Source of the DNA: Blastocatellia bacterium
GTDB taxonomy: Bacteria > Acidobacteriota > Blastocatellia > Pyrinomonadales > Pyrinomonadaceae
NCBI GenBank assembly: GCA_013697915.1
Contig: JACCVY010000050.1
Span: 1 to 64,000, forward strand
Reading direction: 5' to 3'
Length of the DNA: 64,000 nt
The translations under genes were made by a program, and so were the position numbers. The notes under the pieces are model-generated. The model worked only from the letters and a program-made list of their open reading frames with translations. It had not been told where the DNA came from and searched no databases. Of this stretch, positions 1 through 64,000 are shown one piece after another (within the stretch, counting starts at the first letter, position 1; each line of letters begins with the position of its first letter).

Positions 1-1085
1 GAGCCCAAATCCTGACTTACCTGGTCCAATTGTTTTAGCAGTTGATAGTTTCCCTCATTCGGCGTCATCGCCGGATAACGATCTTCAAAAGTAATCCTGG
101 CGCTGGTACGCGGCAGGCTATGGGCAACGATATCGCGCATCTTCGCGCGCGCCGCTTCTTTCTGCTGTTCGCTGATGAAGCGCAGGTCGCCGGTGACTAA
201 CACCTTTGCCGGAATGACATTCGTTTTGCCGCTGGCGGTCCCAGCGGTTACGTTAAGCGTAGCTTGTGTGCCACCGACGATCACACTCGGATTGAAAGTC
301 AAATACTTTTCCTTGTGCAACACTTCGTAAAACTGATCGAGGATGCGAGCCGCTTCAAAAATCGCGCCCGCGCCGGCGTCGTTGCGAAAGATGCCGGCTG
401 AATGGCCGGTCTGGCCAGTCACCTCCATGGTCCAGTTGCTCGAGCCACGCCGTCCCACCGTTGCGCGATTGCCGGCGGCGGATTCAAAACTCAGTGCCAG
501 GTCTGCGTTCTTCGCGGCGGAAATCATGTCACCACGGCTGATTGCCAGTGGCCAGCCGGCAGTCTCTTCATCGCCGGTCAACATGACGACGATGCGCGCG
601 TCTTGCAATACGCCGGCGGCGTCGAGCGCCTTCAGAGCGTAAAGCAGCACTACGTCGCCGGCCTTCATGTCTACCGTGCCGGTGCCAACTGCTCTATTGC
701 CTTCGCGCTTAAACTTTTCTCCGCTTAAGACGGTATCGATGTGGCCCAGCAAAAGCAGGCGTTTCCCTTTTGTGCCTTTTCTTTCCGCCAATAAATGGCC
801 GGCGCGTTTCATGACGACCGGCATGTCGATCCATTTGGCGGTAAAGCCAAGCGATTCGAGCTGACTTTTAAAGACCATGCCAACCTGTTTCACGCCCGCG
901 ATGTTTTCCGTCGGGCTCTGCAGGTTAACGACCTTTTCGATCAGCGCAATTTGTTCTGACTGATGCGCGTCGATGTAACTCGCAATCTTTTGTTCTTCAG
1001 GCGAAAGCGTCTGGGCGTCTGCACAAACACAAGCGAGAACAGGTGTTAACAATACAAACGCACACTGCCAGATTAGTTTATTCAT
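1..1085 (-). CDS. M20-family zinc metallopeptidase (carboxypeptidase G2-like), secreted, 3' part cut by window edge
   Basis: This gene encodes an M20 di-zinc exopeptidase of the glutamate carboxypeptidase type, expected to trim C-terminal residues from peptides or folate-like amides outside the cytoplasm. Translation from the ATG at 1085 gives a signal peptide (MNKLIWQCAFVLLTPVLA) and then the M20 landmarks in order: LLLLGHIDTV (metal His and Asp), GTGTVDMKAG (bridging Asp) and MLTGDEETAG (catalytic Glu plus metal Glu). The dimerisation-domain region TGQTGHSAGIF and GGTQATLNVTAG follow. The frame stays open to base 1, so the last metal-binding His is outside the window. The MFS pump gene lies upstream on the same strand, 81 bp away, with a single palindrome between them. 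The family is clear; the substrate is not. Confidence 0.9.
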   Translation of the reverse strand, partial: MNKLIWQCAFVLLTPVLACVCADAQTLSPEEQKIASYIDAHQSEQIALIEKVVNLQSPTENIAGVKQVGMVFKSQLESLGFTAKWIDMPVVMKRAGHLLAERKGTKGKRLLLLGHIDTVLSGEKFKREGNRAVGTGTVDMKAGDVVLLYALKALDAAGVLQDARIVVMLTGDEETAGWPLAISRGDMISAAKNADLALSFESAAGNRATVGRRGSSNWTMEVTGQTGHSAGIFRNDAGAGAIFEAARILDQFYEVLHKEKYLTFNPSVIVGGTQATLNVTAGTASGKTNVIPAKVLVTGDLRFISEQQKEAARAKMRDIVAHSLPRTSARITFEDRYPAMTPNEGNYQLLKQLDQVSQDLG

Positions 1086-1135
1086 TTTAGTTTTTCCGAC
1101 CTTTGCACTTCACTCATGCTCATGGCACCGAGCCG

Positions 1136-1160
1136 CCGCAAACTAACCAGTTTGCTTTAC
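1136..1160. repeat. Family A palindrome, single half
   Basis: The sequence CCGCAAACTAACCAG followed by TTTGCTTTAC is one arm of the paired palindrome family found at 30004, 31412, 49913 and 56849. Here only one half is present, with one base changed in the centre. It lies between the MFS gene and the M20 peptidase gene. Confidence 0.75.
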
Positions 1161-1166
1161 ACTGAC

Positions 1167-2576
1167 CTAGGCTTCCTGCTTTTGAGTCGCAGCAGCCGTC
1201 TCCCGCTCCGCAGCGCGAGCGGGCCTTGCATATTTGTCCAGCCCGAACCCGAGAAAAATCGTGGCTACGATGAACGCGGCTGAGAAGAAGTAAGGCGACG
1301 AGACGCCCAGCCTGTCAAACGCCCAACCGAAAAACAGCGGCGCAATAATGCGTGAGATACCGCCGTACGTCTGCTGCATTCCCATGTACAGACCGCGCTC
1401 TCTCTGATTAATCACGCGAGACAGCAGCGCCGTGACACAGGGAAAAGTGAAGGCCGTGCCTAAGGGAATCAAGGCCACCGCGACTGCCAGCATTCCCAAA
1501 TTTCGCGCCAACGGCATGCCCACCACGCCGGTGGCCAATAGCGCCAGGCCCAGGCGCGAAAGATTCGCCTCACCCAGCCAATCGACGGCCCGGCCCAGCA
1601 GCAACACGCGCGCAAAGACCGAGATCGAGCCGACGTACATGAAGAAGTAGCCAATAGTTTGTTCGGTAACCTGGAAACGCGCATTCAAGAAAAGCGCGAG
1701 CACCGAAAAACTTCCCTGAAAAGCGCCGATGGCAATCGCATAGATCCAAATGAGACGTGACGCCGGCTCGCTCGCATGCGAGACGACGCGCCAGATCGCC
1801 TGACGCGAAGTTTGAACTATTTCCCCGGCCTTTGGCTTTTCAGTGAAATCACGCGACTCCTTTAGATAGCGCGCCACAAAGATCATGTTCAGCAGACAAA
1901 GCGCCGCTGCCATGATGCCCGGCGCGGCGTGGCCCATGTGCAGTGTGCTCGCGCCCGGCATCAGATCGCGTTTGCCCAATGCAAGCGCGAAAGAACCGAG
2001 CACCGGCCCCAGTGCCACGCCAAGATTTGTTGTCGCCGAAAGCCATCCCAACGCGCGCGCGCGATCTTTAGGATCGGTCGAGTCGGCCACGTAAGCCTGG
2101 ATCACGCCGACGGTGCCGCCGCCTGCCCCCTGCACGACGCGCGACAGGAACAGCAAGAGCAGCGAGTGAGCAAAACCAAAAATCAGATAGGCAATCCCGG
2201 CTGCGCCTAAGGCAATCAGCAAAGTTGGACGCCGCCCTACGCGATCGGAAAAATGACCCCACAGCGGCGCGCTCAACAGTTGTGCGAGCGTGAAGGCGGC
2301 GACGATGAAGCCGATGATCAGGCCGATGCCAAAGTGCATTCCCAGCACATCAACGCCCGAACCGCCCAGCGTCTTCACATAAAACGGCAGCAGCGGAATG
2401 ATCATCAACAGGCCCAGCATGTCGACGAATGCGGTGGCCATCAGCGTGAAGAGCTTTGCTGGGATCTTTCGCACTTCGCGCCACAGCACGTAAAGCAGGC
2501 CACACGCGATCGCGCCCAGCGCAATCAACACGATTGGAGAATGGAGAGATTGGGCGATGCTCTGTTGGATCAGCAT
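1167..2576 (-). CDS. MFS transporter, DHA1/TetA-like drug exporter family
   Basis: This is a 469-residue major facilitator, most similar in pattern to proton-driven multidrug or tetracycline exporters in the inner membrane. The MFS signature between helices 2 and 3 reads GHFSDRVGRRPTLL (near residue 110). The motif C-like stretch GALGPVLGSFALA corresponds to NLGVALGPVLG here. About twelve hydrophobic segments follow an extra N-terminal segment (residues 13-32) that precedes the usual helix 1, so the protein may have an added anchor, or the start may lie further in, before FTLMATAFVDMLG. The C-terminal tail is short and charged. The M20 peptidase gene follows 81 bp downstream on the same strand. 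The substrate cannot be told from sequence. Confidence 0.85.
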   Translation of the reverse strand: MLIQQSIAQSLHSPIVLIALGAIACGLLYVLWREVRKIPAKLFTLMATAFVDMLGLLMIIPLLPFYVKTLGGSGVDVLGMHFGIGLIIGFIVAAFTLAQLLSAPLWGHFSDRVGRRPTLLIALGAAGIAYLIFGFAHSLLLLFLSRVVQGAGGGTVGVIQAYVADSTDPKDRARALGWLSATTNLGVALGPVLGSFALALGKRDLMPGASTLHMGHAAPGIMAAALCLLNMIFVARYLKESRDFTEKPKAGEIVQTSRQAIWRVVSHASEPASRLIWIYAIAIGAFQGSFSVLALFLNARFQVTEQTIGYFFMYVGSISVFARVLLLGRAVDWLGEANLSRLGLALLATGVVGMPLARNLGMLAVAVALIPLGTAFTFPCVTALLSRVINQRERGLYMGMQQTYGGISRIIAPLFFGWAFDRLGVSSPYFFSAAFIVATIFLGFGLDKYARPARAAERETAAATQKQEA

Positions 2577-2842
2577 TTCAGGTGATCGAGTGGAGAAGGG
2601 AAACTGTTAGCATCAAAGGTCAGCAGCTTTTTTCATTGTTCATTCTTTTGCTGCCACATCATACACCAGAGTTTTGAACTGGCTTTAGACCTGAACAGCT
2701 GCCGGAACAGCTGCAGTCCTTCATAGGCTGAATTCGTTCGACAGATTAGCTTCCGTTTCTCTCGATCTGCATTTGTGATCAGCCAAATCCATGATTAGCC
2801 AAATTCTTGCATTGTCGATAAACGAATACAGAAGCGGGAGCA

Positions 2843-2857
2843 GTAGCGACCGGGTCG
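2843..2857 (+). repeat. REP element (GTAG head), upstream of the transposase
   Basis: GTAGCGACCGGGTCG consists of the GTAG head typical of REP sequences and a short hairpin CGACC-G-GGTCG. The same 15 bases recur three times downstream of the transposase gene. The rest of 2577-2842 shows no gene. Confidence 0.75.
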
Positions 2858-2881
2858 AACTTGCGATATAGAACTACGTCA

Positions 2882-3388
2882 ATGGTCGGCGAACTGGAAG
2901 ACGAACGCATTCCGCTGGGTTACCTAATCACCTTTCGCAGTTATGGCACCTGGCTTCATGGCGACAAGCGTGGCTCAGTTGATCGGTTTCATAATCGCTT
3001 TGGCACGCCCCGAATTCCTCACAACGAACAATGGAAAAAATATAATCGCGAAGCACTCAGCCAACCGCCGGTGAAATTGCGAAGTCATCAAAGAGTGGTT
3101 ATTGAGAAAGCCATTCGCGAGACTTGCAAAATTCGCAAATGGGAGTTTTGGGTAACTAATATACGAACTAACCACGTTCACACGGTGGTGTCAGCGCCGT
3201 GCAAACCAGAAAAAATCCTCGCGGCTTTCAAAGCGAACGCAACTCGAGAATTGAGAGAAGCGGGTTGGTGGAATTCGAGCAGAAGCCCGTGGGTGGAGCG
3301 CGGTAGTAAGAGATATTTGTGGACCGAACAGGACGTCATTAATGCTGTTGTTTACGTTGAGTACGACCAAGGCGAACCGCTGCCCTGA
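2882..3388 (+). CDS. REP-associated tyrosine transposase (RAYT, IS200/IS605-like Y1 HUH enzyme)
   Basis: The gene encodes a single-domain HUH-class Y1 nuclease of the RAYT group, a domesticated relative of IS200 transposases that nicks REP hairpins in single-stranded DNA. Visible features are the N-terminal ITFRSYGTWLHGD strand typical of the family, the metal-binding HUH motif as HVH in RTNHVHTVVSA, and the C-terminal helix WTEQDVINAVVYVEY with candidate catalytic tyrosines. I prefer the ATG at 2882; an in-frame TTG at 2861 exists but abuts the REP. The protein is 168 residues, normal for RAYTs. REPs with the GTAG head flank the gene on both sides in opposing orientations, which is the usual REPtron layout. 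The gene looks intact. Confidence 0.9.
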   Translation: MVGELEDERIPLGYLITFRSYGTWLHGDKRGSVDRFHNRFGTPRIPHNEQWKKYNREALSQPPVKLRSHQRVVIEKAIRETCKIRKWEFWVTNIRTNHVHTVVSAPCKPEKILAAFKANATRELREAGWWNSSRSPWVERGSKRYLWTEQDVINAVVYVEYDQGEPLP

Positions 3389-3714
3389 AGTTAGACTTCT
3401 GCCTGTTGGATGACGAGCTGGACAACCGACCCGGTCGCTACCGCTCCCGGTTCCGTATTTGTCAACCCACGATGGTGGAATGGTAGACGCGGTCGCTTCG
3501 ACTCCGTTGCAAGAGCTTTGTTTAAGGAGGCTTGAACGCGAATCCTCGCTCACACAAATACAGAACCGGGAGCTGTAGCGACCGGGTCACACTCAACGCA
3601 GAAGTTTTGTCGATCGTGTATTTGTTGACCCACAATAGTGAGTTGCCGACCCGGTCGCTACCGCTTCCGGTTCCGTATTTGTCAACCCACAATGAACTTC
3701 CAACGGCCGAGAAC
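3389..3714. repeat. REP cluster downstream of the transposase
   Basis: This 326-bp stretch has no convincing gene. It carries three REP copies of GTAGCGACCGGGT: on the minus strand at 3427-3441, plus at 3575-3588 and minus at 3647-3661. Each sits in a longer conserved block that includes ACCGGGAGC(T/G)GTAGC and TGACAAATAC or its complement. Alternating orientation gives REP pairs (BIME-like), able to fold into long hairpins. A tRNA-Leu D-arm-like string at about 3474-3492 does not extend to a full tRNA. Confidence 0.8.
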
Positions 3715-4491
3715 TCAAAAGCGCAGTGACAAGCAGCTCAACCCGCCATCCATTTTTTGAAACTCCGTCATCTCAAGCGCGATTGTTTGGTAACCCAGCT
3801 CCGGCAATTTTCCTTCAAAGATAGGATGCCCGGCAGCCACCAACACGAAGTCATTGACACTGACACAATTGGCTGCGTACGCCTCAGCAGAATCCACGAT
3901 GACCAGATTGTAACCAGCAAACTCGGCGCGGCCGGCGATTGCTTCAGTTACCACCAAACGATTGTTGCCCAAATACGCGATGCCGCTTTTCAAATGCAAC
4001 AAGCTGCGTTCTTCTCGGATGTCCACCAAGCTGCACGTGTAATCAAATGGTGCGAGCAATTCAGTCAAATGTTGCGCGCCTGCTTCGTTTGTTCTTTGCG
4101 AAAGTCCGATGAAAAAATGACTACCGGCTTCGCAAACATCGCCGCCGTCAACAGTTCCCGGCGCGCCAATCGAGGATAGATTGGGAAAGAACTCAGCCAG
4201 CGCGCGTCCCATCCTCTCGACCTCACCAGCGCGGCTGGGCGCGCCTGGCCGCGTGAGCACCGCACAATGATTAGTGGTCACGATTGCGGTATCTTCAACA
4301 AAAGTGGAGTCCGGATGATTTGGATCAGGTTCCAGTCGGGTTACAGTTAGTCCACACCGCGCGAGCGCAGCGCAGTACGCTTCATGCTGTTCCAGCGCGC
4401 GTTCGTAATCGGGAGCACCAAGACCAGCCGTGGTTAGACCCTGCGCAAAGTTTGGCGCCGGAGGACGGACTATGGCTCTCGTAAACATCAT
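3715..4491 (-). CDS. N(G),N(G)-dimethylarginine dimethylaminohydrolase (DDAH)
   Basis: This 258-residue amidinotransferase-fold enzyme should hydrolyse asymmetric dimethylarginine, or a related guanidino compound, to citrulline and an amine in the cytoplasm. The catalytic cysteine is Cys253 in GGLSCLSLRF near the C-terminus and the catalytic His is His166 in LLHLKSG. Substrate-contact motifs FVEDTAI (residues 64-70) and DGGDV (115-119) are in place. Length matches the bacterial DDAH/citrullinase-like group. Two Met codons open the frame (MM), and either may be used. It is transcribed away from the DinB-like fragment and has no operon partner. Whether the natural substrate is methylarginine or free arginine-like molecules is open. 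Confidence 0.9.
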   Translation of the reverse strand: MMFTRAIVRPPAPNFAQGLTTAGLGAPDYERALEQHEAYCAALARCGLTVTRLEPDPNHPDSTFVEDTAIVTTNHCAVLTRPGAPSRAGEVERMGRALAEFFPNLSSIGAPGTVDGGDVCEAGSHFFIGLSQRTNEAGAQHLTELLAPFDYTCSLVDIREERSLLHLKSGIAYLGNNRLVVTEAIAGRAEFAGYNLVIVDSAEAYAANCVSVNDFVLVAAGHPIFEGKLPELGYQTIALEMTEFQKMDGGLSCLSLRF

Positions 4492-4580
4492 GCGATCGTA
4501 GCGTAAAAGTTATTATTCGTCGCGACTAACCCGCCACCACTGCCCACGCCCTTGTATTCGGGCCTTTTGCTTGCTTTCTG

Positions 4581-5021
4581 TTGCTATCGGGTAAGTACGA
4601 CTGGAAGCCGCATGAGAAGACGATGATTCTCGGCTATCTGGCAAACATGGTGGCGACGATCCCAACCTGGATAGGTCTGCAAATCACGGATGCCGAGTTG
4701 GATGTTGCGCCGGCGCCAGGTGAGTCGAAACTGGAACACAAACGCATGGACACAAGCGCCGAGTTGATCGCCGCCCTGGACAAATCCGCAGGTGTCGCGC
4801 GTTCAGCGTTTGAGAAGACGACCGATGAGCATTTAATGACTAATTGGCGTCTACTCGCCCGGGGGCAGGCGGTAATGGAAGCGCCGCGGTACCAGATGAT
4901 CCAGGACACCTTTAATCATTGGGCGCATCACCGCGGTCAGATGACCGTCTATCTGCGTTTGCTCGGCGCAAAGGTGCCGGCCATTTATGGACCATCCGCC
5001 GACGACAATCAGTTTCGGTAG
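4581..5021 (+). CDS. DinB-family protein, N-terminally truncated
   Basis: The product belongs to the DinB/YfiT four-helix-bundle superfamily, usually metal-binding proteins of unknown or thiol-transferase function. Recognisable parts are KYDWKPHEKTM, the central helix LARGQAVMEAPR and the C-terminal NHWAHHRGQMTVYLRLLG with two of the usual histidines. The first helix, normally about 25 residues before KYDWKPH, is missing: a TAA at 4527 blocks the frame and no ATG precedes the motif, so only a weak TTG at 4581 is available. The usual first metal His is also absent in LANMVATIP. This may be a 5'-truncated, decaying gene. The peroxiredoxin gene follows 70 bp downstream. Confidence 0.6.
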   Translation: MLSGKYDWKPHEKTMILGYLANMVATIPTWIGLQITDAELDVAPAPGESKLEHKRMDTSAELIAALDKSAGVARSAFEKTTDEHLMTNWRLLARGQAVMEAPRYQMIQDTFNHWAHHRGQMTVYLRLLGAKVPAIYGPSADDNQFR

Positions 5022-5091
5022 ATTTTGAATGCGAGCACGACATCTTGGGCTAAGCGCGGACGACCGAGCGGGCAATTAGGAATCGTTAAAT

Positions 5092-5889
5092 ATGCGAAGA
5101 TTCAACTGGCCAATCTGGGCGGGTTTCGTGCTGAGCGTGTTTGCGTTTATCAGCTACCCATTTGTTTTTGCCAGATGGTCCATGACGCGCGATTTTCCCT
5201 GGGCCAACCTCCTGTTGTTCGGAATTGCGGCCATCCTTTTGCTAATCGGATTTCGGCGTGCATTCGCTTCCGGACATACTCATCCAAAACGGAGGAAGAT
5301 TGCGGCTTCGCTCCTCGCAACCCTGAGCGCGCTCGTCCTGGGACTTTTTGTTTTTTCAACCTTCATCATGGCGTGCTGGCTGCCGGCCTCTCATGGCGCT
5401 CCCCAAATCGGGCAGAAGACGCCTGAGTTTTTGTTGGCGGATACGAACAACAAATCCGTAACGTTGGCCACGCTACTTTCGTCGCCAATCAACGGCCAGG
5501 CTCCAAAGGGTGCGCTGCTGATCTTTTACCGGGGCTATTGGTGACCCTCATGCAACTCCGAGTTGCGGAGCATTGAAGAGAGTTTGGATAAGTTTCACCA
5601 AGCGGGAATTAACCCGGTTGCCATCAGCGTGGACAGTCCCGAAGTTAACCGCGACCTCTGCCAGAAATCCGGATATACATTCACTTTTCTTTCTGATCCG
5701 AAAGCTGAAGCGATTCGCCGTTACGACCTGGTTCACGCCGGCGCCGGAATCAATGGCCAGGACATTGCGCGGCCAGCTGAATTCCTGGTGGATTCCTCCG
5801 GCACCGTGCGCTGGCTCAATCTCACTGAGAATTACTGGGTGCGCGCCCGGCCGGAACAAATTCTCGAAGCTGCGAAAACCCTTCGCTAG
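5092..5889 (+). CDS. Membrane-anchored peroxiredoxin-like selenoprotein with in-frame TGA (Sec151)
   Basis: Read with TGA at 5542-5544 as selenocysteine, this frame gives 265 residues. Three membrane helices (about residues 6-26, 38-54 and 66-92) lead into an AhpC/TSA thioredoxin-fold domain. The active site reads FYRGYW-U-PSCNSEL: U replaces the peroxidatic Cys of the RGxWCPxC family and a second Cys lies three residues on. Downstream strands VAISVDSPEVN and FLSDPKAEAIRRYDLV are typical of peroxiredoxins, and both sides of the TGA are in the same frame without an indel. A hairpin right after the TGA resembles a bacterial SECIS. The domain probably faces the periplasm and reduces peroxides or disulfides. 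An ORF finder would report two unrelated pieces, 5092-5544 and 5563-5889. Confidence 0.88.
5552..5570 (+). promoter_or_regulatory. Candidate bacterial SECIS hairpin of the peroxiredoxin gene
   Basis: CTCCG-AGTTG-CGGAG (5556-5570) is a perfect 5-bp stem with a 5-base loop that begins 16 bases after the TGA and has G as its second base. These are the usual bacterial SECIS requirements. An alternative pairing GCAACT-CCG-AGTTGC (5552-5566) competes with it. Confidence 0.65.
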
Positions 5890-5908
5890 ACAGGCCTTTT
5901 TCACTTTA

Positions 5909-6019
5909 AGGCTAAGCCGGAACCAAAGGGGCATAGCTCCGAGAATGATCTGGCGGCTGTCGGCGGGGCATAGCCGCCGCCGCACATCAGACGGCAAAGC
6001 CGAGGCCGCATCCGGAGGA
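5909..6019. repeat. Family B nested-hairpin element
   Basis: The element contains GGCTAAGCC, GGGGCATAGCTCC, GGCGGGGCATAGCCGCC and CGGCAAAGCCG words. The 40-base core with GGCGGGGCATAGCCGCC and GCCGCACATCAGACGG recurs almost unchanged at 53640-53680. It lies between the convergent peroxiredoxin and N-acetyltransferase genes. Confidence 0.75.
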
Positions 6020-6068
6020 ACTTTAGGAAAAGAGGTTTCTACCAAGCAGGCGGTAACAGCACATGACT

Positions 6069-6833
6069 TCACAGGACAATGCCAAAGTGTTCGCGGAGTA
6101 CTTCAGCGTACTCCTTTTCACCTGTTACGGTTCGCTCCTGGCGAACCTGCGGGCCGGCGCCAATGGAACTGGTGATGAAACGCATGTCGCTGAGAGTAAT
6201 GCGTCCTTGCTCGGTTGCTCGCGAGCAGATGCGGCCCCGGGTGAAATGTGATTCGGGCGAGGTCTGGTGATAGCGGCACATCTCGGCGTAGTCAGCAAAT
6301 GTGTAAGGCCTTAAGGTAAAACGATACTGCGCCTTCCACTCTTCACCTTCATCGCGTCGCATCAGGACCAGATAATTGCCGTCCGTGATAATCTGGAACA
6401 CACCGCTTCCTTGTCGCTGCCCGTCTCGTTCATCCAACCGGAGTGGTTCGAGGAATGAATCACCAAAGCCAACATCTACAAGCCAACGCTGACCCAACTG
6501 AACCATAAGGGCCATGTGATCGAAGTCAGGGCCAAACTCACCTGTTGCATTAGCCACTTCGGCGGAAAGCATGGCAACGTCAAAGCCGAGCGCCCGCAAC
6601 AGCCCGGCAAACAACCCGTTGGCTTCATAGCAGAAACCGCCGCGCCTGTTGGTAACAATCTTGGTAAACAGCGCCTCGTCTTCAAGCAAAATCGGTTGTC
6701 CGGCGTGAATACTTAGATTTTCAAAAGGCACCGCTAACAGATGCGCTACTTGCAAAGCCCGCAAAGTCTCAGCACTCGGGACAAGCGAGCCGTGATAGTG
6801 AATGCGTTCGAGGTAGGCCTTAATGTCCAACAT
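6069..6833 (-). CDS. Arylamine N-acetyltransferase
   Basis: The product is a 254-residue NAT that moves acetyl from acetyl-CoA to arylamine, hydrazine or related amines by a ping-pong mechanism. The cysteine-protease-like triad is Cys68 in RRGGFCYE, His106 in DFDHMAL and Asp120 in VDVGFGDS. The N-terminal helical bundle starts MLDIKAYLERIHYHG and includes VPFENLSIH, both hallmarks. The ATG at 6833 fits the family. The frame stays open a further 47 codons upstream but that stretch reads through repeat DNA and should not be translated. The C-terminal domain (FADYAEMCRYHQTSPESHFTRGRICSR) is also typical. Orientation is convergent with the Sec-peroxiredoxin. Confidence 0.92.
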   Translation of the reverse strand: MLDIKAYLERIHYHGSLVPSAETLRALQVAHLLAVPFENLSIHAGQPILLEDEALFTKIVTNRRGGFCYEANGLFAGLLRALGFDVAMLSAEVANATGEFGPDFDHMALMVQLGQRWLVDVGFGDSFLEPLRLDERDGQRQGSGVFQIITDGNYLVLMRRDEGEEWKAQYRFTLRPYTFADYAEMCRYHQTSPESHFTRGRICSRATEQGRITLSDMRFITSSIGAGPQVRQERTVTGEKEYAEVLREHFGIVL

Positions 6834-6892
6834 GCAGAGTAATATTAGCCGCAGATGAACGCAGATAAAAACGGATCTGAGCAGGGACCATA

Positions 6893-7095
6893 CGGTTTTG
6901 CACAAGAAGTGTTTCGCGCAAGAAGAGCGGGGCAAGCCCACCTTCCCGACCTCGAGACTCTTGGACTTGCGCAATTTCTTTACGATGAAAGGCCTTTCCC
7001 GCGGCGATTACCTCTGAACTCTGAACAGCTCGAGGTTAGGAAGGCGGGCTTGCCCCCGCTCTTAGTGGGCCTAACACATTTTTTGTGCAAAGACG
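6893..7095. repeat. Large inverted repeat, family C
   Basis: Two arms of about 30 bases (6923-6954 and 7030-7063), built on AAGAGCGGGGCAAGCCC, pair with each other. A second, outer pair holds TTTTGCACAAGAAG-like sequence. The core GCGGGGGCAAGCCCGCCTTCC is shared with the element at 14839. The whole intergene 6834-7179 is occupied by this element plus a 'CCGCAGATGAACGCAGAT' repeat just upstream of the NAT gene. Confidence 0.75.
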
Positions 7096-7179
7096 AAACT
7101 GTTTGATAAGTTAGTGTTAACGCATCAGAGTTATAGGCGACGAAATTATTTCCCATCGTTAAAGTTGAATGGAGATGTG

Positions 7180-7470
7180 ATGCAAACTATCAAAAAGCGC
7201 ATACTTGGGTTGGTTCTCATTCTTCTTGGTACTGGACTGGTCTATTTTAACTGGCATCAATTCCTAAAGGACGGCAGTTATTCACTGAAGATGGCGGCGT
7301 TCGGCCCGCTCATAGGCGTAGGCGGATTATTTCTACTCTTGATTCCATCAATGGGAGGAAAGCCCAACACTGCCAAAGAGAAAATGATTGTCTTAATAGT
7401 GTTCGTGATTGGACTGGCGGCAGGCTTAGTCAACTGGTACTTGATGGACCCGAGATTCTTTGGGAGATAG
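7180..7470 (+). CDS. Small integral membrane protein, three helices
   Basis: I do not recognise this 96-residue protein. It begins MQTIKKRILGLVLILLGTGLVYF, has a second hydrophobic segment FGPLIGVGGLFLLLIPSM and a third MIVLIVFVIGLAAGLVNWYLM, so three membrane-spanning helices with a positively charged N-terminus inside are likely. The ATG at 7180 is preceded by GGAGATGTG, a usable ribosome-binding site; the earlier in-frame ATG at 7114 would add 22 polar residues with no support. It stands alone between repeat DNA and a convergent lipoprotein gene. No catalytic or binding motif is seen. Confidence 0.65.
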   Translation: MQTIKKRILGLVLILLGTGLVYFNWHQFLKDGSYSLKMAAFGPLIGVGGLFLLLIPSMGGKPNTAKEKMIVLIVFVIGLAAGLVNWYLMDPRFFGR

Positions 7471-7604
7471 CAAACCGCAGCAAGATTCACGGGCCAGCTT
7501 AAGCCATCCTGGCAAAACCTCTTGCTTCAGATTCGTTTCACCGGCGTCAATCCGCGGCTTATTTTTTCCACGTTTGATTTTACGGCGGCATCTCCCCTAT
7601 CGGC

Positions 7605-8513
7605 CTACGGTTGGGTGGGACTCAAAATTTCATCCGGATGATCCGGATTGCGATAGCCGCCAACGGTGCCGTCATAAGTTTCCAGCGGCATGTTGTAATG
7701 CCGGCCCGTTGTCGGCGAGACCATTCGCTCGTAACCCATCATGCCTTCGCGCTGGGCCTTGGAAATGCGATCCTGCGAAAGATTTTTTTGCTCCCACGAT
7801 TCAATCAGGCCGGAGTTGTCCAGCGGGTGGTTGCGAATGGGAATGAGCTGATCCTGATACGCGATCTTGCCCGGGTCGATCGCGGCTACGCTTTGCGGCA
7901 GCAACGGCAGCCACGTTTTGGCCTGATCATATTCATTCTCTGGCGCCGAGACCGACTGCAAGACAACCGAGTACGCGCCATATGCATTGAGAATTCCGCA
8001 GGTGCTGTTGGCATGTTGCGAGACGCCCTTGGCGTCAGTAAAAGTCAGTTCAAATTCCTGAATCTCCCAGTTGATTCCCGGATATCCCGACGCCGCCGGT
8101 GGCAGATCGCGGGCGCTGATCTGATTAATCTCCGTCGCGCCCAGCTTGCCCATCAGCATAACCAGAAAATCCCACGGAGTTGTCTTTCCCGGATTTCCGG
8201 TCAGCAATATCGAGCTCGCCCACAACCTGCCATTCGGTGAATTCATGTCAACCCCATTGCCGGTTTCCGTCGCGCGCCATTGGGCCGGCATGGCCCAGGT
8301 AAAAAACTGACCGCGCTGAACAGCTAACGGGGGCCTGGTAAATGCCGGCTCATCCGTTGATTCAGCTCGTGTTTTTTCGCCGTTACGGCGCGAACTCGAG
8401 TTGGAGTTTGAGCCAGCGCGGCCCGAGGGTGAATCGAGCGAAAGCAATTTGCAGCAGCCACTAGAAAGAACCGCCGCGAAGATGAGCAGCGCAACGCGAA
8501 GGGTGGAGATCAT
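7605..8513 (-). CDS. Hypothetical lipoprotein (302 aa)
   Basis: The function is unknown. From the ATG at 8513 (AAAGGA eight bases upstream) the protein begins MISTLRVALLIFAAVLSSGC, a clear lipoprotein signal with lipobox LSSGC, followed by a low-complexity Ser/Asn/Arg linker. The mature part has a PsbP-like or 'user-data' style beta domain: FFTWAMPAQWRATETGNGVDMNSPNGRLWASSILL, then GINWEIQEFELTFTDAKG and AYGAYSVVLQSVSAPENEYDQAKTWLPLLPQSV. The C-terminus, SQDRISKAQREGMMGYERMVSPTTGRHYNMPLETYDGTVGGYRNPDHPDEIL, resembles tails that secreted Acidobacteria proteins carry after such a domain. Upstream in-frame codons to 8744 are repeat sequence and not part of the gene. Confidence 0.7.
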   Translation of the reverse strand: MISTLRVALLIFAAVLSSGCCKLLSLDSPSGRAGSNSNSSSRRNGEKTRAESTDEPAFTRPPLAVQRGQFFTWAMPAQWRATETGNGVDMNSPNGRLWASSILLTGNPGKTTPWDFLVMLMGKLGATEINQISARDLPPAASGYPGINWEIQEFELTFTDAKGVSQHANSTCGILNAYGAYSVVLQSVSAPENEYDQAKTWLPLLPQSVAAIDPGKIAYQDQLIPIRNHPLDNSGLIESWEQKNLSQDRISKAQREGMMGYERMVSPTTGRHYNMPLETYDGTVGGYRNPDHPDEILSPTQP

Positions 8514-8740
8514 AGCAGGCATCCTTTTAAGCAAATGGAATTGAAACCGTACATGAAAGAACGAACGCAGCAAAGTGCTAAGGCAAGCAAGTTTGAACAA
8601 GATGACTCTAGCCCTCACTTGGGGCCGGTTTAGTTTCGTCTTTGTTCCATGCAGCGTATCGTAAATCGTGAATCGTAATTGGTAAATAGATGCTATGGGG
8701 TGCTGCGTGAAAGCGGGTCGCCGCCGGACCAAATTCGCGC

Positions 8741-9583
8741 TCATTGCGGCCTTGACGATCGAGGTGCCGGTAACTTCTCTACTCGCTCAGCCAGGCGTGC
8801 GTCACCAATCTTTTCAGTCCATTCGGCAAACGACGACGCCGGTCCTTTCCAGCGTAATTCATCGACCTTGCGGAATAGCGGCGCGTCGGTGCGCAAGGTT
8901 GCCAAATCCTTGAACAGCAGCGCGGGTGCCAGGTTCCCATCTTTTAGAACACCTGCAGGAAAGTCTTCGATATGACCATGGCGGCCGATAAGCGCGGCCG
9001 CGGTCTTCGCTCCCAGTCCCGGGATTCCGGGGTAACCGTCCGCCGAGTCCCCGACGAGCGCGAGAAAGTCGGCTATGAACTCCGGCGCGACGCCAAATTT
9101 GGCGCGAATGGCTTGCTCGTCGCGGATCTCGTTCTTTCTGCGATCGATTTGCACGACGCGATCAGTGACGACACATTGGGCCAGATCCTTGTCCGGAGTC
9201 CAAATGCAAACCTTTTCCGCTCGCTTATCTTTCGCCGCGAGATACGCCGCGGAGGCAAGCGCATCGTCAGCCTCGAGTTCGACCATCGGCCATACCACAA
9301 CGCCCATCGCGGTCAGCGCTTCTTCCAACGGATGAAATTGGGCCCACAGAGCGCGCTCGATGCCGGCGCCCGTTTTGTAACCGGGCCAAAGATCGTTGCG
9401 AAAGGATTCAATGATGTGATCGGTGGCGACGCCCAGGTGCGTGGCGCCATCTTCGATCATCTTGGCCATCATGTTGAGCACGCCGGACACTGCGCCAAAG
9501 GGCGGATCAGTTTTCTTGAAGCGCCGGATGCCGTAGAAGTGACGAAAGAGTTCGTAGGTGCCGTCGATGAGATGGACAATCAT
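8741..9583 (-). CDS. Stand-alone 5'-3' exonuclease (PolA N-terminal/FEN-like)
   Basis: This 280-residue protein corresponds to the 5'-nuclease domain of DNA polymerase I without the polymerase. Metal-binding acidic positions are visible in HLIDGTYELFR (Asp7), VELEADDALAS, IWTPDKDLAQ and ALVGDSADGYPGIPGLGAKTAAALI, the last including the helix-3-turn-helix that grips duplex DNA. It should remove RNA primers or 5' flaps, or act in repair. Stand-alone copies occur in many bacteria beside a full PolA. The gene overlaps nothing; its 3' end borders the untranslated leader of the lipoprotein gene. Confidence 0.88.
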   Translation of the reverse strand: MIVHLIDGTYELFRHFYGIRRFKKTDPPFGAVSGVLNMMAKMIEDGATHLGVATDHIIESFRNDLWPGYKTGAGIERALWAQFHPLEEALTAMGVVVWPMVELEADDALASAAYLAAKDKRAEKVCIWTPDKDLAQCVVTDRVVQIDRRKNEIRDEQAIRAKFGVAPEFIADFLALVGDSADGYPGIPGLGAKTAAALIGRHGHIEDFPAGVLKDGNLAPALLFKDLATLRTDAPLFRKVDELRWKGPASSFAEWTEKIGDARLAERVEKLPAPRSSRPQ

Positions 9584-9611
9584 TGGCTGGGTGTTGGGTG
9601 TGGGAAGACAG

Positions 9612-9661
9612 AGAATCGAATCAAATCTCGAATCTCGAATCTCGAATTCCGAATCTCAGAA
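9612..9661. repeat. Simple tandem repeat (family E), AATCTCG units
   Basis: Seven-base units of the type AATCTCGAATCTCGAATCTCG occur in the gap between the winged-helix gene and the exonuclease gene. They resemble the CTTGAAA tracts at 13036 and 49338. Confidence 0.7.
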
Positions 9662-9700
9662 TGCAGAAGATAGAAGTAAATCGTGAGATGGCGAATCGCC

Positions 9701-11917
9701 CTATTTCAAATCCGCCATCCAAATATTCCCCGTTGTTTCGGCATATTCATAAACAATCTGTTGGCCGAGTGGCGACCAGGACGGATAGCGCACATAAGCA
9801 TTCACTTTGGTGAAATTCGTCAATTGCTTTTGTTTTTTGGTCGAACGCGAAACCCAATAAACGTTCCAAATGCCGTCCCGTTCTCCGGCGAAAAGTACTT
9901 TATCGCCATCGGGTGACCAGCCGTAAGGCCAACTTTTGCCTTTGTCGTTGGTTAATTGAATCGGTTCGCCGCCATCACTCGGGACTATGCAAACATTATT
10001 GTCTTGGCCGCGTTTGATTTCAAAGGCAATCCATTTTCCGTCGGGCGACCATGCCGCAAAGGCCGCCATTTCTTTATCAAATGTTATTTGTTTTTGCTCA
10101 TGGCTATCTGTCGAGGTGACCCAGATGTTAAGCGTTCCGCTTCGGGCTAAGTTGAAGGCGACTTGCTTCCCGTCGGGCGAAAGTCGCGTGTAATGGATGT
10201 ATTCATCGAAATCGAATAGTTTTTCTTTTTTTCTGCTTTCGATAGTCATCGACCAAAACGCAGCCCGGTTATCGACTGCGCCGGCAAACCCGATACGCTT
10301 TCCATCAGGAAACCAAGAAGCATTAGCGGCGTCTGTGGTGAGTTCAGATTTATTTTTCCCGTCAGCGTCCATTAACCAAAGCTGAAAGCTGGCGCCGACG
10401 CTGTAAACCAGATAAAGGATCTTTCTACCATCGGGTGAGAAAGCAGGCCATGAATTGCGCGTGTTTTTTCCCTGCGTTAACTGAGTCGCATTGTTATCCG
10501 CGCTGTTGCCGGTGGCAGAAACAGGCGTGGCCCAAATATCTCCCGACGTCGATAGCGCGCTATAAACAATGCGCTTGCTATTGGCCGAGATTGATATTTG
10601 CCGGATGCGCGAGCCGCTCGCATCGAAAACTTTACTCGGTTCTCCAACGGGGTCGCCAGTTCTGGTAAGCCTTAGCTGCTGTATTGAATCGCCTCGATCA
10701 GTTACGAAATAAATTGATTTGTTATCCGGTCCATAAATAACATCTGCCGCGTTTCGCAATTCGCCGGAAAGTTTTTTTAAGTCGTCGCCTTCCGCGGTAA
10801 CAGACCAAATCGACGCAACACCGGTGTCACTTGAATCAAAGGCGATTCGCTTTCCGTCTGGCGACCAGGATGGCGCCCCGTGGCCACCGGCAGGATTTCC
10901 GGCCTGGGTAAGTTGTTGCAGTTCGCCGGTTGCCACCGAAACCAGCCAGATGGTCGATGGCGGAAAGGCGTTGCTAACATTGAAACCAAGATCGAAGAGA
11001 ACATCCGATTGGAACGCAATCAGGGAACTATCGGGCGCCCAGGCTGGATGAGAACCAAACTCAGTCAATTGTTTAGCGGCGCCGCCAGTAGTGGGAATGA
11101 TCCAAATCCCGCCACGCTTCTTCGAATAAAAAGCTATCAAACTGCCGTCGGGCGAGAATGCCGGCTCGAAGTTCTGTCCGCCATCTGAGGTTAATTGTAC
11201 TTCGCGAGCACCGGAGATCAGTTGCTTGACGTAGAGCTCAAAACCGCCCGTCCGGTCCGAACTGAATGCGACTGTGTTGCCATCCGGTGAGATTGAAGGA
11301 TAAAAGTCTAATCCCGACCAGGTGGTGATTTGTATAGTCCGGCTGACGGCAGAAGTGTCCCGTGCTCTGCCTCTATTGCCGGCAAGCCAGAAGCCCAGCA
11401 CTCCCAAAGCGGATAATGCGAGCAGGATGGCTACCCACCACGATCTATTTTTGCGCCTGTCTTTGGCCAGATCGCCTTGCGTGACCGTGCTTTTGTGCTC
11501 GACAGTTTTTTGACCTGCATTTGCATGAAGAACACCAAGTTCGCTAACGGCGAACGTTTCGCGTACATCCGCGACGAACTGGTAGCCTCTGCCGGGCACG
11601 GTGACAATAAAACGGTGCTCCTGTGGCTTTTCGCCAAACACTTTGCGTAGCGCGGAAACGTGGACGTTGAGACTGTTTTCCTCGACGACGCTCTCGGGCC
11701 AGACACTCGCCATCAACTGGTCTTTCGTAACTACCTGGCCGTGCTGCCGCACCAACGCCAGCAACACCTCAAAAGCCTTAGGCGTTAGAGGCACGGTTTC
11801 GGTATCGCGCCACAACAGACGCTTCTCCACATCTAGACGGAACGCGCCGAACTCAAGTACGCGCGGCAAGACGTCGCCATTGGCTGGACTCAGGACTCTT
11901 AAGGAATTTTCAGACAC
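9701..11917 (-). CDS. Winged-helix regulator fused through one membrane helix to a TolB/PD40 beta-propeller
   Basis: The 738-residue protein joins an OmpR/PhoB-type winged-helix DNA-binding domain (about residues 20-118: FGAFRLDVEKRLL, LTPKAFEVLLALVRQHGQVVTKDQL, VHVSALRKVFGE, GRGYQFV) to a single transmembrane helix (WWVAILLALSALGVLGFWLA, about 160-180). An extracytoplasmic propeller follows with repeated SPDG(K/N)xxxF blades such as SISPDGNTVAFSSDR and WSPDGKWIAFE. The layout is CadC/ToxR-like: a membrane-bound transcription factor with a sensor propeller, here without a phosphorylation domain. Such fusions are abundant in Acidobacteriota. It is divergent from the TPR protein gene at 12075 with 157 bp between, so that gene is a possible target. 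The ligand is unknown. Confidence 0.88.
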   Translation of the reverse strand: MSENSLRVLSPANGDVLPRVLEFGAFRLDVEKRLLWRDTETVPLTPKAFEVLLALVRQHGQVVTKDQLMASVWPESVVEENSLNVHVSALRKVFGEKPQEHRFIVTVPGRGYQFVADVRETFAVSELGVLHANAGQKTVEHKSTVTQGDLAKDRRKNRSWWVAILLALSALGVLGFWLAGNRGRARDTSAVSRTIQITTWSGLDFYPSISPDGNTVAFSSDRTGGFELYVKQLISGAREVQLTSDGGQNFEPAFSPDGSLIAFYSKKRGGIWIIPTTGGAAKQLTEFGSHPAWAPDSSLIAFQSDVLFDLGFNVSNAFPPSTIWLVSVATGELQQLTQAGNPAGGHGAPSWSPDGKRIAFDSSDTGVASIWSVTAEGDDLKKLSGELRNAADVIYGPDNKSIYFVTDRGDSIQQLRLTRTGDPVGEPSKVFDASGSRIRQISISANSKRIVYSALSTSGDIWATPVSATGNSADNNATQLTQGKNTRNSWPAFSPDGRKILYLVYSVGASFQLWLMDADGKNKSELTTDAANASWFPDGKRIGFAGAVDNRAAFWSMTIESRKKEKLFDFDEYIHYTRLSPDGKQVAFNLARSGTLNIWVTSTDSHEQKQITFDKEMAAFAAWSPDGKWIAFEIKRGQDNNVCIVPSDGGEPIQLTNDKGKSWPYGWSPDGDKVLFAGERDGIWNVYWVSRSTKKQKQLTNFTKVNAYVRYPSWSPLGQQIVYEYAETTGNIWMADLK

Positions 11918-12074
11918 TTTTAAGGTTTCTCAAAGACGTGGGCAAAGATAGTCGCTAGCGTGCCAACCGGAGGGAGGAAGTGCGCGTCGTTTGCAGTTGA
12001 AGAAGGCTACTTCATCAAGCGCCGACACTTTACTCCCGCCCATATTTCAAGTCAATAAATTGGAGCGCACGACT

Positions 12075-12974
12075 ATGAATCGCACCCGTCTTTTGGCCAG
12101 TCAACTAGTTGCCGCAATCGTTCTCCTCTTTGGGACGCTGACTGTGGCGGCGCAGGTGTCAAAGGAACAGAGCACGAAGCCCACACCTGAAAACCACCAA
12201 GCGCATGCCATCGCGGATCTGGCTTTGCAACGCGTCAATTCGGGTCGCTACGATGAGGCTATAGAAATATTCAAAGACGCCTTACGGCTGGCACCCAACG
12301 AGGCCCTCATTTACAACAATCTCGGATTCACTTACGCCGTTCTTAAGCGCTTCGATGAAGCCACCGTTGCCTTGAGGCGAGCTGTCACGTTAAAACCGGA
12401 CTTCGCCAATGCATATTACAACCAGGGTCGCGTTTACGGCGAAACCGGTCGCGATGTCGAAGCGCTCGCGGAGTTTAGTCGTGCGGTAGAGCTGGCTCCG
12501 GCTTTCGGACTTGCACGCGTTGAATTGTGCGGAACTCATCTTGCGTTGGGACATAACGAGGAAGCCGTCGCGTGCTACGAGGCTTTGCTGGAACTTGGCA
12601 CACAGGACGCAGAGACGCGCTCGAACTACGGCTACGCATTGACCAGGACAAAGCAGTACAAGAAAGCAATCGTCACGTTAAGTGAAACGGTACGCCTGTT
12701 TCCCAATTACGCAGGCGCCTATAACAATCTTGGAAGCGCCTTCATCCAAACACGGCGATACGATCAAGCCGTCCTCGCCCTTCGGCGCGCCGTCGATCTC
12801 GAACCGGATTGCGAAGCAGCACGCTACAACCTGGCCCTCGCCTATCTCGGGGTTGCGAATGACTCCGCAGCGCTGGAACAATATGTAATCTTGAAACGCA
12901 CAAGCCAAGTGCGCGCTCAGATGCTTTATGAATTAATGTTCAGTAAGCGGGTAGTTTCTGTGAACCCAAATTAA
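12075..12974 (+). CDS. Secreted TPR-repeat protein
   Basis: The product is a 299-residue tetratricopeptide repeat protein with a signal peptide (MNRTRLLASQLVAAIVLLFGTLTVAAQ). About seven TPR units follow, for example YDEAIEIFKDALRLAPNEA, FDEATVALRRAVTLKPDFA and YDQAVLALRRAVDLEPDCE. TPR arrays are protein-protein scaffolds, so the role is probably assembly or sensing in the periplasm, but no partner can be named. The ATG at 12075 is the start that exposes the signal peptide; the frame opens earlier at 11991 without need. It is divergently paired with the winged-helix/TolB regulator. Confidence 0.82.
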   Translation: MNRTRLLASQLVAAIVLLFGTLTVAAQVSKEQSTKPTPENHQAHAIADLALQRVNSGRYDEAIEIFKDALRLAPNEALIYNNLGFTYAVLKRFDEATVALRRAVTLKPDFANAYYNQGRVYGETGRDVEALAEFSRAVELAPAFGLARVELCGTHLALGHNEEAVACYEALLELGTQDAETRSNYGYALTRTKQYKKAIVTLSETVRLFPNYAGAYNNLGSAFIQTRRYDQAVLALRRAVDLEPDCEAARYNLALAYLGVANDSAALEQYVILKRTSQVRAQMLYELMFSKRVVSVNPN

Positions 12975-13035
12975 GGTGTGGGGGCGGGGGGCCGGCGTCA
13001 GAAGTCAGGGTCGGAAACGGGACTCCGATACCGAG

Positions 13036-13085
13036 ATCGAAACTCGGAACTCAGAACTGAAAACTTGAAACTCGAAACTTGAAAC
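13036..13085. repeat. Simple tandem repeat (family E), CTTGAAA/CTCGAAA units
   Basis: Degenerate units GAACTCAGAACTGAAAACTTG and CTCGAAACTTGAAACTT run up to the stop codon of the VOC pseudogene. They match the CTTGAAA tract before the thioesterase gene at 49414. Confidence 0.7.
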
Positions 13086-13461
13086 TTAATCTTGCAGCAC
13101 TGAAATAATATTGCCGGCCGGATCTTTGAACCACGCGATGGTCGGCCCAACCTCGCCGCGGTGAATTCCCTTCTCGTCCGTCTTGATGGGTCCGTCGTAC
13201 TGCTCAAAACGCACGCCGCGTTTTGTCAGTTCATCCACCACCGCTTCAATATTCGTTACCACAAAATTCAGTATGGTAAAAGTCGCCGGCGTGTGATTGG
13301 TTTCGGATAAACCAAAACTGCCGCGCCGCCCGCGAGATGCAACTGCAAATGGGTCATCTCCGTTTCGGATACTTCGAGTCCCAATGTTTGCGCGTAAAAT
13401 TCCTTCGCCTTTTGCAAATCGTTCACCGAAAAACCGGAAACGCTTTCGTTTCCTTAAACAT
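13086..13461 (-). pseudogene. VOC/glyoxalase-family gene with two frameshifts
   Basis: Reading from the ATG at 13461, the protein starts MFKETKAF and then needs a frame change near 13437 to continue as [25 protein letters not shown] second change near 13298 is needed to go from VYPKPN to [35 protein letters not shown]. It ends [20 protein letters not shown], the standard last strand of vicinal oxygen chelate proteins. Each break is explained by one missing base. Restored, the gene would encode 125 residues, the normal length of a one-module VOC dimer subunit. Either it has decayed or the assembly has two single-base deletions. No functional product is expected as written. Confidence 0.8.
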
Positions 13462-13617
13462 GCAATTCCTCCATGGGATGAACATCCCTCAAATATTTTC
13501 TAGCACAAAATGCCAAAGGGCACGGTCGCGACCGTGCCCGAAATTACCATGATGATCAGCAAAGCCCCAGCTTGCGCGCGTGGGCCTGCTATTTTGACTG
13601 CCCAGCGCCGTTAGCGA

Positions 13618-14574
13618 TTACGGCTTGTTGCTGACCGGCGTTGCGCGCTGGCTTTGGCTCATACCACGATTGAGCAGCATCTTGACTTCAACGCGCCGAT
13701 TCTGTGCGCGGCCTGCCACCGTCGTGTTATCGGCTACAGCTTCTGTTTTGCCGTAACCCATTGGTGTTACAAAGCGGCGCAGCGGAATCTTATGATTCAC
13801 TGCCAGGTATTGGATCACCGCATCGGCACGTTCGCGGCTCAGGCGAAAGTTCTTTGCTTCGCCGCCAGTCGAATCTGTATGGCCGGAAACCTCGATCGAG
13901 TAAGCCTTGGCGTTTGCGGCCTTGGCTGCAAACTCGTCCAGGTGTTGCTTTGCTTCAGGAGAAAGCACCGCGCTGTTGACGCGGAAGGTCACCGCGACAT
14001 TTTCCTGCACGTCGTATTCATCGAGATCGTTAATACGTGTGTTCGCAGCGGCCGCCTCATTACGCGCTTCGGCAGCGACGGCGTAGAGTTCGTCCATCTG
14101 ACCCGCCATGCGCTGCTGGTTTTCTTCAACCGGAGTCACTCGCGTATCCGAAGTAATCGCGGCCCGCATATCCGACTCATCAAACCTAATCTTGTCGGCG
14201 ACCAGTTGGCCCTGTGAATCGCCGCGGCCTTCAACTTCCACGATCAATCCGCGCAGGATTTCGGTCACCGGATACTTTTTGCCGCTGCGAAGAAAACCAC
14301 CATTCGCCTTGACGCTGGTGTTGTCGGTTATGAGTACTTGATAGTCGGTGCGATTGCGGTCGCGTATTCTGAAGGTCTCGCCGTCGCGCGCGATCACCAC
14401 TCCTTTGAATTTCAGCTTCGCGCCGTTTGGAATGGATTGTATGTTGCGCTCGACCGCAGTCGGCTGGTTGGCTTGGGGGGTTGTGATTTGGCCATAAACC
14501 AGCGGCATAACCGCCAACATCAAAGCAAATGCCGCAATTAGTTTATGCAGTCGAAAATCTCCATTAGTCCTCAT
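13618..14574 (-). CDS. OmpA-like peptidoglycan-binding protein with N-terminal DUF5666-like domain
   Basis: This 318-residue secreted protein has a signal peptide (residues 1-29, ending VYGQ) and a beta-rich domain with KLKFKGVVIARDGETFRIRDRNRTDYQVLITDNTSVKANG, like the OB-fold DUF5666 group. A short coiled coil (QMDELYAVAAEARNEAAAANTRINDL) precedes an OmpA C-terminal domain. The OmpA signature is SIEVSGHTDSTGGEAKNFRLSRERADAVIQYL, with the Asp and Arg that bind diaminopimelate. It probably tethers something to the peptidoglycan in the periplasm. No beta-barrel is present, so it is not a porin. The gene stands alone. Confidence 0.85.
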   Translation of the reverse strand: MRTNGDFRLHKLIAAFALMLAVMPLVYGQITTPQANQPTAVERNIQSIPNGAKLKFKGVVIARDGETFRIRDRNRTDYQVLITDNTSVKANGGFLRSGKKYPVTEILRGLIVEVEGRGDSQGQLVADKIRFDESDMRAAITSDTRVTPVEENQQRMAGQMDELYAVAAEARNEAAAANTRINDLDEYDVQENVAVTFRVNSAVLSPEAKQHLDEFAAKAANAKAYSIEVSGHTDSTGGEAKNFRLSRERADAVIQYLAVNHKIPLRRFVTPMGYGKTEAVADNTTVAGRAQNRRVEVKMLLNRGMSQSQRATPVSNKP

Positions 14575-15010
14575 ATCTACTCCTTCAGAATCAGTTTGGG
14601 ATGAATCATTCCGGGGGCGTCGCCTTCGCGAGTCATCCGGTTTTGAGCGGGAGAGTTAAACGAACCGGCAATTATGATGCATTGAAGGGAAAGTTGTGTT
14701 GCAAACAAACGATGGTTGAGTGGCAATTGATAGAAAGGGACAACTGGCGGAAGACAAACCACTCAAGACGGAAGGTTTCAGAGGTGGGAGTTAGCCATTG
14801 AGTGCTGGGGCGGACCACTCAAGCTGGAATGTCTCACAGGTTGGGAAGGGCGGTTTACCCCCGCTCGTTGAGTGCCACTCGCGCAGGAGCGGGGGCAAGC
14901 CCGCCTTCCCAACCATGAGATTGTTTATATTGCACCGTTCCTCTGAGATCTGCGCCTCTGTGGCTTATGTTCTCTTAAACTTAAGCTCGGCATTTGTTAA
15001 TGCCGACGAG
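14575..15010. other. 436-bp intergene without a gene
   Basis: I see no convincing gene here. The main content is the family C inverted repeat at 14839-14914. Shorter repeat-like strings around 14750-14820 (ACCACTCAAG, TGGCAATTG) and a partial family F word (GCGCCTCTGTGG near 14955) are also present. Confidence 0.6.
14839..14914. repeat. Family C inverted repeat
   Basis: Arms 14839-14866 and 14887-14914 are near-perfect inverted copies built on GGTTGGGAAGGGCGG and GAGCGGGGGCAAGCCCGCC. The core is shared with the element at 6893-7095. Twenty bases separate the arms. Confidence 0.8.
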
Positions 15011-15238
15011 TCAGTAAACCTTCCGCTGTTGCACTTTTTCTTTTGTCGCCAACGCAAAGCGCGGCTCGACTTGCGCGTTGTCTGAAGACTCGCCACCGGA
15101 GCTGGCGCGACTATTTGCTGGTCCATAAGCGTCGATCAGCAAGACTTTGGCGCCCGCCCGCCGCAGTTGATACGCTGTCCAGGCGCCAAAGACACCAGCG
15201 CCCACGACAGCGATGTCGGTTGTGTAATCTTTGGTCAT
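15011..15238 (-). pseudogene. Truncated FAD-dependent oxidoreductase (sarcosine oxidase/DAO-like) fragment
   Basis: The first 45 residues are a normal DAO-type flavoenzyme N-terminus: [21 protein letters not shown] is a Rossmann dinucleotide-binding fold with GxGxxG, followed by [20 protein letters not shown]. That matches sarcosine-oxidase-like proteins, which continue with RIIR. Here the sequence changes to [10 protein letters not shown] and a TGA ends it at 75 residues, while the full family has about 370. No continuation is found downstream in any frame I checked, so the gene has lost its 3' part by deletion. The remnant cannot fold as an enzyme. A family B element lies just upstream. Confidence 0.75.
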
Positions 15239-15268
15239 ATTAGCGCTTGCCTGGAATATGAGCGCCCA

Positions 15269-15420
15269 TTGCGGCTTGCCGCCGCACAGTGCGGAAAGGC
15301 TCGGCCTTTCCGGAAGCGATCTCCCACTTCTTTTCCTGAGGCTGAGCCTCAGGAAAGAGTCTTAACGGAAACTCAGCGGAAAGCCATAGGCATTCCGCAC
15401 TGTGCGGCGACAAGTCGCAA
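15269..15420. repeat. Family B nested-hairpin element
   Basis: Outer arms 15269-15300 and 15389-15420 pair over about 32 bases (GCCGCCGCACAGTGCGGAA against its complement). Inside are two perfect hairpins: GGAAAGGC-TC-GGCCTTTCC (15293-15311) and TTCCTGAGGCTGAGCCTCAG (from 15333). Confidence 0.85.
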
Positions 15421-15482
15421 CCAGTGCTCCTGGCCCATGACTTACTTAACCAACGCGCAATTATCTATTTAAGACGGGACTG

Positions 15483-16286
15483 CTACTTCTCGCCGGTGAC
15501 AGTGAACTTGATGTCATCGGCGCTTTCCGACAGTTTCACGTCGTTGCCGTTGTACGCCACCACCTGGCAAGTGTAGGACCCCGGCGACAGTGGTTTTTCC
15601 AACCTGTAGGACGTTCCATCTACTCGCTTGTTGATGTAGTCGTATTCGGTTTTAGCGTCCGTTGAGCTGTCAGCGTGGATACTGAACTTGTAGTAGGCGG
15701 CGTCCGGATACGGATCCCATTTCACTTCGATATTGCTGCCGCCAATTTTTGCGCCGGCTTTAGGCGTAATCAATTTCAGATCGCTCTTGAAAAGGTTTGT
15801 GTTAGGCGCAAAGAAAGTCCGGTCCGCCTCCAGTTCGTATTTAGCCGATCCCACAATGCCCGAAGTCGCAAAGACGTAATAGGGTGTGTTGAAGACCCTG
15901 GCGGTTAGCCCTTCGTAAATTCCCGGCGGTACATTCTTAATTAGATACTCGCCGTTAGCATCAGTTTTAGTCGTGAATGTTTCACCGCCACAACCTCCGA
16001 CAAACCGGCTGAATTTTTCACACAGCTTCACGTCGATATCTGCAACGAGCTTTTCATTGAAAAACACCTTGCCCTGGACGTTGGCTTTGCCAGCGGCGGG
16101 CTTTTCCCTTTCAACTCCAGTGGCCGAATGAATCACGTCGTCGGCATCGGGCTTCGACGATGATGACGCATTTGTATTGGAGTTGTCTGATCGCGCAGAG
16201 TTTGTGTTTTGAGAATTCTTGCAAGCGAGCACTACTGCCGCCAAAAGTAAAATCGCAATCACTGTTTCCCTACCGCTGTGCGACAT
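15483..16286 (-). CDS. Hypothetical lipoprotein with carboxypeptidase-regulatory-like domain
   Basis: This 267-residue protein has a lipoprotein signal peptide (ETVIAILLLAAVVLAC, lipobox VLAC) and a Ser/Asn-rich linker. A beta-sandwich of the carboxypeptidase regulatory-like type follows (GKVFFNEKLVADIDVKLCEKF, TTKTDANGEYLIKNVPPGIYEGLTARV), and then a fibronectin-like region with VKWDPYPDAAYYKFSIHADS and PLSPGSYTCQVVAYNGNDVKLSES. Such proteins are cell-surface adhesion or sugar-binding modules; nothing enzymatic is visible. The gene lies alone between a family B element and the 326-bp gap before the glucan synthase. Confidence 0.75.
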   Translation of the reverse strand: MSHSGRETVIAILLLAAVVLACKNSQNTNSARSDNSNTNASSSSKPDADDVIHSATGVEREKPAAGKANVQGKVFFNEKLVADIDVKLCEKFSRFVGGCGGETFTTKTDANGEYLIKNVPPGIYEGLTARVFNTPYYVFATSGIVGSAKYELEADRTFFAPNTNLFKSDLKLITPKAGAKIGGSNIEVKWDPYPDAAYYKFSIHADSSTDAKTEYDYINKRVDGTSYRLEKPLSPGSYTCQVVAYNGNDVKLSESADDIKFTVTGEK

Positions 16287-16612
16287 GCCTTTCTACCTCT
16301 CTTTCGATTTGTGGTTAGCGAATGCAGCAGCGAGGATAGCGCAGCGATCGATTGCTGGGAAGAAAATTTTTTGGGGGACCGGCGGATTTTAGAACAGCGA
16401 ACGCTGCCTGCTTAAGTTGAAGGTTTTACCCGGTGGATCCAACTATTAGATCCCAGGGTAGCCGCGCGAAGCGGCAACCCTGGGCTAAGTTACATAACCG
16501 CTTCGCGGTACAAACACCCAAGTTCAGATTTGTTCAAATCTTCCTTCGTCTGTGGCTGCTGAAGAAAACACAGACTAAAGTCTGTGCCACTTTGCTGGCT
16601 CACAAACCGCTA
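16287..16612. repeat. Intergene with three hairpins
   Basis: No gene is seen. Hairpins are CCCAGGGTAGCCGC with GCGGCAACCCTGGG (16452-16484), AACCGCTTCGCGGT (16497-16510) and CACAGACTAAAGTCTGTG (16569-16586). They lie just past the 3' end of the glucan synthase gene on its strand and may also stop transcription, though no T-run is obvious. Confidence 0.6.
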
Positions 16613-19600
16613 TCAACGAATCTGCTCTTTTTGATTTGTTTCGTTCGCGGTTTCCGAAGTTTGCTGCGCCGGTTTTTCTCCAAGCACCACACGCACGTTG
16701 TGCGTCTGGCCGTCGTCGCTCAACGTAACCACATCATCCCGGAGCACCTGCCCGTCGATTTCGACACTAGCCACGCCGTGACTAATACCGAGCGGATTCT
16801 CGACCTTGATCCGATAAGTAGTTTTCTCACGACGATAAGTGATCTCGAAATCACGCCACCAGCGCGGCACGCAAGGATCGATGCGCAGGCTCGCGCCCTC
16901 CAGTTTGAATCCCAGAATAGATTCCAATCCGGCCCGGTACATCCAACCGGCTGATCCTGTGTACCAGGTCCAGCCGCCGCGGCCCGTGTGCGGCGGTACT
17001 GCATAAACATCCCCGACCGCAACATAAGGCTCAACCTTGTACTTGTGCAGTCCGGCGCGCGTCGAAGAGTGATTGACCGGATTCAGCAGCGAGAAAAGTT
17101 CGCCTGCTCGTTCGCCATCGCCAAGCATTGCAAACGCAATCAATGTCCAAAGGGCCGCGTGCGTGTATTGTCCGCCGTTCTCGCGCACACCCGGCACATA
17201 GCCTTTGATGTAACCCGGATCGAGTTTGCTTTTGTCGAACGGCGGAGTAAATAGAATGACCAGACCATCGCCGCGCCGGATCAGATACTCTTCAACCGCC
17301 GCCATTGCGCGCACCGCACGATAACTTTCGGCGCCGCCCGAAATAACAGACCACGACTGCACGATGGAATCGATGCGGCATTCATCGTTCTGCGCCGAGC
17401 CAAGCGGTGTGCCGTCGTCGAAGAAAGCGCGACGATACCAATCGCCGTCCCAGCCGTTTTCGGCCAGCGACTTTTTGAGTTTCTCTTGATGCTCGCGGTA
17501 TTGACTGCCACGCGCACTCTCGTTGCGCGCGTCGCAATACGGCGCAAAGGCCGCCAGCGTCGTGTAGAGAAACCAACCCACCCAGACGCTTTCGCCCTGG
17601 CCCAGATGGCCCACCCGGTTCATGCCATCGTTCCAATCGCCCGAGCCCATCAACGGCAAGCCGTGTTGGCCAACAGTCAAACTGCGATCCAGGGCGCGCG
17701 CACAGTGTTCAAACACAGAAGCCGTCTCAGCCGAAACTTCCGGCTGCATGTAAACTTCCTGCTCTTCCGGTTTCAGTAATGGCTGCTCGAGGAATGGAAC
17801 TATTTCATCGAGCACCGACAGGTCGCCGGTAACAGTCAAATAAAAAGCGGTTACAAACGGCAACCATAAAAGATCGTCAGAAAAGCGCGTGCGCACGCCG
17901 CGGCCGCTGGGCGGATGCCACCAGTGTTGCACGTCGCCTTCTTTGAATTGCCGACTGCTCGCCCTGACAATTTGTTCGCGCGCGATCGCGGGACTGCTGT
18001 AGACAAGGGCCATCACGTCCTGTAGCTGATCGCGAAAACCAAAGGCGCCGCCCGATTGATAGAACGCGGTGCGCGCCCAGATACGGCAGGACAAAGTTTG
18101 ATAAAGCAGCCAGCGATTGAGCATCGTGTCGAGCGCCGCGTCGGGCGTTTTCACTTCAACGGTGCCCAGCAGTTTGTCCCAGTGACTAAGCACTCTTTCG
18201 AACGCGTCGTTAACTGCTGCAAAGTTAGTAAACTTTGCCGCGAGCTTTTCCGCCTCCGCTTTCGATTCCGCTTCGCCCAAAACAAATATGATCTCGCGAG
18301 CTTGCTGCGGAGCAAGTTCGATCGTTGTTTGCAGGGCGGCGCAGGGATCGAGTCCCGCGCCATCGCGGCCGGCAAGAGTTGTGCGCCGCAAGCCTGCCGG
18401 ACGGTCAGGCGCGCCATTGCGGCCGAGAAACTCCTTGCGGTCACAAGTGGCGCTCGTCAGCGGTTCATTCGTGGCCACGAACGTGACGCGCGTGGCGAAT
18501 TCATTATTGAAAGGGTTCTGAGCAAATATCGTCCGGGCCTGCTTGTCGATTTCAGTTATCAGATATGGAGCAGTGCTTGAGCGTTGCACGCCGAGCACGA
18601 GTTCGTTGTATGAAGTCACGGTTATTCTTCTTTTACGCGTTGTGCGGTTGCGCAAACGAAGCAGAGATATTTTTACCGGGCCGTCGAGAGGAACGAACAA
18701 CAACAACTCCTGGGAAATGCCGTGGCTGACGTGTTCGAAGACGGTGTAGCCCTGGCCGTGCCGAACCACATAAGGCTCAGCCTCGCGAATTGGCAGCGGC
18801 GTCGTGGACCAAACTGTGCCCGTTTCTTCATCGCGCAGATAAACAATCTCGCCGGGAGGATCGCTGACAGCATCGTTGGACCAGGGCGTCAGCCGGTTCT
18901 CGCGGCTATTGATGGACCAGGTATAGCCGCCGCCGGTTTCAGTGACCTGAAAACCAAAATCGTTCTTGTTGGCAATCACGTTGGACCATGGCGCGGGCGT
19001 CCACTGTTCCGCGCCCAGCAGAGTCACATATTCGCGACCGCCCTGGTGAAACCCGCCGAGTCCATTGAAAAAGGTCAGTTCCGGCGGTGGCACAGTGGCC
19101 TCGGGATAGGTCTGCGAAGGCGAGCGCGCCACGAACGGGGGCGGCAACGGCTCTTCCACTTGAGGACGCTCCAATTGATCTTCGAGCGAGCCGCGATCGC
19201 AAACAATGGCCACACGGGCGACGGCATGAAGCAGGATACGATCGGCTTCGGGCATGTGATCGGCGCGTCGCAGGTAAACACCGCCGGGCTTGTCCTGAAG
19301 ACCGCCCAGCCCGCTGGTGCGGACCATCGTCTCTAATTCTTTCTGGAGCGATTGCAAATATGTGGTCGGATTGTCGTTGAGAATTACCAGATCGATTTTC
19401 AGTCCCTTGTAATGCAGGTACTCGTGGCCGCGCACCAGCTTGCGAGCCATCGGTAGATCAGCGGCTTTATCAATGCGCACCACAATTATCGGCAGGTCGC
19501 CGCTGATTCCGTATGCCCACAAACTCGACTGCGCCTTAGTATTCAGCGCCAGCACGTGCGGTCGCGGGCGCAACGACGGATCGGAATAAACAATGCGCGC

Positions 19601-22600
19601 TGCCAGACGTTGAAACAGGTGCGCCTCTTCCGCGTCGATGTTCAGGTGACTCATTTCGACTTGCGCCTTGGTCCACGCCAGGCGCAGCTCGCGTTCAAAA
19701 GTATTCGGATCGTGATACTTGTCCGCCAGCATCACCGCCTCTTCGCGCGATCGCGCCACAATGGTACTGAACGAGCAGCGCACAGTTTCGTTCGGGCGGA
19801 CGCGGACGCGGCGGCGCAAACTGAAAACCGGATCGAGCACGGCGCCCACCGTGTTTGAAAGCGGGCGGTCTTCCATGACGGCAATCGGATTGGCGGGCGT
19901 GTGGCCGCGCCCCAGAAAACGGCCGCGGTCTGTTTCATATTGCGTTGTCCCAACTAACTCGCCGTCGGCAACTACGACGTGCACGCCCCAAATTGGCTCG
20001 TCGTCGCTGGAGCGTTGGCGGCGATGGGCCAGGATTGCGTTTTCGCCGGCAAAGAATTCGGTTTCAATGAAAAGATTACTGAACGCCGGATGGGCCAGGT
20101 CGGCTTGCGGCGCCGCCAATACAACTTCCGCGTAGCTGGTCAGTTCGATTTCGCGCATTCGTGTCGAATTGTTTGTCAGCGAAACGCGGCGCACTTCGGC
20201 GTTGTCTTCCGCTGAAACAACGATTTCCATGTGCGTGATTAGACCCGCATCGTTACGCCTGAAGTCAGCCTTGTCTTCCGAGAATGCGACTTCGTACTTT
20301 TGCGGTCGCTTCTGAATGGGCTGATGGCTGGCGGACCAAACGGCGCCGCTGCGAACGTCGCGGAGATAAATAAATGTGCCCCAGTTGTCGCGCGTCACGT
20401 CTTCGCGCCAGCGCGTTACCGCATTTGGCCCGCAGTTGGAATAACCGGCGCCTGCTGTCGTCAGCATAACGTTGTAGGTGCCGTTTGAAAGCAGTTGCGT
20501 GCGCGGTGTTTCGAGACTGGCCGTGTCGTAGACGCGCGTGATCATTCGCGGGAAAGACTGCGTTACGTGGCCGGTCAATACTTCTTCCGCGCGCGGGTGC
20601 ACGGTCGAGACGCCGACAGGGACGCGCTCCTGCAACAGCAGTTCGGTCGCCTGGACCACCGGGTCAGCATGAAAACGTCTTTCCATGCGGTCGTCCTGAA
20701 TTACATTGCTCAATGAGATGAGGCTCATGCCCTGGTGGTGCGTCATGAAGGCGCGGATCAAGACGAAGTTCTGTCCCTGAGGCAAACGCTCGGCCGTGTA
20801 ATCGATCGATTCATAAAAACCATAAGCACCGAGCGCGCCCGTCTTCTCCAGCCGCCGCAGGTTGTCCATCGCCGCGCGAGGCATGATCTCAGCGGCAAGC
20901 AGAGTTGCGTAAGGTGCGACAACCAAGTCTTCGATGAGCCCGCGTTTCAGACCCAGGCCGGGCACACCGAATGGTCCATACTGATAATTCAGTTGCAGAT
21001 CGCGAACGTTGTAGGCCGCCTCAGAAATGCCCCAGGGCACGCCGCGCTCCTGACCATATTCGATTTGTCGCTTAACTACGGCGCGATAAGTTTCGTCGAG
21101 CAGCGTGCCGTTGTAATTGCGCATAACCAGCAGCGGCATCAGGTATTCAAACATCGTCCCGGTCCACGAAATCAGCGCGCGGCCACCATCAACCGACGTC
21201 AGCTGGCGGCCCATGCGAAACCAATGCTCTTGAGAAACATCGCCCTTGGCAATCGCCACAAAACTGGCAAGACGCGCTTCGGATGCAAGCAGATCGTAAA
21301 AGGAATTGTCGGCGCGTTGGGCCGAGACGTTGTAACCAATAGTGAAAACTTTGCGCTCAGGATCGAGCAGAAACTTGAAATCCATCTGCTCGATGACTTG
21401 ATCGCAGTTCGCGGCGAGGCGGCTGAGCCGCGATAAGACGTCTCCCGCTGCGGCTGCGGCTTGTTCCAGCGCTTGAGTCAGTGCAGAAGTTTCGGCTGTC
21501 GTTTCGTTACTGTTCAGGGCAGCGAGTTCGACCAGCGCGCTATCGCACAACTCCGGCACAGTGGCCAGCGTCGGCACCTGCCTAAGCAATGTCGCCAACG
21601 ACGAGGCCCCGGCGTTCTCATCTGTAAATTCCGCCGTTGTCTCAGTGGGCAACTGAGTGATGAAACGAGTCCAGCCGGTAAGCGTATCGGCATCGCGCCG
21701 GCACGAACGCACCTGATGGTCCAATGCTGCCAGCCACCAACGCAGTTCCTTAAAATTAACTTCTCCGTGCTCGTGGGCCAGCGCATTAAGAATGTCCTCA
21801 ATCTCCAGGACGCGTCGCCGCAAAGTTTCAAACAAACTTGTCCAACCTAAGAGATCGCGTGAGACATCCGTGGCAAGCACGGTGCGGCAGGCCTCGATCT
21901 CATTGCGCAGTTGGCTGACGGTGACCACATCCGTTCGTTGTCGCACACTGCCCAGCTTCGTCGCTTCAAACGAAATCGCGTCAACGGTATCTCGCAATCC
22001 GGCAATGATTCGCTCGTCAAAAAGTTTTGTGTCGGGCAGCTCGATGCAAGCCTGCTTAACCGCGATCAAATGTCCCGCCAGGTTTCCGCTGTCAACTGTT
22101 GAGATGTATTGCGGGTTCAGCGGTTCGAGGGTCCTGGAGTCGTACCAATTAAACAGGTGACCGTGAAACTTTCCGAGTTTTGCGATGGTGCCAAAGGTCA
22201 ACTCCTGGCGCTCGACGAATTCAAGCGAGGCGACGTAGCCAAGATCGTGGGCCGCCGAAGTTGTGAGCAAGAGCAAGCCTATGTTCGTCGGCGATGTGCG
22301 ATGCGCGATTACGGGGATTGGATCTTCCTGAAAATTGTCAGGCGGCAACCAGTTGTCTTCAGGGCCGACAAAGGCTTCGAAGAAACGCCAGGTGCGCCGC
22401 GCGACCGTGCGCGCGAGTTTCATATCTTCGGCGTTTAGCAGCTTGCGTTCCGTCGGCCGCGGTCTGCTGACCCACCAGGCAATGACGGGCGCGCTAAGCC
22501 ACACAAGTCCAACAGCGGCGGGCACTGGGAGCGCAGCCCGATGAACAATGAAAGTCAATACGATGGCAAGCAAAGTCAGCAGCTCAGCGGGCCACATGAA

Positions 22601-25447
22601 ACGAAACATCGAACTGAGATCGTTTCGCGCGGTTCTCTCGGCGTCGGCGGCGGTGACCCATTCGAGCAGTTTCTTTCGCGAAATCAGTTTTCTGGATATC
22701 GTGCGGAGAATTGCGTCGCTCATCAGATAGGCCTGATGCGGCAGCAGCAGCGCCGATAAGAAAACCTGGGCCGTGTTGGTGCGCAGGTCGCCCCACAGGC
22801 TCCAGAAGTGACTGGTCCAGGGAATGCCGCGCGGGTGAATCAGCAGGCTGGTGGTGACATGAAGATAGACCGGAAAAGCAATCGGAATCAGAACGAACAA
22901 ACTCCAGATCAATCCCGAGCCTGGGAAAATGGTCCAACATGCAAGCAGCCAGAGAAACAGCGAAGGCGCCACCAGACTGCGGCGCAGATTGTCAAGAATT
23001 TTCCAGCGCGAGATCATCGGCAGCGGGTTTCGCGTCTGGCGCCGACCGGCGTCAGGAACAGTCGGAAACAGCCAGCGAAGAATTTGCCAGTCGCCACGCG
23101 TCCAGCGATGCTGACGTTTGGCGTAGCTGTCGTAAACCGCCGGGTAGTCGTCCAACAATTCAATGTCGGTGGTTAACGCGGCGCGCGCGAACAACGACTC
23201 AAACAAATCATGACTTAACAAAGAATTTTCCGGGACACGATTCGCGAGCGCCGCTTCAAACGCGTCCACGTCGTATAAACCCTTGCCGGTAAAGTTTCCT
23301 TCGCAAAAGAGATCCTGATAGACATCGGAAACCGCAGTAGTGTAGGGATCAATTCCGGTGTTGCCTGAGAAGATGCGCGCAAACCTGGAACGTGAGGCGC
23401 TTTCGAGCGAAATGCTAACGCGCGGTTGGAGAATAGAGTAACCGCGGATAACACGACGAGTTTGCGGATCGAGCACCGGGCGGTTAAGCGGGTGAATGGC
23501 GGCGCCGATCAACTTGCGAGCTACGTCGCGCGGGAGTTGAGTATCGGAATCGAGGGTTATCACATAACGGATCTGCGCCAGCAACGCTTCCGGCGCTGTC
23601 ATCACAATAAAACTCGTATCACTTGCGCCCCGCAACAGCCGGTTAAACTCCTCCAGTTTTCCGCGTTTTCGTTCCCAACCCATCCAGCGCCCTTCACTCG
23701 CATTCCACAAGCGCCGGCGATGAAAGAGATAAAAACGGGGCAATTCATCTTTGCTGTAGCGACGGTTTAGTTCATGAATTCCGTTTCCAGCCGACTCGAG
23801 CATTAACAGATCGTCAGGCGCCTGTTCGGAATCGGCGTCCGGGAAATCACCGAGCAGGGCGAAAAAAATATGCGGGTCTTCGTTGGCGAGGTAATGCACT
23901 TCAAGGCGGCCGAGCAACTCCTTAACCTGCTCTTCGGTGGAAAAGATCGTGGGTACTACCACCATCGTCGCTGCCTCGGCAGGAATGCCTAAAGCGGTTT
24001 CCATTTTGGCGAGGAGGCGAGGCTGAAAGACGTGCGTAACGTCCCAATTAATAACCGTAAGAGCAATGTCGCTGGCAGGAATTAGAGCAACCAGCGTTGC
24101 GATAATTAGTATCGGCCAGCCGGCGCCGGCGATGTTGAGCGCCACGATAAGCACTGTCAGTAGCAGGAACGTGAGGAACGCCAGCGTGCCGAGATAAGCG
24201 AAAGTAGCATGACGCAGAACGTAACGTCTTACTCGTTCAACCGGTCGGGGACTATAAGCAAATTGCGACTCGAGCTGAGCCAAACCTTCGTCGACAAGGT
24301 AATAGCCGACATGCGACGCCTGCGTGACTTCCTGATCAGCCTCGCCAACGCTGGACGCCGCTGCTAGTTTTAGCGCCGCGCGCGCCACTGCCAACTCGTC
24401 CGCAAGCGCGCGCTTGCTGATATGCTCAATCACATGGCGATAACGATCGCGCGCCGCGAAATCCATTTTCAAATAGGCGCCGGCCGGATCCTCGCCCAGT
24501 ACAGGTTCAATCAAACTGACGCTTTCAAAAAAGTCGCGCCAGTCCAGCGTTGAAAGCAGACGCATGCTGGTGATGATGTTCCCAACCGTGACTTGCGTAG
24601 AGGCTTGCCGTTGATGCTCGGCATGAATGACCTGCTCGATGTTGGTGCGCTGGCGCGCCAGTTGTGCTTCCAACCATTCCATCACCGGCATCACGGCGGG
24701 GTCCTGCTCGCGCAGCCGTTGCGTGATTTGGACCACGAAGGTATGGGGAAGTTTTTCGCGCTTTCCTAACCGTTCCGCAATCAATGGCACCAGCGCGTCA
24801 GGCTGTCGCGCGGCAGTCTCCAACAAGCGGTCGGCGAGTTTGTCGGCGCGTTCGCGTTCCTCACGGGCGTCCACGATCTGCATTGCCAGCCGGCGCAGGT
24901 TCTCGACCAGTGCTAATCGCAGCGTGATTGCAACGGCCCACAACTCACCAATGGATAACGGGCTGATGGTCTGGTAGGCGGCGATGAAGCGGCGCAGCGT
25001 ATTAGTGTCGAGCCGGCAATCCGTGTGTGCAATTAGCGCAACGGCTAACGCATAGATTCGGGGGTAGTTTTTCAGATCGCCATCTGCCAGCTTTGGCAGT
25101 TCATAGTAGTAGCTCTTCGGCAGGTCTTCGCGGATTTCGCGCAGTTGCTCTTCAACGAGATGAAAGTTGTCGACTAACCATTCCGCCGCCGGTGAGATGC
25201 CGCGGCCTTTTCGAATCGCTTCAACCAGCGAACGATAGGCGGCCACCAGTTTGCGGCCATTGTCTTCCACCCGCGGCAGCAGTTGCGCGCGCCCTTTTTT
25301 CCGGATTGTTTTGTGTTCTCTTGCGAGGACCTTAGCGTACTGTTCCAAGCGCTCAACGCTGAAAATCTCCGCGCTCAACGGTTGCTCGTCTTCGTACCGA
25401 GACGCTTTTGCCAGTCTTTCTGTAAGTGAACCCAGGAATTCGCTCAT
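16613..25447 (-). CDS. Cyclic beta-glucan synthase-like giant enzyme (GT84 + glycoamylase-like + GH94), NdvB/Cgs family
   Basis: The gene encodes a 2944-residue membrane enzyme of the NdvB/Cgs type, which in known members makes cyclic beta-1,2-glucan from UDP-glucose and adjusts chain length by phosphorolysis. In order: a helical N-terminal region (1-400); two membrane helices (about 415-455); a GT84 domain with LDSDTQLPRDVARKLIGAA (about 630), FTGKGLYDVDAFEAAL and KRQHRWTRGDWQILRW; further membrane helices (about 840-990); a glycoamylase-like domain with YGPFGVPGLGLKRGL and THHQGMSLISLSNV (about 1450-1600); two GH94 N-terminal-like beta domains; and the GH94 phosphorylase barrel with GSGDWNDGMNRVG (about residue 2600, catalytic Asp). 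The ATG at 25447 is preferred over a TTG at 25471. The frame is fully open. The product is probably a periplasmic or exported glucan. Confidence 0.92.
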   Translation of the reverse strand: MSEFLGSLTERLAKASRYEDEQPLSAEIFSVERLEQYAKVLAREHKTIRKKGRAQLLPRVEDNGRKLVAAYRSLVEAIRKGRGISPAAEWLVDNFHLVEEQLREIREDLPKSYYYELPKLADGDLKNYPRIYALAVALIAHTDCRLDTNTLRRFIAAYQTISPLSIGELWAVAITLRLALVENLRRLAMQIVDAREERERADKLADRLLETAARQPDALVPLIAERLGKREKLPHTFVVQITQRLREQDPAVMPVMEWLEAQLARQRTNIEQVIHAEHQRQASTQVTVGNIITSMRLLSTLDWRDFFESVSLIEPVLGEDPAGAYLKMDFAARDRYRHVIEHISKRALADELAVARAALKLAAASSVGEADQEVTQASHVGYYLVDEGLAQLESQFAYSPRPVERVRRYVLRHATFAYLGTLAFLTFLLLTVLIVALNIAGAGWPILIIATLVALIPASDIALTVINWDVTHVFQPRLLAKMETALGIPAEAATMVVVPTIFSTEEQVKELLGRLEVHYLANEDPHIFFALLGDFPDADSEQAPDDLLMLESAGNGIHELNRRYSKDELPRFYLFHRRRLWNASEGRWMGWERKRGKLEEFNRLLRGASDTSFIVMTAPEALLAQIRYVITLDSDTQLPRDVARKLIGAAIHPLNRPVLDPQTRRVIRGYSILQPRVSISLESASRSRFARIFSGNTGIDPYTTAVSDVYQDLFCEGNFTGKGLYDVDAFEAALANRVPENSLLSHDLFESLFARAALTTDIELLDDYPAVYDSYAKRQHRWTRGDWQILRWLFPTVPDAGRRQTRNPLPMISRWKILDNLRRSLVAPSLFLWLLACWTIFPGSGLIWSLFVLIPIAFPVYLHVTTSLLIHPRGIPWTSHFWSLWGDLRTNTAQVFLSALLLPHQAYLMSDAILRTISRKLISRKKLLEWVTAADAERTARNDLSSMFRFMWPAELLTLLAIVLTFIVHRAALPVPAAVGLVWLSAPVIAWWVSRPRPTERKLLNAEDMKLARTVARRTWRFFEAFVGPEDNWLPPDNFQEDPIPVIAHRTSPTNIGLLLLTTSAAHDLGYVASLEFVERQELTFGTIAKLGKFHGHLFNWYDSRTLEPLNPQYISTVDSGNLAGHLIAVKQACIELPDTKLFDERIIAGLRDTVDAISFEATKLGSVRQRTDVVTVSQLRNEIEACRTVLATDVSRDLLGWTSLFETLRRRVLEIEDILNALAHEHGEVNFKELRWWLAALDHQVRSCRRDADTLTGWTRFITQLPTETTAEFTDENAGASSLATLLRQVPTLATVPELCDSALVELAALNSNETTAETSALTQALEQAAAAAGDVLSRLSRLAANCDQVIEQMDFKFLLDPERKVFTIGYNVSAQRADNSFYDLLASEARLASFVAIAKGDVSQEHWFRMGRQLTSVDGGRALISWTGTMFEYLMPLLVMRNYNGTLLDETYRAVVKRQIEYGQERGVPWGISEAAYNVRDLQLNYQYGPFGVPGLGLKRGLIEDLVVAPYATLLAAEIMPRAAMDNLRRLEKTGALGAYGFYESIDYTAERLPQGQNFVLIRAFMTHHQGMSLISLSNVIQDDRMERRFHADPVVQATELLLQERVPVGVSTVHPRAEEVLTGHVTQSFPRMITRVYDTASLETPRTQLLSNGTYNVMLTTAGAGYSNCGPNAVTRWREDVTRDNWGTFIYLRDVRSGAVWSASHQPIQKRPQKYEVAFSEDKADFRRNDAGLITHMEIVVSAEDNAEVRRVSLTNNSTRMREIELTSYAEVVLAAPQADLAHPAFSNLFIETEFFAGENAILAHRRQRSSDDEPIWGVHVVVADGELVGTTQYETDRGRFLGRGHTPANPIAVMEDRPLSNTVGAVLDPVFSLRRRVRVRPNETVRCSFSTIVARSREEAVMLADKYHDPNTFERELRLAWTKAQVEMSHLNIDAEEAHLFQRLAARIVYSDPSLRPRPHVLALNTKAQSSLWAYGISGDLPIIVVRIDKAADLPMARKLVRGHEYLHYKGLKIDLVILNDNPTTYLQSLQKELETMVRTSGLGGLQDKPGGVYLRRADHMPEADRILLHAVARVAIVCDRGSLEDQLERPQVEEPLPPPFVARSPSQTYPEATVPPPELTFFNGLGGFHQGGREYVTLLGAEQWTPAPWSNVIANKNDFGFQVTETGGGYTWSINSRENRLTPWSNDAVSDPPGEIVYLRDEETGTVWSTTPLPIREAEPYVVRHGQGYTVFEHVSHGISQELLLFVPLDGPVKISLLRLRNRTTRKRRITVTSYNELVLGVQRSSTAPYLITEIDKQARTIFAQNPFNNEFATRVTFVATNEPLTSATCDRKEFLGRNGAPDRPAGLRRTTLAGRDGAGLDPCAALQTTIELAPQQAREIIFVLGEAESKAEAEKLAAKFTNFAAVNDAFERVLSHWDKLLGTVEVKTPDAALDTMLNRWLLYQTLSCRIWARTAFYQSGGAFGFRDQLQDVMALVYSSPAIAREQIVRASSRQFKEGDVQHWWHPPSGRGVRTRFSDDLLWLPFVTAFYLTVTGDLSVLDEIVPFLEQPLLKPEEQEVYMQPEVSAETASVFEHCARALDRSLTVGQHGLPLMGSGDWNDGMNRVGHLGQGESVWVGWFLYTTLAAFAPYCDARNESARGSQYREHQEKLKKSLAENGWDGDWYRRAFFDDGTPLGSAQNDECRIDSIVQSWSVISGGAESYRAVRAMAAVEEYLIRRGDGLVILFTPPFDKSKLDPGYIKGYVPGVRENGGQYTHAALWTLIAFAMLGDGERAGELFSLLNPVNHSSTRAGLHKYKVEPYVAVGDVYAVPPHTGRGGWTWYTGSAGWMYRAGLESILGFKLEGASLRIDPCVPRWWRDFEITYRREKTTYRIKVENPLGISHGVASVEIDGQVLRDDVVTLSDDGQTHNVRVVLGEKPAQQTSETANETNQKEQIR

Positions 25448-25665
25448 CGATGTTGAAAACACCACCCGCAAGTCTCGGCGACACTAATCGGTCCCAAACA
25501 CAGAATTCAAAAACGGAAGCGATTTGATTGCCGTCAGAATATCACGATTTTCAATGCGCGCTTTAGGCGTTAGAAACTCTGAGTACTGACCATTGAGAAA
25601 GTCGCCGGGACTTCCGCCTCTGATATCGATCCATTTTGCTGTGTAGTATTCTCTGTCGCACACCG

Positions 25666-26907
25666 ATGCCGGCACCAACCAAATCCGCAACCGCACAAGT
25701 CATTCGCCCCTCTGCCCGCTGGCGCGCGCTGGCTTTTTTGTCGATTGCCGAACTTTTGGGCATGTCGCTTTGGTTCAGCGCGTCGGCAGTTGTGCCGGCC
25801 CTGCGCCTTGAATGGCATTTGGGCGAGACGGCGGCGAGTTGGTTGACAATTTCCGTTCAACTTGGCTTCGTATTCGGAACATTGGCCAGCGCCTTCCTGA
25901 ATTTACCGGACATGATCAGCGTTCGTTACGTGTTTGCTGTTTCCGCTTTGGGCGGGGCTTTGGCAAATGCTGGCTTCGGCGCGTACGCGCATGGCCCACG
26001 GATGGGGATCGCGTTGCGTTTCCTGACGGGAATGTTTCTCGCCGGTGTCTATCCGCCGGGAATGAAAATCATGGCAACCTGGTTTCAACGTGGCCGGGGC
26101 ATGGCGCTGGGCGTGCTCGTCGGAGCTTTGACGTTGGGCAAAGCGTCGCCATATCTGGTGAACGGACTTGGCAGTGCTGATTGGCGCGTTAATGTATTTT
26201 TCATTTCGCTGCTCGCGATTGTGGGCGGTTTAATCGTCCTGCTTTTCGTTGACGATGGACCATATGCGCTGCCGCCGGCTCGTTTCGATTGGAAACAGGC
26301 ATTTGCCGTTTTCCGCAATCGCGGCCTGCGCCTGGCGAGTTTTGGTTACTTCGGTCACATGTGGGAACTTTATGCGATGTGGGCCTGGATACCGGTAATG
26401 ATCCGTGCCAGTCTGGCTGCACAAAACACTTCGTCCGAGCTCGCCGAGTTTTCATCGTTTCTGATCATCGGCTGCGGGGCGCTTGGTTGTGTCGGCGGCG
26501 GGCTGCTTGCTGACCGCGTCGGAAGAACTGCCGTCACTTCATGGGCCATGGCCATCAGCGGCACGTGTTGTTTATTAGTTGGTTTTCTTTTCGGCGGCAA
26601 TCCGTTTCTGTTGTTGGCGGTGTCGGCGGTTTGGGGTGTGACTGTGATTGCCGACTCGCCACAGTTTTCTGCCTGCATAACTGAACTGGGAGATCGCCAA
26701 TACATGGGCACGGCGCTGACTATTCAAACCAGCATCGGTTTTTTGCTTACCAGCTTTTCGATTCAACTGGTTCCAACCTTTGTGAAACTCGTCGGCTGGC
26801 GATATGCGTTTGCGATTCTTGCCCCGGGACCATTTCTGGGTATGCTGGCGATGCTGAGATTACGAGGCTTGCCCGAAGCTATAAAAATCGCGAATGGGAA
26901 AAGATGA
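25666..26907 (+). CDS. MFS transporter (CynX/NimT or NNP-like group)
   Basis: This 413-residue, 12-helix major facilitator begins MPAPTKSATAQVIRPSARWRAL. Motifs include AELLGMSLWFSASAVVPAL in helix 1, ISVQLGFVFGTLASAF in helix 2 and MKIMATWFQRGRGMALGVLVGALTLGKASPYLVNGL, the region that in this group lines the substrate path. It ends RGLPEAIKIANGKR. It should import or export a small anion or organic solute across the inner membrane; the substrate is unknown. Its TGA overlaps the ATG of the endonuclease III gene (ATGA at 26904-26907), so the two are translationally coupled. The ATG at 25666 is chosen over the upstream in-frame start at 25636. Confidence 0.85.
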   Translation: MPAPTKSATAQVIRPSARWRALAFLSIAELLGMSLWFSASAVVPALRLEWHLGETAASWLTISVQLGFVFGTLASAFLNLPDMISVRYVFAVSALGGALANAGFGAYAHGPRMGIALRFLTGMFLAGVYPPGMKIMATWFQRGRGMALGVLVGALTLGKASPYLVNGLGSADWRVNVFFISLLAIVGGLIVLLFVDDGPYALPPARFDWKQAFAVFRNRGLRLASFGYFGHMWELYAMWAWIPVMIRASLAAQNTSSELAEFSSFLIIGCGALGCVGGGLLADRVGRTAVTSWAMAISGTCCLLVGFLFGGNPFLLLAVSAVWGVTVIADSPQFSACITELGDRQYMGTALTIQTSIGFLLTSFSIQLVPTFVKLVGWRYAFAILAPGPFLGMLAMLRLRGLPEAIKIANGKR

Positions 26908-27602
26908 ATTGCAGAACCGCGTTAATCCGCGGCAAAAAAATGCTTATAGAACTTAAATCGCGGACGCGCAAGATCATTCGCCTGCTCAAGCAGGCTTATC
27001 CGGACGCAAAGTGTTCGCTGAATCACTCGAGTGCTTTTGAGCTATTGATTGCGACGATCCTTTCGGCGCAATGCACGGACGCGCGCGTGAACATTGTCAC
27101 GCAGGATCTCTTTCGCAAATATCGCAAGCCGGAAGACTACCTGAAAGTTTCTGAAAAAGAACTCCAGCGAGATATTCGCACCACCGGTTTTTTTCGCAAC
27201 AAGACAAAGTCGATTCAGGGCACGGCAAAAGTTTTGACCGAACAATACGGCGGCAAGGTTCCGGAGACGATCGAGGAACTACTTGAGCTGCCGGGGGTGG
27301 CGCGGAAAACTGCGAACGTGGTGCTGGGTAATGCTTTTGGAATTAATTCAGGAGTGGTAGTCGATACGCACGTGACGCGGCTATCACATCGACTGGGCCT
27401 GTCCGCCGAGAAGACAGCGGAAAAGATTGAGAACGATTTGATTGGGCTGTTGCCAAAAAAGGATTGGGTCATCTTTTCTCATCTGCTCATCGCGCACGGC
27501 CGCGCGATCTGCAAAGCGCGCAATCCGTTGTGCGATCAGTGCGTCAGCGAAAAGCTTTGTCCCTCGTCTTACCTCAAGACCGGAGTTATTCCTGGTAGTT
27601 AA
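26904..27602 (+). CDS. nth: Endonuclease III
   Basis: This is a 232-residue base-excision repair DNA glycosylase/AP lyase that removes oxidised pyrimidines. The helix-hairpin-helix with catalytic lysine reads LELPGVARKTANVVLG (Lys135) and the catalytic Asp is Asp154 in VVVDTHVTRL. The [4Fe-4S] loop at the C-terminus is CKARNPLCDQCVSEKLC (C-x6-C-x2-C-x5-C), complete. The ATG at 26904 overlaps the preceding MFS stop. A second Met at 26940 (MLIELKSRTRK) gives the more usual N-terminus and cannot be excluded. No unusual residue is seen. Confidence 0.95.
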   Translation: MNCRTALIRGKKMLIELKSRTRKIIRLLKQAYPDAKCSLNHSSAFELLIATILSAQCTDARVNIVTQDLFRKYRKPEDYLKVSEKELQRDIRTTGFFRNKTKSIQGTAKVLTEQYGGKVPETIEELLELPGVARKTANVVLGNAFGINSGVVVDTHVTRLSHRLGLSAEKTAEKIENDLIGLLPKKDWVIFSHLLIAHGRAICKARNPLCDQCVSEKLCPSSYLKTGVIPGS

Positions 27603-27612
27603 ATGCGGGTTT

Positions 27613-27712
27613 CCTCTCTCTGTGCAACCTTTGTGTACTTTGTGTCTCTGTGGTAAGCGTGGCCAATCAAAGCTCACCAGAGAGACACGGAAAACACTGA
27701 GGACGCACAGAT
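27613..27712. repeat. Family F inverted repeat (CACAGAGGCACGGAG type)
   Basis: An imperfect inverted pair surrounds GGCCAATC: left arm CTTTGTGTCTCTGTGG, right arm CCAGAGAGACACGGAAAA. Single-arm copies of the same family occur at 48145 (inside a gene) and near 14955. The rest of 27603-27899 holds no gene. Confidence 0.7.
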
Positions 27713-27917
27713 ATTATTTCAAACCCAGGAACACCTTTCGCGCGGCCCTTCTGGCAGATAGCGGCAATCGCCGTTAGAATGAGCGCCGTTCCCTAATTCT
27801 GAATCGCCTCGGACCATTTCTGCCGCCACGCATGCCAGCCACGAACCGGTTGCAGCCAGCATCGCGAAGTCTCAACTTTTTCGGCCAAAACCGGCCGTTT
27901 TGTTGGGGGAACTGCGC

Positions 27918-28937
27918 GTGAGCTATCGTTTCCCCTGGTATCGGCTGGCCGACGAGCATCTGCTCGATCTGCGCATTTGCGACCTGGCCCTGAAGATCAA
28001 GGGCTCGTTTCTCGAGCCTCATATCAAGCGGCTATACAGTGAACTGAATGATCGCGGCATTCGCTTCAAGCCGCACGTTTGGTTGTCTGAAGAATGGTTT
28101 TCGCCAGACGGTGTTCCCGGCATCGCCATTCCCTTTTATCTGGCCCACCCGCGGCTGATGAAACTCGAGCGCAAACAGATGCTGGAAGTCGAAGGCGGAA
28201 CTGACACTGAATGCCTGAGGATTCTGCGGCACGAAGCCGGCCACGCGCTCGACACTGCCTTTCGGCTTCATTTCAAGGCGCGCTGGCGCGAACTATTCGG
28301 ATCGTTTGCGCAACGCTATCCCGATTTCTATAAGCCAAAGCCGAAGAGTCGAAACTACGTGTTGCACCTGCGCGCCTGGTATGCGCAAGCACACCCGGCT
28401 GAAGATTTTGCGGAGACATTCGCTGTTTGGCTACAACCGCGTTCACGCTGGCGCCGGCGTTATAAGGGTTGGCCGGCGTTAAGAAAACTTGAATACATCG
28501 ACGAAGCGATGACCGAACTCGCCGGCACCAAACCGCGCAATCGCGCGCGCACAAAAGTTGAACCGCTTTCCGAAATACGCATCACGCTGCGCGAGCATTA
28601 CCGGCGCAAGCGCAAGCGTTACGATTTTGATTGGCCCGCCGTTTACGATCGTGATTTGCGTCGCATTTTTTCCGATGATCCGCGGCATCGTGCCAAACCC
28701 ACCGCCGCCAGCTTTATCCGCAGCGTGCGTCGCGAAGTGCGTCAGATTGTCGCCGACGGTACGGGTGTCCACCAATACACCATCGATCACGTACTCGAAA
28801 ACATGATAGATCGTTGCAAAGATTTGAAGCTGCGCGTCGCCATACCGCCACGCGAAGCGCGCCGCCGCCTGATGATTGTCTTGACAGTTCAGGTAATGAA
28901 CGTGTTGCATTCGGGTTATCATCGCATCGCCGTATGA
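27918..28937 (+). CDS. Putative zinc-binding metallopeptidase-like protein (HExxH), coupled to an ATP-grasp gene
   Basis: The exact function of this 339-residue protein is unknown. It carries RILRHEAGHALDTAF, an HExxH zinc site (about residues 105-109), and a downstream helix with EDFAETFAVWLQPRSRW that can supply the third ligand, as in gluzincin-like putative peptidases. The C-terminal half is basic (HYRRKRKRYDFDWPAVYDRDLRRIF and VRREVRQIVAD). The GTG at 27918, six to seven bases after GGGGGA, is taken as the start; a TTG at 27900 is the alternative. Its TGA overlaps the ATG of the ATP-grasp ligase (28934-28937), so the two products are made together and probably act in one pathway. No signal peptide is present, so a cytoplasmic role is likely. 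Confidence 0.8.
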   Translation: MSYRFPWYRLADEHLLDLRICDLALKIKGSFLEPHIKRLYSELNDRGIRFKPHVWLSEEWFSPDGVPGIAIPFYLAHPRLMKLERKQMLEVEGGTDTECLRILRHEAGHALDTAFRLHFKARWRELFGSFAQRYPDFYKPKPKSRNYVLHLRAWYAQAHPAEDFAETFAVWLQPRSRWRRRYKGWPALRKLEYIDEAMTELAGTKPRNRARTKVEPLSEIRITLREHYRRKRKRYDFDWPAVYDRDLRRIFSDDPRHRAKPTAASFIRSVRREVRQIVADGTGVHQYTIDHVLENMIDRCKDLKLRVAIPPREARRRLMIVLTVQVMNVLHSGYHRIAV

Positions 28938-30001
28938 CTTCTAAACCCAAAAAGAAAAAAGAAATTTTCGAGCCGAAGAAGAAGCTGCGCATCATTGTCC
29001 TGGTCCATCAGGATCTGGTGCCGCCCGATTCACTCGACGGTCTGAGCGATAAAGAAAAGATCGAGATCAAAACCGAGTACGACGTAATCTCAACGCTGAA
29101 GAAGATGGGGCACGAGGTTTATCCGGTCGGTCTCTACAATCAGCTAAATGCGATTGGCGATGCGTTGCTCGAGCACAAGCCTCATATCGCTTTCAACCTG
29201 CTGGAAGAGTTTCATGGTTATCCGCTTTACGATCAGCATGTCGTCAGTTATCTCGAACTGATGAAGCAGGCCTACACCGGTTGCAACCCGCGCGGTTTGA
29301 CCCTGGCCCATGACAAGGCCCTCACCAAAATGATTCTGAGTTATCACCGCATACAAGTGCCGAATTTTGCGGTGTTTCCCATGAACCGTAAGGTCCGGCG
29401 GCCAAAGCGTTTGAAGTTTCCCTTGCTGGTAAAGTCGATTAGCGAGGAAGGCTCAGTTGGCATTGCGCAGGCTTCAATCGTTCATGATGACGAAAAGCTG
29501 AGCCAGCGCGTCGAGTTTATTCACCGGCAAAACAAAACCGCCGCCATCGCCGAGCAATACATAAAAGGGCGCGAGATTTACGTCGGAGTAATCGGGAACA
29601 CGAACATCCAGACATATTCGCCCTGGGAACTGGTGATGGAAAAACTGCCCGAGGGCTCGGAAAATATCGCCACGCTCAAGGTGAAGTGGGATCCGACCTA
29701 CCAGGAAAAAGTCGGCGTCAAAACACGCGCGGCGGAACTCACGCCCGAACAGCACAAAACGCTGGAACGCTTGTCCAAACGCATCTACCGTTACATGTTT
29801 CTCAGCGGTTATGCGCGGCTTGATTATCGTCTGACTGAAGAAGGCCAGTTCTATCTGCTCGAGGCCAATCCCAACCCACAGATAGCTGAAAATGAAGATT
29901 TCGCCGATTCCGCGGCGCACAGCGGACTACCTTACGATCAACTACTACAGAAGATTATGACGGTGGGAATGAACTACCAAGCCGCTAATCAAGGGAGCTG
30001 A
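28934..30001 (+). CDS. ATP-grasp ligase of the D-alanine-D-alanine ligase type
   Basis: The product is 355 residues with the ATP-grasp fold. An N-terminal Rossmann-like domain after a Lys-rich start (KLRIIVLVHQDLVPP; VGLYNQLNAIGDAL; HIAFNLLEEFHGYPLYDQHV) leads to the central domain LTLAHDKALTKMILSYHRIQVPNF with PLLVKSISEEGSVGIAQAS for ATP binding. The metal-binding end is ARLDYRLTEEGQFYLLEANPNPQIAENEDF. It should join a carboxylate to an amine through an acyl phosphate. It lacks close resemblance to housekeeping Ddl in the substrate loop and is translationally coupled to an HExxH protein, so a peptide-modifying or peptide-forming ligase is more likely than cell-wall Ddl. Confidence 0.85.
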   Translation: MTSKPKKKKEIFEPKKKLRIIVLVHQDLVPPDSLDGLSDKEKIEIKTEYDVISTLKKMGHEVYPVGLYNQLNAIGDALLEHKPHIAFNLLEEFHGYPLYDQHVVSYLELMKQAYTGCNPRGLTLAHDKALTKMILSYHRIQVPNFAVFPMNRKVRRPKRLKFPLLVKSISEEGSVGIAQASIVHDDEKLSQRVEFIHRQNKTAAIAEQYIKGREIYVGVIGNTNIQTYSPWELVMEKLPEGSENIATLKVKWDPTYQEKVGVKTRAAELTPEQHKTLERLSKRIYRYMFLSGYARLDYRLTEEGQFYLLEANPNPQIAENEDFADSAAHSGLPYDQLLQKIMTVGMNYQAANQGS

Positions 30002-30003
30002 AG

Positions 30004-30139
30004 TAAAAGCAAACTGGTAGTTTGCGGTGGTTGGCCTACCTTCTCGCTTGGGCGCCTGCGGAAGTCACCGCCGATTGATCCTCTTCTAAATTTATCAAAT
30101 AGAATTCCGACGACAACGCAAACTAACAGTTTGCTTTAG
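30004..30139. repeat. Family A paired palindrome
   Basis: The left half AAGCAAACTGGTAGTTTGCGG (to 30028) and the right half GCAAACTAACAGTTTGC (30119-30135) are both self-complementary and also pair with each other. The element begins three bases after the ATP-grasp stop codon. The following 240 bases to 30381 hold no recognisable gene or riboswitch. Confidence 0.85.
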
Positions 30140-30381
30140 AATCAGGCAGGAGCTTGTCCCAATGACGCTCGCACTCACTTTATTATTCGCCATTAATCTC
30201 CGTCGCATGCTGCATCGCGCTACCTAATAAGGTTTCACATTGACTGATTGTGTTTTTGCGATCAGACATTTCTAACCTAATCATTCGCACATCGGCTCAT
30301 AGCCAAAGTATTCTGATGACCTCTTTTGGGTCGCAGTGTTACGCGCGTTTGTGATTCGTCACGAAACAGTCACATTGCCGC

Positions 30382-30410
30382 TTGTTCAATAGTTTTTGGC
30401 CCCTTACTAT
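30382..30410 (+). promoter_or_regulatory. Candidate sigma-70 promoter for the NlpC/P60 gene
   Basis: TTGTTC (30382-30387) and TACTAT (30405-30410) are separated by 17 bases. This gives a leader of about 60 bases before the TTG start at 30480. Confidence 0.45.
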
Positions 30411-30479
30411 GCTTTTGCCCTCCCGAAGACTTCTCACCAGAGTAGTTGCGGCAATAATATTTTAAGGAGAAGTTCCCCT

Positions 30480-31085
30480 TTGTTCTCTAAAAGACTGTTC
30501 CCCTATGCGCTAGCGGCCTGCTTTTCGCTCGGCATGATTGCCCAAACCGCTTTCGCACAAAATGCGGATATGAGTCTGCATCAACTGGCCCAAGCAAACG
30601 ATATCTCAACTCTTCCGGTTGCCGACGACGACCCAATCATTATTTCCCTGGCGTCGGCTGAAGATATCAAGTCAGTGACGCTCGTAACGGCGCCCACAGG
30701 AAATCGCTTCCAGCTATTGATGACCGCCGCGATTGATCAGCGGCTTGGTTCTCCCTATGTGTGGGGAGCCACCGGCCCGTCCGCCTTTGATTGTTCCGGT
30801 TTCGTCTGGAGCATCTTTCAATCGGCCGGTATTGATTTCGAGCGCGGCAGTGCCAGAACCTTATGGAGTCGCTTCGCTGCACCGGCGCCTGGGGAACAAT
30901 ACAAATTCGGCACGCTCGTGTTCTTTAGCAACCTCGCGCACGTCGGTGTGGTCGCAGACGAACATGGCTTCTATCACGCATCGCGCCACCACGGTGTCGT
31001 TTATTCGCCTTTCAATGATTACTGGCTCGCGCGCATCGACGGATTCCGTCAGGTTCCTCTGCCGGTCAAAACCACTACGGACTAG
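30480..31085 (+). CDS. Secreted NlpC/P60 peptidoglycan endopeptidase
   Basis: This 201-residue cell-wall hydrolase should cut D-Glu-(m)DAP bonds in stem peptides. The NlpC/P60 domain spans about residues 80-195: GSPYVWGATGPSAFDCSGFVW with catalytic Cys105, LAHVGVVAD with His154, and HASRHHGVV with His166 as third residue. The signal peptide is LFPYALAACFSLGMIAQTAFAQ. The TTG at 30480, nine bases after AAGGAGA, is the best start; the ORF opens upstream at 30396 but without a ribosome site. A candidate promoter precedes it and a strong terminator follows, so it is a single-gene unit. Confidence 0.9.
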   Translation: MFSKRLFPYALAACFSLGMIAQTAFAQNADMSLHQLAQANDISTLPVADDDPIIISLASAEDIKSVTLVTAPTGNRFQLLMTAAIDQRLGSPYVWGATGPSAFDCSGFVWSIFQSAGIDFERGSARTLWSRFAAPAPGEQYKFGTLVFFSNLAHVGVVADEHGFYHASRHHGVVYSPFNDYWLARIDGFRQVPLPVKTTTD

Positions 31086-31106
31086 TAAACTGGTTCCTGT
31101 AAACGA

Positions 31107-31146
31107 AAACGCCGGCGGCCCTAATCGGGTGCCGGCGTTTCTGTTT
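31107..31146 (+). terminator. Intrinsic terminator after the NlpC/P60 gene
   Basis: AAACGCCGGC pairs with GCCGGCGTTT around the loop GGCCCTAATCGGGT and is followed by TTCTGTTT. It may serve both strands, as the next gene is convergent. Confidence 0.75.
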
Positions 31147-31166
31147 AGTAATCAGACTTCGCTAAC

Positions 31167-31388
31167 TCACTTTTCGGTGAATGGGACAAAGCCTGCCCGG
31201 TGCTCATCCTCGCGGGCTTCCCAGACGACCACAATCTTATTTATTGCTACGAAACAGATCTTGCCGTCGTTATCCTTGAGATGAAGCACGCCATCTTCAA
31301 CTTTTAATGCCTCACCACGCAGACTGGACGCTCCGCCGCAGTAGACATCCAGCTTCTTTCCGATAAAACCAGCTAAGAAATGTTCCAC
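31167..31388 (-). CDS. Small LSm-like/MM0924-type protein (73 aa)
   Basis: This is a compact beta-strand protein: FIGKKLDVYCGGASSLRGEALKVEDGVLHLKDNDGKICFVAINKIVVVWEARED. The strand pattern and the GxxLxxxxDxxxxxVxxxxIxxV order resemble an Sm-like barrel. I recognise it as similar to the small conserved 'MM0924' family of archaea and bacteria, whose role is unknown. No signal peptide and no catalytic residues are seen. The lone cysteine pair (Cys17 and Cys45) is not in a metal motif. A family A repeat lies just upstream, between it and the YkgJ-type gene. Confidence 0.7.
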   Translation of the reverse strand: MEHFLAGFIGKKLDVYCGGASSLRGEALKVEDGVLHLKDNDGKICFVAINKIVVVWEAREDEHRAGFVPFTEK

Positions 31389-31411
31389 GTCTTCCTTCCT
31401 TACTTCTTCTC

Positions 31412-31518
31412 GTAAAGCAAACTGTTAGTTTGCGGTGGATGGTAAACGTAAACGTGGGTTGCTAAACGCTAGCAACGTCATCTGCAGCGAACGACCGCAA
31501 ACTAACAGTTTGCTCTAC
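31412..31518. repeat. Family A paired palindrome
   Basis: GTAAAGCAAACTGTTAGTTT and GCGGTGG (31412-31438) face GACCGCAAACTAACAG and TTTGCTCTAC (31493-31518). The spacer includes GTAAACGTAAACG. It sits between two minus-strand genes. Confidence 0.9.
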
Positions 31519-31538
31519 GCCGCGTTTGCAGCGGCGCG

Positions 31539-31955
31539 CTATTTCCCTTTTCCGTTCCTAAAAGTAATTTTCACGAGCGGCAGCACATCAGGATCGTCCT
31601 GCTGCGTGCGTTCAAACTTTATTAGATCGTAGTAAGCGCAACGCACCGTCGTCGGAAACTCGCGGCAGGTGCCGGGGCGCGCCTGATAAATCGTGCACTT
31701 GCGCGTCTCTTGATCCAGAAACATGCAAGCCTGGCCAAACATCTTATCGGCACGGCGGCGAAGTATTCTCTCTTTGCCCCACGTTTTGGTGAAACGCGCA
31801 GTCGCGACTTCGGGAGTAACTCCAAAGTGCGCCGCCAATCGTCGCACGTCTCGCGGTATTACCTGTACGCGATCATAGATCGAGCAGCAGTAGGCGATGC
31901 ATTTATCGCAATCGTAATATTTTGGTTTCTGGCCGGTAACTGGTCTCAGACCCAT
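31539..31955 (-). CDS. YkgJ-family cysteine-cluster protein
   Basis: This 138-residue protein contains the zinc- or iron-chelating cysteine cluster of the YkgJ/FliB-like family: DCDKCIAYCCSIYDRV at the N-terminus, then QACMFLDQETRKCTIYQARPGTCREFP and a final Cys in TVRCAYYDL. In the family these cysteines bind a metal or an Fe-S cluster; no activity is established. The helix VIPRDVRRLAAHFGVTPEVATARF between the clusters is also typical. It is preceded by the deoxyhypusine-synthase-like gene on the same strand with a 73-bp gap. Confidence 0.85.
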   Translation of the reverse strand: MGLRPVTGQKPKYYDCDKCIAYCCSIYDRVQVIPRDVRRLAAHFGVTPEVATARFTKTWGKERILRRRADKMFGQACMFLDQETRKCTIYQARPGTCREFPTTVRCAYYDLIKFERTQQDDPDVLPLVKITFRNGKGK

Positions 31956-32028
31956 GTTCGCTATTGCCCCTATCTCTTAATCGAATTGTTGCGGCGTGCC
32001 TAATACCGCCTTTGCTCGCCACCCTAAC

Positions 32029-33162
32029 TTAACGGCGTTTTGATTTCTTATATTCGGAGAGCAGTAAATCCATAAACTCCTGACGACGTTCGTAGAGTCG
32101 CCTTGGCTCGCGCGCCTCGTGCGTTGCTAAAGCATAAGCCGTAATGATCGGAAGCGCTATCGTGGAATCGACATAACAAACAACAGCATCCGGCAAACGA
32201 TCGGGATCGACCTTGCCCCACGAGACGGCCTCACCCGGCGTAGCTCCGGAAAGTCCACCGGTATCCGGGCGCGCGTCGGTGACTTGCAGAAAATAATCAT
32301 GGCCACGTTCGTCGATGCCCAGCACCTCCTGAATCTGCGGCTCAGTTTGCAGTAGAAAATTCTTTGGCGAACCTCCGCCCAGAATAAAAACTGCCGACTC
32401 ACCTTTCTTCTGCTTGCCGCGACCAGTTTTCTTTCCGGCATTCCGTTTTGCTGACAACACGATTGCCGCAGTCTCGTTCACGTCGAGCGACGGATCGAAC
32501 GCCAGTTTGTTTCCCTGCAGGGCCTTGGCCGCGACGTTCATGCCAATCGAAGAATCACCCGGCGAGGACGTATAAATCGGCACTGCATATTGATACGCGA
32601 CGCCAAGCAGCGATTTATCTTTCAGCCCCAGCTTTCGCTCGCGCTTGTGCACATAACGGCCGGCCAGGTAATGAAATTCCGCGGTAGACATTGTTTTCTG
32701 AAACTCTTTGCCGGTGATCATCTGACGAAAAAAGGCGTCAGTGTCCAGCAGGACCGAGTAATCAAAAAAGATGTCATAGATGCGCACCACCTCCTCAGCG
32801 CGCAGCACGATGTCGGAGATTTGCGCATTACCTTGATGCATCGCCAGGCCAATGCCGAAATGAGTATCGTGATAAAGATTGGCGCCGGTCGAAATTATCC
32901 AATCGATAAAACCGGCTTTGATCAGCGGAATTAGCGCCGACGTTCCCAGTCCCGCGGGTGTCAAGGCGCCGGTGATCGAAAGTCCGACCGTAACCTCCGG
33001 CTCCAGCATTTTTTTTGTGAACAACTGGCATGCTTCCCGCAGGCGCGCGGCGTTGTACGCCAGAAACGATTCATCAACCAGTTGGTTGATGGTGGTTCGC
33101 TTCGTTATCGGCGCCGGATCGATTTTTCTTCCCGCGAGAAACTTGCTTTTCTTCTTAGGCAT
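32029..33162 (-). CDS. Deoxyhypusine synthase-like protein
   Basis: This 377-residue member of the deoxyhypusine synthase superfamily uses NAD and spermidine-like donors. In bacteria, which lack eIF5A, relatives are thought to make homospermidine or to act on unknown acceptors. NAD-binding and active-site features are visible: [63 protein letters not shown] (Lys at the catalytic-lysine position), [25 protein letters not shown] and [17 protein letters not shown]. The start MPKKKSKFL at 33162 overlaps the corC gene by eight bases, so it is the fourth gene of the phoH-ybeY-corC unit. An insert rich in Lys/Gly ([17 protein letters not shown]) precedes the catalytic loop. Confidence 0.9.
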
Positions 33163-34462
33163 TTGTCCCTTGTGCTTCCCCCTCATCTTTATCCGCGGAC
33201 CGTTTCACCAGCAGCCGGCCTATGCGTCGCTCATCGGCTTCCAAGACCTCGACCTCCAATCCGCGAAAGGTCAGTTTTTGGCCCGTCTGCGGGACTTTTC
33301 CTGAATGATTGATCACCAGCCCCGCTATCGTTGTGAAGTCGTCGGCCGCGATCTCCATGTCGAACAGCCGCTCAATCTTTCCAATTTGAGTTGAGCCCAA
33401 CACTTCATAACAGCCAGGTTGCGGTTCGACAATATCTTGCAATTCTTCGCGTCCAATATCTTCATCTTCAATTTCACCGACAATCTCTTCGAGTATGTCT
33501 TCGACCGTCACCAGCCCGCATACGCCGCCATATTCGTCGATGACCATCGAAAGTTGCACGTGGGCTTTCTGCATTTCTTCAAGCAGTTCGGCGACCGGCT
33601 TAGTCTCGGGCACAAAATAAACCTCACGCTTGAGCGACGAGATGCTTCCATCTTCATCGCCGTCGGCCCAGCGCTGCAACAGATCGCGGACGTAGATGAT
33701 GCCTTCGACGTTGTCGATCTGGTCGCGATAGATGGGCAGACGCGAATATTTCGATTCAAGCATCACGTCACGGGCCTCCCGGACCGTTGCCGAAGCCGGC
33801 ACCGCGACAATGTCGGGTCGCGGCGTCATGACTTCGCTGACGCGCGTGTCGCCAAACTCGATTATCGAATGGATAAGTTCGCCTTCTTCTTCTTCCAGAA
33901 TGCCTTCAGCCTCGCCCACGTCGATCAAGGCCTGGATATCGTCAGTCGCGTCCTCATCTTCGTCTTCGTCATCGGTGGCTAGTTCCTGTTCCTTGGTTCG
34001 CGAGCGGTCAAACAGCTTATGGAAAGGATCGGCGGCAAATGCCATCAGCGGCAGGAAGGGACGAATCACGGGCAGCAGGAATAGCAAGGTGCTCTCGGGG
34101 TCGCGCGTCGAAATAAACAGCGGGATTAGCTGGCGGAAGATGCCGGCCAGGATTAGACCGGCAAGCAGCCCGACTAAAACAAAGCGCGGGTCGTCGAACA
34201 AACTCAACGAAATCGAGGTGACAACGACAGCTACAATTACCAGCAGGATCTGGATACTTGCCGAGATGGCAAAGCTGAAGCGCGGACGATTTTCGAGGAC
34301 TTGTTTGAGAAACGCTGCCGAACGATCGTTAGCGCGTTCTTCGGCTTCAGTGATCAACCGGCGCAGGCCGACGTCGCTCAACTGGCCAAAGGCCATGTCT
34401 ACGGTCGCAAGCGTACACAGCAGGAACAAGAGCAGCGACGCTAGTATGATCTCAATCTGCAT
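33155..34462 (-). CDS. CorC/HlyC-type CBS-domain membrane protein (CNNM family)
   Basis: The 435-residue protein has four N-terminal membrane segments ([25 protein letters not shown] onward), an acidic linker ([14 protein letters not shown]), a CBS pair with [27 protein letters not shown] and [24 protein letters not shown], and a C-terminal CorC/HlyC domain. Members are linked to magnesium or cobalt efflux. The DUF21 region is shorter and less conserved than in classical members, so transport is not certain. The ATG at 34462 is used; the frame reads back to 34510 through repeat sequence. Order ybeY-corC is conserved in many bacteria. Confidence 0.88.
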
Positions 34463-34469
34463 TGGAACT

Positions 34470-34566
34470 AGTGAATAGTAAATAGTAAATGGTGAATAGC
34501 ACAACCACATGACCGCGGCTGTGGCTTGAATTCCGATCTATTTACTATTTACGATTTACTATTTAC
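34470..34566. repeat. Inverted AATAGTA tract (family E)
   Basis: GTGAATAGTAAATAGTAAAT at 34471 faces CTATTTACTATTTACGATTT near 34538. The right arm reaches the ybeY stop codon. The spacer holds no gene. Confidence 0.75.
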
Positions 34567-34994
34567 CCGCTTATTCCCAGCTTGCGACGAAGCCGCAGCT
34601 CCAGCCGGTTCATCTCACCTTTGTCAGTGGCGTGATCATAACCGCAGAGGTGCAATAAACCATGAAGAATAAGCTGCGCAACTTCGTCTTCGAAAGTCAG
34701 TCCATTCTCCTTTGCCTGGCGCGCCGCCTGCTCAACTGAGATCACGACGTCACCTAAGTTTAGTCCTTCGGATTTTTCAAACGCATCCTGGGCCGCCGGA
34801 AACGAGAGCACGTCGGTAGTTCCTCGCTTGCCGCGCCAACGATTATTCAGTTCGGCCATCGCGCGATCCGAAACAAATACCATCGTCGCGTTCGCGTTCT
34901 TAACCGGTAGAATTTTTAAAGCCTTCGCCGCAAATGTTTCCCACCTTGCGGCAGCGATAGGAAATTTGCGCTGGCGATTGACGATTTCGATCAT
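34563..34994 (-). CDS. ybeY: Endoribonuclease YbeY (rRNA maturation factor)
   Basis: The 143-residue single-strand RNase processes the 3' end of 16S rRNA and takes part in ribosome quality control. The zinc-binding motif H-x3-H-x5-H is HGLLHLCGYDH, preceded by the conserved GTTDVLSFP and LGDVVIS. The ATG at 34994 (MIEIVNRQRKFP) is the family start; the frame opens 24 codons upstream within a family B repeat. It lies between phoH and corC, the usual order. Confidence 0.93.
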   Translation of the reverse strand: MIEIVNRQRKFPIAAARWETFAAKALKILPVKNANATMVFVSDRAMAELNNRWRGKRGTTDVLSFPAAQDAFEKSEGLNLGDVVISVEQAARQAKENGLTFEDEVAQLILHGLLHLCGYDHATDKGEMNRLELRLRRKLGISG

Positions 34995-35015
34995 TAAGAA
35001 GGCTTTTTCGGCTTC

Positions 35016-35144
35016 GCCGCCGGCCGTGCGGAAAGGCTCAGCCTTTCCGTAACGGGGTGCCCGCATTGGGCTACGCCCTTAAGCGGCATAGCCGCAAGCA
35101 ATAGCGAGGTCGCCGCACGGAAGGCGGCAAAGCCGCAGGCCGGC
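35016..35144. repeat. Family B nested-hairpin element between phoH and ybeY
   Basis: Hairpins are GGAAAGGCTCAGCCTTTCC (35030-35048), GCGGCATAGCCGC (35083-35095) and GGCGGCAAAGCCGC (35123-35136). Outer GCCGGCCGTGCGG pairs loosely with GCCGCACGG and CCGGC. It overlaps the non-native 5' extension of the ybeY frame. Confidence 0.8.
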
Positions 35145-35155
35145 AATCCTCCGAA

Positions 35156-36118
35156 TTACATCTCGCGTTTTCGCGAGTGCTCGTCGTAGGCCTTGATAAT
35201 CATCTGCACCAGCTTGTGGCGCACGACGTCTTTTTCAGTGAAATAGACGAACTCGATTCCGTCCAGATTCGCCAGCACGCGTTCGGCTTCGATCAATCCG
35301 CTGCGTTTTCCCGCCGGTAGATCCACTTGCGTCACGTCGCCGGTGATCACCGCCTTCGAGCCAAAGCCAATGCGCGTGAGAAACATTTTCATCTGTTCGC
35401 TGGTTGTATTTTGTGCTTCATCCAGAATGATGAAGGCGTCAGCAAGCGTGCGTCCGCGCATGAAGGCAAGCGGCGCCACTTCGATCACTTGTTTCTCCAG
35501 CAATTTGGTAACGCGCTCGTAATCAATCAAATCAAACAGCGCGTCGTAAAGCGGACGCAGATAAGGATCAACTTTCTCCTGCAAGTCGCCGGGCAGAAAG
35601 CCGAGCTTCTCGCCCGCTTCTACCGCTGGACGCGCGAGCACGATGCGGTTCACCTGCTTTTGCATCAGAGCCTGCACGGCCAGGGCAACCGCGAGATATG
35701 TTTTGCCGGTGCCCGCCACACCGATGCCGAAAACAACGTCGCGCTCCTGTATCGCCTGAATGTATTTACGTTGCGTCGCCGACTTTGGCGCCACCTGCTT
35801 CTTGCCCGCCGGATTGAAACGCGCTTTGGTAAAGTAGTCGCGCAAACTAAAGGCGCGGTCCTCGGCAATCTGCGCAAAAGCTTCGCGCAGCTCTTTGTCG
35901 GTGAACGAGCGGCCTTCGCGGAAGAGTTCGGAAAAGTCTTCGAGGATGTGCTCGGCGGTGGCCACATCCGCCGGATCGCCATCGATGGAAACGTCCTGAC
36001 CGCGCGCGTCGATGCGGACCTCGAGCAGCGATTCAAGATATTTGATGTTCTGATCGTGAACGCCGAAGAGCGTTTCCAGGCCGCGAGGTGGAAGTTCGAT
36101 CTGCTTCAAAACAGGCAA
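35156..36118 (-). CDS. phoH: PhoH-like ATPase
   Basis: This 320-residue PhoH/PhoL-type NTPase has a short N-terminal KH-like region and a RecA-like ATPase domain. Walker A is GVAGTGKT (residues 133-140) and Walker B is [35 protein letters not shown] is the sensor region. Members are linked to RNA metabolism and stress, with YbeY encoded next to them. The start is a TTG at 36118 with AAAGGAG six bases ahead. It is the first gene of the phoH-ybeY-corC-deoxyhypusine-synthase-like run, divergent from rpsT. Confidence 0.92.
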
Positions 36119-36275
36119 GCGTCTCCTTTGGCAGAACGGAATTGGTTCAATTTGTTTTCGGGAGTGTGAGTTGCGAAAAGAATTGCTGGCATCCTCGTGA
36201 CTGCGACGCTACTACAGGCATCAATTAGTGTCAAATGAACTGTGAAAAAGCCGCGCTGCAAGTCGTCCCTCTTGC

Positions 36276-36304
36276 TTGACACTCTATATTGCGATCCCTA
36301 TACT
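36276..36304 (+). promoter_or_regulatory. Sigma-70 promoter of rpsT
   Basis: A perfect TTGACA (36276-36281) and TATACT (36299-36304) are 17 bases apart, giving a leader of about 80 bases before the rpsT ATG at 36393. This is the best promoter match seen in the window. Confidence 0.8.
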
Positions 36305-36392
36305 CCGTCACTTGCGCAATGGCGCTAATCAGGTAGACTGGTTTGAATCGTTTAGAAAAACCGTTATTTGCAGTGGATATTTGGAGAAGTTA

Positions 36393-36659
36393 ATGCCTAA
36401 TCACAAGTCAGCAGAAAAGAGAGTGCGGCAGAGCGAACGACGCCGCAAGCTTAATCGCGGCAATCGCAGCCGCTTAAGAACTTCACTCAAGAACCTGCGC
36501 AGCGCGCTCGAGGGGGACGGCAAGCAAGCGAGTGAGATTTTGCCGGAGACGATTTCAACCATTGACCGAGCAGTGCAAAAAGGTGTGCTGCACAAGAACG
36601 CTGCCGCGCGATACAAATCGCGACTGACGGCGCGCGTGAATGCAGCCGTGGCAAAATAA
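36393..36659 (+). CDS. rpsT: 30S ribosomal protein S20
   Basis: This is an 88-residue basic helical protein that binds 16S rRNA early in 30S assembly. MPNHKSAEKRVRQSERRRKLNRGNRSRLRT is the classical N-terminus and GVLHKNAAARYKSRLTARVNA the classical C-terminus. The ATG at 36393 follows GGAGAAG at the proper distance; the frame opens earlier at 36276 across the promoter and leader. It is a single-gene unit with its own promoter and terminator. Confidence 0.97.
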   Translation: MPNHKSAEKRVRQSERRRKLNRGNRSRLRTSLKNLRSALEGDGKQASEILPETISTIDRAVQKGVLHKNAAARYKSRLTARVNAAVAK

Positions 36660-36682
36660 CAGCGGTTCAAAACTTATCCAGA

Positions 36683-36719
36683 CGGGGCGGATCGAGTAAT
36701 CGGTCCGCCTCGTTTTTTT
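36683..36719 (+). terminator. Intrinsic terminator of rpsT
   Basis: GGGGCGGATC pairs with GGTCCGCCTC around GAGTAATC, followed by a run of seven T. Confidence 0.9.
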
Positions 36720-36748
36720 GCTAGCAGCATAGACTCAAGGAAGCTCTT

Positions 36749-36935
36749 TCGACGCGTAGCGTCAGTATGAATTTAGCCCGGCCTTTCAAGGCCGGGAGAG
36801 TCGAACGAAATATTCACGTCGCGTAGCGATGCCCGAGCCAGACGGATTCAATTGTCGCTACGCGACAAAACCGGCTAACCACTTCAACCCGGCGTTAAAA
36901 CGCCGGGCTAAACTCGTACCGACGCTACGCGTCGA
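36749..36935. repeat. Family D nested inverted repeat (187 bp)
   Basis: Outer arms 36749-36782 and 36902-36935 match at 31 of 34 positions as inverted copies, with GACGCGTAGCGTC and TTTAGCCCGGC. Inner hairpins are GCCCGGCCTTTCAAGGCCGG, CGTCGCGTAGCGATG, TGTCGCTACGCGACA and CCCGGCGTTAAAACGCCGGG. The block occupies the gap between rpsT and the next gene; no protein is encoded. Confidence 0.85.
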
Positions 36936-36990
36936 AGACAATCGATCAGGGAGAATTAACACTCTGTGCTACTTTCGTTGAGGCATTGTC

Positions 36991-37389
36991 ATGGAAAGCC
37001 ATTATCAAACTGAAGCCGAAATCGAAAGCGTCGTGCACGGTTTGGAATCATGCACCACCGGGAGAGACGGCTTTCCCCATCGCAAACATTTGGCCGTTGC
37101 CGTCTGTTACCTGCGCAACGCAACCGTCGAACAGGCCTTCGAGAAGATGCGCACCAGCTTGCTGGGATTTCTCGATCATCACGGCATAGGCCGCGAAGTC
37201 TATAAGGAAGAGCTTACGCGAGCCTGGATTAATCTGGTCCAAAGCGAGGTGGAAAGGCTGGATCCGAACCTGTCACCGGTTGCGGTTACGAATGCCGTCG
37301 TCGGACGGCTTGGCGACCTCGACGCAGTTTTTCAACGCTATCCTGACAACCTTGCGCTGCAACCGGAAAGGAAAATAATAGGGAAATGA
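36991..37389 (+). CDS. Conserved hypothetical protein (132 aa)
   Basis: I cannot name a function. The protein begins MESHYQTEAEIESVVHGLESCTTGRDGFPHRKHLAVAVCYLRN. The FxHxxHLxVAxxYL pattern (FPHRKHLAVAVCYL) is one I associate with a conserved helical family of uncharacterised proteins; two histidines and a Cys could bind a metal. The rest is amphipathic helix (AFEKMRTSLLGFLDHHG, ELTRAWINLVQSEVERL). There is no signal peptide or membrane segment. It is transcribed alone, divergently from nothing, with the family D element upstream. Confidence 0.65.
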   Translation: MESHYQTEAEIESVVHGLESCTTGRDGFPHRKHLAVAVCYLRNATVEQAFEKMRTSLLGFLDHHGIGREVYKEELTRAWINLVQSEVERLDPNLSPVAVTNAVVGRLGDLDAVFQRYPDNLALQPERKIIGK

Positions 37390-37536
37390 CAAACAAGCAG
37401 TTCAGAGTCCAAGCTCTAGCTTGCCTCTGCCGCCGCAAGAGCAACCCAGGGTTGGACTCTGAACTACAATCTCCAAACTACAAACCTTTGCTCGCAATGT
37501 ACTTGATCAAGTCGCGCACGCGGCAGGAATAGCCCA

Positions 37537-38394
37537 TTATTCTTCAGCAACTGCCTTCCTACCGCTAACAATCAAAACCTGCGAAGGAAAAATCATGCTG
37601 CCGCTTTTGAAATAAACTGCTGCGGCTTTGAGGACCGCATCTCGAACAGCGCTGACTTCATCCGGCGCCAGTCTGGCCAGTTTCGTTCTAAACGCGTCTG
37701 ACATTTCTGTGCGGAGTTTCCAAAATTGAGAAACATCGATCGGCGCTTCGGTGTCAAATTTCAGCGTGTGTTCTTTCACCGTTACAGCGCCCGCTTCCTC
37801 GATCAGCTTCGCGAGTTTCCCGGGTCGCGCAAAACGAAAAGCGGCAAGCGCATCCTCATCTTCCGGTTCAGCCGTTACAAATTGATCGAGAATTTCTGTG
37901 ATCACGTTGAAGAATGGATTGAGTTCCCGGTCGGCCCACACCAGAAGCGCAAGGCGGCCGCCGGGCTTCACGACCCGCAAGATTTCTCGCAGCGCGCCAG
38001 ACACGTCCGCAAAAAACATGGCTGAGAGCCGGCCCACAACGACGTCAAAAGAATCGTTCGCAAATGGAAGTTTTTCAGCTGCGGACTGATGAAACTCGAT
38101 GTTGGTTAAGCCGCGGCGCTCAGCTTCTTCTCGTGCGGCTTTAACCATGCCGGCGGTTGGATCAGTAAAGGTCACTTTTCCGGAAGGGCCAACAGCACGA
38201 GCGATAGTTAACGACGGCTCGCCTGCACCGCCGCCAATATCAAGCACCGATTGGCCTGCGACAATTTGCGCTTCTTCGATCAGCGCGCGCGTCAACGGCG
38301 CGTACATCTTTTCGATCAGCGACTGATGCTTGTTCCAATACTGCGAAGACGTTTCCCACGCCGCAAGCACCTCGGCTGCGTTTTCACTCACCAT
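37537..38394 (-). CDS. Class I SAM-dependent methyltransferase (UbiE/MenG-like)
   Basis: This 285-residue methyltransferase has SAM motif I as VLDIGGGAGEPSLTIA, the ribose-binding acidic residue in VTFTDPTAGMVKAA, LPFANDSFDVVVGRLSAMFF and LREILRVVKPGGRLALLVW. The acceptor is unknown. The ATG at 38394 starts at MVSENAAEV; the long frame to 38718 only arises from reading the rhodanese gene in another frame. It begins 14 bases after the stop of the Sec-rhodanese with an AAGAGG-like ribosome site, so the two form an operon. A link to sulfur or selenium methylation is possible but only an inference from position. Confidence 0.88.
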   Translation of the reverse strand: MVSENAAEVLAAWETSSQYWNKHQSLIEKMYAPLTRALIEEAQIVAGQSVLDIGGGAGEPSLTIARAVGPSGKVTFTDPTAGMVKAAREEAERRGLTNIEFHQSAAEKLPFANDSFDVVVGRLSAMFFADVSGALREILRVVKPGGRLALLVWADRELNPFFNVITEILDQFVTAEPEDEDALAAFRFARPGKLAKLIEEAGAVTVKEHTLKFDTEAPIDVSQFWKLRTEMSDAFRTKLARLAPDEVSAVRDAVLKAAAVYFKSGSMIFPSQVLIVSGRKAVAEE

Positions 38395-38407
38395 CTTGCT
38401 TGGCCTC

Positions 38408-38740
38408 TTATTTGGGTTCGACGGGAAGCCCGGACTTTTCCCAGGCTTCCATTCCGCCGAACAGCGGATGGACGTTCTTATAACCGTGAGCCGAGAGTTC
38501 CTGCGCCACCCGGGCGCTGGATGCTTCGTGCGGTCAAGTGCAGTAGGTGATCGCAGTGCGGTCGTGCGGAATTTCCGCCAGATGTTTTTCAACTTCGTCG
38601 GCGGGCACGCGCAACGCGCTGGGCAACTTGGTTTTGGCTTCACCCCAGGCCGTAGGATTCCGCGTGTCGATAAAAGTGAATTGCTCGCCGCGCTCCATTC
38701 GTTCTTTGATTTCATCAACCGTGACGCGTGTTGCTTCCAT
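38408..38740 (-). CDS. Rhodanese-domain selenoprotein with in-frame TGA (Sec69)
   Basis: Reading the TGA at 38536-38534 as Sec gives an unbroken 110-residue single-domain rhodanese ending in TAA at 38408. Landmarks are FIDTRNPTAWGEAKTKLPSALRVP near the N-terminus, the active loop ITYCT-U-PHEASSARVAQEL, and the C-terminal VHPLFGGMEAWEKSGLP, a standard rhodanese ending. The loop belongs to the YCxCPxE(A/T)SA subgroup, where U replaces the second Cys. The cysteine two residues before U could form a selenylsulfide. Without Sec the protein would stop at residue 68 and lose half the domain. It heads an operon with a methyltransferase. It probably transfers sulfur or selenium or reduces a thiol partner in the cytoplasm. 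Confidence 0.88.
38500..38520 (-). promoter_or_regulatory. Candidate bacterial SECIS hairpin of the rhodanese gene
   Basis: On the minus strand CCA-GCGCC-CGGGT-GGCGC-AGG forms a 5-bp GC stem extended by two G-C pairs beyond an A-A mismatch. The 5-base loop starts 21 bases after the TGA and has G as its second base. This is the same geometry as the peroxiredoxin hairpin. Confidence 0.65.
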
Positions 38741-38771
38741 CTGCGACCTTCCTTTCGTTCTTCAATAACCT

Positions 38772-39470
38772 TTAAGCCAAATCAAATAACAGTACTTCTG
38801 ACGGCTGGCCGGCAACGATACTCAATTGGTCTTCCTGACTAATCGCAGCGCCGTCGCCGTGTTTGAGCTCAGTGCCGTTAAGCTCGACCGCGCCGGCGGC
38901 CACTTGCAGCCAGGCGTGCCGGCCCGTTGTTAATTGATGATTAACTGACCTGCCCGCATCAAGCACGCTCGCGTAGATTTTCGCGTCCTGATGAATGCGG
39001 ACAGCGCCATCATCCCCCTCCGGAGAAACGATTAGCCGCAATCTGTTTCGCTTCTCTTCATCCGCAAACTTCTTTTCTTCGTATTCAGGCGGCTGCCCTT
39101 CTCGCTCCGGCAGAATCCAAATTTGCAGCAGATGGACCGGCTCGTCTTTTAAGGGATTAGACTCGCTGTGCCTCACACCGGTGCCGGCGCTCATCCGTTG
39201 CGCGTCACCGCGCCGGATGATCGAGCCGCTGCCCATGCTGTCGCGATGCTCGAGCGCGCCCGCGATGATATAGGTGACGATTTCCATGTCGCGGTGACCG
39301 TGCGTGGGGAAACCACGCCCGGGCGCCACCACGTCTTCATTGATAACGCGCAGCGAGCGAAACGCCATGTGCGACGGATCGTAGTAATCACCAAAGGAAA
39401 ACGTGTGATAGGTGTTAAGCCAGCCAAAATCGAAGTGGCCGCGATCTTCAGCTTTGCGAATTTCGATCAT
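38772..39470 (-). CDS. Pirin-family protein (quercetinase-like bicupin)
   Basis: This 232-residue double cupin of the pirin/YhhW group has the iron site formed by HGHRDMEIVTY (two His) and HSESN (His and Glu) in the first cupin. Further family motifs are FSFGDYYDP, LRVINEDVVAPGRGFP and GVRHSESNP. Bacterial relatives can cleave quercetin or act as redox-sensitive iron proteins. The ATG at 39470 (MIEIRKAEDRGHFDFGW) is the family start. It lies upstream of the Sec-rhodanese on the same strand with 31 bp between, so all three genes may be co-transcribed. Confidence 0.92.
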   Translation of the reverse strand: MIEIRKAEDRGHFDFGWLNTYHTFSFGDYYDPSHMAFRSLRVINEDVVAPGRGFPTHGHRDMEIVTYIIAGALEHRDSMGSGSIIRRGDAQRMSAGTGVRHSESNPLKDEPVHLLQIWILPEREGQPPEYEEKKFADEEKRNRLRLIVSPEGDDGAVRIHQDAKIYASVLDAGRSVNHQLTTGRHAWLQVAAGAVELNGTELKHGDGAAISQEDQLSIVAGQPSEVLLFDLA

Positions 39471-39527
39471 CGGATTCCTTGGTAGTTTAGAGTACAACCT
39501 TCAGGTTGCTGTTTGAAACGCGGCAAG

Positions 39528-40016
39528 CTAAAGCTTGGACTCTAAACTGCTTGAGCCTTGAACAGCTTGAATGAAAATCTCCGCTAACTCATTCAAACCC
39601 CGCGCATCTTCGTCGTCAAACCGCGCGATCGATGGACTGTCAAGATCAAGCACGCCGATTAATCGCTGGTCCTTAATCAACGGCACCACGATTTCGGAAT
39701 TCGAAGCGCTGTCACAGGCGATGTGTCCGGGAAACTCGTTAACATTTTCGACGACGACAGTTTGTCTAAGCTGGGCGGCAGTGCCACACACGCCTTTCCC
39801 CATCCCGATACGCACACATGCCGGATTTCCCTGAAACGGGCCCAATACCAGTTCGCCTTCTTTGAACAAATAGAACCCAACCCAATTGACATCCGGCAAC
39901 GAATGATAAAGCAGCGCGGCGCAGTTTGCCGCGTTAGCGATGAAGTCGTGTTCGCCCTGAAGCAAACTATGAAGCTGTGCCGCGAGGCTCGCATACAGGT
40001 CTGTCTTGGAATCCAT
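39528..40016 (-). CDS. Free methionine-(R)-sulfoxide reductase (GAF domain)
   Basis: This is a 162-residue GAF-domain enzyme that reduces free methionine-R-sulfoxide using cysteine thiols. The three family cysteines are seen in PACVRIGMGKGVCGTAA and HIACDSASNSEIVVPL, and the substrate-pocket residues in NWVGFYLF and GVLDLDSPSIARFDDED are present. The start MDSKTDLYASLAAQL at 40016 matches family length; codons back to 40052 are optional. Its place next to pirin and the Sec-rhodanese gives a local oxidative-stress flavour, though a shared regulator is not visible. The 261 bp upstream, to the YdeP-like gene, contain no gene. Confidence 0.9.
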   Translation of the reverse strand: MDSKTDLYASLAAQLHSLLQGEHDFIANAANCAALLYHSLPDVNWVGFYLFKEGELVLGPFQGNPACVRIGMGKGVCGTAAQLRQTVVVENVNEFPGHIACDSASNSEIVVPLIKDQRLIGVLDLDSPSIARFDDEDARGLNELAEIFIQAVQGSSSLESKL

Positions 40017-40313
40017 TTTTACTTTGGCAACTTGAAACGTCATTTGAGTCAAGCAAGCTGTTCTTCAGCTGCAGAGCAGCGAAATGTTTATAGCCGTCCA
40101 GTTCTCAAAATCATCTTAGCTCCGCAGGAGCGAAAACTGCCGCCCATAAATGGGTTAAGGAATAAATTATCGATCCTCACGCTATAAAATTTCATATCTA
40201 CGGCACGAGAGCACAAGCGAGACACATTTTGCAGGTTGGGCAACGGTCGACTGAAACTCTTACGCTCCGGTGCGAATTCTTTGCGCCCCTTCGCGTCTAA
40301 TGTGACTCGCGAT

Positions 40314-42638
40314 TCACACTGGCGCACCCTCAGCCGACGGCCGAATGCTAATCACGACCGACTTCGAAACCGGCGTATTGCTTTTCTCAGCCACGCTGCG
40401 CACCGGCACCAGCACATTTGTCTCAGGAAAATAGGTTGCCGCGCAACGTCGCGGAATGCTATAGGGCACGACCACAAAGTTGCGCGCGATGCGTTCTTCG
40501 CCTTCAAAGTGGCTGACCAGATCGACCATCTGCCCTTGCGTCAGACGCAATAACGCGATGTCGTCCTGATTCAGGAAAACTACGCGCCTGCCGTTACGAA
40601 TGCCGCGATAGCGATCGTCCAAGCTGTAAATGGAGGTGTTGAATTGATCGTGACTGCGAATCGTCATCATCAAAAGCTGGTTGGGTTGCAAATTGTGTTC
40701 AGGCAAATCATGAACAGTGAAACGCGCCCGGCCAGTTGGAGTTTTGAACACCCGCTCACTAACCGGGCTGGGCAGATGAAAACCGCCGGGATGCCGCACA
40801 CGATTGTTGTAATCCTCGAATCCAGGCAACACTCGTTCAATACGATCGCGAATGCGATCGTATTCGGCGATCATCTCTTGCCAATTGATACGGGAACGTT
40901 GACCTAAAGTAGCGGTTGCCAAACGCGCAACAATGGCCGGCTCGCTCAGCAACTCCTCGGAAGCAGGTGGCAGAAAACCACGCGAAGCCTGCACCACTGC
41001 CATCGAATTTTCCGTGGTCACAAATTGAGCACCACCGGCCTGCATATCAATCTCAGTCCGTCCCAGGCACGGCAGGATCAAAGCCTGCTCACCGGCAATC
41101 AAATGCGCGCGGTTGAGTTTCGTTGAAACATGCGCAGTCAAACGGCAACTGCGCAGGGCATCGGCGGTGTACTCGGTATCCGGCGTTGCCGATAGAAAAT
41201 TTCCGCCCAGCGCAAAGAAAACCCTGGCCTGTCGCGCATGCATGGCTTGAATCGCACGAACGGTGTCATGGCCATGCCCGCGCGGGGGCTCGAAATCAAA
41301 CTCAGCTCCCAGCTTGTCGAGGAAAGCATCCGTAGGTCGTTCCCAAATTCCCATCGTGCGATCGCCTTGCACGTTGCTGTGCCCTCTTACCGGGCAAAGT
41401 CCCGCTCCCGGTTTTCCAATTTGCCCGCGCAACAGCATTAAGTTAACTATCTCCTGAATGTTGGCCACCGCGTTCTTGTGCTGCGTCAGGCCCATGGCCC
41501 AACAGAAAATTGTTCGTTCTGATTCAATGAAGATCTTCGCCGCATCCTCGATATGCGCTTTTGAAACTCCGCTTTGCTCGAGCAGGTCGCCCCAGTGCGC
41601 AGTCTTAATCGAGTCGGCAAACTCTGCAAACCCATCCGTGTAATTCGCAATGAAGGCGTGGTCCAACACCGCGCCGGGATTACGCTCTTCCGCGGCCAGC
41701 ACTTCCTTCATGATGCCTTTGAGCAGGGCCACGTCGCCGTTGATGCGCACCTGAAGAAACAGATCGGCGAGCGCGGTGCCACCACCAAACCAATGCAGCA
41801 CATCCTGCGGGTGCTTAAAGTGCGTCATGCCAACTTCCGGAAGCGGGTTAATGTGGACCAACCGGGCGCCATTCTGTTTGGCTTTCTGCAGCGCGGTCAG
41901 CATGCGCGGATGATTCGTGCCGGGATTTTGGCCGATGACGAAGATCGCCTGCGCAAGATTGAAATCTTCCAGCGTTACCGTTCCTTTGCCGACGCCAATC
42001 GTTTCACCCAACGCCGATCCGCTCGACTCATGACACATGTTCGAGCAGTCTGGCAGATTGTTGGTGCCAAACTGCCTGACGAATAGTTGGTACAAAAACG
42101 CAGCTTCGTTGCTGGTGCGCCCCGACGTATAGAAAATCGCTTCGTCCGGGCTGTTCAATGAATTCAGCTCGCCGGCAAGCAAAGCGAAAGCTTTGTCCCA
42201 ACTTATTTTTTCGTAATGAGTAGCGCCCCTTTGCAGAACCATAGGACTGGTAATTCGGCCTTGCTTGCCCAGCCAGTGGTCAGTCTGATCAGCCAAATCG
42301 GCAACGCTCCAGCGCGCAAAGAATTCCGGCGTCACGCGTTTAGTCGTCGCTTCATCGGCAACATGCTTGGCCCCGTTTTCGCAAAACTCCGCGTGCGAAC
42401 GCTCGCCGTCCGGTTCGGGCCAGGCGCAGCCGGGACAATCAAACCCTGTTTTTTGATTTAGCTTCAGCAGCGTGCGCACACCCCGCGCGATGCCCATTTC
42501 GTTCCAGGTGGTTTTTGCTGTAGCGAGAATTGAGGGAATGCCGCCGGCTACTTTGCTCGGCTTTTCAATCTGCACGAGGGAGGGCTCTTCAGGCGATTGA
42601 GCGCGACGATCAGTCGATGTGGGCTTCCCATCTGACAT
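40314..42638 (-). CDS. YdeP/FdhF-type molybdopterin oxidoreductase
   Basis: This 774-residue catalytic subunit-like molybdoprotein belongs to the YdeP branch of formate-dehydrogenase-like enzymes, which bind bis-MGD. It starts with KTGFDCPGCAWPEPDGERSHAEFCENGAKHVADE, typical of YdeP, and continues with the molybdopterin domain (FYTSGRTSNEAAFLYQLFVRQFGTNNLPDCSNMCHESSG, IGVGKGTVTLEDF, VIGQNPGTNHPRML). The C-terminal molybdopterin-binding domain begins LLMMTIRSHDQFNTSIYSLDDRYRG. The metal ligand region shows NMCHESSG, so no Sec is used. Relatives are linked to acid resistance, and the substrate is unproven. A MOSC-domain gene lies upstream on the same strand. Confidence 0.92.
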   Translation of the reverse strand: MSDGKPTSTDRRAQSPEEPSLVQIEKPSKVAGGIPSILATAKTTWNEMGIARGVRTLLKLNQKTGFDCPGCAWPEPDGERSHAEFCENGAKHVADEATTKRVTPEFFARWSVADLADQTDHWLGKQGRITSPMVLQRGATHYEKISWDKAFALLAGELNSLNSPDEAIFYTSGRTSNEAAFLYQLFVRQFGTNNLPDCSNMCHESSGSALGETIGVGKGTVTLEDFNLAQAIFVIGQNPGTNHPRMLTALQKAKQNGARLVHINPLPEVGMTHFKHPQDVLHWFGGGTALADLFLQVRINGDVALLKGIMKEVLAAEERNPGAVLDHAFIANYTDGFAEFADSIKTAHWGDLLEQSGVSKAHIEDAAKIFIESERTIFCWAMGLTQHKNAVANIQEIVNLMLLRGQIGKPGAGLCPVRGHSNVQGDRTMGIWERPTDAFLDKLGAEFDFEPPRGHGHDTVRAIQAMHARQARVFFALGGNFLSATPDTEYTADALRSCRLTAHVSTKLNRAHLIAGEQALILPCLGRTEIDMQAGGAQFVTTENSMAVVQASRGFLPPASEELLSEPAIVARLATATLGQRSRINWQEMIAEYDRIRDRIERVLPGFEDYNNRVRHPGGFHLPSPVSERVFKTPTGRARFTVHDLPEHNLQPNQLLMMTIRSHDQFNTSIYSLDDRYRGIRNGRRVVFLNQDDIALLRLTQGQMVDLVSHFEGEERIARNFVVVPYSIPRRCAATYFPETNVLVPVRSVAEKSNTPVSKSVVISIRPSAEGAPV

Positions 42639-42699
42639 TTGCTATTACCAGTGACTTGAAGTGATATCGATTGTATTTCGTGCAGACCGGTTTACAAAG

Positions 42700-42908
42700 T
42701 GCGGCACTGCGTCCGTGCGGCAAGTGCCGCACCCAAGTGGTAGAAGGCAGTTGGTTCGCGGCTGCGCCGTCTCATGTGCGGAGGGTCTCTGACCTTCCGG
42801 AAACCCTCAAGATAGCTTTGGGCTGCGCCCATTTTCAAAGGGGCATAGCCCCCACCAAGTATTAGCCTGTGCGGAAGGTCACAGACCTTCCCCATATCAG
42901 GCGGCAGA
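42700..42908. repeat. Family B element between the MOSC and YdeP-like genes
   Basis: Hairpins are GTGCGGCAAGTGCCGCAC (42716-42733), GGTCTCTGACC, GGGGCATAGCCCC (42840-42852) and GGAAGGTCACAGACCTTCC. The element runs into the last codons of the MOSC gene, so that its GSAA tail is encoded by the GGCTCTGCCGCC hairpin word. Confidence 0.8.
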
Positions 42909-43376
42909 GCCGTTAACCAGTTTCACCACCTGACCAACTCTCAACTTCCCGCCGTTCAGCACTCGCGCGTAGATGCGCGACCATCCGGGGTGAAGTTTCT
43001 GGGCAATGCGCTGATATTGGCCGTCCACAAAGTAAACGGGAATGGTATTGCAGGGCGTCGTATAGCTGGTAACTTCAAGCAATACTTCATCACCGAGAGA
43101 CAACTGAACACTCGGTACCACCTGCTGCCAATCCAGACCGACGATCGTTACGTTCTCGCCCACCGCGCCCGGGAAAATCGGATGTCCTTCGGCCTGAAGT
43201 TCCAGAATCCGCTCCAATGAAAACAAGCACAAGGCCCGCTCAGGTCCGCCGTGAATGTCTGGAAAGCGATGCTCATCGCCAGCCATACCCAGTTCGTTAA
43301 CCTGGCCCTCGCGAACGGCCAGTTTGGGGACGCCACCCGCGGAAATGTTGAGTTGGAATATTCGTCCAGTCATCAT
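42897..43376 (-). CDS. MOSC-domain protein
   Basis: This 159-residue stand-alone MOSC protein belongs to a family that handles sulfur bound to the molybdenum cofactor or reduces N-hydroxylated compounds with it. Typical motifs are GDEHRFPDIHGGPERALCLFSLE, GAVGENVTIVGLDW and TSYTTPCNTI with the conserved Cys. The C-terminal residues NGSAA come from an overlapping repeat and are probably not part of the fold. It precedes a molybdoenzyme gene, which fits a cofactor role. Start MMTGRIFQLN at 43376. Confidence 0.88.
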   Translation of the reverse strand: MMTGRIFQLNISAGGVPKLAVREGQVNELGMAGDEHRFPDIHGGPERALCLFSLERILELQAEGHPIFPGAVGENVTIVGLDWQQVVPSVQLSLGDEVLLEVTSYTTPCNTIPVYFVDGQYQRIAQKLHPGWSRIYARVLNGGKLRVGQVVKLVNGSAA

Positions 43377-43526
43377 GAAAACAAAAAGGCAGGCAACTAC
43401 GTTAAATAGGTTCGCAGTTATTGTAGCTGAAAATGAAATGTTTGACTTGGCGCGGTCTTTGGCTTAAAAGCATCTACTCCCTCTTCGGTTTTAGCTAACT
43501 TCTTCTGGTCGTATGAGGAAAACTCG

Positions 43527-46500
43527 ATGACTTGCTCATTTCGTCGCTGGTTCACACTATGTCTAATGTTCGGCCTAATGTTCGCCGGCAGCATCCTCAC
43601 GGTGCATGCGCAGGTAAAGCCGGCCCGCGATCCCAACCAACCAATCGACGAGGAATACACGAAGAAGATTCGCGAGTATACGACTGAGCCTTACTTTAAT
43701 TCGCCCTTGACCGATTATTTGCCCGCGTCCGCAAAAGTGCCGACGCCCAAAGTCGTACTCGGCGATGTAGCGGGCGCGCCCGGGAAACTGCCTTACGTGG
43801 AAGAGGTGAATCGCTACATGCGCCTGCTTGAAAAAGCCAGCCCGCGTGTCAGGGTTTTTTCCATCGGCAAGAGCGAAGAGGGCCGCGAGATGATCGCGGT
43901 AGCGGTGGCCTCTGAAACTCTGTTGGCAAAGCTGGATGAAAACCGCGCTCGGCTTAGCAAGCTTGCGGACCCGCGCGCGATGAATTTTGATGACAACGAA
44001 GCGGACAAGCTTGTCAGCCAATCGTTTCCCATCTACTACATCACCGGCGCTATTCACTCGACTGAAACCGGTTCGCCGACGGCGCTGATGGAACTCGCCT
44101 ATCGCCTGGCAGTTGACGACAGTCCCTACATCAAATCCATTCGCGACAACATGGTTACCTTGATTACGCCGGTTGTCGAAACCGACGGTCGCGATCGGAT
44201 GGTTGATATTTACAATTGGCACCTGGCCCACAAAAACGAAAATTATCCGTCACTGATCTACTGGGGGCATTACGTCGCCCACGACAATAATCGCGACGCG
44301 ATTGGCCTCTCATTAAACCTGACACGCAATGTGCTTAACACCTACACGGGCTGGAAGGCGCAGGTGCTTCACGACCTGCATGAGTCGGTTGCTTATCTTT
44401 ACGACAACACGATCGGCGATGGTCCCTACAACGCCTGGGTCGATCCGATTCTTACTGACGAGTGGCAGATGATTGGCTGGAACAATGTTTCCGAGATGAC
44501 GAAGTTTGGCATGCCCGGCGTGTTTCCGCATGGCGACTTTGATACCTGGTCGCCGGGTTATTTGATGTTTATCGCGGCGACGCATAACGGCATCAGTCGC
44601 CTCTACGAGACCTTTGGCAACGACGGCGCTGACACGATGGAGCGCACGCTTTCGCCAAGTGAATACTCGCGCACCTGGTATCGCCAAAATCCGCCGCTGC
44701 CGAAAGCGAAGTGGTCACAGCGCAACAATAATAACTACCAACAAAGCGCGTTGCTGACTTCGCTCTATTACTTCAGCAACAACAGCAAACTCTTTCTCAA
44801 GAATTTTTACTTAAAGAGCAAGCGCTCGATCTTAAAACCAAAAAATGAAGGACCGGCCGCTTACGTTTTGCCGGGCGATGATCCACGTCCCGGAAATCAG
44901 GCAGAGCTGTTGCGAACACTGCAAGCGCAAGGTGTAGAGATTAGTCGTGCGACTGCGCCGTTCACGGTTGCAGTGAAAGCTGGCAAGGCCGCTGGCGAGA
45001 AAAAATCAGAACCGGCAGCAACACCTTCCGGGTCCCCGGCTACAGTGAGCAAGGAACCTGTCGCCATCCCAACTCCGTCGGATGCGGTACCACGCGCGTC
45101 GGCAAGTCCTTCCCCGGCACCAAGCCCGCAACCGAGCCCCTCGAAGTTTGTTCAGCGCACCTTCCCGGCAGGCAGTTACATTGTGCGCATGGACCAGCCC
45201 TACAGTCGCATTGCCGACGTCTTGCTCGACTACCAATACTGGGCGCCTAACGATCCACAAACGCAGGTTTATGACGATACGGCCTGGACCATGGGCGAGC
45301 TGGCAAACGTCCAGGCGGTCCGCGTAGTTGATATAAAAGTTCTAAGCGCGGCCATGGAGCGAGTGAGCGGCGAAGTGCACGCGCGCGCCGCAATCACCGG
45401 TACCGGTTCTGTTTATATCGTCAATCAGAACGCCGATAACGCGCTGGTAACGTTGCGTTACCGGTTGAAAGACGCGACCTTCGATGCCGCCGAAGAGCCG
45501 TTCGAAGCAGCAGGGCACAAGTTCAATCGCGGTACTTTTATTATTCGTAAAGCTTCAATAGACGAAGTGAATCGCGTGGCAACGGAACTTGGTCTTCAAG
45601 TTTATGCGGTTGCCGACGCACCTGCCGTGAAGACGCATCCGATCAAAACTGCGCGCGTCGCGCTGATGCACACCTGGATCGATACGCAAAATGAAGGCTG
45701 GTGGCGGTTGGCATTTGACAAGTTGCAAGTGCCATTCTCGTACATCAGCACCCAGGACGTTGCTAAAGATGCTGATCTCCGCACTAAGTATGACGTGATT
45801 CTCTTTGCGCCCGCCGGCATTCCGCAAAATGCGATCGTAGACGGGCTGCCGATGTATGGAAATCCGTTGCCCTGGAAAACAACTCCGCTGACTCCCAATC
45901 TTGGCAAGATCGATTCGACGGATGACATGCGGCCAGGCCTGGGCTGGTCAGGAATCGCAAACCTGCAAAAGTTTGTGCAACAGGGCGGGGTCTTTTTATC
46001 TGTCGACGATACCGCCAACTTTGCGGTGGATCATGGATTCACGCCGGGCGTCTCAATCGCGCGCGCCAATCGATTAAGAGCGGTCGGCGACATCCTGCGC
46101 ATGAAGACTGTCGACGCATCGAGCCCGATTGCTTACGGTTACACCGACTCACTCGCGATGTATTGTGCGAATGGACCAATCTTCAACCTCAGTAACCTTG
46201 CCGGCAGGAGCGGCGGTCAACGCCGTTCGGATCAACGCGTCACCGGTCGCGGCACGCCCGACGATCCCGACACAGTGCAGGGCCGACCGCCGGCTGAGAT
46301 TCCTGAGCCGCCTAAAGCAGAAGTTTGGGAAGCCTTGCCATTGACAGACGAACAGCGCCGTAATAACCCCGGTACCATTCCACCGGATCAACGACCGCGC
46401 GTAGTGTTGCGCTACGCTGACAGCAGCGATCTGCTTGTTTCCGGATTACTGGATGGAGGCGACGAGATTGCGCAACACGCTGCCGTGATTGACTCACCGC

Positions 46501-46637
46501 TCGGCCGCGGTCACGTCGTCCTCTTCTCCACGAATCCCATGTGGCGCGGACAAACGAAAGGCAGTTACTTCCTCGTCTTCAACGCGATTTTGAATTTCGA
46601 TAATTTGAATGCGGGTAGGAAGCTAGACCAGAAATAA
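43527..46637 (+). CDS. Secreted M14-family zinc carboxypeptidase, large form
   Basis: The 1036-residue protein has a signal peptide (LCLMFGLMFAGSILTVHAQ) and an M14 peptidase domain. Zinc ligands are seen in YYITGAIHSTETGSPTALMELAYRL (His and Glu) and in HDLHESVAYLYD (His), and the catalytic region lies in NPLPWKTT and FAPAGIPQNA context. After a Pro/Ser/Ala-rich linker (about 500-560: PAPSPQPSPS), the C-terminal half resembles a GATase-like beta/alpha domain with VDDTANFAVDHGFTPG and HVVLFSTNPMWRGQTKGSYFLVFNAILNF. Such large M14 proteins are common in Acidobacteriota and digest extracellular protein. A TPR gene follows. Confidence 0.88.
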   Translation: MTCSFRRWFTLCLMFGLMFAGSILTVHAQVKPARDPNQPIDEEYTKKIREYTTEPYFNSPLTDYLPASAKVPTPKVVLGDVAGAPGKLPYVEEVNRYMRLLEKASPRVRVFSIGKSEEGREMIAVAVASETLLAKLDENRARLSKLADPRAMNFDDNEADKLVSQSFPIYYITGAIHSTETGSPTALMELAYRLAVDDSPYIKSIRDNMVTLITPVVETDGRDRMVDIYNWHLAHKNENYPSLIYWGHYVAHDNNRDAIGLSLNLTRNVLNTYTGWKAQVLHDLHESVAYLYDNTIGDGPYNAWVDPILTDEWQMIGWNNVSEMTKFGMPGVFPHGDFDTWSPGYLMFIAATHNGISRLYETFGNDGADTMERTLSPSEYSRTWYRQNPPLPKAKWSQRNNNNYQQSALLTSLYYFSNNSKLFLKNFYLKSKRSILKPKNEGPAAYVLPGDDPRPGNQAELLRTLQAQGVEISRATAPFTVAVKAGKAAGEKKSEPAATPSGSPATVSKEPVAIPTPSDAVPRASASPSPAPSPQPSPSKFVQRTFPAGSYIVRMDQPYSRIADVLLDYQYWAPNDPQTQVYDDTAWTMGELANVQAVRVVDIKVLSAAMERVSGEVHARAAITGTGSVYIVNQNADNALVTLRYRLKDATFDAAEEPFEAAGHKFNRGTFIIRKASIDEVNRVATELGLQVYAVADAPAVKTHPIKTARVALMHTWIDTQNEGWWRLAFDKLQVPFSYISTQDVAKDADLRTKYDVILFAPAGIPQNAIVDGLPMYGNPLPWKTTPLTPNLGKIDSTDDMRPGLGWSGIANLQKFVQQGGVFLSVDDTANFAVDHGFTPGVSIARANRLRAVGDILRMKTVDASSPIAYGYTDSLAMYCANGPIFNLSNLAGRSGGQRRSDQRVTGRGTPDDPDTVQGRPPAEIPEPPKAEVWEALPLTDEQRRNNPGTIPPDQRPRVVLRYADSSDLLVSGLLDGGDEIAQHAAVIDSPLGRGHVVLFSTNPMWRGQTKGSYFLVFNAILNFDNLNAGRKLDQK

Positions 46638-46682
46638 CCATTATTCTCGCAGAAATTGTACTTCACATGTTGAGGAGATAGT

Positions 46683-47354
46683 GTGCCCATTGCCGTCGTC
46701 AAGCTCCACTGTCACCGCGATTCTCCCCCCATCCAGCCCGTTGGCATCAATTGTAATTGCATGCGTACCTTGGCCGCGAAAGCGCTCGCCGAAGTTGATA
46801 ACCAGTACGCGTTGGGGCAAAAGACGAACGACGTGCCGGCGATGGCAGGCGATCTGCAGCTAAAGGGAAACATCCTTTTGGAGATGGGCCGCTATGACGA
46901 AGCGAGGCAACACTTCGCGCGCGCTCTGAAGATGACCGAAGACTCAAACTTGTCCGACGCAATCAAAAACAACACGCGCCGCTTTGATCATTACAACCGC
47001 ACGCGGGTGGCGTTGGGGAAAAAAGACGTTGCTACGGCGAAAGCGGAAGCGCAGGAATTTTGGAAGCTGGCCGAAGCCTCAAATAATCCGTTTCAGCTCA
47101 AGCTGGCGCATGAACTCGGCGGCATGATTGCTCTCGACGAGAAGAATTACGAAAAGGCGATCAGCGAGCTCGAGCAGTCGAACATGCAAAATCCTCAGGA
47201 CTTGTACCGGTTGTGCTGGGCTTATCAGGCCAGGGGCAATCGCGCTAAGGCCAGAGAATATTGCACCAAGGCTGCGAGGTTTAATTCGCTACCGTTGATC
47301 AATTTGGCGTTCGTGCGCGCCAAAGCACTGAAGATGATGGTGGCGAAAGGCTGA
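46683..47354 (+). CDS. TPR-containing protein (223 aa), possibly a partial relative
   Basis: From a GTG at 46683, five bases after GAGGAG, the frame gives MPIAVVKLHCHRDSPPIQPVGINCNCMRTLAAKALAE and then helical repeats: DLQLKGNILLEMGRYDEARQHFARALKM, DVATAKAEAQEFWKLAEASNN, KLAHELGGMIALDEKNYEKAISELEQSN and LYRLCWAYQARGNRAKAREYCTKAARF. No signal peptide or enzymatic domain is seen. Acidobacterial genes of this shape are often the C-terminal end of longer proteins, so the N-terminus may have been lost. The true start could also be the ATG at 46761. The M14 peptidase lies upstream on the same strand. Confidence 0.65.
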   Translation: MPIAVVKLHCHRDSPPIQPVGINCNCMRTLAAKALAEVDNQYALGQKTNDVPAMAGDLQLKGNILLEMGRYDEARQHFARALKMTEDSNLSDAIKNNTRRFDHYNRTRVALGKKDVATAKAEAQEFWKLAEASNNPFQLKLAHELGGMIALDEKNYEKAISELEQSNMQNPQDLYRLCWAYQARGNRAKAREYCTKAARFNSLPLINLAFVRAKALKMMVAKG

Positions 47355-47380
47355 AAGCTTTCTAGCCCCCACGATAGTAT

Positions 47381-47560
47381 GCGGCTCTGCCGCTTTCCGT
47401 GCGGTAAGCCTATGGCTTACCGGCGACCTTGTTCATATCCGAGGCTACGCCTCAGCGTTGCTATTTCCCGGTCAGAAGATTAAGGCGGAGGCACAGCCTC
47501 GAGGAAAAGCTGGTTTCGGTAAGCCATAGGATTACCGCACGGAAAGCGGCAGAGCCGCCT
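47381..47560. repeat. Family B nested-hairpin element (180 bp)
   Basis: Outer arms 47381-47410 and 47531-47560 are inverted copies at 29 of 30 positions (GCGGCTCTGCCGCTTTCCG onward). Inner hairpins are GGTAAGCCTATGGCTTACC and CCGAGGCTACGCCTCAG. Confidence 0.9.
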
Positions 47561-47641
47561 TTTACTTCCGTCGAATTCTAGCGAAAAGCCTATTTACGAG
47601 ATGCAATGAGCGCAGAATCTTGCGCTGAAGAAAATTGAACG

Positions 47642-47684
47642 GAAGCGCGGCCGGAGGAGCAATCTTTCCGGCCGCTTCTTTTTC
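47642..47684 (+). terminator. Intrinsic terminator before the acyl-CoA ligase gene
   Basis: GAAGCGCGGCCGGA pairs with TCCGGCCGCTTC with a two-base bulge, followed by a T-rich run TTCTTTTT. Confidence 0.7.
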
Positions 47685-47746
47685 CGGCTATAATTTCGCG
47701 GCAAGCACAACCTGCGACGGGCAAGCCCCGACTCCCCTTTTCACAC

Positions 47747-49369
47747 ATGATCCTCTTCGACGCGATCTTCAATCAGCAGTCACTGGATAAAGTCGCGGTT
47801 CGGTTTGAGCAGCAACAGATTACTTACCTCGACCTGCGCGAACAAACCCTTAGCATAGCGCGCGCCCTGAGCTTCTTGAATGTCGAACGCGGCGAGCGCG
47901 TTGCTCTGTTGCTCAACGACTCGCCTGAGTTTTTCACATCATTTATCGCGATCTGTTCGTACGGGGCCATCGCAGTGCCCATCAATATGGGCCTGCGGCC
48001 GGATGAGCAGCGCGTGATTCTTAACGACTGCACGGCATCGGTGGCAATCGTTGAGGCGAACCTCGCCGAGGCGTTGCTGGCGGACCAGGAACTGCCATCC
48101 CTGCCGGCGGTGGTTGCTGTGAGGCGCGTCGAAGAAAAAGACTTCACCACAGAGGCACGGAGAACACAGAGGTTACACAGAGAAAACACCCAAAGATCTT
48201 CGTCGAAAAAAGTCTGGTGGTTAGACGAATTGCTGACTGAGTCTGAGTCGCAAACTACGCCAAGTTTTTCTCCGCCAGCGGCGGACCAGCCTGCATTCAT
48301 TTTTTACACTTCGGGCAGCACGGGCGATCCAAAAGGCGCGGTGCATCGGCAGGCGGACATCTTTTACACCAATGAAACTTATTGTCGTGAAGTTCTGAAA
48401 CTTCGCGACGGTGACCGTGTGTTTTCCTCTTCGCGCTTACCTTTCTCTTACGGCTTTGGTAATGCGTTTAGCTTTCCGTTGCTCAACGGCTGCACCACGA
48501 TTCTCTGTCGCGAAAAGCCAAACGCCAAGGTAATCAGCCGGGTGTTTGCAGAACACAAACCAACGATCTTCTTCGGTGTTCCGGTGATCTATCGCTTGTT
48601 ATTGGACCATCATCGCGATGTTGCAAAGCTGGATTCTTCGAGTTTGCGTCTTTGCGTTTCGGCAGGCGAAGCGTTGCCCGCACATCTTGGAGAGGAAATA
48701 GAAAGAACTCTTGGCGTGGAAGTCCTGGACGGCATTGGCTCGACCGAGATGTTTCACATGTGGATGTCAAACCACCAGGGCGAGGTGCGTTACGGCAGCA
48801 GCGGCAAATTGATTGCCGGCTACGAGGCAAGACTTTTGGATCCGGTAGGAAATTCTTCGCCTCACGGTGCCGAAGGAAATCTTTGGGTGAAAGGGTCGAG
48901 CGCGGCCCTCGGATATTGGAATAAGCCTGAAGTGACGGCAGCCACGTTTGTTGATGGCTGGGTGCGAACGGGCGATCTGTACCGGCAGGACGTGGACGGC
49001 TACTGGTTTCACATGGGCCGCAGCGACGATTGTTTCAAATCCAGCGGGCAATGGGTGTCGCCGGTTGAAGTTGAAGGCGTGCTGTTGACACACGATGGCG
49101 TCAATCGCATCGCTGTGGTTGAGGATTTTGATAGCAATGGTTTGCCCTGCGCTTGCGCCTTTGTGATCAAGGCAAACAGCGACGATGACAATGTAGAGTT
49201 GGAACAGCAACTAAACAAACTGGCACGCGAAAAGTTGCCGCGTTTCAAACAGCCGCGCCGGTATGTGTTTGTTAATGAGTTGCCTTACACTGCGACCGGA
49301 AAGATTCAGAGATTCATATTGCGGGAAGGATTAAGAGTTTCAAGTTCCAGGTTTCAAGTTTCAAATTAG
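47747..49369 (+). CDS. Acyl-CoA ligase of the benzoate-CoA ligase family with an in-frame repeat insertion
   Basis: This 540-residue adenylate-forming enzyme should activate an aromatic or fatty carboxylate to its CoA thioester. Motifs are IFYTSGSTGDPKGAVH (P-loop A3), LDGIGSTEMFHM (A5), RTGDLYRQDVDGYWFHMGRSDD (A7/A8) and LPYTATGKIQR (A10 Lys), all intact. Near residues 134-150 the sequence TTEARRTQRLHRENTQ is an intergenic repeat translated in frame and sits between the N-terminal domain and the P-loop, where it may form a harmless loop. The last residues RVSSSRFQVSN come from a GTTTCAAG-type repeat. A thioesterase gene follows. Confidence 0.9.
   Translation: MILFDAIFNQQSLDKVAVRFEQQQITYLDLREQTLSIARALSFLNVERGERVALLLNDSPEFFTSFIAICSYGAIAVPINMGLRPDEQRVILNDCTASVAIVEANLAEALLADQELPSLPAVVAVRRVEEKDFTTEARRTQRLHRENTQRSSSKKVWWLDELLTESESQTTPSFSPPAADQPAFIFYTSGSTGDPKGAVHRQADIFYTNETYCREVLKLRDGDRVFSSSRLPFSYGFGNAFSFPLLNGCTTILCREKPNAKVISRVFAEHKPTIFFGVPVIYRLLLDHHRDVAKLDSSSLRLCVSAGEALPAHLGEEIERTLGVEVLDGIGSTEMFHMWMSNHQGEVRYGSSGKLIAGYEARLLDPVGNSSPHGAEGNLWVKGSSAALGYWNKPEVTAATFVDGWVRTGDLYRQDVDGYWFHMGRSDDCFKSSGQWVSPVEVEGVLLTHDGVNRIAVVEDFDSNGLPCACAFVIKANSDDDNVELEQQLNKLAREKLPRFKQPRRYVFVNELPYTATGKIQRFILREGLRVSSSRFQVSN
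48145..48190 (+). repeat. Family F repeat inserted in frame in the ligase gene
   Basis: ACCACAGAGGCACGGAGAAC then ACAGAGGTTACACAGAGAAA is a copy of the CACAGAG element seen at 27613-27712. It adds about 15 residues to the protein and keeps the frame. Confidence 0.85.
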
Positions 49370-49450
49370 TGTTTCTTGCCCGGTGCGTCATTGAGTCCAT
49401 CAAGGCGATGGTTAACTTGAAACTTGAAACTTGAAACTTGAAACTTGAAA
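49338..49450. repeat. Inverted CTTGAAA tract spanning the ligase stop and the thioesterase start
   Basis: TTTCAAGTTCCAGG and GTTTCAAGTTTCAAA (to 49367) face ACTTGAAACTTGAAACTTGA at 49411-49450. The left arm encodes the ligase C-terminus and the right arm ends three bases before the thioesterase ATG at 49453. Confidence 0.85.
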
Positions 49451-49452
49451 TA

Positions 49453-49911
49453 ATGAAGAGCATCCAGGAAACTTACGCGCCGAACAATTCGTGCTTTGGT
49501 TGCGGTCCGGCGAATGAAAAGGGCCTGCACATTCGCAGCTTTCCGCAAGGCGACGAAGTCGTCGCTGAATTCCAGCCTGAGGCCTATCAGGAAGCATTTC
49601 CGGGAATGCTCAGCGGCGGCATCATCGGCACGCTCCTCGACTGTCATTGCAACTGGACGGCTGCTTACCATTTGATGAAAAGGGCGGGTGTGGACCATCC
49701 GCCCTGCACTGTCACCGCTGATTACAAAATTACCTTGCGCCGGCCAACCCCTACGGATCAGCCCGTGCGGCTCGTAGCGCGCGTGGTTGAATCCAGCGAT
49801 GACCGTGCCGTAGTTGAAGGCGAGTTAATCGCGCATGACAAGGTCACGGCAACCTGTCGCGGCACTTTCGTCGCGGTGAAACCCGGCCATCCCGCTTATC
49901 ATCGCTGGTAG
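49453..49911 (+). CDS. Hotdog-fold thioesterase (PaaI-like)
   Basis: The 152-residue protein of the PaaI/4HBT thioesterase group reads MKSIQETYAPNNSCFGCGPANEKGLHIRSFPQGDEVVAEFQPE, then GMLSGGIIGTLLDCHCNWTAAYHLM, the usual hotdog helix, then VTADYKITLRRPTP. It should hydrolyse short or aromatic acyl-CoA and thereby pair with the CoA ligase upstream. Its start region has no normal ribosome site, because the bases before the ATG are a CTTGAAA tract; translation may depend on coupling or an alternative start. The N-terminal CFGCGPxNxxGL motif is conserved in this subgroup. Confidence 0.85.
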   Translation: MKSIQETYAPNNSCFGCGPANEKGLHIRSFPQGDEVVAEFQPEAYQEAFPGMLSGGIIGTLLDCHCNWTAAYHLMKRAGVDHPPCTVTADYKITLRRPTPTDQPVRLVARVVESSDDRAVVEGELIAHDKVTATCRGTFVAVKPGHPAYHRW

Positions 49912-49912
49912 T

Positions 49913-49997
49913 GTAAAGCAAACTGTTAGTTTGCGGTGTCACCATGTCATTCACCTTGAGCGGTAATGAGCCATCGCAAACTAACAGTTTGCGTTAC
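49913..49997. repeat. Family A paired palindrome
   Basis: GTAAAGCAAACTGTTAGTTT plus GCGGTG at 49913 faces ATCGCAAACTAACAGTTTGC plus GTTAC ending at 49997. It begins two bases after the thioesterase stop codon and ends nine bases before the hemB ATG. Confidence 0.9.
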
Positions 49998-50006
49998 AAT
50001 TACTGA

Positions 50007-50981
50007 ATGCCGGATCTAACCCATCGACCTCGTCGTCTCAGAAGAACCGAAGCGCTGCGTTCGCTGGTCCGCGAAACGCGCCTCGCACCTGAAGACTTCA
50101 TCCTTCCCTTGTTTGCTTGTTCCGGCACGAAAGTGCGTCGCGAAATTAAATCGATGCCCGGCGTCTGCAACCTGTCGGTCGACGAAATTGCCAGCGAGGC
50201 GGCGGCGGCGTTCGACTCCGGAGTTAAAGGAATAATGCTGTTCGGGTTGCCGGAGACAAAAGATGAGATGGCCAGTGGTGCTTATCACGAAAATGGCATT
50301 GTGCAACAGGCCATTCGCGGCATAAAGAAAGCGGCGCCGAATTTAGTCGTCATGGCCGACACTTGTCTTTGCGAATACACATCGCACGGTCATTGCGGTG
50401 TGGTGCGCGACGGTGAAGTTATCAACGACGACTCGCTTGAGCTGCTTGCGCAAACGGCGGTGAGCCAGGCCGCTGCCGGCGCTGACTTAGTCGCGCCCTC
50501 GGCGATGATGGATGGACAGGTTGGCGCAATTCGCGAAGCGCTGGATGCAGCGGGTTTTGAGCAGATTCCGATCATGGCCTATGCGGTCAAGTATGCATCG
50601 GCTCTATATGGTCCATTTCGCGAGGCAGCCGACAGCGCGCCCTCGTTTGGCGATCGACGCGCTTATCAGATGGACGCTCCCAATGCTCGCGAGGCGATGC
50701 ATGAGGCAGAACTTGACTACCTCGAAGGCGCGGACATTTTGATGGTAAAGCCGGCCACGATTTATCTCGACGTGCTGAAGACGATGCACGAAGAATTCGA
50801 TGTGCCGTTGGCTGCGTACCATGTTTCCGGTGAATACGCGATGATAAAAGCCGCGGCGCAAAACGGCTGGATCGACGAGCAGCGCGTAATGATGGAAACC
50901 TTGACCAGCATCAAGCGCGCGGGTGCCGACATTATTCTTACGTACTACGCGCGTGAAGCCCTGCGCGCACTTGACCGATAA
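50007..50981 (+). CDS. hemB: Porphobilinogen synthase (delta-aminolevulinic acid dehydratase)
   Basis: This 324-residue TIM-barrel enzyme condenses two 5-aminolevulinate molecules to porphobilinogen in tetrapyrrole synthesis. The zinc cysteines are Cys120, Cys122 and Cys130 in [14 protein letters not shown], so it is a zinc-type enzyme. The Schiff-base lysines are Lys195 in [14 protein letters not shown] and Lys248 in ILMVKPA. Length and sequence are typical throughout. Family A repeats separate it from the thioesterase upstream. A rhodanese gene follows 22 bp later on the same strand. Confidence 0.96.
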
Positions 50982-51003
50982 GATCGAACCTGGGAGAAGT
51001 TTT

Positions 51004-51750
51004 ATGAAACGCTTTCGCACTTGGCTATTCTTGTTAATTGCACTAGCTACCAGCAGCGCATTCGCGCAGGCTTTTGGGCAATCACGAACCAACATAAATC
51101 AAACTACCCTCGAAGAACCAAATCAGCGCACGGCCGAAATCTCTACCGACGAACTGAAAAACATTCTCGCAAACAAAAGTCAGCCGGTGCTCGACGTGCG
51201 CTCGGCAACTGAATACGCAATCGCTCACATTCCGGGAAGCATTAACCTGTATGAGAAAGAAGTCGAGCGCGTAGTGCAACTCTTTCCCCACAAGGCCTCG
51301 CGCTTAGTTCTCTACTGCAACGGACCTTTCTGCGGGAAAAGCAAACGGCTGTCAGAACAACTGGTGAAGCTCGGATATTCAAACGTCAGACGCTACCAAC
51401 TTGGCCTTCCAGTTTGGCGCGCACTCGGAAACACCGTACAAACCGATCTTGAAGGACTTCGTTACGTGGTTGCGAAAGACAAAACAGCCGTGTTTGTAGA
51501 CGCTCGCGGTCCGCTTGAATTCCAGAAGGGGACTATTCCCGGCGCGGCCAACATCCATGTTGGCGAAGCTGAAAAGGCCAACGAAGACGGGCGTCTTCCT
51601 TATCGCGACAAAGGAACCCGCGTTATTGTCTTTGCAAACTCACCCGAGGAAGCGCGTATCGTTGCCGAAGAGATCGCTAAAAAGGCCTACTGGAACAGCA
51701 GTTATTTCGGCGGTAGTCTTGAAGATTTAAAACGCGCGCACCTGTGGTAG
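51004..51750 (+). CDS. Exported tandem-rhodanese protein with a degenerate second domain
   Basis: The 248-residue protein has a signal peptide (MKRFRTWLFLLIALATSSAFAQ) and two rhodanese modules. The first has VLDVRSATEYAIAHIPGSINL and an active loop with cysteines, YCNGPFCGKSKRLSEQL. The second has VFVDARGPLEFQKGTIPGAANIHV but the loop is VIVFANSPEEAR with no cysteine, so it is catalytically inactive and structural. The start at 51004 follows GGGAGAAG at the normal distance. It is likely a periplasmic sulfurtransferase or thiol sensor. It is in line with hemB and the amidohydrolase. Confidence 0.88.
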   Translation: MKRFRTWLFLLIALATSSAFAQAFGQSRTNINQTTLEEPNQRTAEISTDELKNILANKSQPVLDVRSATEYAIAHIPGSINLYEKEVERVVQLFPHKASRLVLYCNGPFCGKSKRLSEQLVKLGYSNVRRYQLGLPVWRALGNTVQTDLEGLRYVVAKDKTAVFVDARGPLEFQKGTIPGAANIHVGEAEKANEDGRLPYRDKGTRVIVFANSPEEARIVAEEIAKKAYWNSSYFGGSLEDLKRAHLW

Positions 51751-51788
51751 CTAGTCTGCCGCCTTTAGGCCCAACAAGGAGCTGCCTC

Positions 51789-53120
51789 TTGCGAAAACTC
51801 TCTCCTGCCCTGCTGCTGTCTGTGGTCATTTTCGCAATGACCACTGCTTCGGCCCAGACCGCTCCTGATCGAGAATTGGTCGCCGGGATAGCAAAGATCA
51901 AGGCTGTGGATAATCATGCGCATCCTTTGCGCTACGTTGCGGCTGGCGAGAAGCCTGACGATGAATTCGATGCGTTGCCGCTTGATGCGATCGGGCCAAT
52001 CCCGTTGCCTGTGCGTTTGAATCCCGGCAACCTGGAGTTCGTCGATGCCTGGCGCGACCTTTACAGTTACAAGCATGACGACATGAGCGAGGCGCATCTG
52101 CGTGAGTTGCTTCAGACAAAAGCTCGGGTGGCAGGCGAACAAGGCGAGAAGTTTCCGGCTTGGGTTCTCGATCAGCTTGGCATCGAAACAATGTTCGCTA
52201 ACCGCGTGGCGATGGGGCGCGGATTGGCGACGCCGCGATTCCGATGGGTATCGTTTGTCGATGCTCTGATCTTTCCTCTAAGTAACGAAGCAGCGAAGAA
52301 AGCCAGTCCGGAATATCGCGCTTTCTATCCGCACGAGGAACGTCTTCTCCAACGTTACCTCTCAAGCGCGGGATTGCGAGCCTTGCCAACGACGCTTGAT
52401 GCTTACCTAACAAAGGTTGTGAGCGCAACGCTGGAATCGCAGAAGCGCGAGGGCGCGTTCGCAGTAAAGTTCGAGGCGGCCTACCTGCGCAAGCTCGACT
52501 TTGATGAGGCGGACATGGGCACAGCTCGCCGCGTCTATGCGCGCTATTTCCGAGGTGGGGAACCATCTGCTGCCGAATATAAAACGCTTCAGGATTTTCT
52601 TTTTCGCTATGTGGCCCGCGAGGCCGGCCGGTTGGGCTTGGCTGTACATATCCACGTTATCAGCGGCGTCGGCGCTTACTACAGACAGAGCGGAAGCAAT
52701 CCGCTGCTGCTTGAGTCTGTCTTCAACGATGCCTCGCTCAGAAAAACCAACTTCGTAATCATTCACGGCGGCTACCCGTTTACCAGAGAGAGCGCATCGC
52801 TGATGAGTAAGCCGAATGTATACGCAGACTTTTCCGCGCAAACGTTCTTAATCTACCCGCGTGAGCTGAGCGAAGTGCTACGCAACTGGCTCGAGACTTA
52901 TCCCGACAAGATCCTTTTCGGCACTGACGCGTTCTCATTTGGTCCAGAAGTAGATTGGCCGGAAGTCGCCTGGCTCTCCACGACAACCGCGCGCCAAGCT
53001 CTAGCTCTGGCGCTGACGGGCATGATGAATGATCGCGAAATCACGCGCGCCCAGGCACTGGAGTTGGCTCAGATGGTATTGCGAGCGAACGCTATTAAGC
53101 TCTATGACCTGCCACGCTGA
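51789..53120 (+). CDS. Secreted amidohydrolase-family protein
   Basis: This 443-residue TIM-barrel metallohydrolase (amidohydrolase-related) has a signal peptide (SPALLLSVVIFAMTTASAQ). The metal-site motif IKAVDNHAHPLRY near the N-terminus (HxH as HAH), the barrel strand VIIHGGYPFTRE and the end FGTDAFSFGPEVDW are the landmarks. The TTG at 51789, seven bases after AAGGAG, is the preferred start; the frame begins earlier at 51744 and would overlap the rhodanese. The substrate is unknown; relatives include decarboxylases and amidases. Confidence 0.85.
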   Translation: MRKLSPALLLSVVIFAMTTASAQTAPDRELVAGIAKIKAVDNHAHPLRYVAAGEKPDDEFDALPLDAIGPIPLPVRLNPGNLEFVDAWRDLYSYKHDDMSEAHLRELLQTKARVAGEQGEKFPAWVLDQLGIETMFANRVAMGRGLATPRFRWVSFVDALIFPLSNEAAKKASPEYRAFYPHEERLLQRYLSSAGLRALPTTLDAYLTKVVSATLESQKREGAFAVKFEAAYLRKLDFDEADMGTARRVYARYFRGGEPSAAEYKTLQDFLFRYVAREAGRLGLAVHIHVISGVGAYYRQSGSNPLLLESVFNDASLRKTNFVIIHGGYPFTRESASLMSKPNVYADFSAQTFLIYPRELSEVLRNWLETYPDKILFGTDAFSFGPEVDWPEVAWLSTTTARQALALALTGMMNDREITRAQALELAQMVLRANAIKLYDLPR

Positions 53121-53251
53121 GGCGAATAGCGTCAAAGAAAAGGGCTGCAAAACGGTCGCCACGAATATGGCACGCAACCTTGTCTGCTTTGCATCGCTTC
53201 TAAAGGAGCAACTACTGGAAATGAAACCGGACGGGGGAGGCTAACAGTCAA

Positions 53252-53563
53252 ATGCTTTATTCCCACCATAAAACCCCATCGGTCAGCTTGTTCGTGTTGC
53301 TGCTTTTAGTTTTCTCGGGCGTCTCGCATTCACAATCCGGACGCCGCGCGTCGAAATTACCAAGCCCTCCTATTCCTGCTGCGGTCGAAGCGCCTACTGC
53401 AAACTCCACAAGCTCAACCGCACCCGCGCCGCGAAAGACTAGGCTGCTGGTTGCCAGACAAACGACCCACAAGCATCTGCAATCGGAAGACGTCGTATTT
53501 GCGAGTTTCGTAAGACGTCTTAATGAATTCGCAAATGTTGAGTGCCTGCCGCTGGGGACATGA
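53252..53563 (+). CDS. Small secreted protein (103 aa), unknown function
   Basis: I do not recognise the product. It begins MLYSHHKTPSVSLFVLLLLVFSGVSHSQ, a signal peptide, then a Pro/Ser/Thr-rich stretch (KLPSPPIPAAVEAPTANSTSSTAPAPRK) and a short end VVFASFVRRLNEFANVECLPLGT. A GGGGGAGG ribosome site lies 13 bases before the ATG. The protein may be the N-terminal part of something longer, as a family B repeat follows 35 bp downstream. The gene is on the same strand as the amidohydrolase. Confidence 0.5.
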   Translation: MLYSHHKTPSVSLFVLLLLVFSGVSHSQSGRRASKLPSPPIPAAVEAPTANSTSSTAPAPRKTRLLVARQTTHKHLQSEDVVFASFVRRLNEFANVECLPLGT

Positions 53564-53597
53564 AACAATCGCAGGCAGCGGCGCGCGCGTGCGCTAG

Positions 53598-53690
53598 AGG
53601 CCGCACCGGGGCATAGCCCAAGAGTTTAAAGGCATGTTTACGGCGGGGCAGAGCCGCCGCCGCACATCAGGCGGCATAGCCGTACCTACC
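53598..53690. repeat. Family B element sharing a core with 5909-6019
   Basis: GGGGCATAGCCC, GGCGGGGCAGAGCCGCC and GGCGGCATAGCCG hairpin words occur here. The stretch GCCGCCGCACATCAGGCGG matches the element at 5909. The remainder of 53564-53788 shows no gene. Confidence 0.8.
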
Positions 53691-53788
53691 TCGATTTCAC
53701 TTTTGAGCAAATCCGGGAATAGTAAATACGCCCGACATGCGTTCGCGCTTCGCGCTCATTGCGGGCGGGACGCCCGCGGTCCCAGTAG

Positions 53789-54880
53789 CTACGATCCTAA
53801 TTCATCGAGTGCTGAGCCAAGCCGCTGAAGGCCCGCCGTCAACGTTTCTGTATTGCCTCCCAACCCAACGCGGAAATGCGAGGGCAGCTCGAAATAACTT
53901 CCAGGCACCACGGACGTTTCATACTTCTCTTTCAGCAGACGGCAAAGCCTTTCGGAATCTCCGTTTCGCAAACGTGGAAACATTATCGTTCCCGAATCGG
54001 GTCTAACCGTTTCCAGATCGTCGCGCGTATCGAGAAACTCATTAAGCAACGCGCGGTTGGTTTCCAGCCTGGTCCGCGTTTTAGCCGAAATCTTCTCGAG
54101 TTGCGCGAAGGCACAAACACTTAAACGTTCTGCCGGGTGCGCCGCGTTTACTCCAAACAAATCGTTCAGCAGCCAGATCTCCCGCGCCAGCGAAGCTTCA
54201 GCCACAATCCAGCCGCATCTCAGTCCGCTAAGTCCGAACGCTTTAGTCAAGCTGCTGGTTGCCATGAACTGTGGGCCCAGGTGCGACGCGGCGGGCGGTC
54301 GCTGGTCAAACATTGATTCGAGATAAACTTCGTCAACTAAAACTCGCGCATTGACGCCCTGAGCCAGCTCGCCTACTTCTCGTAAAATTTTCTCGTCCGT
54401 TAACACGCCGCTTGGATTGTGATGGCTTGTGATCACAATCAGGCGGGTGCGCTGCGAAATGTTTTTCTCAATCTCGCCGGGCAGGACTGCAAAGCCATCT
54501 TCGAAACGGCGCGGAAACCGGCGGATGTTTGCTCCCAGGTAACGCGCCAACGCCAGCAATGGTTCGTAGGTCGGTTGTTCGATTAAGACTTCGTCACCAG
54601 GATTAACCACGACGGCCATGGCCAGATGATTCGCGAGTGAAGTGCCGGTCGCCGTGACTATCGAATCGGTGCCAACGTTCATTCTTTTAGCGATCGCTTC
54701 GAGCAAAGGCGGGTAGCCGTAGCCACTTGTTCCCGTTAAGGCGAGATCTTCAAGTTTTACATCGAGTTCGCTTAGCTCAAGATTATCAAGGCCGCTGGTC
54801 GCAAGATTAAAACGCGCGCGTGAACGCGTCTTGGCCCAGTTCATATAATCCGAAACATGCGCTTCGCGTTGAGCAGTCAT
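53789..54880 (-). CDS. PLP-dependent aminotransferase class I/II
   Basis: This 363-residue fold-type I aminotransferase has its PLP lysine at Lys213 in SSLTKAFGLSGLRCGW. The substrate/PLP Asn is in HHNPSGVL, the PLP Asp in VLVDEVYLE and an Arg in FRVGLGG near the C-terminus. The amino donor is unknown. The ATG at 54880 overlaps the TGA of the permease gene (ATGA), so translation is coupled; a GTG at 54901 would extend it by seven residues. Together they could take up and transaminate an amino acid. Confidence 0.9.
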   Translation of the reverse strand: MTAQREAHVSDYMNWAKTRSRARFNLATSGLDNLELSELDVKLEDLALTGTSGYGYPPLLEAIAKRMNVGTDSIVTATGTSLANHLAMAVVVNPGDEVLIEQPTYEPLLALARYLGANIRRFPRRFEDGFAVLPGEIEKNISQRTRLIVITSHHNPSGVLTDEKILREVGELAQGVNARVLVDEVYLESMFDQRPPAASHLGPQFMATSSLTKAFGLSGLRCGWIVAEASLAREIWLLNDLFGVNAAHPAERLSVCAFAQLEKISAKTRTRLETNRALLNEFLDTRDDLETVRPDSGTIMFPRLRNGDSERLCRLLKEKYETSVVPGSYFELPSHFRVGLGGNTETLTAGLQRLGSALDELGS

Positions 54881-56247
54881 CTTCGATTCTTTCTTTGCCA
54901 CAAAAAGTATGCGGGAATGCCGGCCAGCAAAATTCCCAGCCCAATTAAGGTGTTCTTCGGATATTGATAGACAGTATTGATCACTACGAGCCAGCAGATG
55001 GCTATAAAGATGACTGTGGTTACCGGGTGGCCCGGCACTCGCGCCAATGGTCCATCAGTGTTTGCTGTTTTGAACCTCCGGCGAAAGGTAAAAACACACA
55101 TAGCGGTCAGGCCGAAGAAGATGAAGTCCACGGAGACTACATAATTGAGAATCTGCTCGTACTTGCCCGAAAGCGCAATGATGGTTGCGAGTGAACCTTG
55201 CATCACGATCGCTATCACAGGCACGCGGCTGCGCCGGCTGAGTTTTGCTACTGCGCTAAAAAATAATCCGTCCTCGGCCATCGCAAAATATACTCGTGGC
55301 GCCGTCAGCATGCTCTGGCTGAGAAAGCCCAGGGTTGAAATTGCAATGCCGGCGGCAATCAGTCTGGCGCCTGTGGGGCCCATTGCGATTCGCATGACGT
55401 CTGAAGCGGGCGTCGTGGTGGTTGCGAGCCCGGAAACACCGAGAGCGCGAACGCTAACAAAATTTACCGCAAGATAGAGTACGACTACCGCACTTACTCC
55501 GATGACGAGCGCGCGCGGCAGATTCTTTTTGGGTTCGCGTATCTCGCCCGCAACAAAAGTTGCTGTTTGCCAACCGCCGTATGCAAATAACACCGGTACC
55601 ATCGCCGCCCCTATCATCGTACCAAGAGCCAACGCGCTTTTTAGACTGGAACCGACATCCAAGCTGCTGCCGCCTTCCCAGGCACCAATGCCGTTAGCGC
55701 TGGGCGAGCCGGTCAAAAACAGACCGCACATAACAAGCGCGATGATCGCCAGAATCTTCAGCACCATCAGAAAACTTTGAACCGTTGCCCCTGCGCGCAC
55801 GCCAAGGCAGTTGATTATCGTCAACCCTGCCAACGCCAGTGCCGCCAACACACCGTCAGCCATCTGAAGGTTGGTCAACTCACGAAAATAGCGAGCAAAG
55901 GTTACGGCAACGGCTGCCATGCCGCCTGTTTGAATAACCAGCAGCAGGCCCCAGCCGTACAAGAAAGCTACTAACGGATGAAAGGCTTCACGAAGGTATG
56001 CATACTGGCCGCCAACTTCAGGCCGCACCGTTGCCAGCTCGGCCCAGATAAACCCGCCGGCTAGTGCGACAAGTCCGCCCACTGTCCAAACGGCCAAAAT
56101 CAAGAATGGCGTGTGAACGTGCCGAGCGGCTACCGCAGGATTCATAAAAATTCCCGATCCGATGATGCCGCCCATTACCAGCATCGTCGCATCGAACAAT
56201 CCGAGTCGACGCGCCAGACCACCATTTCTATGCGCAGGATGGACCAA
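54877..56247 (-). CDS. APC-family amino acid permease
   Basis: The 456-residue, 12-helix amino acid/polyamine/organocation transporter starts with HPAHRNGGLARRLGLFDATMLVMGGIIGSGIFMNP, the classic helix-1 GSGIF motif. FIWAELATVRPEVGGQYAYLREAF and APRVYFAMAEDGLFFSAVAKLSRRSRVP are further APC marks. The TTG at 56247, five bases after AAAAAGGA, is taken as the start; the frame opens at 56349 without a ribosome site. It probably takes up an amino acid that the coupled aminotransferase then uses. Confidence 0.88.
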   Translation of the reverse strand: MVHPAHRNGGLARRLGLFDATMLVMGGIIGSGIFMNPAVAARHVHTPFLILAVWTVGGLVALAGGFIWAELATVRPEVGGQYAYLREAFHPLVAFLYGWGLLLVIQTGGMAAVAVTFARYFRELTNLQMADGVLAALALAGLTIINCLGVRAGATVQSFLMVLKILAIIALVMCGLFLTGSPSANGIGAWEGGSSLDVGSSLKSALALGTMIGAAMVPVLFAYGGWQTATFVAGEIREPKKNLPRALVIGVSAVVVLYLAVNFVSVRALGVSGLATTTTPASDVMRIAMGPTGARLIAAGIAISTLGFLSQSMLTAPRVYFAMAEDGLFFSAVAKLSRRSRVPVIAIVMQGSLATIIALSGKYEQILNYVVSVDFIFFGLTAMCVFTFRRRFKTANTDGPLARVPGHPVTTVIFIAICWLVVINTVYQYPKNTLIGLGILLAGIPAYFLWQRKNRR

Positions 56248-56351
56248 GCAATTCCTTTTTGCTTCTGTTAAGAATGAAATTTCTGGTATAACTCTCGCAG
56301 CTCGAAATAATTTTATTTCACACACGACACACCGAATACCAGCGCTCAATT

Positions 56352-56843
56352 ATGGACTTGAAAAATCGCGATAGACCGCTGGGGGTTGTCGATCTTTGTT
56401 CATGGCTTTTTCCGCTCACTTATTTAATTCATATCGCGGAAGAGTACTGGGGCGGCGAAGGTTATCCGGCATACATACTCCGCGTCCGTGGCGTCCATCT
56501 TTCGCCTACAAGATTTGTGCTGGCCCAAACGCTGGGAACTGTGTTGATGTCGATCGGCATCATACTGGCGCGCCGCTTCAACTTTTCTTACCTGATGGTC
56601 ATTATTATGGCGTCAATGGTGCTGGTCAACGGGTTGACTCATACCATGACGAGCTTGAGCAATGGCGTTTACGGCCCCGGCGTCGTGTCGTCGGCTTTCA
56701 TTTGGATACCGCTCAGCATTTTTTGCCTGGTTTATTTTAAGAAGGACGTGAACAGAAAGAGATACCTGTTTGGGGTTGCGATCGGCCTGGGTGTTAATGT
56801 ACTGGTTTTCATAATCACCATGCGGGGCGCGCGGTTGGTATAG
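56352..56843 (+). CDS. HXXEE-family membrane protein
   Basis: This 163-residue inner-membrane protein has the HXXEE signature as YLIHIAEEYWGG near residue 27. Four hydrophobic segments are visible (including VLAQTLGTVLMSIGIIL, YLMVIIMASMVLVNG and FGVAIGLGVNVLVFIITM). Members have His and Glu in the membrane that may bind a metal; the role is unknown. It starts at the ATG at 56352 close to the divergent permease gene. A family A repeat begins six bases after its stop. Confidence 0.8.
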   Translation: MDLKNRDRPLGVVDLCSWLFPLTYLIHIAEEYWGGEGYPAYILRVRGVHLSPTRFVLAQTLGTVLMSIGIILARRFNFSYLMVIIMASMVLVNGLTHTMTSLSNGVYGPGVVSSAFIWIPLSIFCLVYFKKDVNRKRYLFGVAIGLGVNVLVFIITMRGARLV

Positions 56844-56848
56844 CACTT

Positions 56849-56935
56849 GTAAAGCAAACTGTTAGTTTGCTTCTTCGAACTCGCGCCACCAGGAATTGCC
56901 GTTGCCGCAAGACCGCAAACTAACAGTTGCTTTAC
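56849..56935. repeat. Family A paired palindrome
   Basis: GTAAAGCAAACTGTTAGTTT plus GC at 56849-56870 faces GACCGCAAACTAACAGTTGC plus TTTAC ending at 56935. The right arm has lost one T compared with the other copies. Confidence 0.9.
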
Positions 56936-56942
56936 ATAAAAA

Positions 56943-56972
56943 AACCGGAGCCACAAGGCTGTGACTCCGGTT
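56943..56972 (-). terminator. Intrinsic terminator of the radical SAM gene
   Basis: AACCGGAGCCAC pairs with GTGACTCCGGTT; on the minus strand the stem is followed by seven T. It could also act on the plus strand for the HXXEE gene. Confidence 0.8.
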
Positions 56973-56995
56973 ATTCATTTAGCAAAGCTCGCGAA

Positions 56996-58282
56996 TTAGA
57001 AGCTGCCGCTTACGCCTTTGAATCCGTGGCGGGCCTGTTTCGCCGCCCACGTCAACACGCGCGTGGTGTCGTAGCAGTAACCCAGGATGTAGTTGCAGGT
57101 CGAGAGGCAATGCTTGGTGCAATCTACCTTCATGTCATCCAACTGTTTGACGTCAAACTTGTGATTACCGACTACGCCCCAGTCGTGCGTCGCCGAATAC
57201 ATCGGGAAACACGGCGCCAGCGTTCCATCGGTGCGAATGATCAGCGAGTTTTGTCCGGCACGACACTGCCAGGGTGGAACTTTCCCGCGCATCAACAATT
57301 TCATGTCTTCCATGTGCTGGATGGGGTTCACCATCTTGTAGCCATGATTGACTCGCTTGTCGTTCAGGTAGTCGAGCAGCGCATCAACCTTAGGCCAGTC
57401 GTCCGGCGTCAGGTAGGTCTGGTTCTCAGTTAAGTGTTTGAAGTGGTCCTGCTCCGTCATCGGCGTTTCGTTGATGTGGTAATCCGTCGCGATACCGCTG
57501 TCGTGAGCAATCTCAGTCAATTCCTTAACATCGTCCATGTTGTTATGGCAGATGTTGATATTGAACATCACGGTGTAGCCATAGTAACGCTGCCGCTTGA
57601 CCAGATAATCAAAGTATGGGCGAATCGGCTCGAACGCTTTTGGCAACGACTTCCGATCCTTGACTGAATCAACCGCCAGGTTGACGGTGGCGATGCCAGC
57701 GTCACCGAGTCGATCGATTACATCCGGCTTCATCAGTCTTCCGTTCGTCGGCAGGTAAACGAAGATGTCCTTCTTCGCGCTGTAGTCAACAATCTTATGG
57801 ATGAACTTGGGCCGCAGCAGCGGTTCGCCGCCCATCAGCGCCAACACTCGCGATCCAATTGAATGCAGCCAATCGATCGAGCGCTTGGCAACGTCTTCAG
57901 TCATGCCCTTGACGGCGTTGTTATAAGACCAGCAATAGTGGCAATCGAGATTGCATTTCCATTCCGTAAACAAGTAGGGAATGATCGGTCGCAGCTCGCC
58001 GCTGTGCCAGCGCGATTTGAAGTAAGGCGATCCCCAAGTCTTCCAGGTGCGAATCGCGTTCAACTTCTGATACTGCCGCTCTGTCATCTCCACGGGATTT
58101 GGTTTTTGCGGATAGACCGGCTCGGGCAGAACGTTTTCCGGGATTGCCTCGAGCTTAGGCCGGCTCTCTTGTTTGTAAAGTATCTGATGAAGTTTTTGAT
58201 CGATGCGAAAAGCCGGCGCATCAGTTCCTGCGTCCCTGGGCACAGGCGGGGGAGTCTGAATATTCTCCTGAATTTCTGCCAT
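56996..58282 (-). CDS. Radical SAM/SPASM-domain protein
   Basis: This 428-residue radical SAM enzyme has the iron-sulfur motif CNLDCHYCW (Cys110, Cys114, Cys117) and LALMGGEPLLRPKF (GGE motif) in the core. The C-terminal SPASM-like region holds further cysteines: PWQCRAGQNSLIIRTDGTLAPCFPMYS, DCTKHCLSTCNYILGYCYD. An unusually long N-terminal region (about 95 residues, Pro-rich MAEIQENIQTPPPVPRDAG onward) precedes the barrel. SPASM proteins often modify peptides or proteins, and the substrate here is unknown. AGAGAGGAAA lies before the ATG and a terminator follows, so it is transcribed alone. Confidence 0.88.
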   Translation of the reverse strand: MAEIQENIQTPPPVPRDAGTDAPAFRIDQKLHQILYKQESRPKLEAIPENVLPEPVYPQKPNPVEMTERQYQKLNAIRTWKTWGSPYFKSRWHSGELRPIIPYLFTEWKCNLDCHYCWSYNNAVKGMTEDVAKRSIDWLHSIGSRVLALMGGEPLLRPKFIHKIVDYSAKKDIFVYLPTNGRLMKPDVIDRLGDAGIATVNLAVDSVKDRKSLPKAFEPIRPYFDYLVKRQRYYGYTVMFNINICHNNMDDVKELTEIAHDSGIATDYHINETPMTEQDHFKHLTENQTYLTPDDWPKVDALLDYLNDKRVNHGYKMVNPIQHMEDMKLLMRGKVPPWQCRAGQNSLIIRTDGTLAPCFPMYSATHDWGVVGNHKFDVKQLDDMKVDCTKHCLSTCNYILGYCYDTTRVLTWAAKQARHGFKGVSGSF

Positions 58283-58614
58283 GATATTTCCTCTCTGAGC
58301 TAAACGAGTAGGTGCGAGATTTGTCCCGCTGACAATTTATTCGAAGCCTCTGAAAAACGGTTGCGAGTAATTACCAGCGGTCAGTACAGTTTCTTGGTAT
58401 TAGTAAGACTGCGGGCCGCGGTGTTGCCTAATAAACGTCGCGAATATTGGCTGATCCCCGGCGAAATTGCAAGCTTGGGGGCACGAATTAAAGGCCCGAT
58501 GAACTCGGGTTTGCTTAGGACTTTGATTCGCGCTACCCTTGCGGCTTTTGTTGGCGGCAGGATTCCTGACTGTCTGCCAGCTTACGCTCTATTACAACGC
58601 TTAAGGACGAAAAA
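58283..58614. other. 332-bp intergene between divergent genes
   Basis: I find no gene, repeat or RNA. It must contain the promoters of the radical SAM gene and of the glycosyltransferase gene. The 91-residue frame at 58361 is not supported by codon pattern or similarity. Confidence 0.5.
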
Positions 58615-60378
58615 GTGGCAGCCAAAGCCGAGGTAATTGTTACCGCCGGGTTGAGACCGGAATTGTTTGCGAAACGAGGAATCGTTTCCTTAAACACTCG
58701 CGTGCTTGTCATCGCGCTGGCGCTGCTCGTCGTGGCTGGATTCGCCTTTCGCCTCACGCACCTCAGCGCTGAAGGACTGAGTGAAGACGAGCTAAACAAG
58801 CTGGAGGCGGTTAACGATTATCGCCAGCACGGCCTAACATCGGCAAACGGCGAACATCCGCTTTTGATGAAGGCACTGCAAACAGCTACGGTTGTTTTAG
58901 CCGACAAGTGGAACAGTATTTCGCTCGGCAGAAACAACCCAATCGCCACCGAGACTGCGCTTCGTTTTCCCAGCGTGCTCTTCGGCGTTTTGACTGCCAT
59001 CCTTATCTACTTGCTGACGGCTGAATTATTTGGAGCCGAAGTCGGTTTGATCGCAGCCGCGCTGTGGGCTTTCGACCCAAGCGCGATTGGATTTAACCGC
59101 ATCGCGAAAGAAGACACATTCCTGCTGTTCTTTTTTCTGCTGGCGAATGTTTTCTGGCTGCGCGGTCAGCGCGTAGCGGAAAGCAAACCAGATGTGAAAC
59201 CCACGAAGTATTATTGGGCCACGGCCGCCGCGTTTGGAGCGATGATGGCTTCGAAATACCTGCCGCAGATGCTGACGATTACCATCGCGTATTACTGGAT
59301 CTTCCAGGCAATTCCTGAAACAAAATGGCGGCTTGGAAAGAAACGCATGCTGACATTCTTTGCGGTCATGGGGGTCACTTTCCTACTGCTCAATCCAACC
59401 ATTCTGTTGCCGGGAACGTGGAAGCAAATGGGACTGTTCGCCGGCCAAAAATTAATTGGCCACGATGGTTACGAGTTTATGGGACGGGTCTACAGCCACC
59501 GCCTGACGGATTGGTTTAATGGAATACCCTGGTATTTCTACCATCTTTTTGTTGCCGTCAAATTACCTTTGCTGACACTGATGGGATTCGTGATTGGATT
59601 GCCGCTCCTTTTCCAGCGCAAGCTCGGCGATGGCCGCTATTTCATTGTGTTGTGGCTGTTCCTTTGGATGATGACGTTTAGTTTCGTCGGCGGAAAATTC
59701 ACGCGCTACTTCACGGCGGCTCTTCCCGCCGTTCTGATAACAGCGGCAATCGGCATCCAATTCTTCAGCAGTTGGATTTCAAAGAAGCTCCGGAGTTTGC
59801 TGGGCGCAAGTTGGCCCGAAAGCTACCTGCGACTGGCGCTGGTCGCAGTAGTCATCATCGGGTCACAGCAGACGTCGGCCAGGGTAGCGCCGCACTTCAG
59901 GCTTTTCACTAATGCGCTAGGTGGGGGCGTCGCACGCGAGGGTTATTATTTCCCGCACGATGAATTCTACGATGGCAGTGTTCGCGACGTCATGCTTGAG
60001 ATAGCGAAACGCGCCAAACCGAATGCGCAGGTTGCAAGCGAGGTTCCCAATCTGGCAGCGTTTTACGCGCAAAGGGCCAATCGGGCCGATCTGGTGTGCG
60101 TGTCTGTTTCGGATCCCAATGCGTTGAAACAACTAAAGGAAGGCGACTTTGTAATCGATGCGCGCGGCCGTCGTTACTTCAGCAACGAAACGCTGCTCAA
60201 TGTTCTTTCAAACTCGGCCTCACCAACATTTCAGGCGACGCTTGGACCAGCCGTCTCAGCTTCGGTATACGAACTGGACAAACACACGCAGCAAACCGTG
60301 ATCGAAACCGCGCGGCGCTTGCCCCCTTTGGCCAGCAACATTCAACTGTTGAATGGTTCGCACGTCCTAAACAACTAA
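58615..60378 (+). CDS. GT-C glycosyltransferase of the ArnT/PMT type
   Basis: The 587-residue membrane protein should move a sugar from a lipid-phosphate carrier to a lipid or protein acceptor on the outside of the inner membrane. The first outer loop has LSAEGLSEDELNKLEAVNDYRQHG, with the DE-containing motif typical of the PMT_2/GT39-like family, then EHPLLMKALQ. About ten membrane segments follow, with AEVGLIAAALWAFDPSAIGFNRIAKEDTFLLFF as a hallmark. The soluble C-terminal part (about 430-587) is small. The GTG at 58615 after AAGGACG is used. The acceptor is unknown. Confidence 0.85.
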   Translation: MAAKAEVIVTAGLRPELFAKRGIVSLNTRVLVIALALLVVAGFAFRLTHLSAEGLSEDELNKLEAVNDYRQHGLTSANGEHPLLMKALQTATVVLADKWNSISLGRNNPIATETALRFPSVLFGVLTAILIYLLTAELFGAEVGLIAAALWAFDPSAIGFNRIAKEDTFLLFFFLLANVFWLRGQRVAESKPDVKPTKYYWATAAAFGAMMASKYLPQMLTITIAYYWIFQAIPETKWRLGKKRMLTFFAVMGVTFLLLNPTILLPGTWKQMGLFAGQKLIGHDGYEFMGRVYSHRLTDWFNGIPWYFYHLFVAVKLPLLTLMGFVIGLPLLFQRKLGDGRYFIVLWLFLWMMTFSFVGGKFTRYFTAALPAVLITAAIGIQFFSSWISKKLRSLLGASWPESYLRLALVAVVIIGSQQTSARVAPHFRLFTNALGGGVAREGYYFPHDEFYDGSVRDVMLEIAKRAKPNAQVASEVPNLAAFYAQRANRADLVCVSVSDPNALKQLKEGDFVIDARGRRYFSNETLLNVLSNSASPTFQATLGPAVSASVYELDKHTQQTVIETARRLPPLASNIQLLNGSHVLNN

Positions 60379-60439
60379 TTCTTTTCCTATCCGCGCCCGT
60401 TCCAACCCATTCTTTTGCTTTATGCTTACTGCCTTCTGC

Positions 60440-62239
60440 CTACTGCCTTTTGATCTCAACCTCAACCGGCTTCGCGTCGTGGGACTCGTAACCTTCCGGC
60501 CAGTTTGAGATGTTTACGCCGTAAGGCCAGTCCGCCTCCGCACTAACTGCAAAACGAATAGTAATTGGCAGCCCGCGCATTGCCCGCAAGCGAACCAGCA
60601 GTTTGTCGATGCGCCATTCTTGAATCAAAGGTGCGCGGCGGGGTTCGACCGGGATTAGTCGCGAACCGCAGTCCGTCCCGTTAACAAAAAGCGTGACGCG
60701 CGTTTGGATTTGTTCGGGCTTAGCATCATTCGGCAGCACCGGCTGGATGTGAGCGCGCACAACCAGCTGACTTACACGGCGCCGATCGGCACGTTCCGGC
60801 ACGATGAAATCGAGGTGGCCTACGCCGAAACCCCAGATGTAACCGGGCCCACTGCCAATTTTTTCGAACTGCTCGGCCGCAGCCATCTGCGGTTTGAACT
60901 GATACAAGAGTGATCGATCGTCGCGCACAATCATTTGCGGAATGGTTGCGGGGTCGTCCGGCGCTCGCGACCAGGCAAACTGTCTTGGCACCAGGTGACG
61001 CGATGCGTCAGTTAATCGTTCCGGCGGATCGGCAGAACTGAGCGCGGCAAACATCTGTGCAGCGCGGTTAACTTCGCCGAGGACGCTTGCATCGCGCGAT
61101 GTTGAATAAGTGATTCCGTATCCGCGACCCGGATCGGGCGTAAAGATCCAGAACATTGCGCCAGCCGAACCAGCGCGAACATTACTTTCAAAAAATGCGC
61201 GGAACCATTCCGTCTGCGATACGCCGTGATAACCCTCCGGGCCCATGCCGAATTCTCCGAAGACGAGCGGCTTATTTAGGGAAAAAGCTGCCGCCGCGCG
61301 GTTCTCGACAAACTCTCGCAGGGCCGCAGGCGAATCGACAAAGCTGTCATTGTCATCTTTCGGATAATTGTGAACGTCACAGTAGTCGATATTCGGCAGG
61401 CGATGGTCCGCGAGCCACTCTCTTCGCTCGGCGGCGGTGCGATAGCCCCAGTCGCCCGGTGCAATTGCATGATTCGGATCGAGCGATTTCAAATAGCTGC
61501 TCATCTCAGCAATCCAGGCGCGCCGCTCGGACCAGCGGCCGGTTATGGCTTGCGCCTCATTCATTAACTCCCAACCCAGGATCGTCGGATCGTCACGGTA
61601 GAGAACGCCGGTTACGCTGTTGCGTCGGGTAACAATCTTTTCCAGGTGCTCGCGATAAAGCTGACGCGCTTTCTCGTTTGTATAAAACAGCATTGCCCGT
61701 TCCGGATTAATTCCAAAACCATATTTGTTGTCTGCTGCGTCAGCGATGCCCGCCCAGCGTAAGTATTGAGTCACTCCGCCGGTGTCGCGCCACCAGTTTG
61801 CCAGACACAATTGCACATGAAGATTGTTTTGCGCGGCTTGCGCGATTGTGTTGTCGAGATGAACAAACGCCTCTTCGTTCCAGTTGCCCGGCGACCAGCG
61901 AAAGGGATGCGTGCGCGGCCAGTCTGCCTGGTCGGCAACCGGTCCCACATCGTTTGGACCACCTTCGCCGGACGCCCAAACACGCACCACGCGAATGCCG
62001 GCTTGAGCTGCCTGGCGCAGCGTCTCCGGCATGCGCGCGCGATCATCATCGCGATACATCACCGAAACATTTGCGCCCACAAAGCGAAACGGTTGACCCG
62101 CGATTAGAAAACGGCTGCCGCGCGTTTGCACAAAGTGTTTAGATAACTCAGTGCGACCAGCTGGCGAGCCGGTTCCCATGAAGAAAAAGGCCGCACCCAC
62201 AGCAACTGTGAGCGCGGCGAATGGTAAGAACTTTTTCAC
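60440..62239 (-). CDS. GH5-like glycoside hydrolase (mannanase/cellulase type), membrane anchored or secreted
   Basis: This is a 599-residue (beta/alpha)8 retaining glycosidase. The acid/base Glu is Glu228 in GWELMNEAQ and the nucleophile is Glu329 in PLVFGEFGMG; other motifs are GANVSVMYRDDD and IRVVRVWASGEGG. An N-terminal hydrophobic segment (FLPFAALTVAVGAAFFFMG) is a signal or anchor. The C-terminal part (450-599) resembles a carbohydrate-binding beta domain. The GTG at 62239 avoids overlap with the upstream gene; the GTG at 62308 would overlap it by 43 bases. Subfamily and substrate need an HMM or tree. Confidence 0.82.
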   Translation of the reverse strand: MKKFLPFAALTVAVGAAFFFMGTGSPAGRTELSKHFVQTRGSRFLIAGQPFRFVGANVSVMYRDDDRARMPETLRQAAQAGIRVVRVWASGEGGPNDVGPVADQADWPRTHPFRWSPGNWNEEAFVHLDNTIAQAAQNNLHVQLCLANWWRDTGGVTQYLRWAGIADAADNKYGFGINPERAMLFYTNEKARQLYREHLEKIVTRRNSVTGVLYRDDPTILGWELMNEAQAITGRWSERRAWIAEMSSYLKSLDPNHAIAPGDWGYRTAAERREWLADHRLPNIDYCDVHNYPKDDNDSFVDSPAALREFVENRAAAAFSLNKPLVFGEFGMGPEGYHGVSQTEWFRAFFESNVRAGSAGAMFWIFTPDPGRGYGITYSTSRDASVLGEVNRAAQMFAALSSADPPERLTDASRHLVPRQFAWSRAPDDPATIPQMIVRDDRSLLYQFKPQMAAAEQFEKIGSGPGYIWGFGVGHLDFIVPERADRRRVSQLVVRAHIQPVLPNDAKPEQIQTRVTLFVNGTDCGSRLIPVEPRRAPLIQEWRIDKLLVRLRAMRGLPITIRFAVSAEADWPYGVNISNWPEGYESHDAKPVEVEIKRQ

Positions 62240-62265
62240 GGCAACGAATCGCGAGTCGAACCTTC

Positions 62266-62616
62266 TCAGCGGGGATTGGTTAATCGGATAAAGCCGATGA
62301 TTGCGCACACCGCTCCCAGGATCACGAAGAGGTTGAAGAATGTCAGCACATTGAATACAAAGCTGGTGTCGTTGGTTAGTACTCCAAAGCCAACCGCCAG
62401 AAACTGAATATGAAACAACAGCATGCAGACAGCAGTGAATGAAAACCAGCGCGTCGATGGACCAAACGCCCGCGCGCGCGCAAAGCCGAGCACTGCTGCT
62501 ACCAACCAGGCAATTGCGCCCAGTAGAAACATGATGGCTATCGCCGGACCGAAATAACTCGGCTGGTGGAAAGTGTTTGAGACCTGCGCGAGCAGTGTTA
62601 CCAGGAAAATAAACAT
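62266..62616 (-). CDS. Small membrane protein (116 aa)
   Basis: I cannot name this protein. It has four hydrophobic segments: MFIFLVTLLAQV, FGPAIAIMFLLGAIAWLVAAVLGFA, WFSFTAVCMLLFHIQFLAVGFGVL and VLTFFNLFVILGAVCAIIGFI. No conserved acidic or metal-binding residues stand out. Its start ATG at 62616 follows a GGAGAAGG-like ribosome site. It lies directly upstream of the GH5-like gene on the same strand and may be co-transcribed. Confidence 0.65.
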   Translation of the reverse strand: MFIFLVTLLAQVSNTFHQPSYFGPAIAIMFLLGAIAWLVAAVLGFARARAFGPSTRWFSFTAVCMLLFHIQFLAVGFGVLTNDTSFVFNVLTFFNLFVILGAVCAIIGFIRLTNPR

Positions 62617-62788
62617 TCGCCTTCTCCTCTTGAGTTTCTACTGGCTAACAAACCAAGCGCCGTTTGCGCACGTCCGAAGCCGCTAACTGTGCACAAACGG
62701 CGGTTAAAGTTTCAGTTTTGAAAACGACTAATAGCGACAGCGTTGTCGGGCAAGCAGACGCCGTGAAGCGAACTGAATGAATCACTGA

Positions 62789-62998
62789 CTACTGCGTGAT
62801 GTGAATCTCCTCTTCCTTGTTCACATGGCCCAGGAAGTAGAGCAACCCGCAGATAAAAGCAATCGCCGCAAGGCCCAGGGCGCGCCAACCTAAAGAATGT
62901 CCGCCCTCGGCGTCCGTGAAAGTCACGAACTTGTAGAAGTAGTAAATCGCACCCCCAGCAGCGAGCAAACCCACAATCGCGAGTAACATCTCTTTCAT
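62789..62998 (-). CDS. Small two-helix membrane protein (69 aa)
   Basis: The product is MKEMLLAIVGLLAAGGAIYYFYKFVTFTDAEGGHSLGWRALGLAAIAFICGLLYFLGHVNKEEEIHITQ, that is, two membrane helices with a short loop and an acidic C-terminus. The function is unknown. GGAGGTAAAA precedes the ATG at 62998, a strong ribosome site. Small anchors of this kind occur near respiratory or stress genes, but no partner is evident here; the next gene upstream is selB on the same strand. Confidence 0.65.
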   Translation of the reverse strand: MKEMLLAIVGLLAAGGAIYYFYKFVTFTDAEGGHSLGWRALGLAAIAFICGLLYFLGHVNKEEEIHITQ

Positions 62999-63129
62999 AT
63001 CATTTTACCTCCGGCAAATGAGTTGCTATGTAGGTTAGGAAAAAGCCGCTTAGCGCTATATGGCCAGCATGTTAACGCCAGCCATCGGGGAACGCAAGTT
63101 TTTCATGCCGTACTACTCGTTCTACGGCA

Positions 63130-64000
63130 TTACTTAAGAATGATTCGTTTGTCAGCGGCGCGGCGCGTTATTCGTTCCCGATCAAAATATTCGAGCAGCG
63201 GAATCGCGTATTTGCGCGAAACGCCAGCCAACTCCTTAAACTGTGACACGTCGATTAACCGCTCCGGCTCATGTTGCGAAGCGAAGTCCTGAAGCAATGT
63301 ACGCAATCGATTGATTGAGTTAACGTGCAAAAACATATCCGCCTGCGCCCGAACAAGAGTACCGTCATCAAGCAGCATTTGCAGAATTTTCCGCGCCTGG
63401 GGTCTTTGCGCCGGCATAACCCCGGCGCTTTCGAGAGCCTGGTCAAGAGTTGGTGGTTCAAGTCGCGCAGCCTGATAGATAGTCGCGATTTTTTCCCGCA
63501 GCGTCGTCTCGGCAGGGGAAAGATCGACCGTGTGTTCGCGGAGGCGAACCAAATCTTTTTCTGTAACCAGAGCGCCCTTACTTTCAAGCTGATTCATCAC
63601 GGCGCGAAATACTTCCGGCGCCGAGTGACTGAAGCAGCGCTCGCGTAAAAGTTCGCGCGCTAGTCCGCGCGATAAGGGGTCGCGTTGGTGATGAGACTTC
63701 ACTTCTGCAACTACCGCTTCGGCCAGTTTTTCAAAATTAGCCGTGCTGATGAATAACCCACTCGCATCAGTGATCCTCCCTTCCTGCTGGGCTTCGTTTG
63801 CAGCAGTGGACAAAACCGTATCGTTCAAACCCGTTCGGGCTATGAGTTGTTCAAGCTTCATCCCCTGGTCACCTGCCGCCAAAACAAAGGCTGCTAATTT
63901 TCTTGATCGTTCGGGTCGCATCAACTCACCCAGGCGCTCGTCAGTTTTTGCCAGTTCCCTGCCTCGATGTTTTGTGGCCAACGGATCGAGCACCAGGCCG
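63130..64000 (-). CDS. selB: Selenocysteine-specific translation elongation factor SelB, C-terminal part (N-terminus outside window)
   Basis: The frame is open to the window edge and lacks a start, so only the C-terminal 289 residues are seen. They form the winged-helix domains 2-4 of SelB that bind the SECIS hairpin: RHRGRELAKTDERL, RSRKLAAFVLAAGDQGMKLEQLIARTGL, LRERCFSHSAPEVFRAVMNQLESKGALVTEKDLVRLREHTV, and the terminal LIDVSQFKELAGVSRKYAIPLLEYFDRERITRRAADKRIILK, which is the most conserved part. The GTP-binding half is off the right edge. A hairpin ATGCCGTA/TACGGCAT overlaps the stop codon at 63130. Its presence shows that the organism can insert selenocysteine, which supports the two TGA-containing genes. 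Confidence 0.93.
   Translation of the reverse strand, partial: GLVLDPLATKHRGRELAKTDERLGELMRPERSRKLAAFVLAAGDQGMKLEQLIARTGLNDTVLSTAANEAQQEGRITDASGLFISTANFEKLAEAVVAEVKSHHQRDPLSRGLARELLRERCFSHSAPEVFRAVMNQLESKGALVTEKDLVRLREHTVDLSPAETTLREKIATIYQAARLEPPTLDQALESAGVMPAQRPQARKILQMLLDDGTLVRAQADMFLHVNSINRLRTLLQDFASQHEPERLIDVSQFKELAGVSRKYAIPLLEYFDRERITRRAADKRIILK

Follow-up and report, generated by a model that had tools for sequence, protein, structure and literature searches.

Peroxiredoxin-like thiol:disulfide oxidoreductases are proteins of the AhpC/TSA family (PF00578) that carry a UxxC motif in place of TxxU (PMC1088965, PMC13188914), and the disulfide reductase activity of this UxxC family is itself a prediction. 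In bacterial selenoproteins, a stem-loop with a small apical loop containing a G lies just downstream of the UGA (PMC1088965). Selenocysteine (Sec) is the minority state in the group known as Prx-like 1, for which the GOS survey counted 225 selenoproteins and 2,740 homologues with Cys (PMC1088965, PMC2398784, PMC13188914).

The gene described here lies in a 64,000-nucleotide stretch (hereafter the window; G000:C80:1-64000) of a 4.5 Mb draft genome (97.4% complete) whose nearest named relatives are Pyrinomonadaceae (Acidobacteriota). Its product shares with the Prx-like UxxC selenoproteins the AhpC/TSA domain, a thioredoxin-like UxxC motif and a bacterial SECIS just past the UGA, but its family adds an anchor of three helices, conserved and bearing a TRDxPW loop, and, in contrast to the mostly Cys-containing Prx-like 1, has Sec in every member found. 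ResA, TlpA and StoA resemble it in having a membrane tether, an exported thioredoxin-fold domain and a CxxC-type site; the window protein differs from them by its three helices, a domain structurally closer to peroxiredoxins and a Sec where their first Cys stands. An NCBIfam search returned no model near its cut-off for this protein, the best match being ResA (NF002854; 44 bits against a cut-off of 170), while the SelL-related redox protein model (NF040769) gave 38.7 bits against 120. Across the open-licence papers searched, we found no description of a three-helix anchor joined to a UxxC selenoprotein, and the selenoproteome reviews among them do not list the family. The UxxC Prx-like site is already known; the three-helix anchor beneath it is new.

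Reading frame and distribution of the in-frame TGA

The open frames at 5092-5544 and 5563-5889 share a single phase, and reading through the TGA between them yields one frame of 265 codons (Table 1). In agreement with the original prediction, the two frames form one gene: the Pfam AhpC-TSA match runs across the TGA (residues 106-241, 2.7e-25; score 89.1 bits, cut-off 26). Although the window holds 18 TGA-interrupted frames followed by some hairpin, 5092-5889 is the only one assignable to a known domain crossing the TGA. The UGA thus sits inside one conserved coding frame with purifying selection on both sides, as judged from pN/pS values of 0.35 for the membrane part, 0.30 for the domain before the TGA and 0.26 after it; by this measure, selection 3' of the TGA is at least as strong as that 5' of it. 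Upstream, the window also contains an IS200-like transposase gene (2861-3388; Y1_Tnp domain, TTG start, probably of the REP-associated type), next to which a reverse-strand gene (3715-4491) looks like an enzyme of the arginine deiminase/DDAH family.

Table 1 Features of the putative selenoprotein locus and of the selB gene in the window
Feature	Position	Strand	Details
Predicted selenoprotein gene, complete	5092..5889	+	265 aa with TGA read as Sec; stop TAG
Membrane helix 1	5116..5172	+	About residues 9-27; AlphaFold2 helix 6-24
Membrane helix 2	5200..5262	+	About residues 37-57 (AlphaFold2 37-57); conserved TRDxPW loop before helix
Membrane helix 3	5284..5376	+	About residues 65-95 (AlphaFold2 65-95); K/R-rich loop before helix
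AhpC/TSA-fold redox domain, probably extracytoplasmic	5407..5886	+	Residues 106-265; Pfam PF00578; PDB fold matches
In-frame TGA, predicted Sec151, first residue of U-x-x-C	5542..5544	+	Only internal TGA; motif FYRGYW-U-PSC
Cys154, second residue of UxxC	5551..5553	+	Invariant in both family alignments; at Prx peroxidatic Cys position
SECIS-like hairpin	5556-5570	+	Stem CUCCG/CGGAG, loop AGUUG (5561-5565)
selB, C-terminal part in window, Sec-specific elongation factor	63130..64000, continuing to C80:65040	-	SelB winged-helix domains

A survey of 119 genomes of the GTDB family recovered 16 full-length copies, the window included. The 15 further orthologues are 60-73% identical to the window protein and contain one internal TGA each, at the same alignment column in all 16 sequences. 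When 84,980 species genomes were scanned with patterns that end before the Sec residue, and are thus blind to it, 284 relatives were found, and all of the best 80 of these carry the TGA; they come from many classes of Acidobacteriota, from Verrucomicrobiota (Udaeobacter, Chthoniobacterales, Spartobacteria), from one Binataceae metagenome-assembled genome (MAG) and from others. Similarly, among 396 genomes of the phylum, 19 of 19 full-length matches below 1e-40 have one TGA, and with a wider profile applied to the phylum genomes down to 1e-25, the TGA is present in all matches that extend far into the membrane part, except for a split gene (G190:C292:18759-19543). There the membrane and redox parts occupy two overlapping frames, through a frameshift or a split, and the redox piece carries the TGA.

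The TGA stands at the position of codon 151 in each of the 96 members whose active site can be read: the window gene, the 80 named loci and 15 from the phylum survey, some species being present under two names. No Cys orthologue with the membrane part was seen among the 119 family genomes, the 396 phylum genomes and the 80 named loci, nor did any orthologue among the members examined have a frame ending at the TGA. In G113 a pair of fragments has no TGA, but these sit at the edge of a contig and leave out the active site. The membrane family is widespread in soil bacteria of the Acidobacteriota and Verrucomicrobiota, with one Binataceae record.

The downstream hairpin and the selenocysteine machinery

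Just 3' of the UGA the window sequence forms a stem-loop with a small apical loop that contains a G. The 5-bp stem and the G at loop position 2 are as originally described, but the hairpin (arms 5556-5560 and 5566-5570) starts 11 nt past the TGA rather than the 13 bases first quoted, which places the loop at +17 to +21. On its own this element is weak evidence: a 5-bp stem at the identical offset follows 23 of the 2067 TGA triplets of the window (7 of the 2067 when the second loop base must be G), and the single-sequence folding energy is not significant (z = -0.67). A scan of the window with Rfam gave no match at the gathering score.

It is conservation across relatives that makes the hairpin strong evidence. 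In the 16 orthologues, 80 of 80 cells of the stem are paired (100%), and the constrained stretch folds as CUCCG-AGUUN-CGGAG, with a fifth loop base that varies and is unpaired. Codons +4 to +9 past the TGA do not vary where the amino acid is conserved (AAC TCC GAG ... CGG AGC), and the hairpin codons, with an entropy of 0.21 against 1.31, are the most constrained stretch of the gene; likewise, synonymous divergence (pS) falls to 0.15 over the hairpin from about 0.70 elsewhere. An alternative pairing, GCAACU/AGUUGC (5552-5566), was rejected, being broken in 6 of the 16 orthologues. Adding the soluble paralogues, in which a hairpin such as UCGGC-AGUUG-GCCGA sits at the same offset, introduces two-sided changes at all five pairs and leaves 100% of cells paired. 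None of 500 shuffles reached the observed pairing score or covariation score (paralogues included, although related rows can inflate the test). Because of this effect of kinship, the compensated variants inside the membrane family are the safer evidence. All 96 members carry the hairpin, either at +12 (89 of 96, the stem being the compensated variant CCUCG/CGAGG in seven and CUUCG/CGAAG in one) or 7 nt further downstream (the remaining seven, with a CUGCA/UGCAG stem and, in six of them, an AGGUU loop). The shifted form (CUGCA-AGGUU-UGCAG) was noted in loci L148 and L150-L155, from other acidobacterial families, where the protein site is unchanged, and this displacement within a single branch of the membrane proteins is a possible case of SECIS relocation.

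The genes required for Sec decoding are all present in the source genome, making the Sec trait complete. The whole selB gene (C80:63142-65040), part of which falls in the window, scores 356.8 bits against TIGR00475, and a tRNA-Sec gene (selC; anticodon TCA, 67.7 bits, also called as tRNA-SeC by ARAGORN) is found 21 kb past the window end on the same contig; selA (541.9 bits) and selD (347.4 bits) are found elsewhere in the genome. The selD gene (G000:C265:5983-6912) itself has an in-frame TGA, in the motif CSG-U-AAK. A tRNA-Sec match above the gathering score is also present in six of six genomes with distant members, from several lineages, although the weakest of them (G489, 50.8 bits) is close to the score of a tRNA-Ser (47.6 bits).

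Other explanations of the TGA fare poorly against these data. It could be a true stop, leaving a 150-residue membrane protein and a downstream frame that is dead or separate; TGA is a standard stop in the source genome, and a TTG at 5563 could start the second frame. Yet the downstream frame is conserved in 96 of 96 members and under purifying selection equal to or above that on the upstream part, and a break here would cut the AhpC fold at its active site, making termination very improbable. A TGC or TGT converted to TGA by a sequencing or assembly error, or a TGA recoded to another residue such as Trp, is harder still to credit: the records are indeed draft metagenome assemblies, but 96 sequences, drawn from many separate assemblies, share this codon and none has TGT or TGC, TGA is the normal terminal stop of several orthologues, and homologues have Cys at the Sec position, with the SECIS and the Sec machinery present. 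The pN/pS after the TGA together with the Cys in soluble homologues is incompatible with a dead frame after a stop, with sequencing error and with general recoding alike. Given the conserved TGA, the SECIS-like hairpin and the complete set of Sec genes, the selenoprotein reading of the original prediction is upheld at the level of sequence, and TGA 5542-5544 is almost certainly read as selenocysteine.

Active site, membrane anchor and likely chemistry

The TGA had been assigned to the peroxidatic residue, which is incorrect. Ungapped alignment with peroxiredoxins of the same genome (FYRGYW-U-PS-C for the window protein, FYPLAW-T-PV-U for L004 and FYPKDF-T-SG-C for L003), as well as with solved PrxQ/AhpE-type chains, which give the same register, puts Sec151 in the place of the catalytic Thr/Ser and Cys154 in that of the peroxidatic Cys. 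The peroxiredoxin site is further altered by the replacement of Pro by Arg147 and of Arg by Pro228, so that only Cys154 is kept; the PxxxT/SxxC(U) motif with its catalytic Arg is accordingly absent, although the AhpC/TSA fold is present. Among redox-active residues, conservation is restricted to U151 and C154. In alignments with AhpC/TSA homologues, suggested earlier as a check for Cys at the TGA, the Sec position holds Cys in the exported soluble homologues (FYRGYWCPFC) and Thr in the two same-genome peroxiredoxins. With PF00578 above its cut-off and U151-P-S-C154 in place of TxxU, the window protein is, by sequence, a UxxC Prx-like protein and not a Sec peroxiredoxin; of the membrane-helix Sec peroxiredoxin first proposed, the AhpC/TSA fold and the anchor stand, while the active site is UxxC rather than TxxU.

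An AlphaFold2 model built from the 16 orthologues (mean pLDDT 84.5) contains three helices followed by a Prx-like domain, and together with hydropathy (1.80 for helix 1, the mean over 95 members) it bears out the three N-terminal membrane helices that had been proposed ahead of the redox domain. Compared with the PDB, the predicted redox domain matches AhpE and Bcp4 with Z of 21-22 over about 150 residues; among the 50 matches listed, the modelled domain is closest to true peroxiredoxins and no ResA or TlpA chain appears. Mean K+R counts are 2.25 at the N-terminus, 1.42 in the first loop (28-38), 4.62 in loop 55-72 and 0.84 after helix 3, a pattern that, by the positive-inside rule, predicts an N-in topology with the redox domain outside the cytoplasm. 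Signal-peptide or lipobox-like N-termini, recognised by eye in the soluble homologues, point the same way, and the selenol is thus probably extracytoplasmic, as had been supposed. Conservation in the membrane part (N5, TRDxPW, G53) exceeds what hydrophobicity calls for, which suggests that this part may do more than anchor; the TRDxPW loop between helices 1 and 2 (window 5175-5208, residues 29-39), in particular, is conserved across phyla beyond the need of a plain anchor. One speculative idea, to which we attach little weight, is that this loop with Asn5 and Gly53 binds a quinone-like membrane electron carrier or a partner, so that electrons would reach the external selenol directly at the membrane surface and the required potential would bar Cys, making Sec obligate.

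Taken together, the sequence features make an exported selenol-thiol oxidoreductase the most likely function, and we consider the joint reading of a membrane-anchored selenoprotein with its domain outside and UxxC disulfide chemistry probable. SelB and Sec-tRNA would decode UGA 5542 as selenocysteine, aided by the hairpin that follows, and the three helices would hold the protein in the cytoplasmic membrane with its AhpC/TSA-fold domain outside the cytoplasm. Sec151 would then act as the nucleophile on an oxidised substrate at the membrane surface, whether a disulfide or some other group; Cys154 would resolve the intermediate as a selenenylsulfide, and an exported reductant (thioredoxin) fed by a DsbD/CcdA-type protein would regenerate the site. 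The source genome has one DsbD_TM gene (C9:8134-8784). Three AhpC-TSA-type domains lie near it (G000:C9:7084-9289), a possible exported thiol-redox cluster.

A selenoprotein at this locus might instead reduce peroxides, with Sec151 or Cys154 acting on hydroperoxides at the outer face of the membrane, the other residue resolving, and a thioredoxin-like donor recycling the enzyme, in the manner of PrxQ whose resolving residue lies close by. The AhpC/TSA fold, nearest to AhpE and Bcp4 among the 50 matches listed, and the location of Cys154 at the peroxidatic position would fit such an activity, but three of the four peroxiredoxin catalytic residues are replaced (Arg147, Sec151, Pro228) and the genome already encodes a TxxU Sec-peroxiredoxin. 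The lost catalytic set and this separate enzyme lead us to favour disulfide exchange and to regard peroxide reduction as the less likely, though still plausible, activity.

Relatives of the membrane family and consequences for annotation

The same genome holds three more TGA-containing AhpC/TSA genes. One of them (L004, G000:C228) encodes the TxxU Sec-peroxiredoxin (TPVU), which shares the AhpC/TSA fold and an active-site Sec with the window protein but has this Sec three residues later, at the peroxidatic position, and keeps the peroxiredoxin Thr and Arg. The other two (L006, C194; L007, C236) encode exported or lipoprotein-like UxxC proteins with the hairpin offset of the window gene. Soluble or lipoprotein UxxC/CxxC paralogues (G000 C194 and C236; L043, L046 and L049) have FYRGxW[U/C]PxC, 31-37% domain identity, the hairpin offset and the AGUU loop in common with the window gene. 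Where the window protein has three helices, they have at the N-terminus an export signal or a lipobox-like sequence, and they form a tree branch of their own in which Sec and Cys forms both occur. A single label change accounts for the membrane family in a tree of 58 domains, although support for it as one clade is only 76/0, and the soluble Sec proteins form a separate, well-supported group among soluble Cys proteins. Most verrucomicrobial copies group together within the acidobacterial part of the tree, and L115 stands next to a copy from Blastocatellia; this suggests transfer of the gene, unless the placement stems from MAG binning errors.

A comparison of Pyrinomonadaceae and Verrucomicrobiota revealed no conserved operon partner. 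Neighbours in the former are MATE- or MFS-like transporters and DinB, DoxX-like and YCII-like genes, and in the latter zinc-ribbon-like, OPT-like and YchF-like genes (names partly from reading sequences); since they vary by lineage, we draw no functional link from context. At verrucomicrobial loci such as L097-L116, a coiled-coil gene often lies about 50 nt downstream, and its product looks, from its sequence, like the zinc-ribbon DUF164 type (a cluster in 15 loci).

Annotation with table 11 takes the TGA as a stop, so that proteins of this family are read as truncated and cut in two; the consensus of three helices, then FYRGxW-U-PxC and a hairpin at +12 can serve for their re-annotation. For a family of thiol oxidoreductases it is unusual to have Sec in all 96 members, with no Cys version seen, and this raises the question of why Cys would be insufficient, in an architecture that would place the selenol outside the cytoplasm.

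Follow-up and report, generated by a model that had tools for sequence, protein, structure and literature searches.

Within the 64,000-nt stretch of a Blastocatellia genome analysed here (in the following, the window), a short rhodanese frame is interrupted by an in-frame TGA. This raises the question of whether the codon is read as selenocysteine (Sec), and whether the predicted protein, together with the methyltransferase encoded next to it, stands for a sulfur or selenium chemistry not described before, as a first-pass annotation had suggested.

Rhodanese gene and its predicted product

The first-pass annotation had located the TGA in the active-site loop of a short rhodanese and had described the frame as continuing beyond it, and both statements held. 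With the TGA read through, the frame encodes 110 aa (from MEATR to PVEPK) and ends at a TAA stop codon, while ordinary translation is halted at the TGA and yields a product of 68 aa. PF00581 matched with 50.7 bits at a gathering cut-off of 22.2, which places the protein in the Rhodanese domain family, and an AlphaFold2 model based on an alignment of 22 orthologues (mean pLDDT of 92.7) matched solved rhodanese folds in the PDB with E values down to 2.6e-08. The loop reads YCTUPHE, i.e., Cys67-Thr-Sec69-Pro. Cys67 is invariant among the 22 members of alignment A1 and aligns with the YC of 3tp9; residue 69 follows two positions later, in a short loop of the model that joins strand 62-66 to helix 70-84. 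The protein is probably located in the cytosol. The coordinates of all features are listed in Table 1.

Table 1. Features of the window discussed in the text
Feature	Position	Strand	Remarks
CxU rhodanese selenoprotein gene (predicted)	38408..38740	-	frame 38740-38408; PF00581; AlphaFold2 model
Cys67 codon	38540..38542	-	aligns with the active-site Cys of canonical rhodaneses
UGA codon, predicted Sec69	38534..38536	-	TGA or Cys codon at 24 orthologous loci
bSECIS-like hairpin core GCGCC-CGGGT-GGCGC	38503..38517	-	kept pairs, invariant loop G
Class I SAM methyltransferase (UbiE/Methyltransf_11-like)	37537..38394	-	13 nt downstream of the rhodanese
Pirin family protein	38772..39470	-	PF02678 and PF17954; kept upstream in 6 loci
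GAF domain protein	39528..40052	-	PF01590; kept in the same 6 loci as pirin
FdhF/YdeP family molybdopterin oxidoreductase	40314..42638	-	TIGR01701, 947.8 bits (cut-off 582); same 6 loci as pirin
selB, 3' part	63142..64000	-	TIGR00475, 356.8 bits, above cut-off; gene extends to 65040 on the same contig

Codon 69 in related genomes

A search of 115 related genomes revealed many rhodanese matches with exactly one internal TGA. The orthologue set comprised 24 loci in 23 Blastocatellia genomes, one of which carries two copies. At codon 69, 21 of the 24 loci harbor TGA, including genome G065 with a broken 5' part and genome G091 with two TGAs, and the remaining three harbor a Cys codon (TGT in G004 and G006, TGC in G014). 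In the wider tree set (45 relatives, paralogues included), 36 sequences revealed Sec and nine revealed Cys at this position, the latter being the three orthologues and six further paralogues; no sense codon other than Cys was detected in these 45 relatives, and conservation downstream of the codon is retained. The locus thus shows the pattern by which bacterial selenoproteins are recognized, an internal UGA opposite Cys in homologous proteins.

In the tree, the Sec form of the window genome (G000) has the Cys form of G004 as its sister, with 85% identity and a support of 98/89. A second Cys pair comprises G006 and G014, and the distant Cys paralogues make up a third group; overall, three changes between Sec and Cys are needed. 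Since the three Cys genomes keep an in-frame TGA in other rhodaneses, the change from Sec to Cys looks locus-specific. Judged by named records, the nearest homologues come from metagenome assemblies of Pyrinomonadaceae and other Acidobacteria; plasmid records contained only distant rhodaneses with less than 60% identity.

Codons 70-110 showed a dN/dS of about 0.14 over all pairs of Sec forms, indicating purifying selection past the UGA, and 0.06-0.18 in three close pairs (0.06 for G000 versus G001, 0.15 for G000 versus G009), all of these values being approximate because synonymous differences are high. As an alternative, the TGA could be a genuine stop codon, a sequencing mistake, or the lesion of a pseudogene, in favor of which one may cite the 68-aa product of a frame closing there. 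This reading is hardly credible in view of the same TGA at 21 orthologous loci in independent assemblies, the purifying selection behind it, the Cys alternatives, and the complete Sec apparatus described below. Chance or an error at these three bases is excluded, since independent genomes carry TGA at orthologous loci.

The codon for Cys67 is TGC in every Sec row of the alignment apart from G091. The orthologue in this genome (L078:7072-7401, minus strand) carries two in-frame TGAs in a loop reading YUTUQ, followed by an intact hairpin; both chalcogen residues of the loop could be Sec in this one genome, i.e., UxU. The orthologue in G065 (L079, G065:C61) contains an extra TAG in frame and diverges in its 5' portion, which points to either a damaged gene copy or a faulty assembly.

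Hairpin downstream of the UGA

Bacterial SECIS elements (bSECIS) are defined as hairpins shortly past the UGA with a G within the first two loop positions. The hairpin reported by the first-pass annotation was recovered as described: it starts with base 17 beyond the TGA, spans 17-31 nt past the UGA, and has a G at position 2 of its loop CGGGT. A scan of the window against Rfam resulted in no match at gathering scores. The single-sequence fold of the stretch was unremarkable (z = -1.46), so support for the hairpin was taken from comparison. The core consensus was GCGCC-NG[GT]GT-GGCGC, each pair being retained in 23-24 of 24 Sec sequences, and the loop G at 38511, 23 nt past the UGA, is invariant in all 24. 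The covariation signal is thin, with a hairpin that hardly varies and one compensatory change in the core (C-G to U-A). Codons 75-79, which encode the hairpin, form the top five-codon window for synonymous conservation, with an identical-codon fraction of 0.88, compared with a mean of 0.43 in the background.

The corresponding stretch in the Cys forms reads AGCAGCAAAGTAGCC (G004), AGCGCCGGCGTGGCA (G006), and AGCGCTCGCGTGGCG (G014), and the hairpin was absent from the predicted folds of all three. This loss where Sec is replaced is the strongest single argument for a putative bSECIS role. Folding of some Sec forms favored alternative structures, so that the argument leans on conservation more than on energy.

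Selenocysteine machinery of the genome

The assembly that contains the window consists of 271 contigs and is 97.4% complete. It encodes the full machinery, namely SelA, SelB, SelD, and tRNA-Sec, each scoring over its curated cut-off; tRNA-Sec, with anticodon UCA, reached 67.7 bits, and its gene and that of SelB share the contig with the window. The SelD gene (L100, G000:C265:5983-6912) contains one in-frame TGA itself, and its product is probably a selenoprotein as well. Taken together with the comparison above, the internal UGA of the window rhodanese is almost certainly decoded as selenocysteine, with a certainty near the most that sequence alone can give.

Neighboring genes and the methyltransferase

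Upstream of the rhodanese, genes for a MOSC protein, an FdhF/YdeP oxidoreductase, a GAF domain protein, and a pirin were identified, the pirin gene ending directly upstream, where it had been annotated before. The order FdhF/YdeP-GAF-pirin is common to six genomes of one genus; across the 24 loci, gene context is kept only among close relatives. The adjacent methyltransferase gene downstream is also present as annotated, at a spacing of 13 bases from the rhodanese stop to its ATG at 38394 rather than the 14 given earlier, and the two genes are likely co-transcribed.

The first-pass annotation had read this pairing as a sign of special sulfur or selenium chemistry. A dedicated system in which the methyltransferase methylates a sulfur or selenium intermediate of the rhodanese could be argued from the short spacing in the window, from the same gene order in G004, G006, G024, and G057, the latter two belonging to other genera, and from arsenite methyltransferases being among the nearest models of the methyltransferase. 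However, the two genes adjoin in only 5 of 24 loci, three with Sec (G000, G024, and G057) and two with Cys (G004 and G006), so that Sec rhodaneses without the methyltransferase are the rule. At the remaining 19 loci, the gene was not found next to the rhodanese, although some of these absences are uncertain where a locus lies near a contig end, as a few do. Moreover, its homologues occur unlinked to the rhodanese in other genomes, every named methyltransferase model scored far under its cut-off, and the protein contains no cysteine at all. A dedicated methylating system is therefore very improbable, and a Sec-specific chemistry of the pair finds no support. ArsM, an enzyme with conserved cysteines, was ruled out as the identity of the methyltransferase by the latter's lack of Cys and a score of 86.8 bits with NF008823 (cut-off 263), as was a role as conserved partner by the count of loci given above. 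The methyltransferase is an occasional operon neighbor outside the core function, and the earlier claim of novelty, which rested mainly on this operon partner, loses its basis with the partner's lack of conservation. In L062 (G024:C26:62434-63174) and L066 (G057:C8), two TGA-containing rhodaneses lie in tandem upstream of the methyltransferase.

Relation to known rhodaneses

As a kind, the CxU rhodanese selenoprotein is already described, contrary to the novelty assumed before. It is listed as form 2 in PMC9312934 and as form 3, NF041203, in PMC13188914, which credits it to Zhang and Gladyshev 2005 and lists UxxS, UxxG, and TsoB forms beside it; in both papers, CxU rhodaneses count among the predicted families whose function is unclear. 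The first-pass annotation had itself pointed to proposals from environmental sequences, and rhodanese-related selenoproteins were indeed predicted earlier from Sargasso Sea and GOS data (PMC1088965, PMC2398784). A dedicated description of a rhodanese selenoprotein in Acidobacteria was not found in the open-licence literature.

As in NF041203 (rhodanese_LYCAU), the window protein and its orthologues consist of one rhodanese domain, whose CxU/CxC loop takes the form CTU or, in G004, G006, and G014, CTC. The motif of the window protein is TYCTU in place of LYCAU. Of all models, NF041203 matched the window protein best, and each of the 22 A1 members matched it too, but the window protein reached 93.7 bits at a curated cut-off of 115, and only one of 73 relatives exceeded the cut-off (G036, row L050, from the opposite half of the tree). 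Because the best model thus stays below its cut-off for nearly all relatives, the window clade is, judged by these scores, a neighboring subfamily of the known kind and no formal member of NF041203.

The protein shares with the UxxS/UxxG forms (forms 1, 2, and 4) and TsoB a Sec within the rhodanese-domain motif (PMC13188914). While the UxxS and UxxG motifs start with Sec, the window protein keeps Cys at the classical position and has Sec at +2, and TsoB is a far larger fusion with a model of 572 positions, on which the window protein scored 22.9 bits. It resembles the canonical single-domain sulfurtransferases GlpE and PspE in its fold and in the single Cys that follows the central strand, but its loop CTUPHEASS contains a second chalcogen residue, and the GlpE model gave 36.9 bits, below its cut-off of 102.

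Putative mechanism

SelB bound to the hairpin would bring Sec-tRNA to codon 69, and Sec delivery there, giving the predicted loop Y-Cys67-Thr-Sec69-Pro, is strongly supported by the comparison. Cys67, at the classical nucleophile position of rhodaneses, would then accept a sulfane sulfur, and Sec69, where the loop helix begins, would attack the Cys67 persulfide, so that sulfide leaves and a Cys-Sec selenenylsulfide remains, which thioredoxin or glutathione may reduce. This division of work, with sulfur uptake by Cys67 and resolution of the persulfide by Sec69, appears most likely, though we infer the resolving chemistry of the CxU loop from its spacing alone. The protein would serve sulfur and redox homeostasis, either as a persulfide reductase assisted by selenium or as a carrier of sulfane sulfur.

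The roles could also be reversed: Sec69 would then be the nucleophile that carries sulfur or selenium, and Cys67 the resolving residue, e.g., in a carrier that brings selenium to SelD. In general, Sec exceeds Cys in nucleophilicity. The motifs of the other rhodanese Sec families, UxxS and UxxG, moreover begin with Sec (PMC13188914). However, the classical nucleophile aligns with the invariant Cys67 and not with Sec69, and no constant neighbor from selenium metabolism was detected at the 24 loci, which makes the reversed assignment rather doubtful. Overall, a small Sec rhodanese in which Cys67 takes up sulfur, Sec69 resolves it, and the methyltransferase has no core part is the best explanation, and one that we hold to be reasonably probable.

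CxU rhodaneses in Blastocatellia

The remaining interest lies in how widespread and varied CxU rhodaneses are within Blastocatellia, and in their natural Sec/Cys pairs. The selenoprotein, whose frame would end at 68 residues under ordinary translation, is common to many genera of this soil lineage, and with the sisters G000 and G004 it offers a direct test of what selenium contributes to a rhodanese. Tentatively, Blastocatellia may possess an expanded, lineage-specific set of CxU Sec rhodaneses (single-domain, lipoprotein-like, exchanger-fused, and tandem) that forms a selenium-dependent persulfide-reducing system outside NF041203, a possibility we regard as open to considerable doubt.

In a second rhodanese of the window genome (C19:21106-21384; L006:1471-1881, minus strand), the matching codon is likewise TGA (YCSUPSEHTS); the N-terminus is lipoprotein-like, and a separate hairpin follows this TGA. 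Besides, in L121 and L123 (G002:C180 and G012:C13), a Na+/H+ exchanger carries a fused CxU Sec rhodanese at its C-terminus (PF00999 and PF00581). Similar frames of 550-630 aa with one TGA occur in G001:C33, G007:C417, G015:C7, G003:C39, and G042:C572, the fusion itself having been read in L121 and L123 only.
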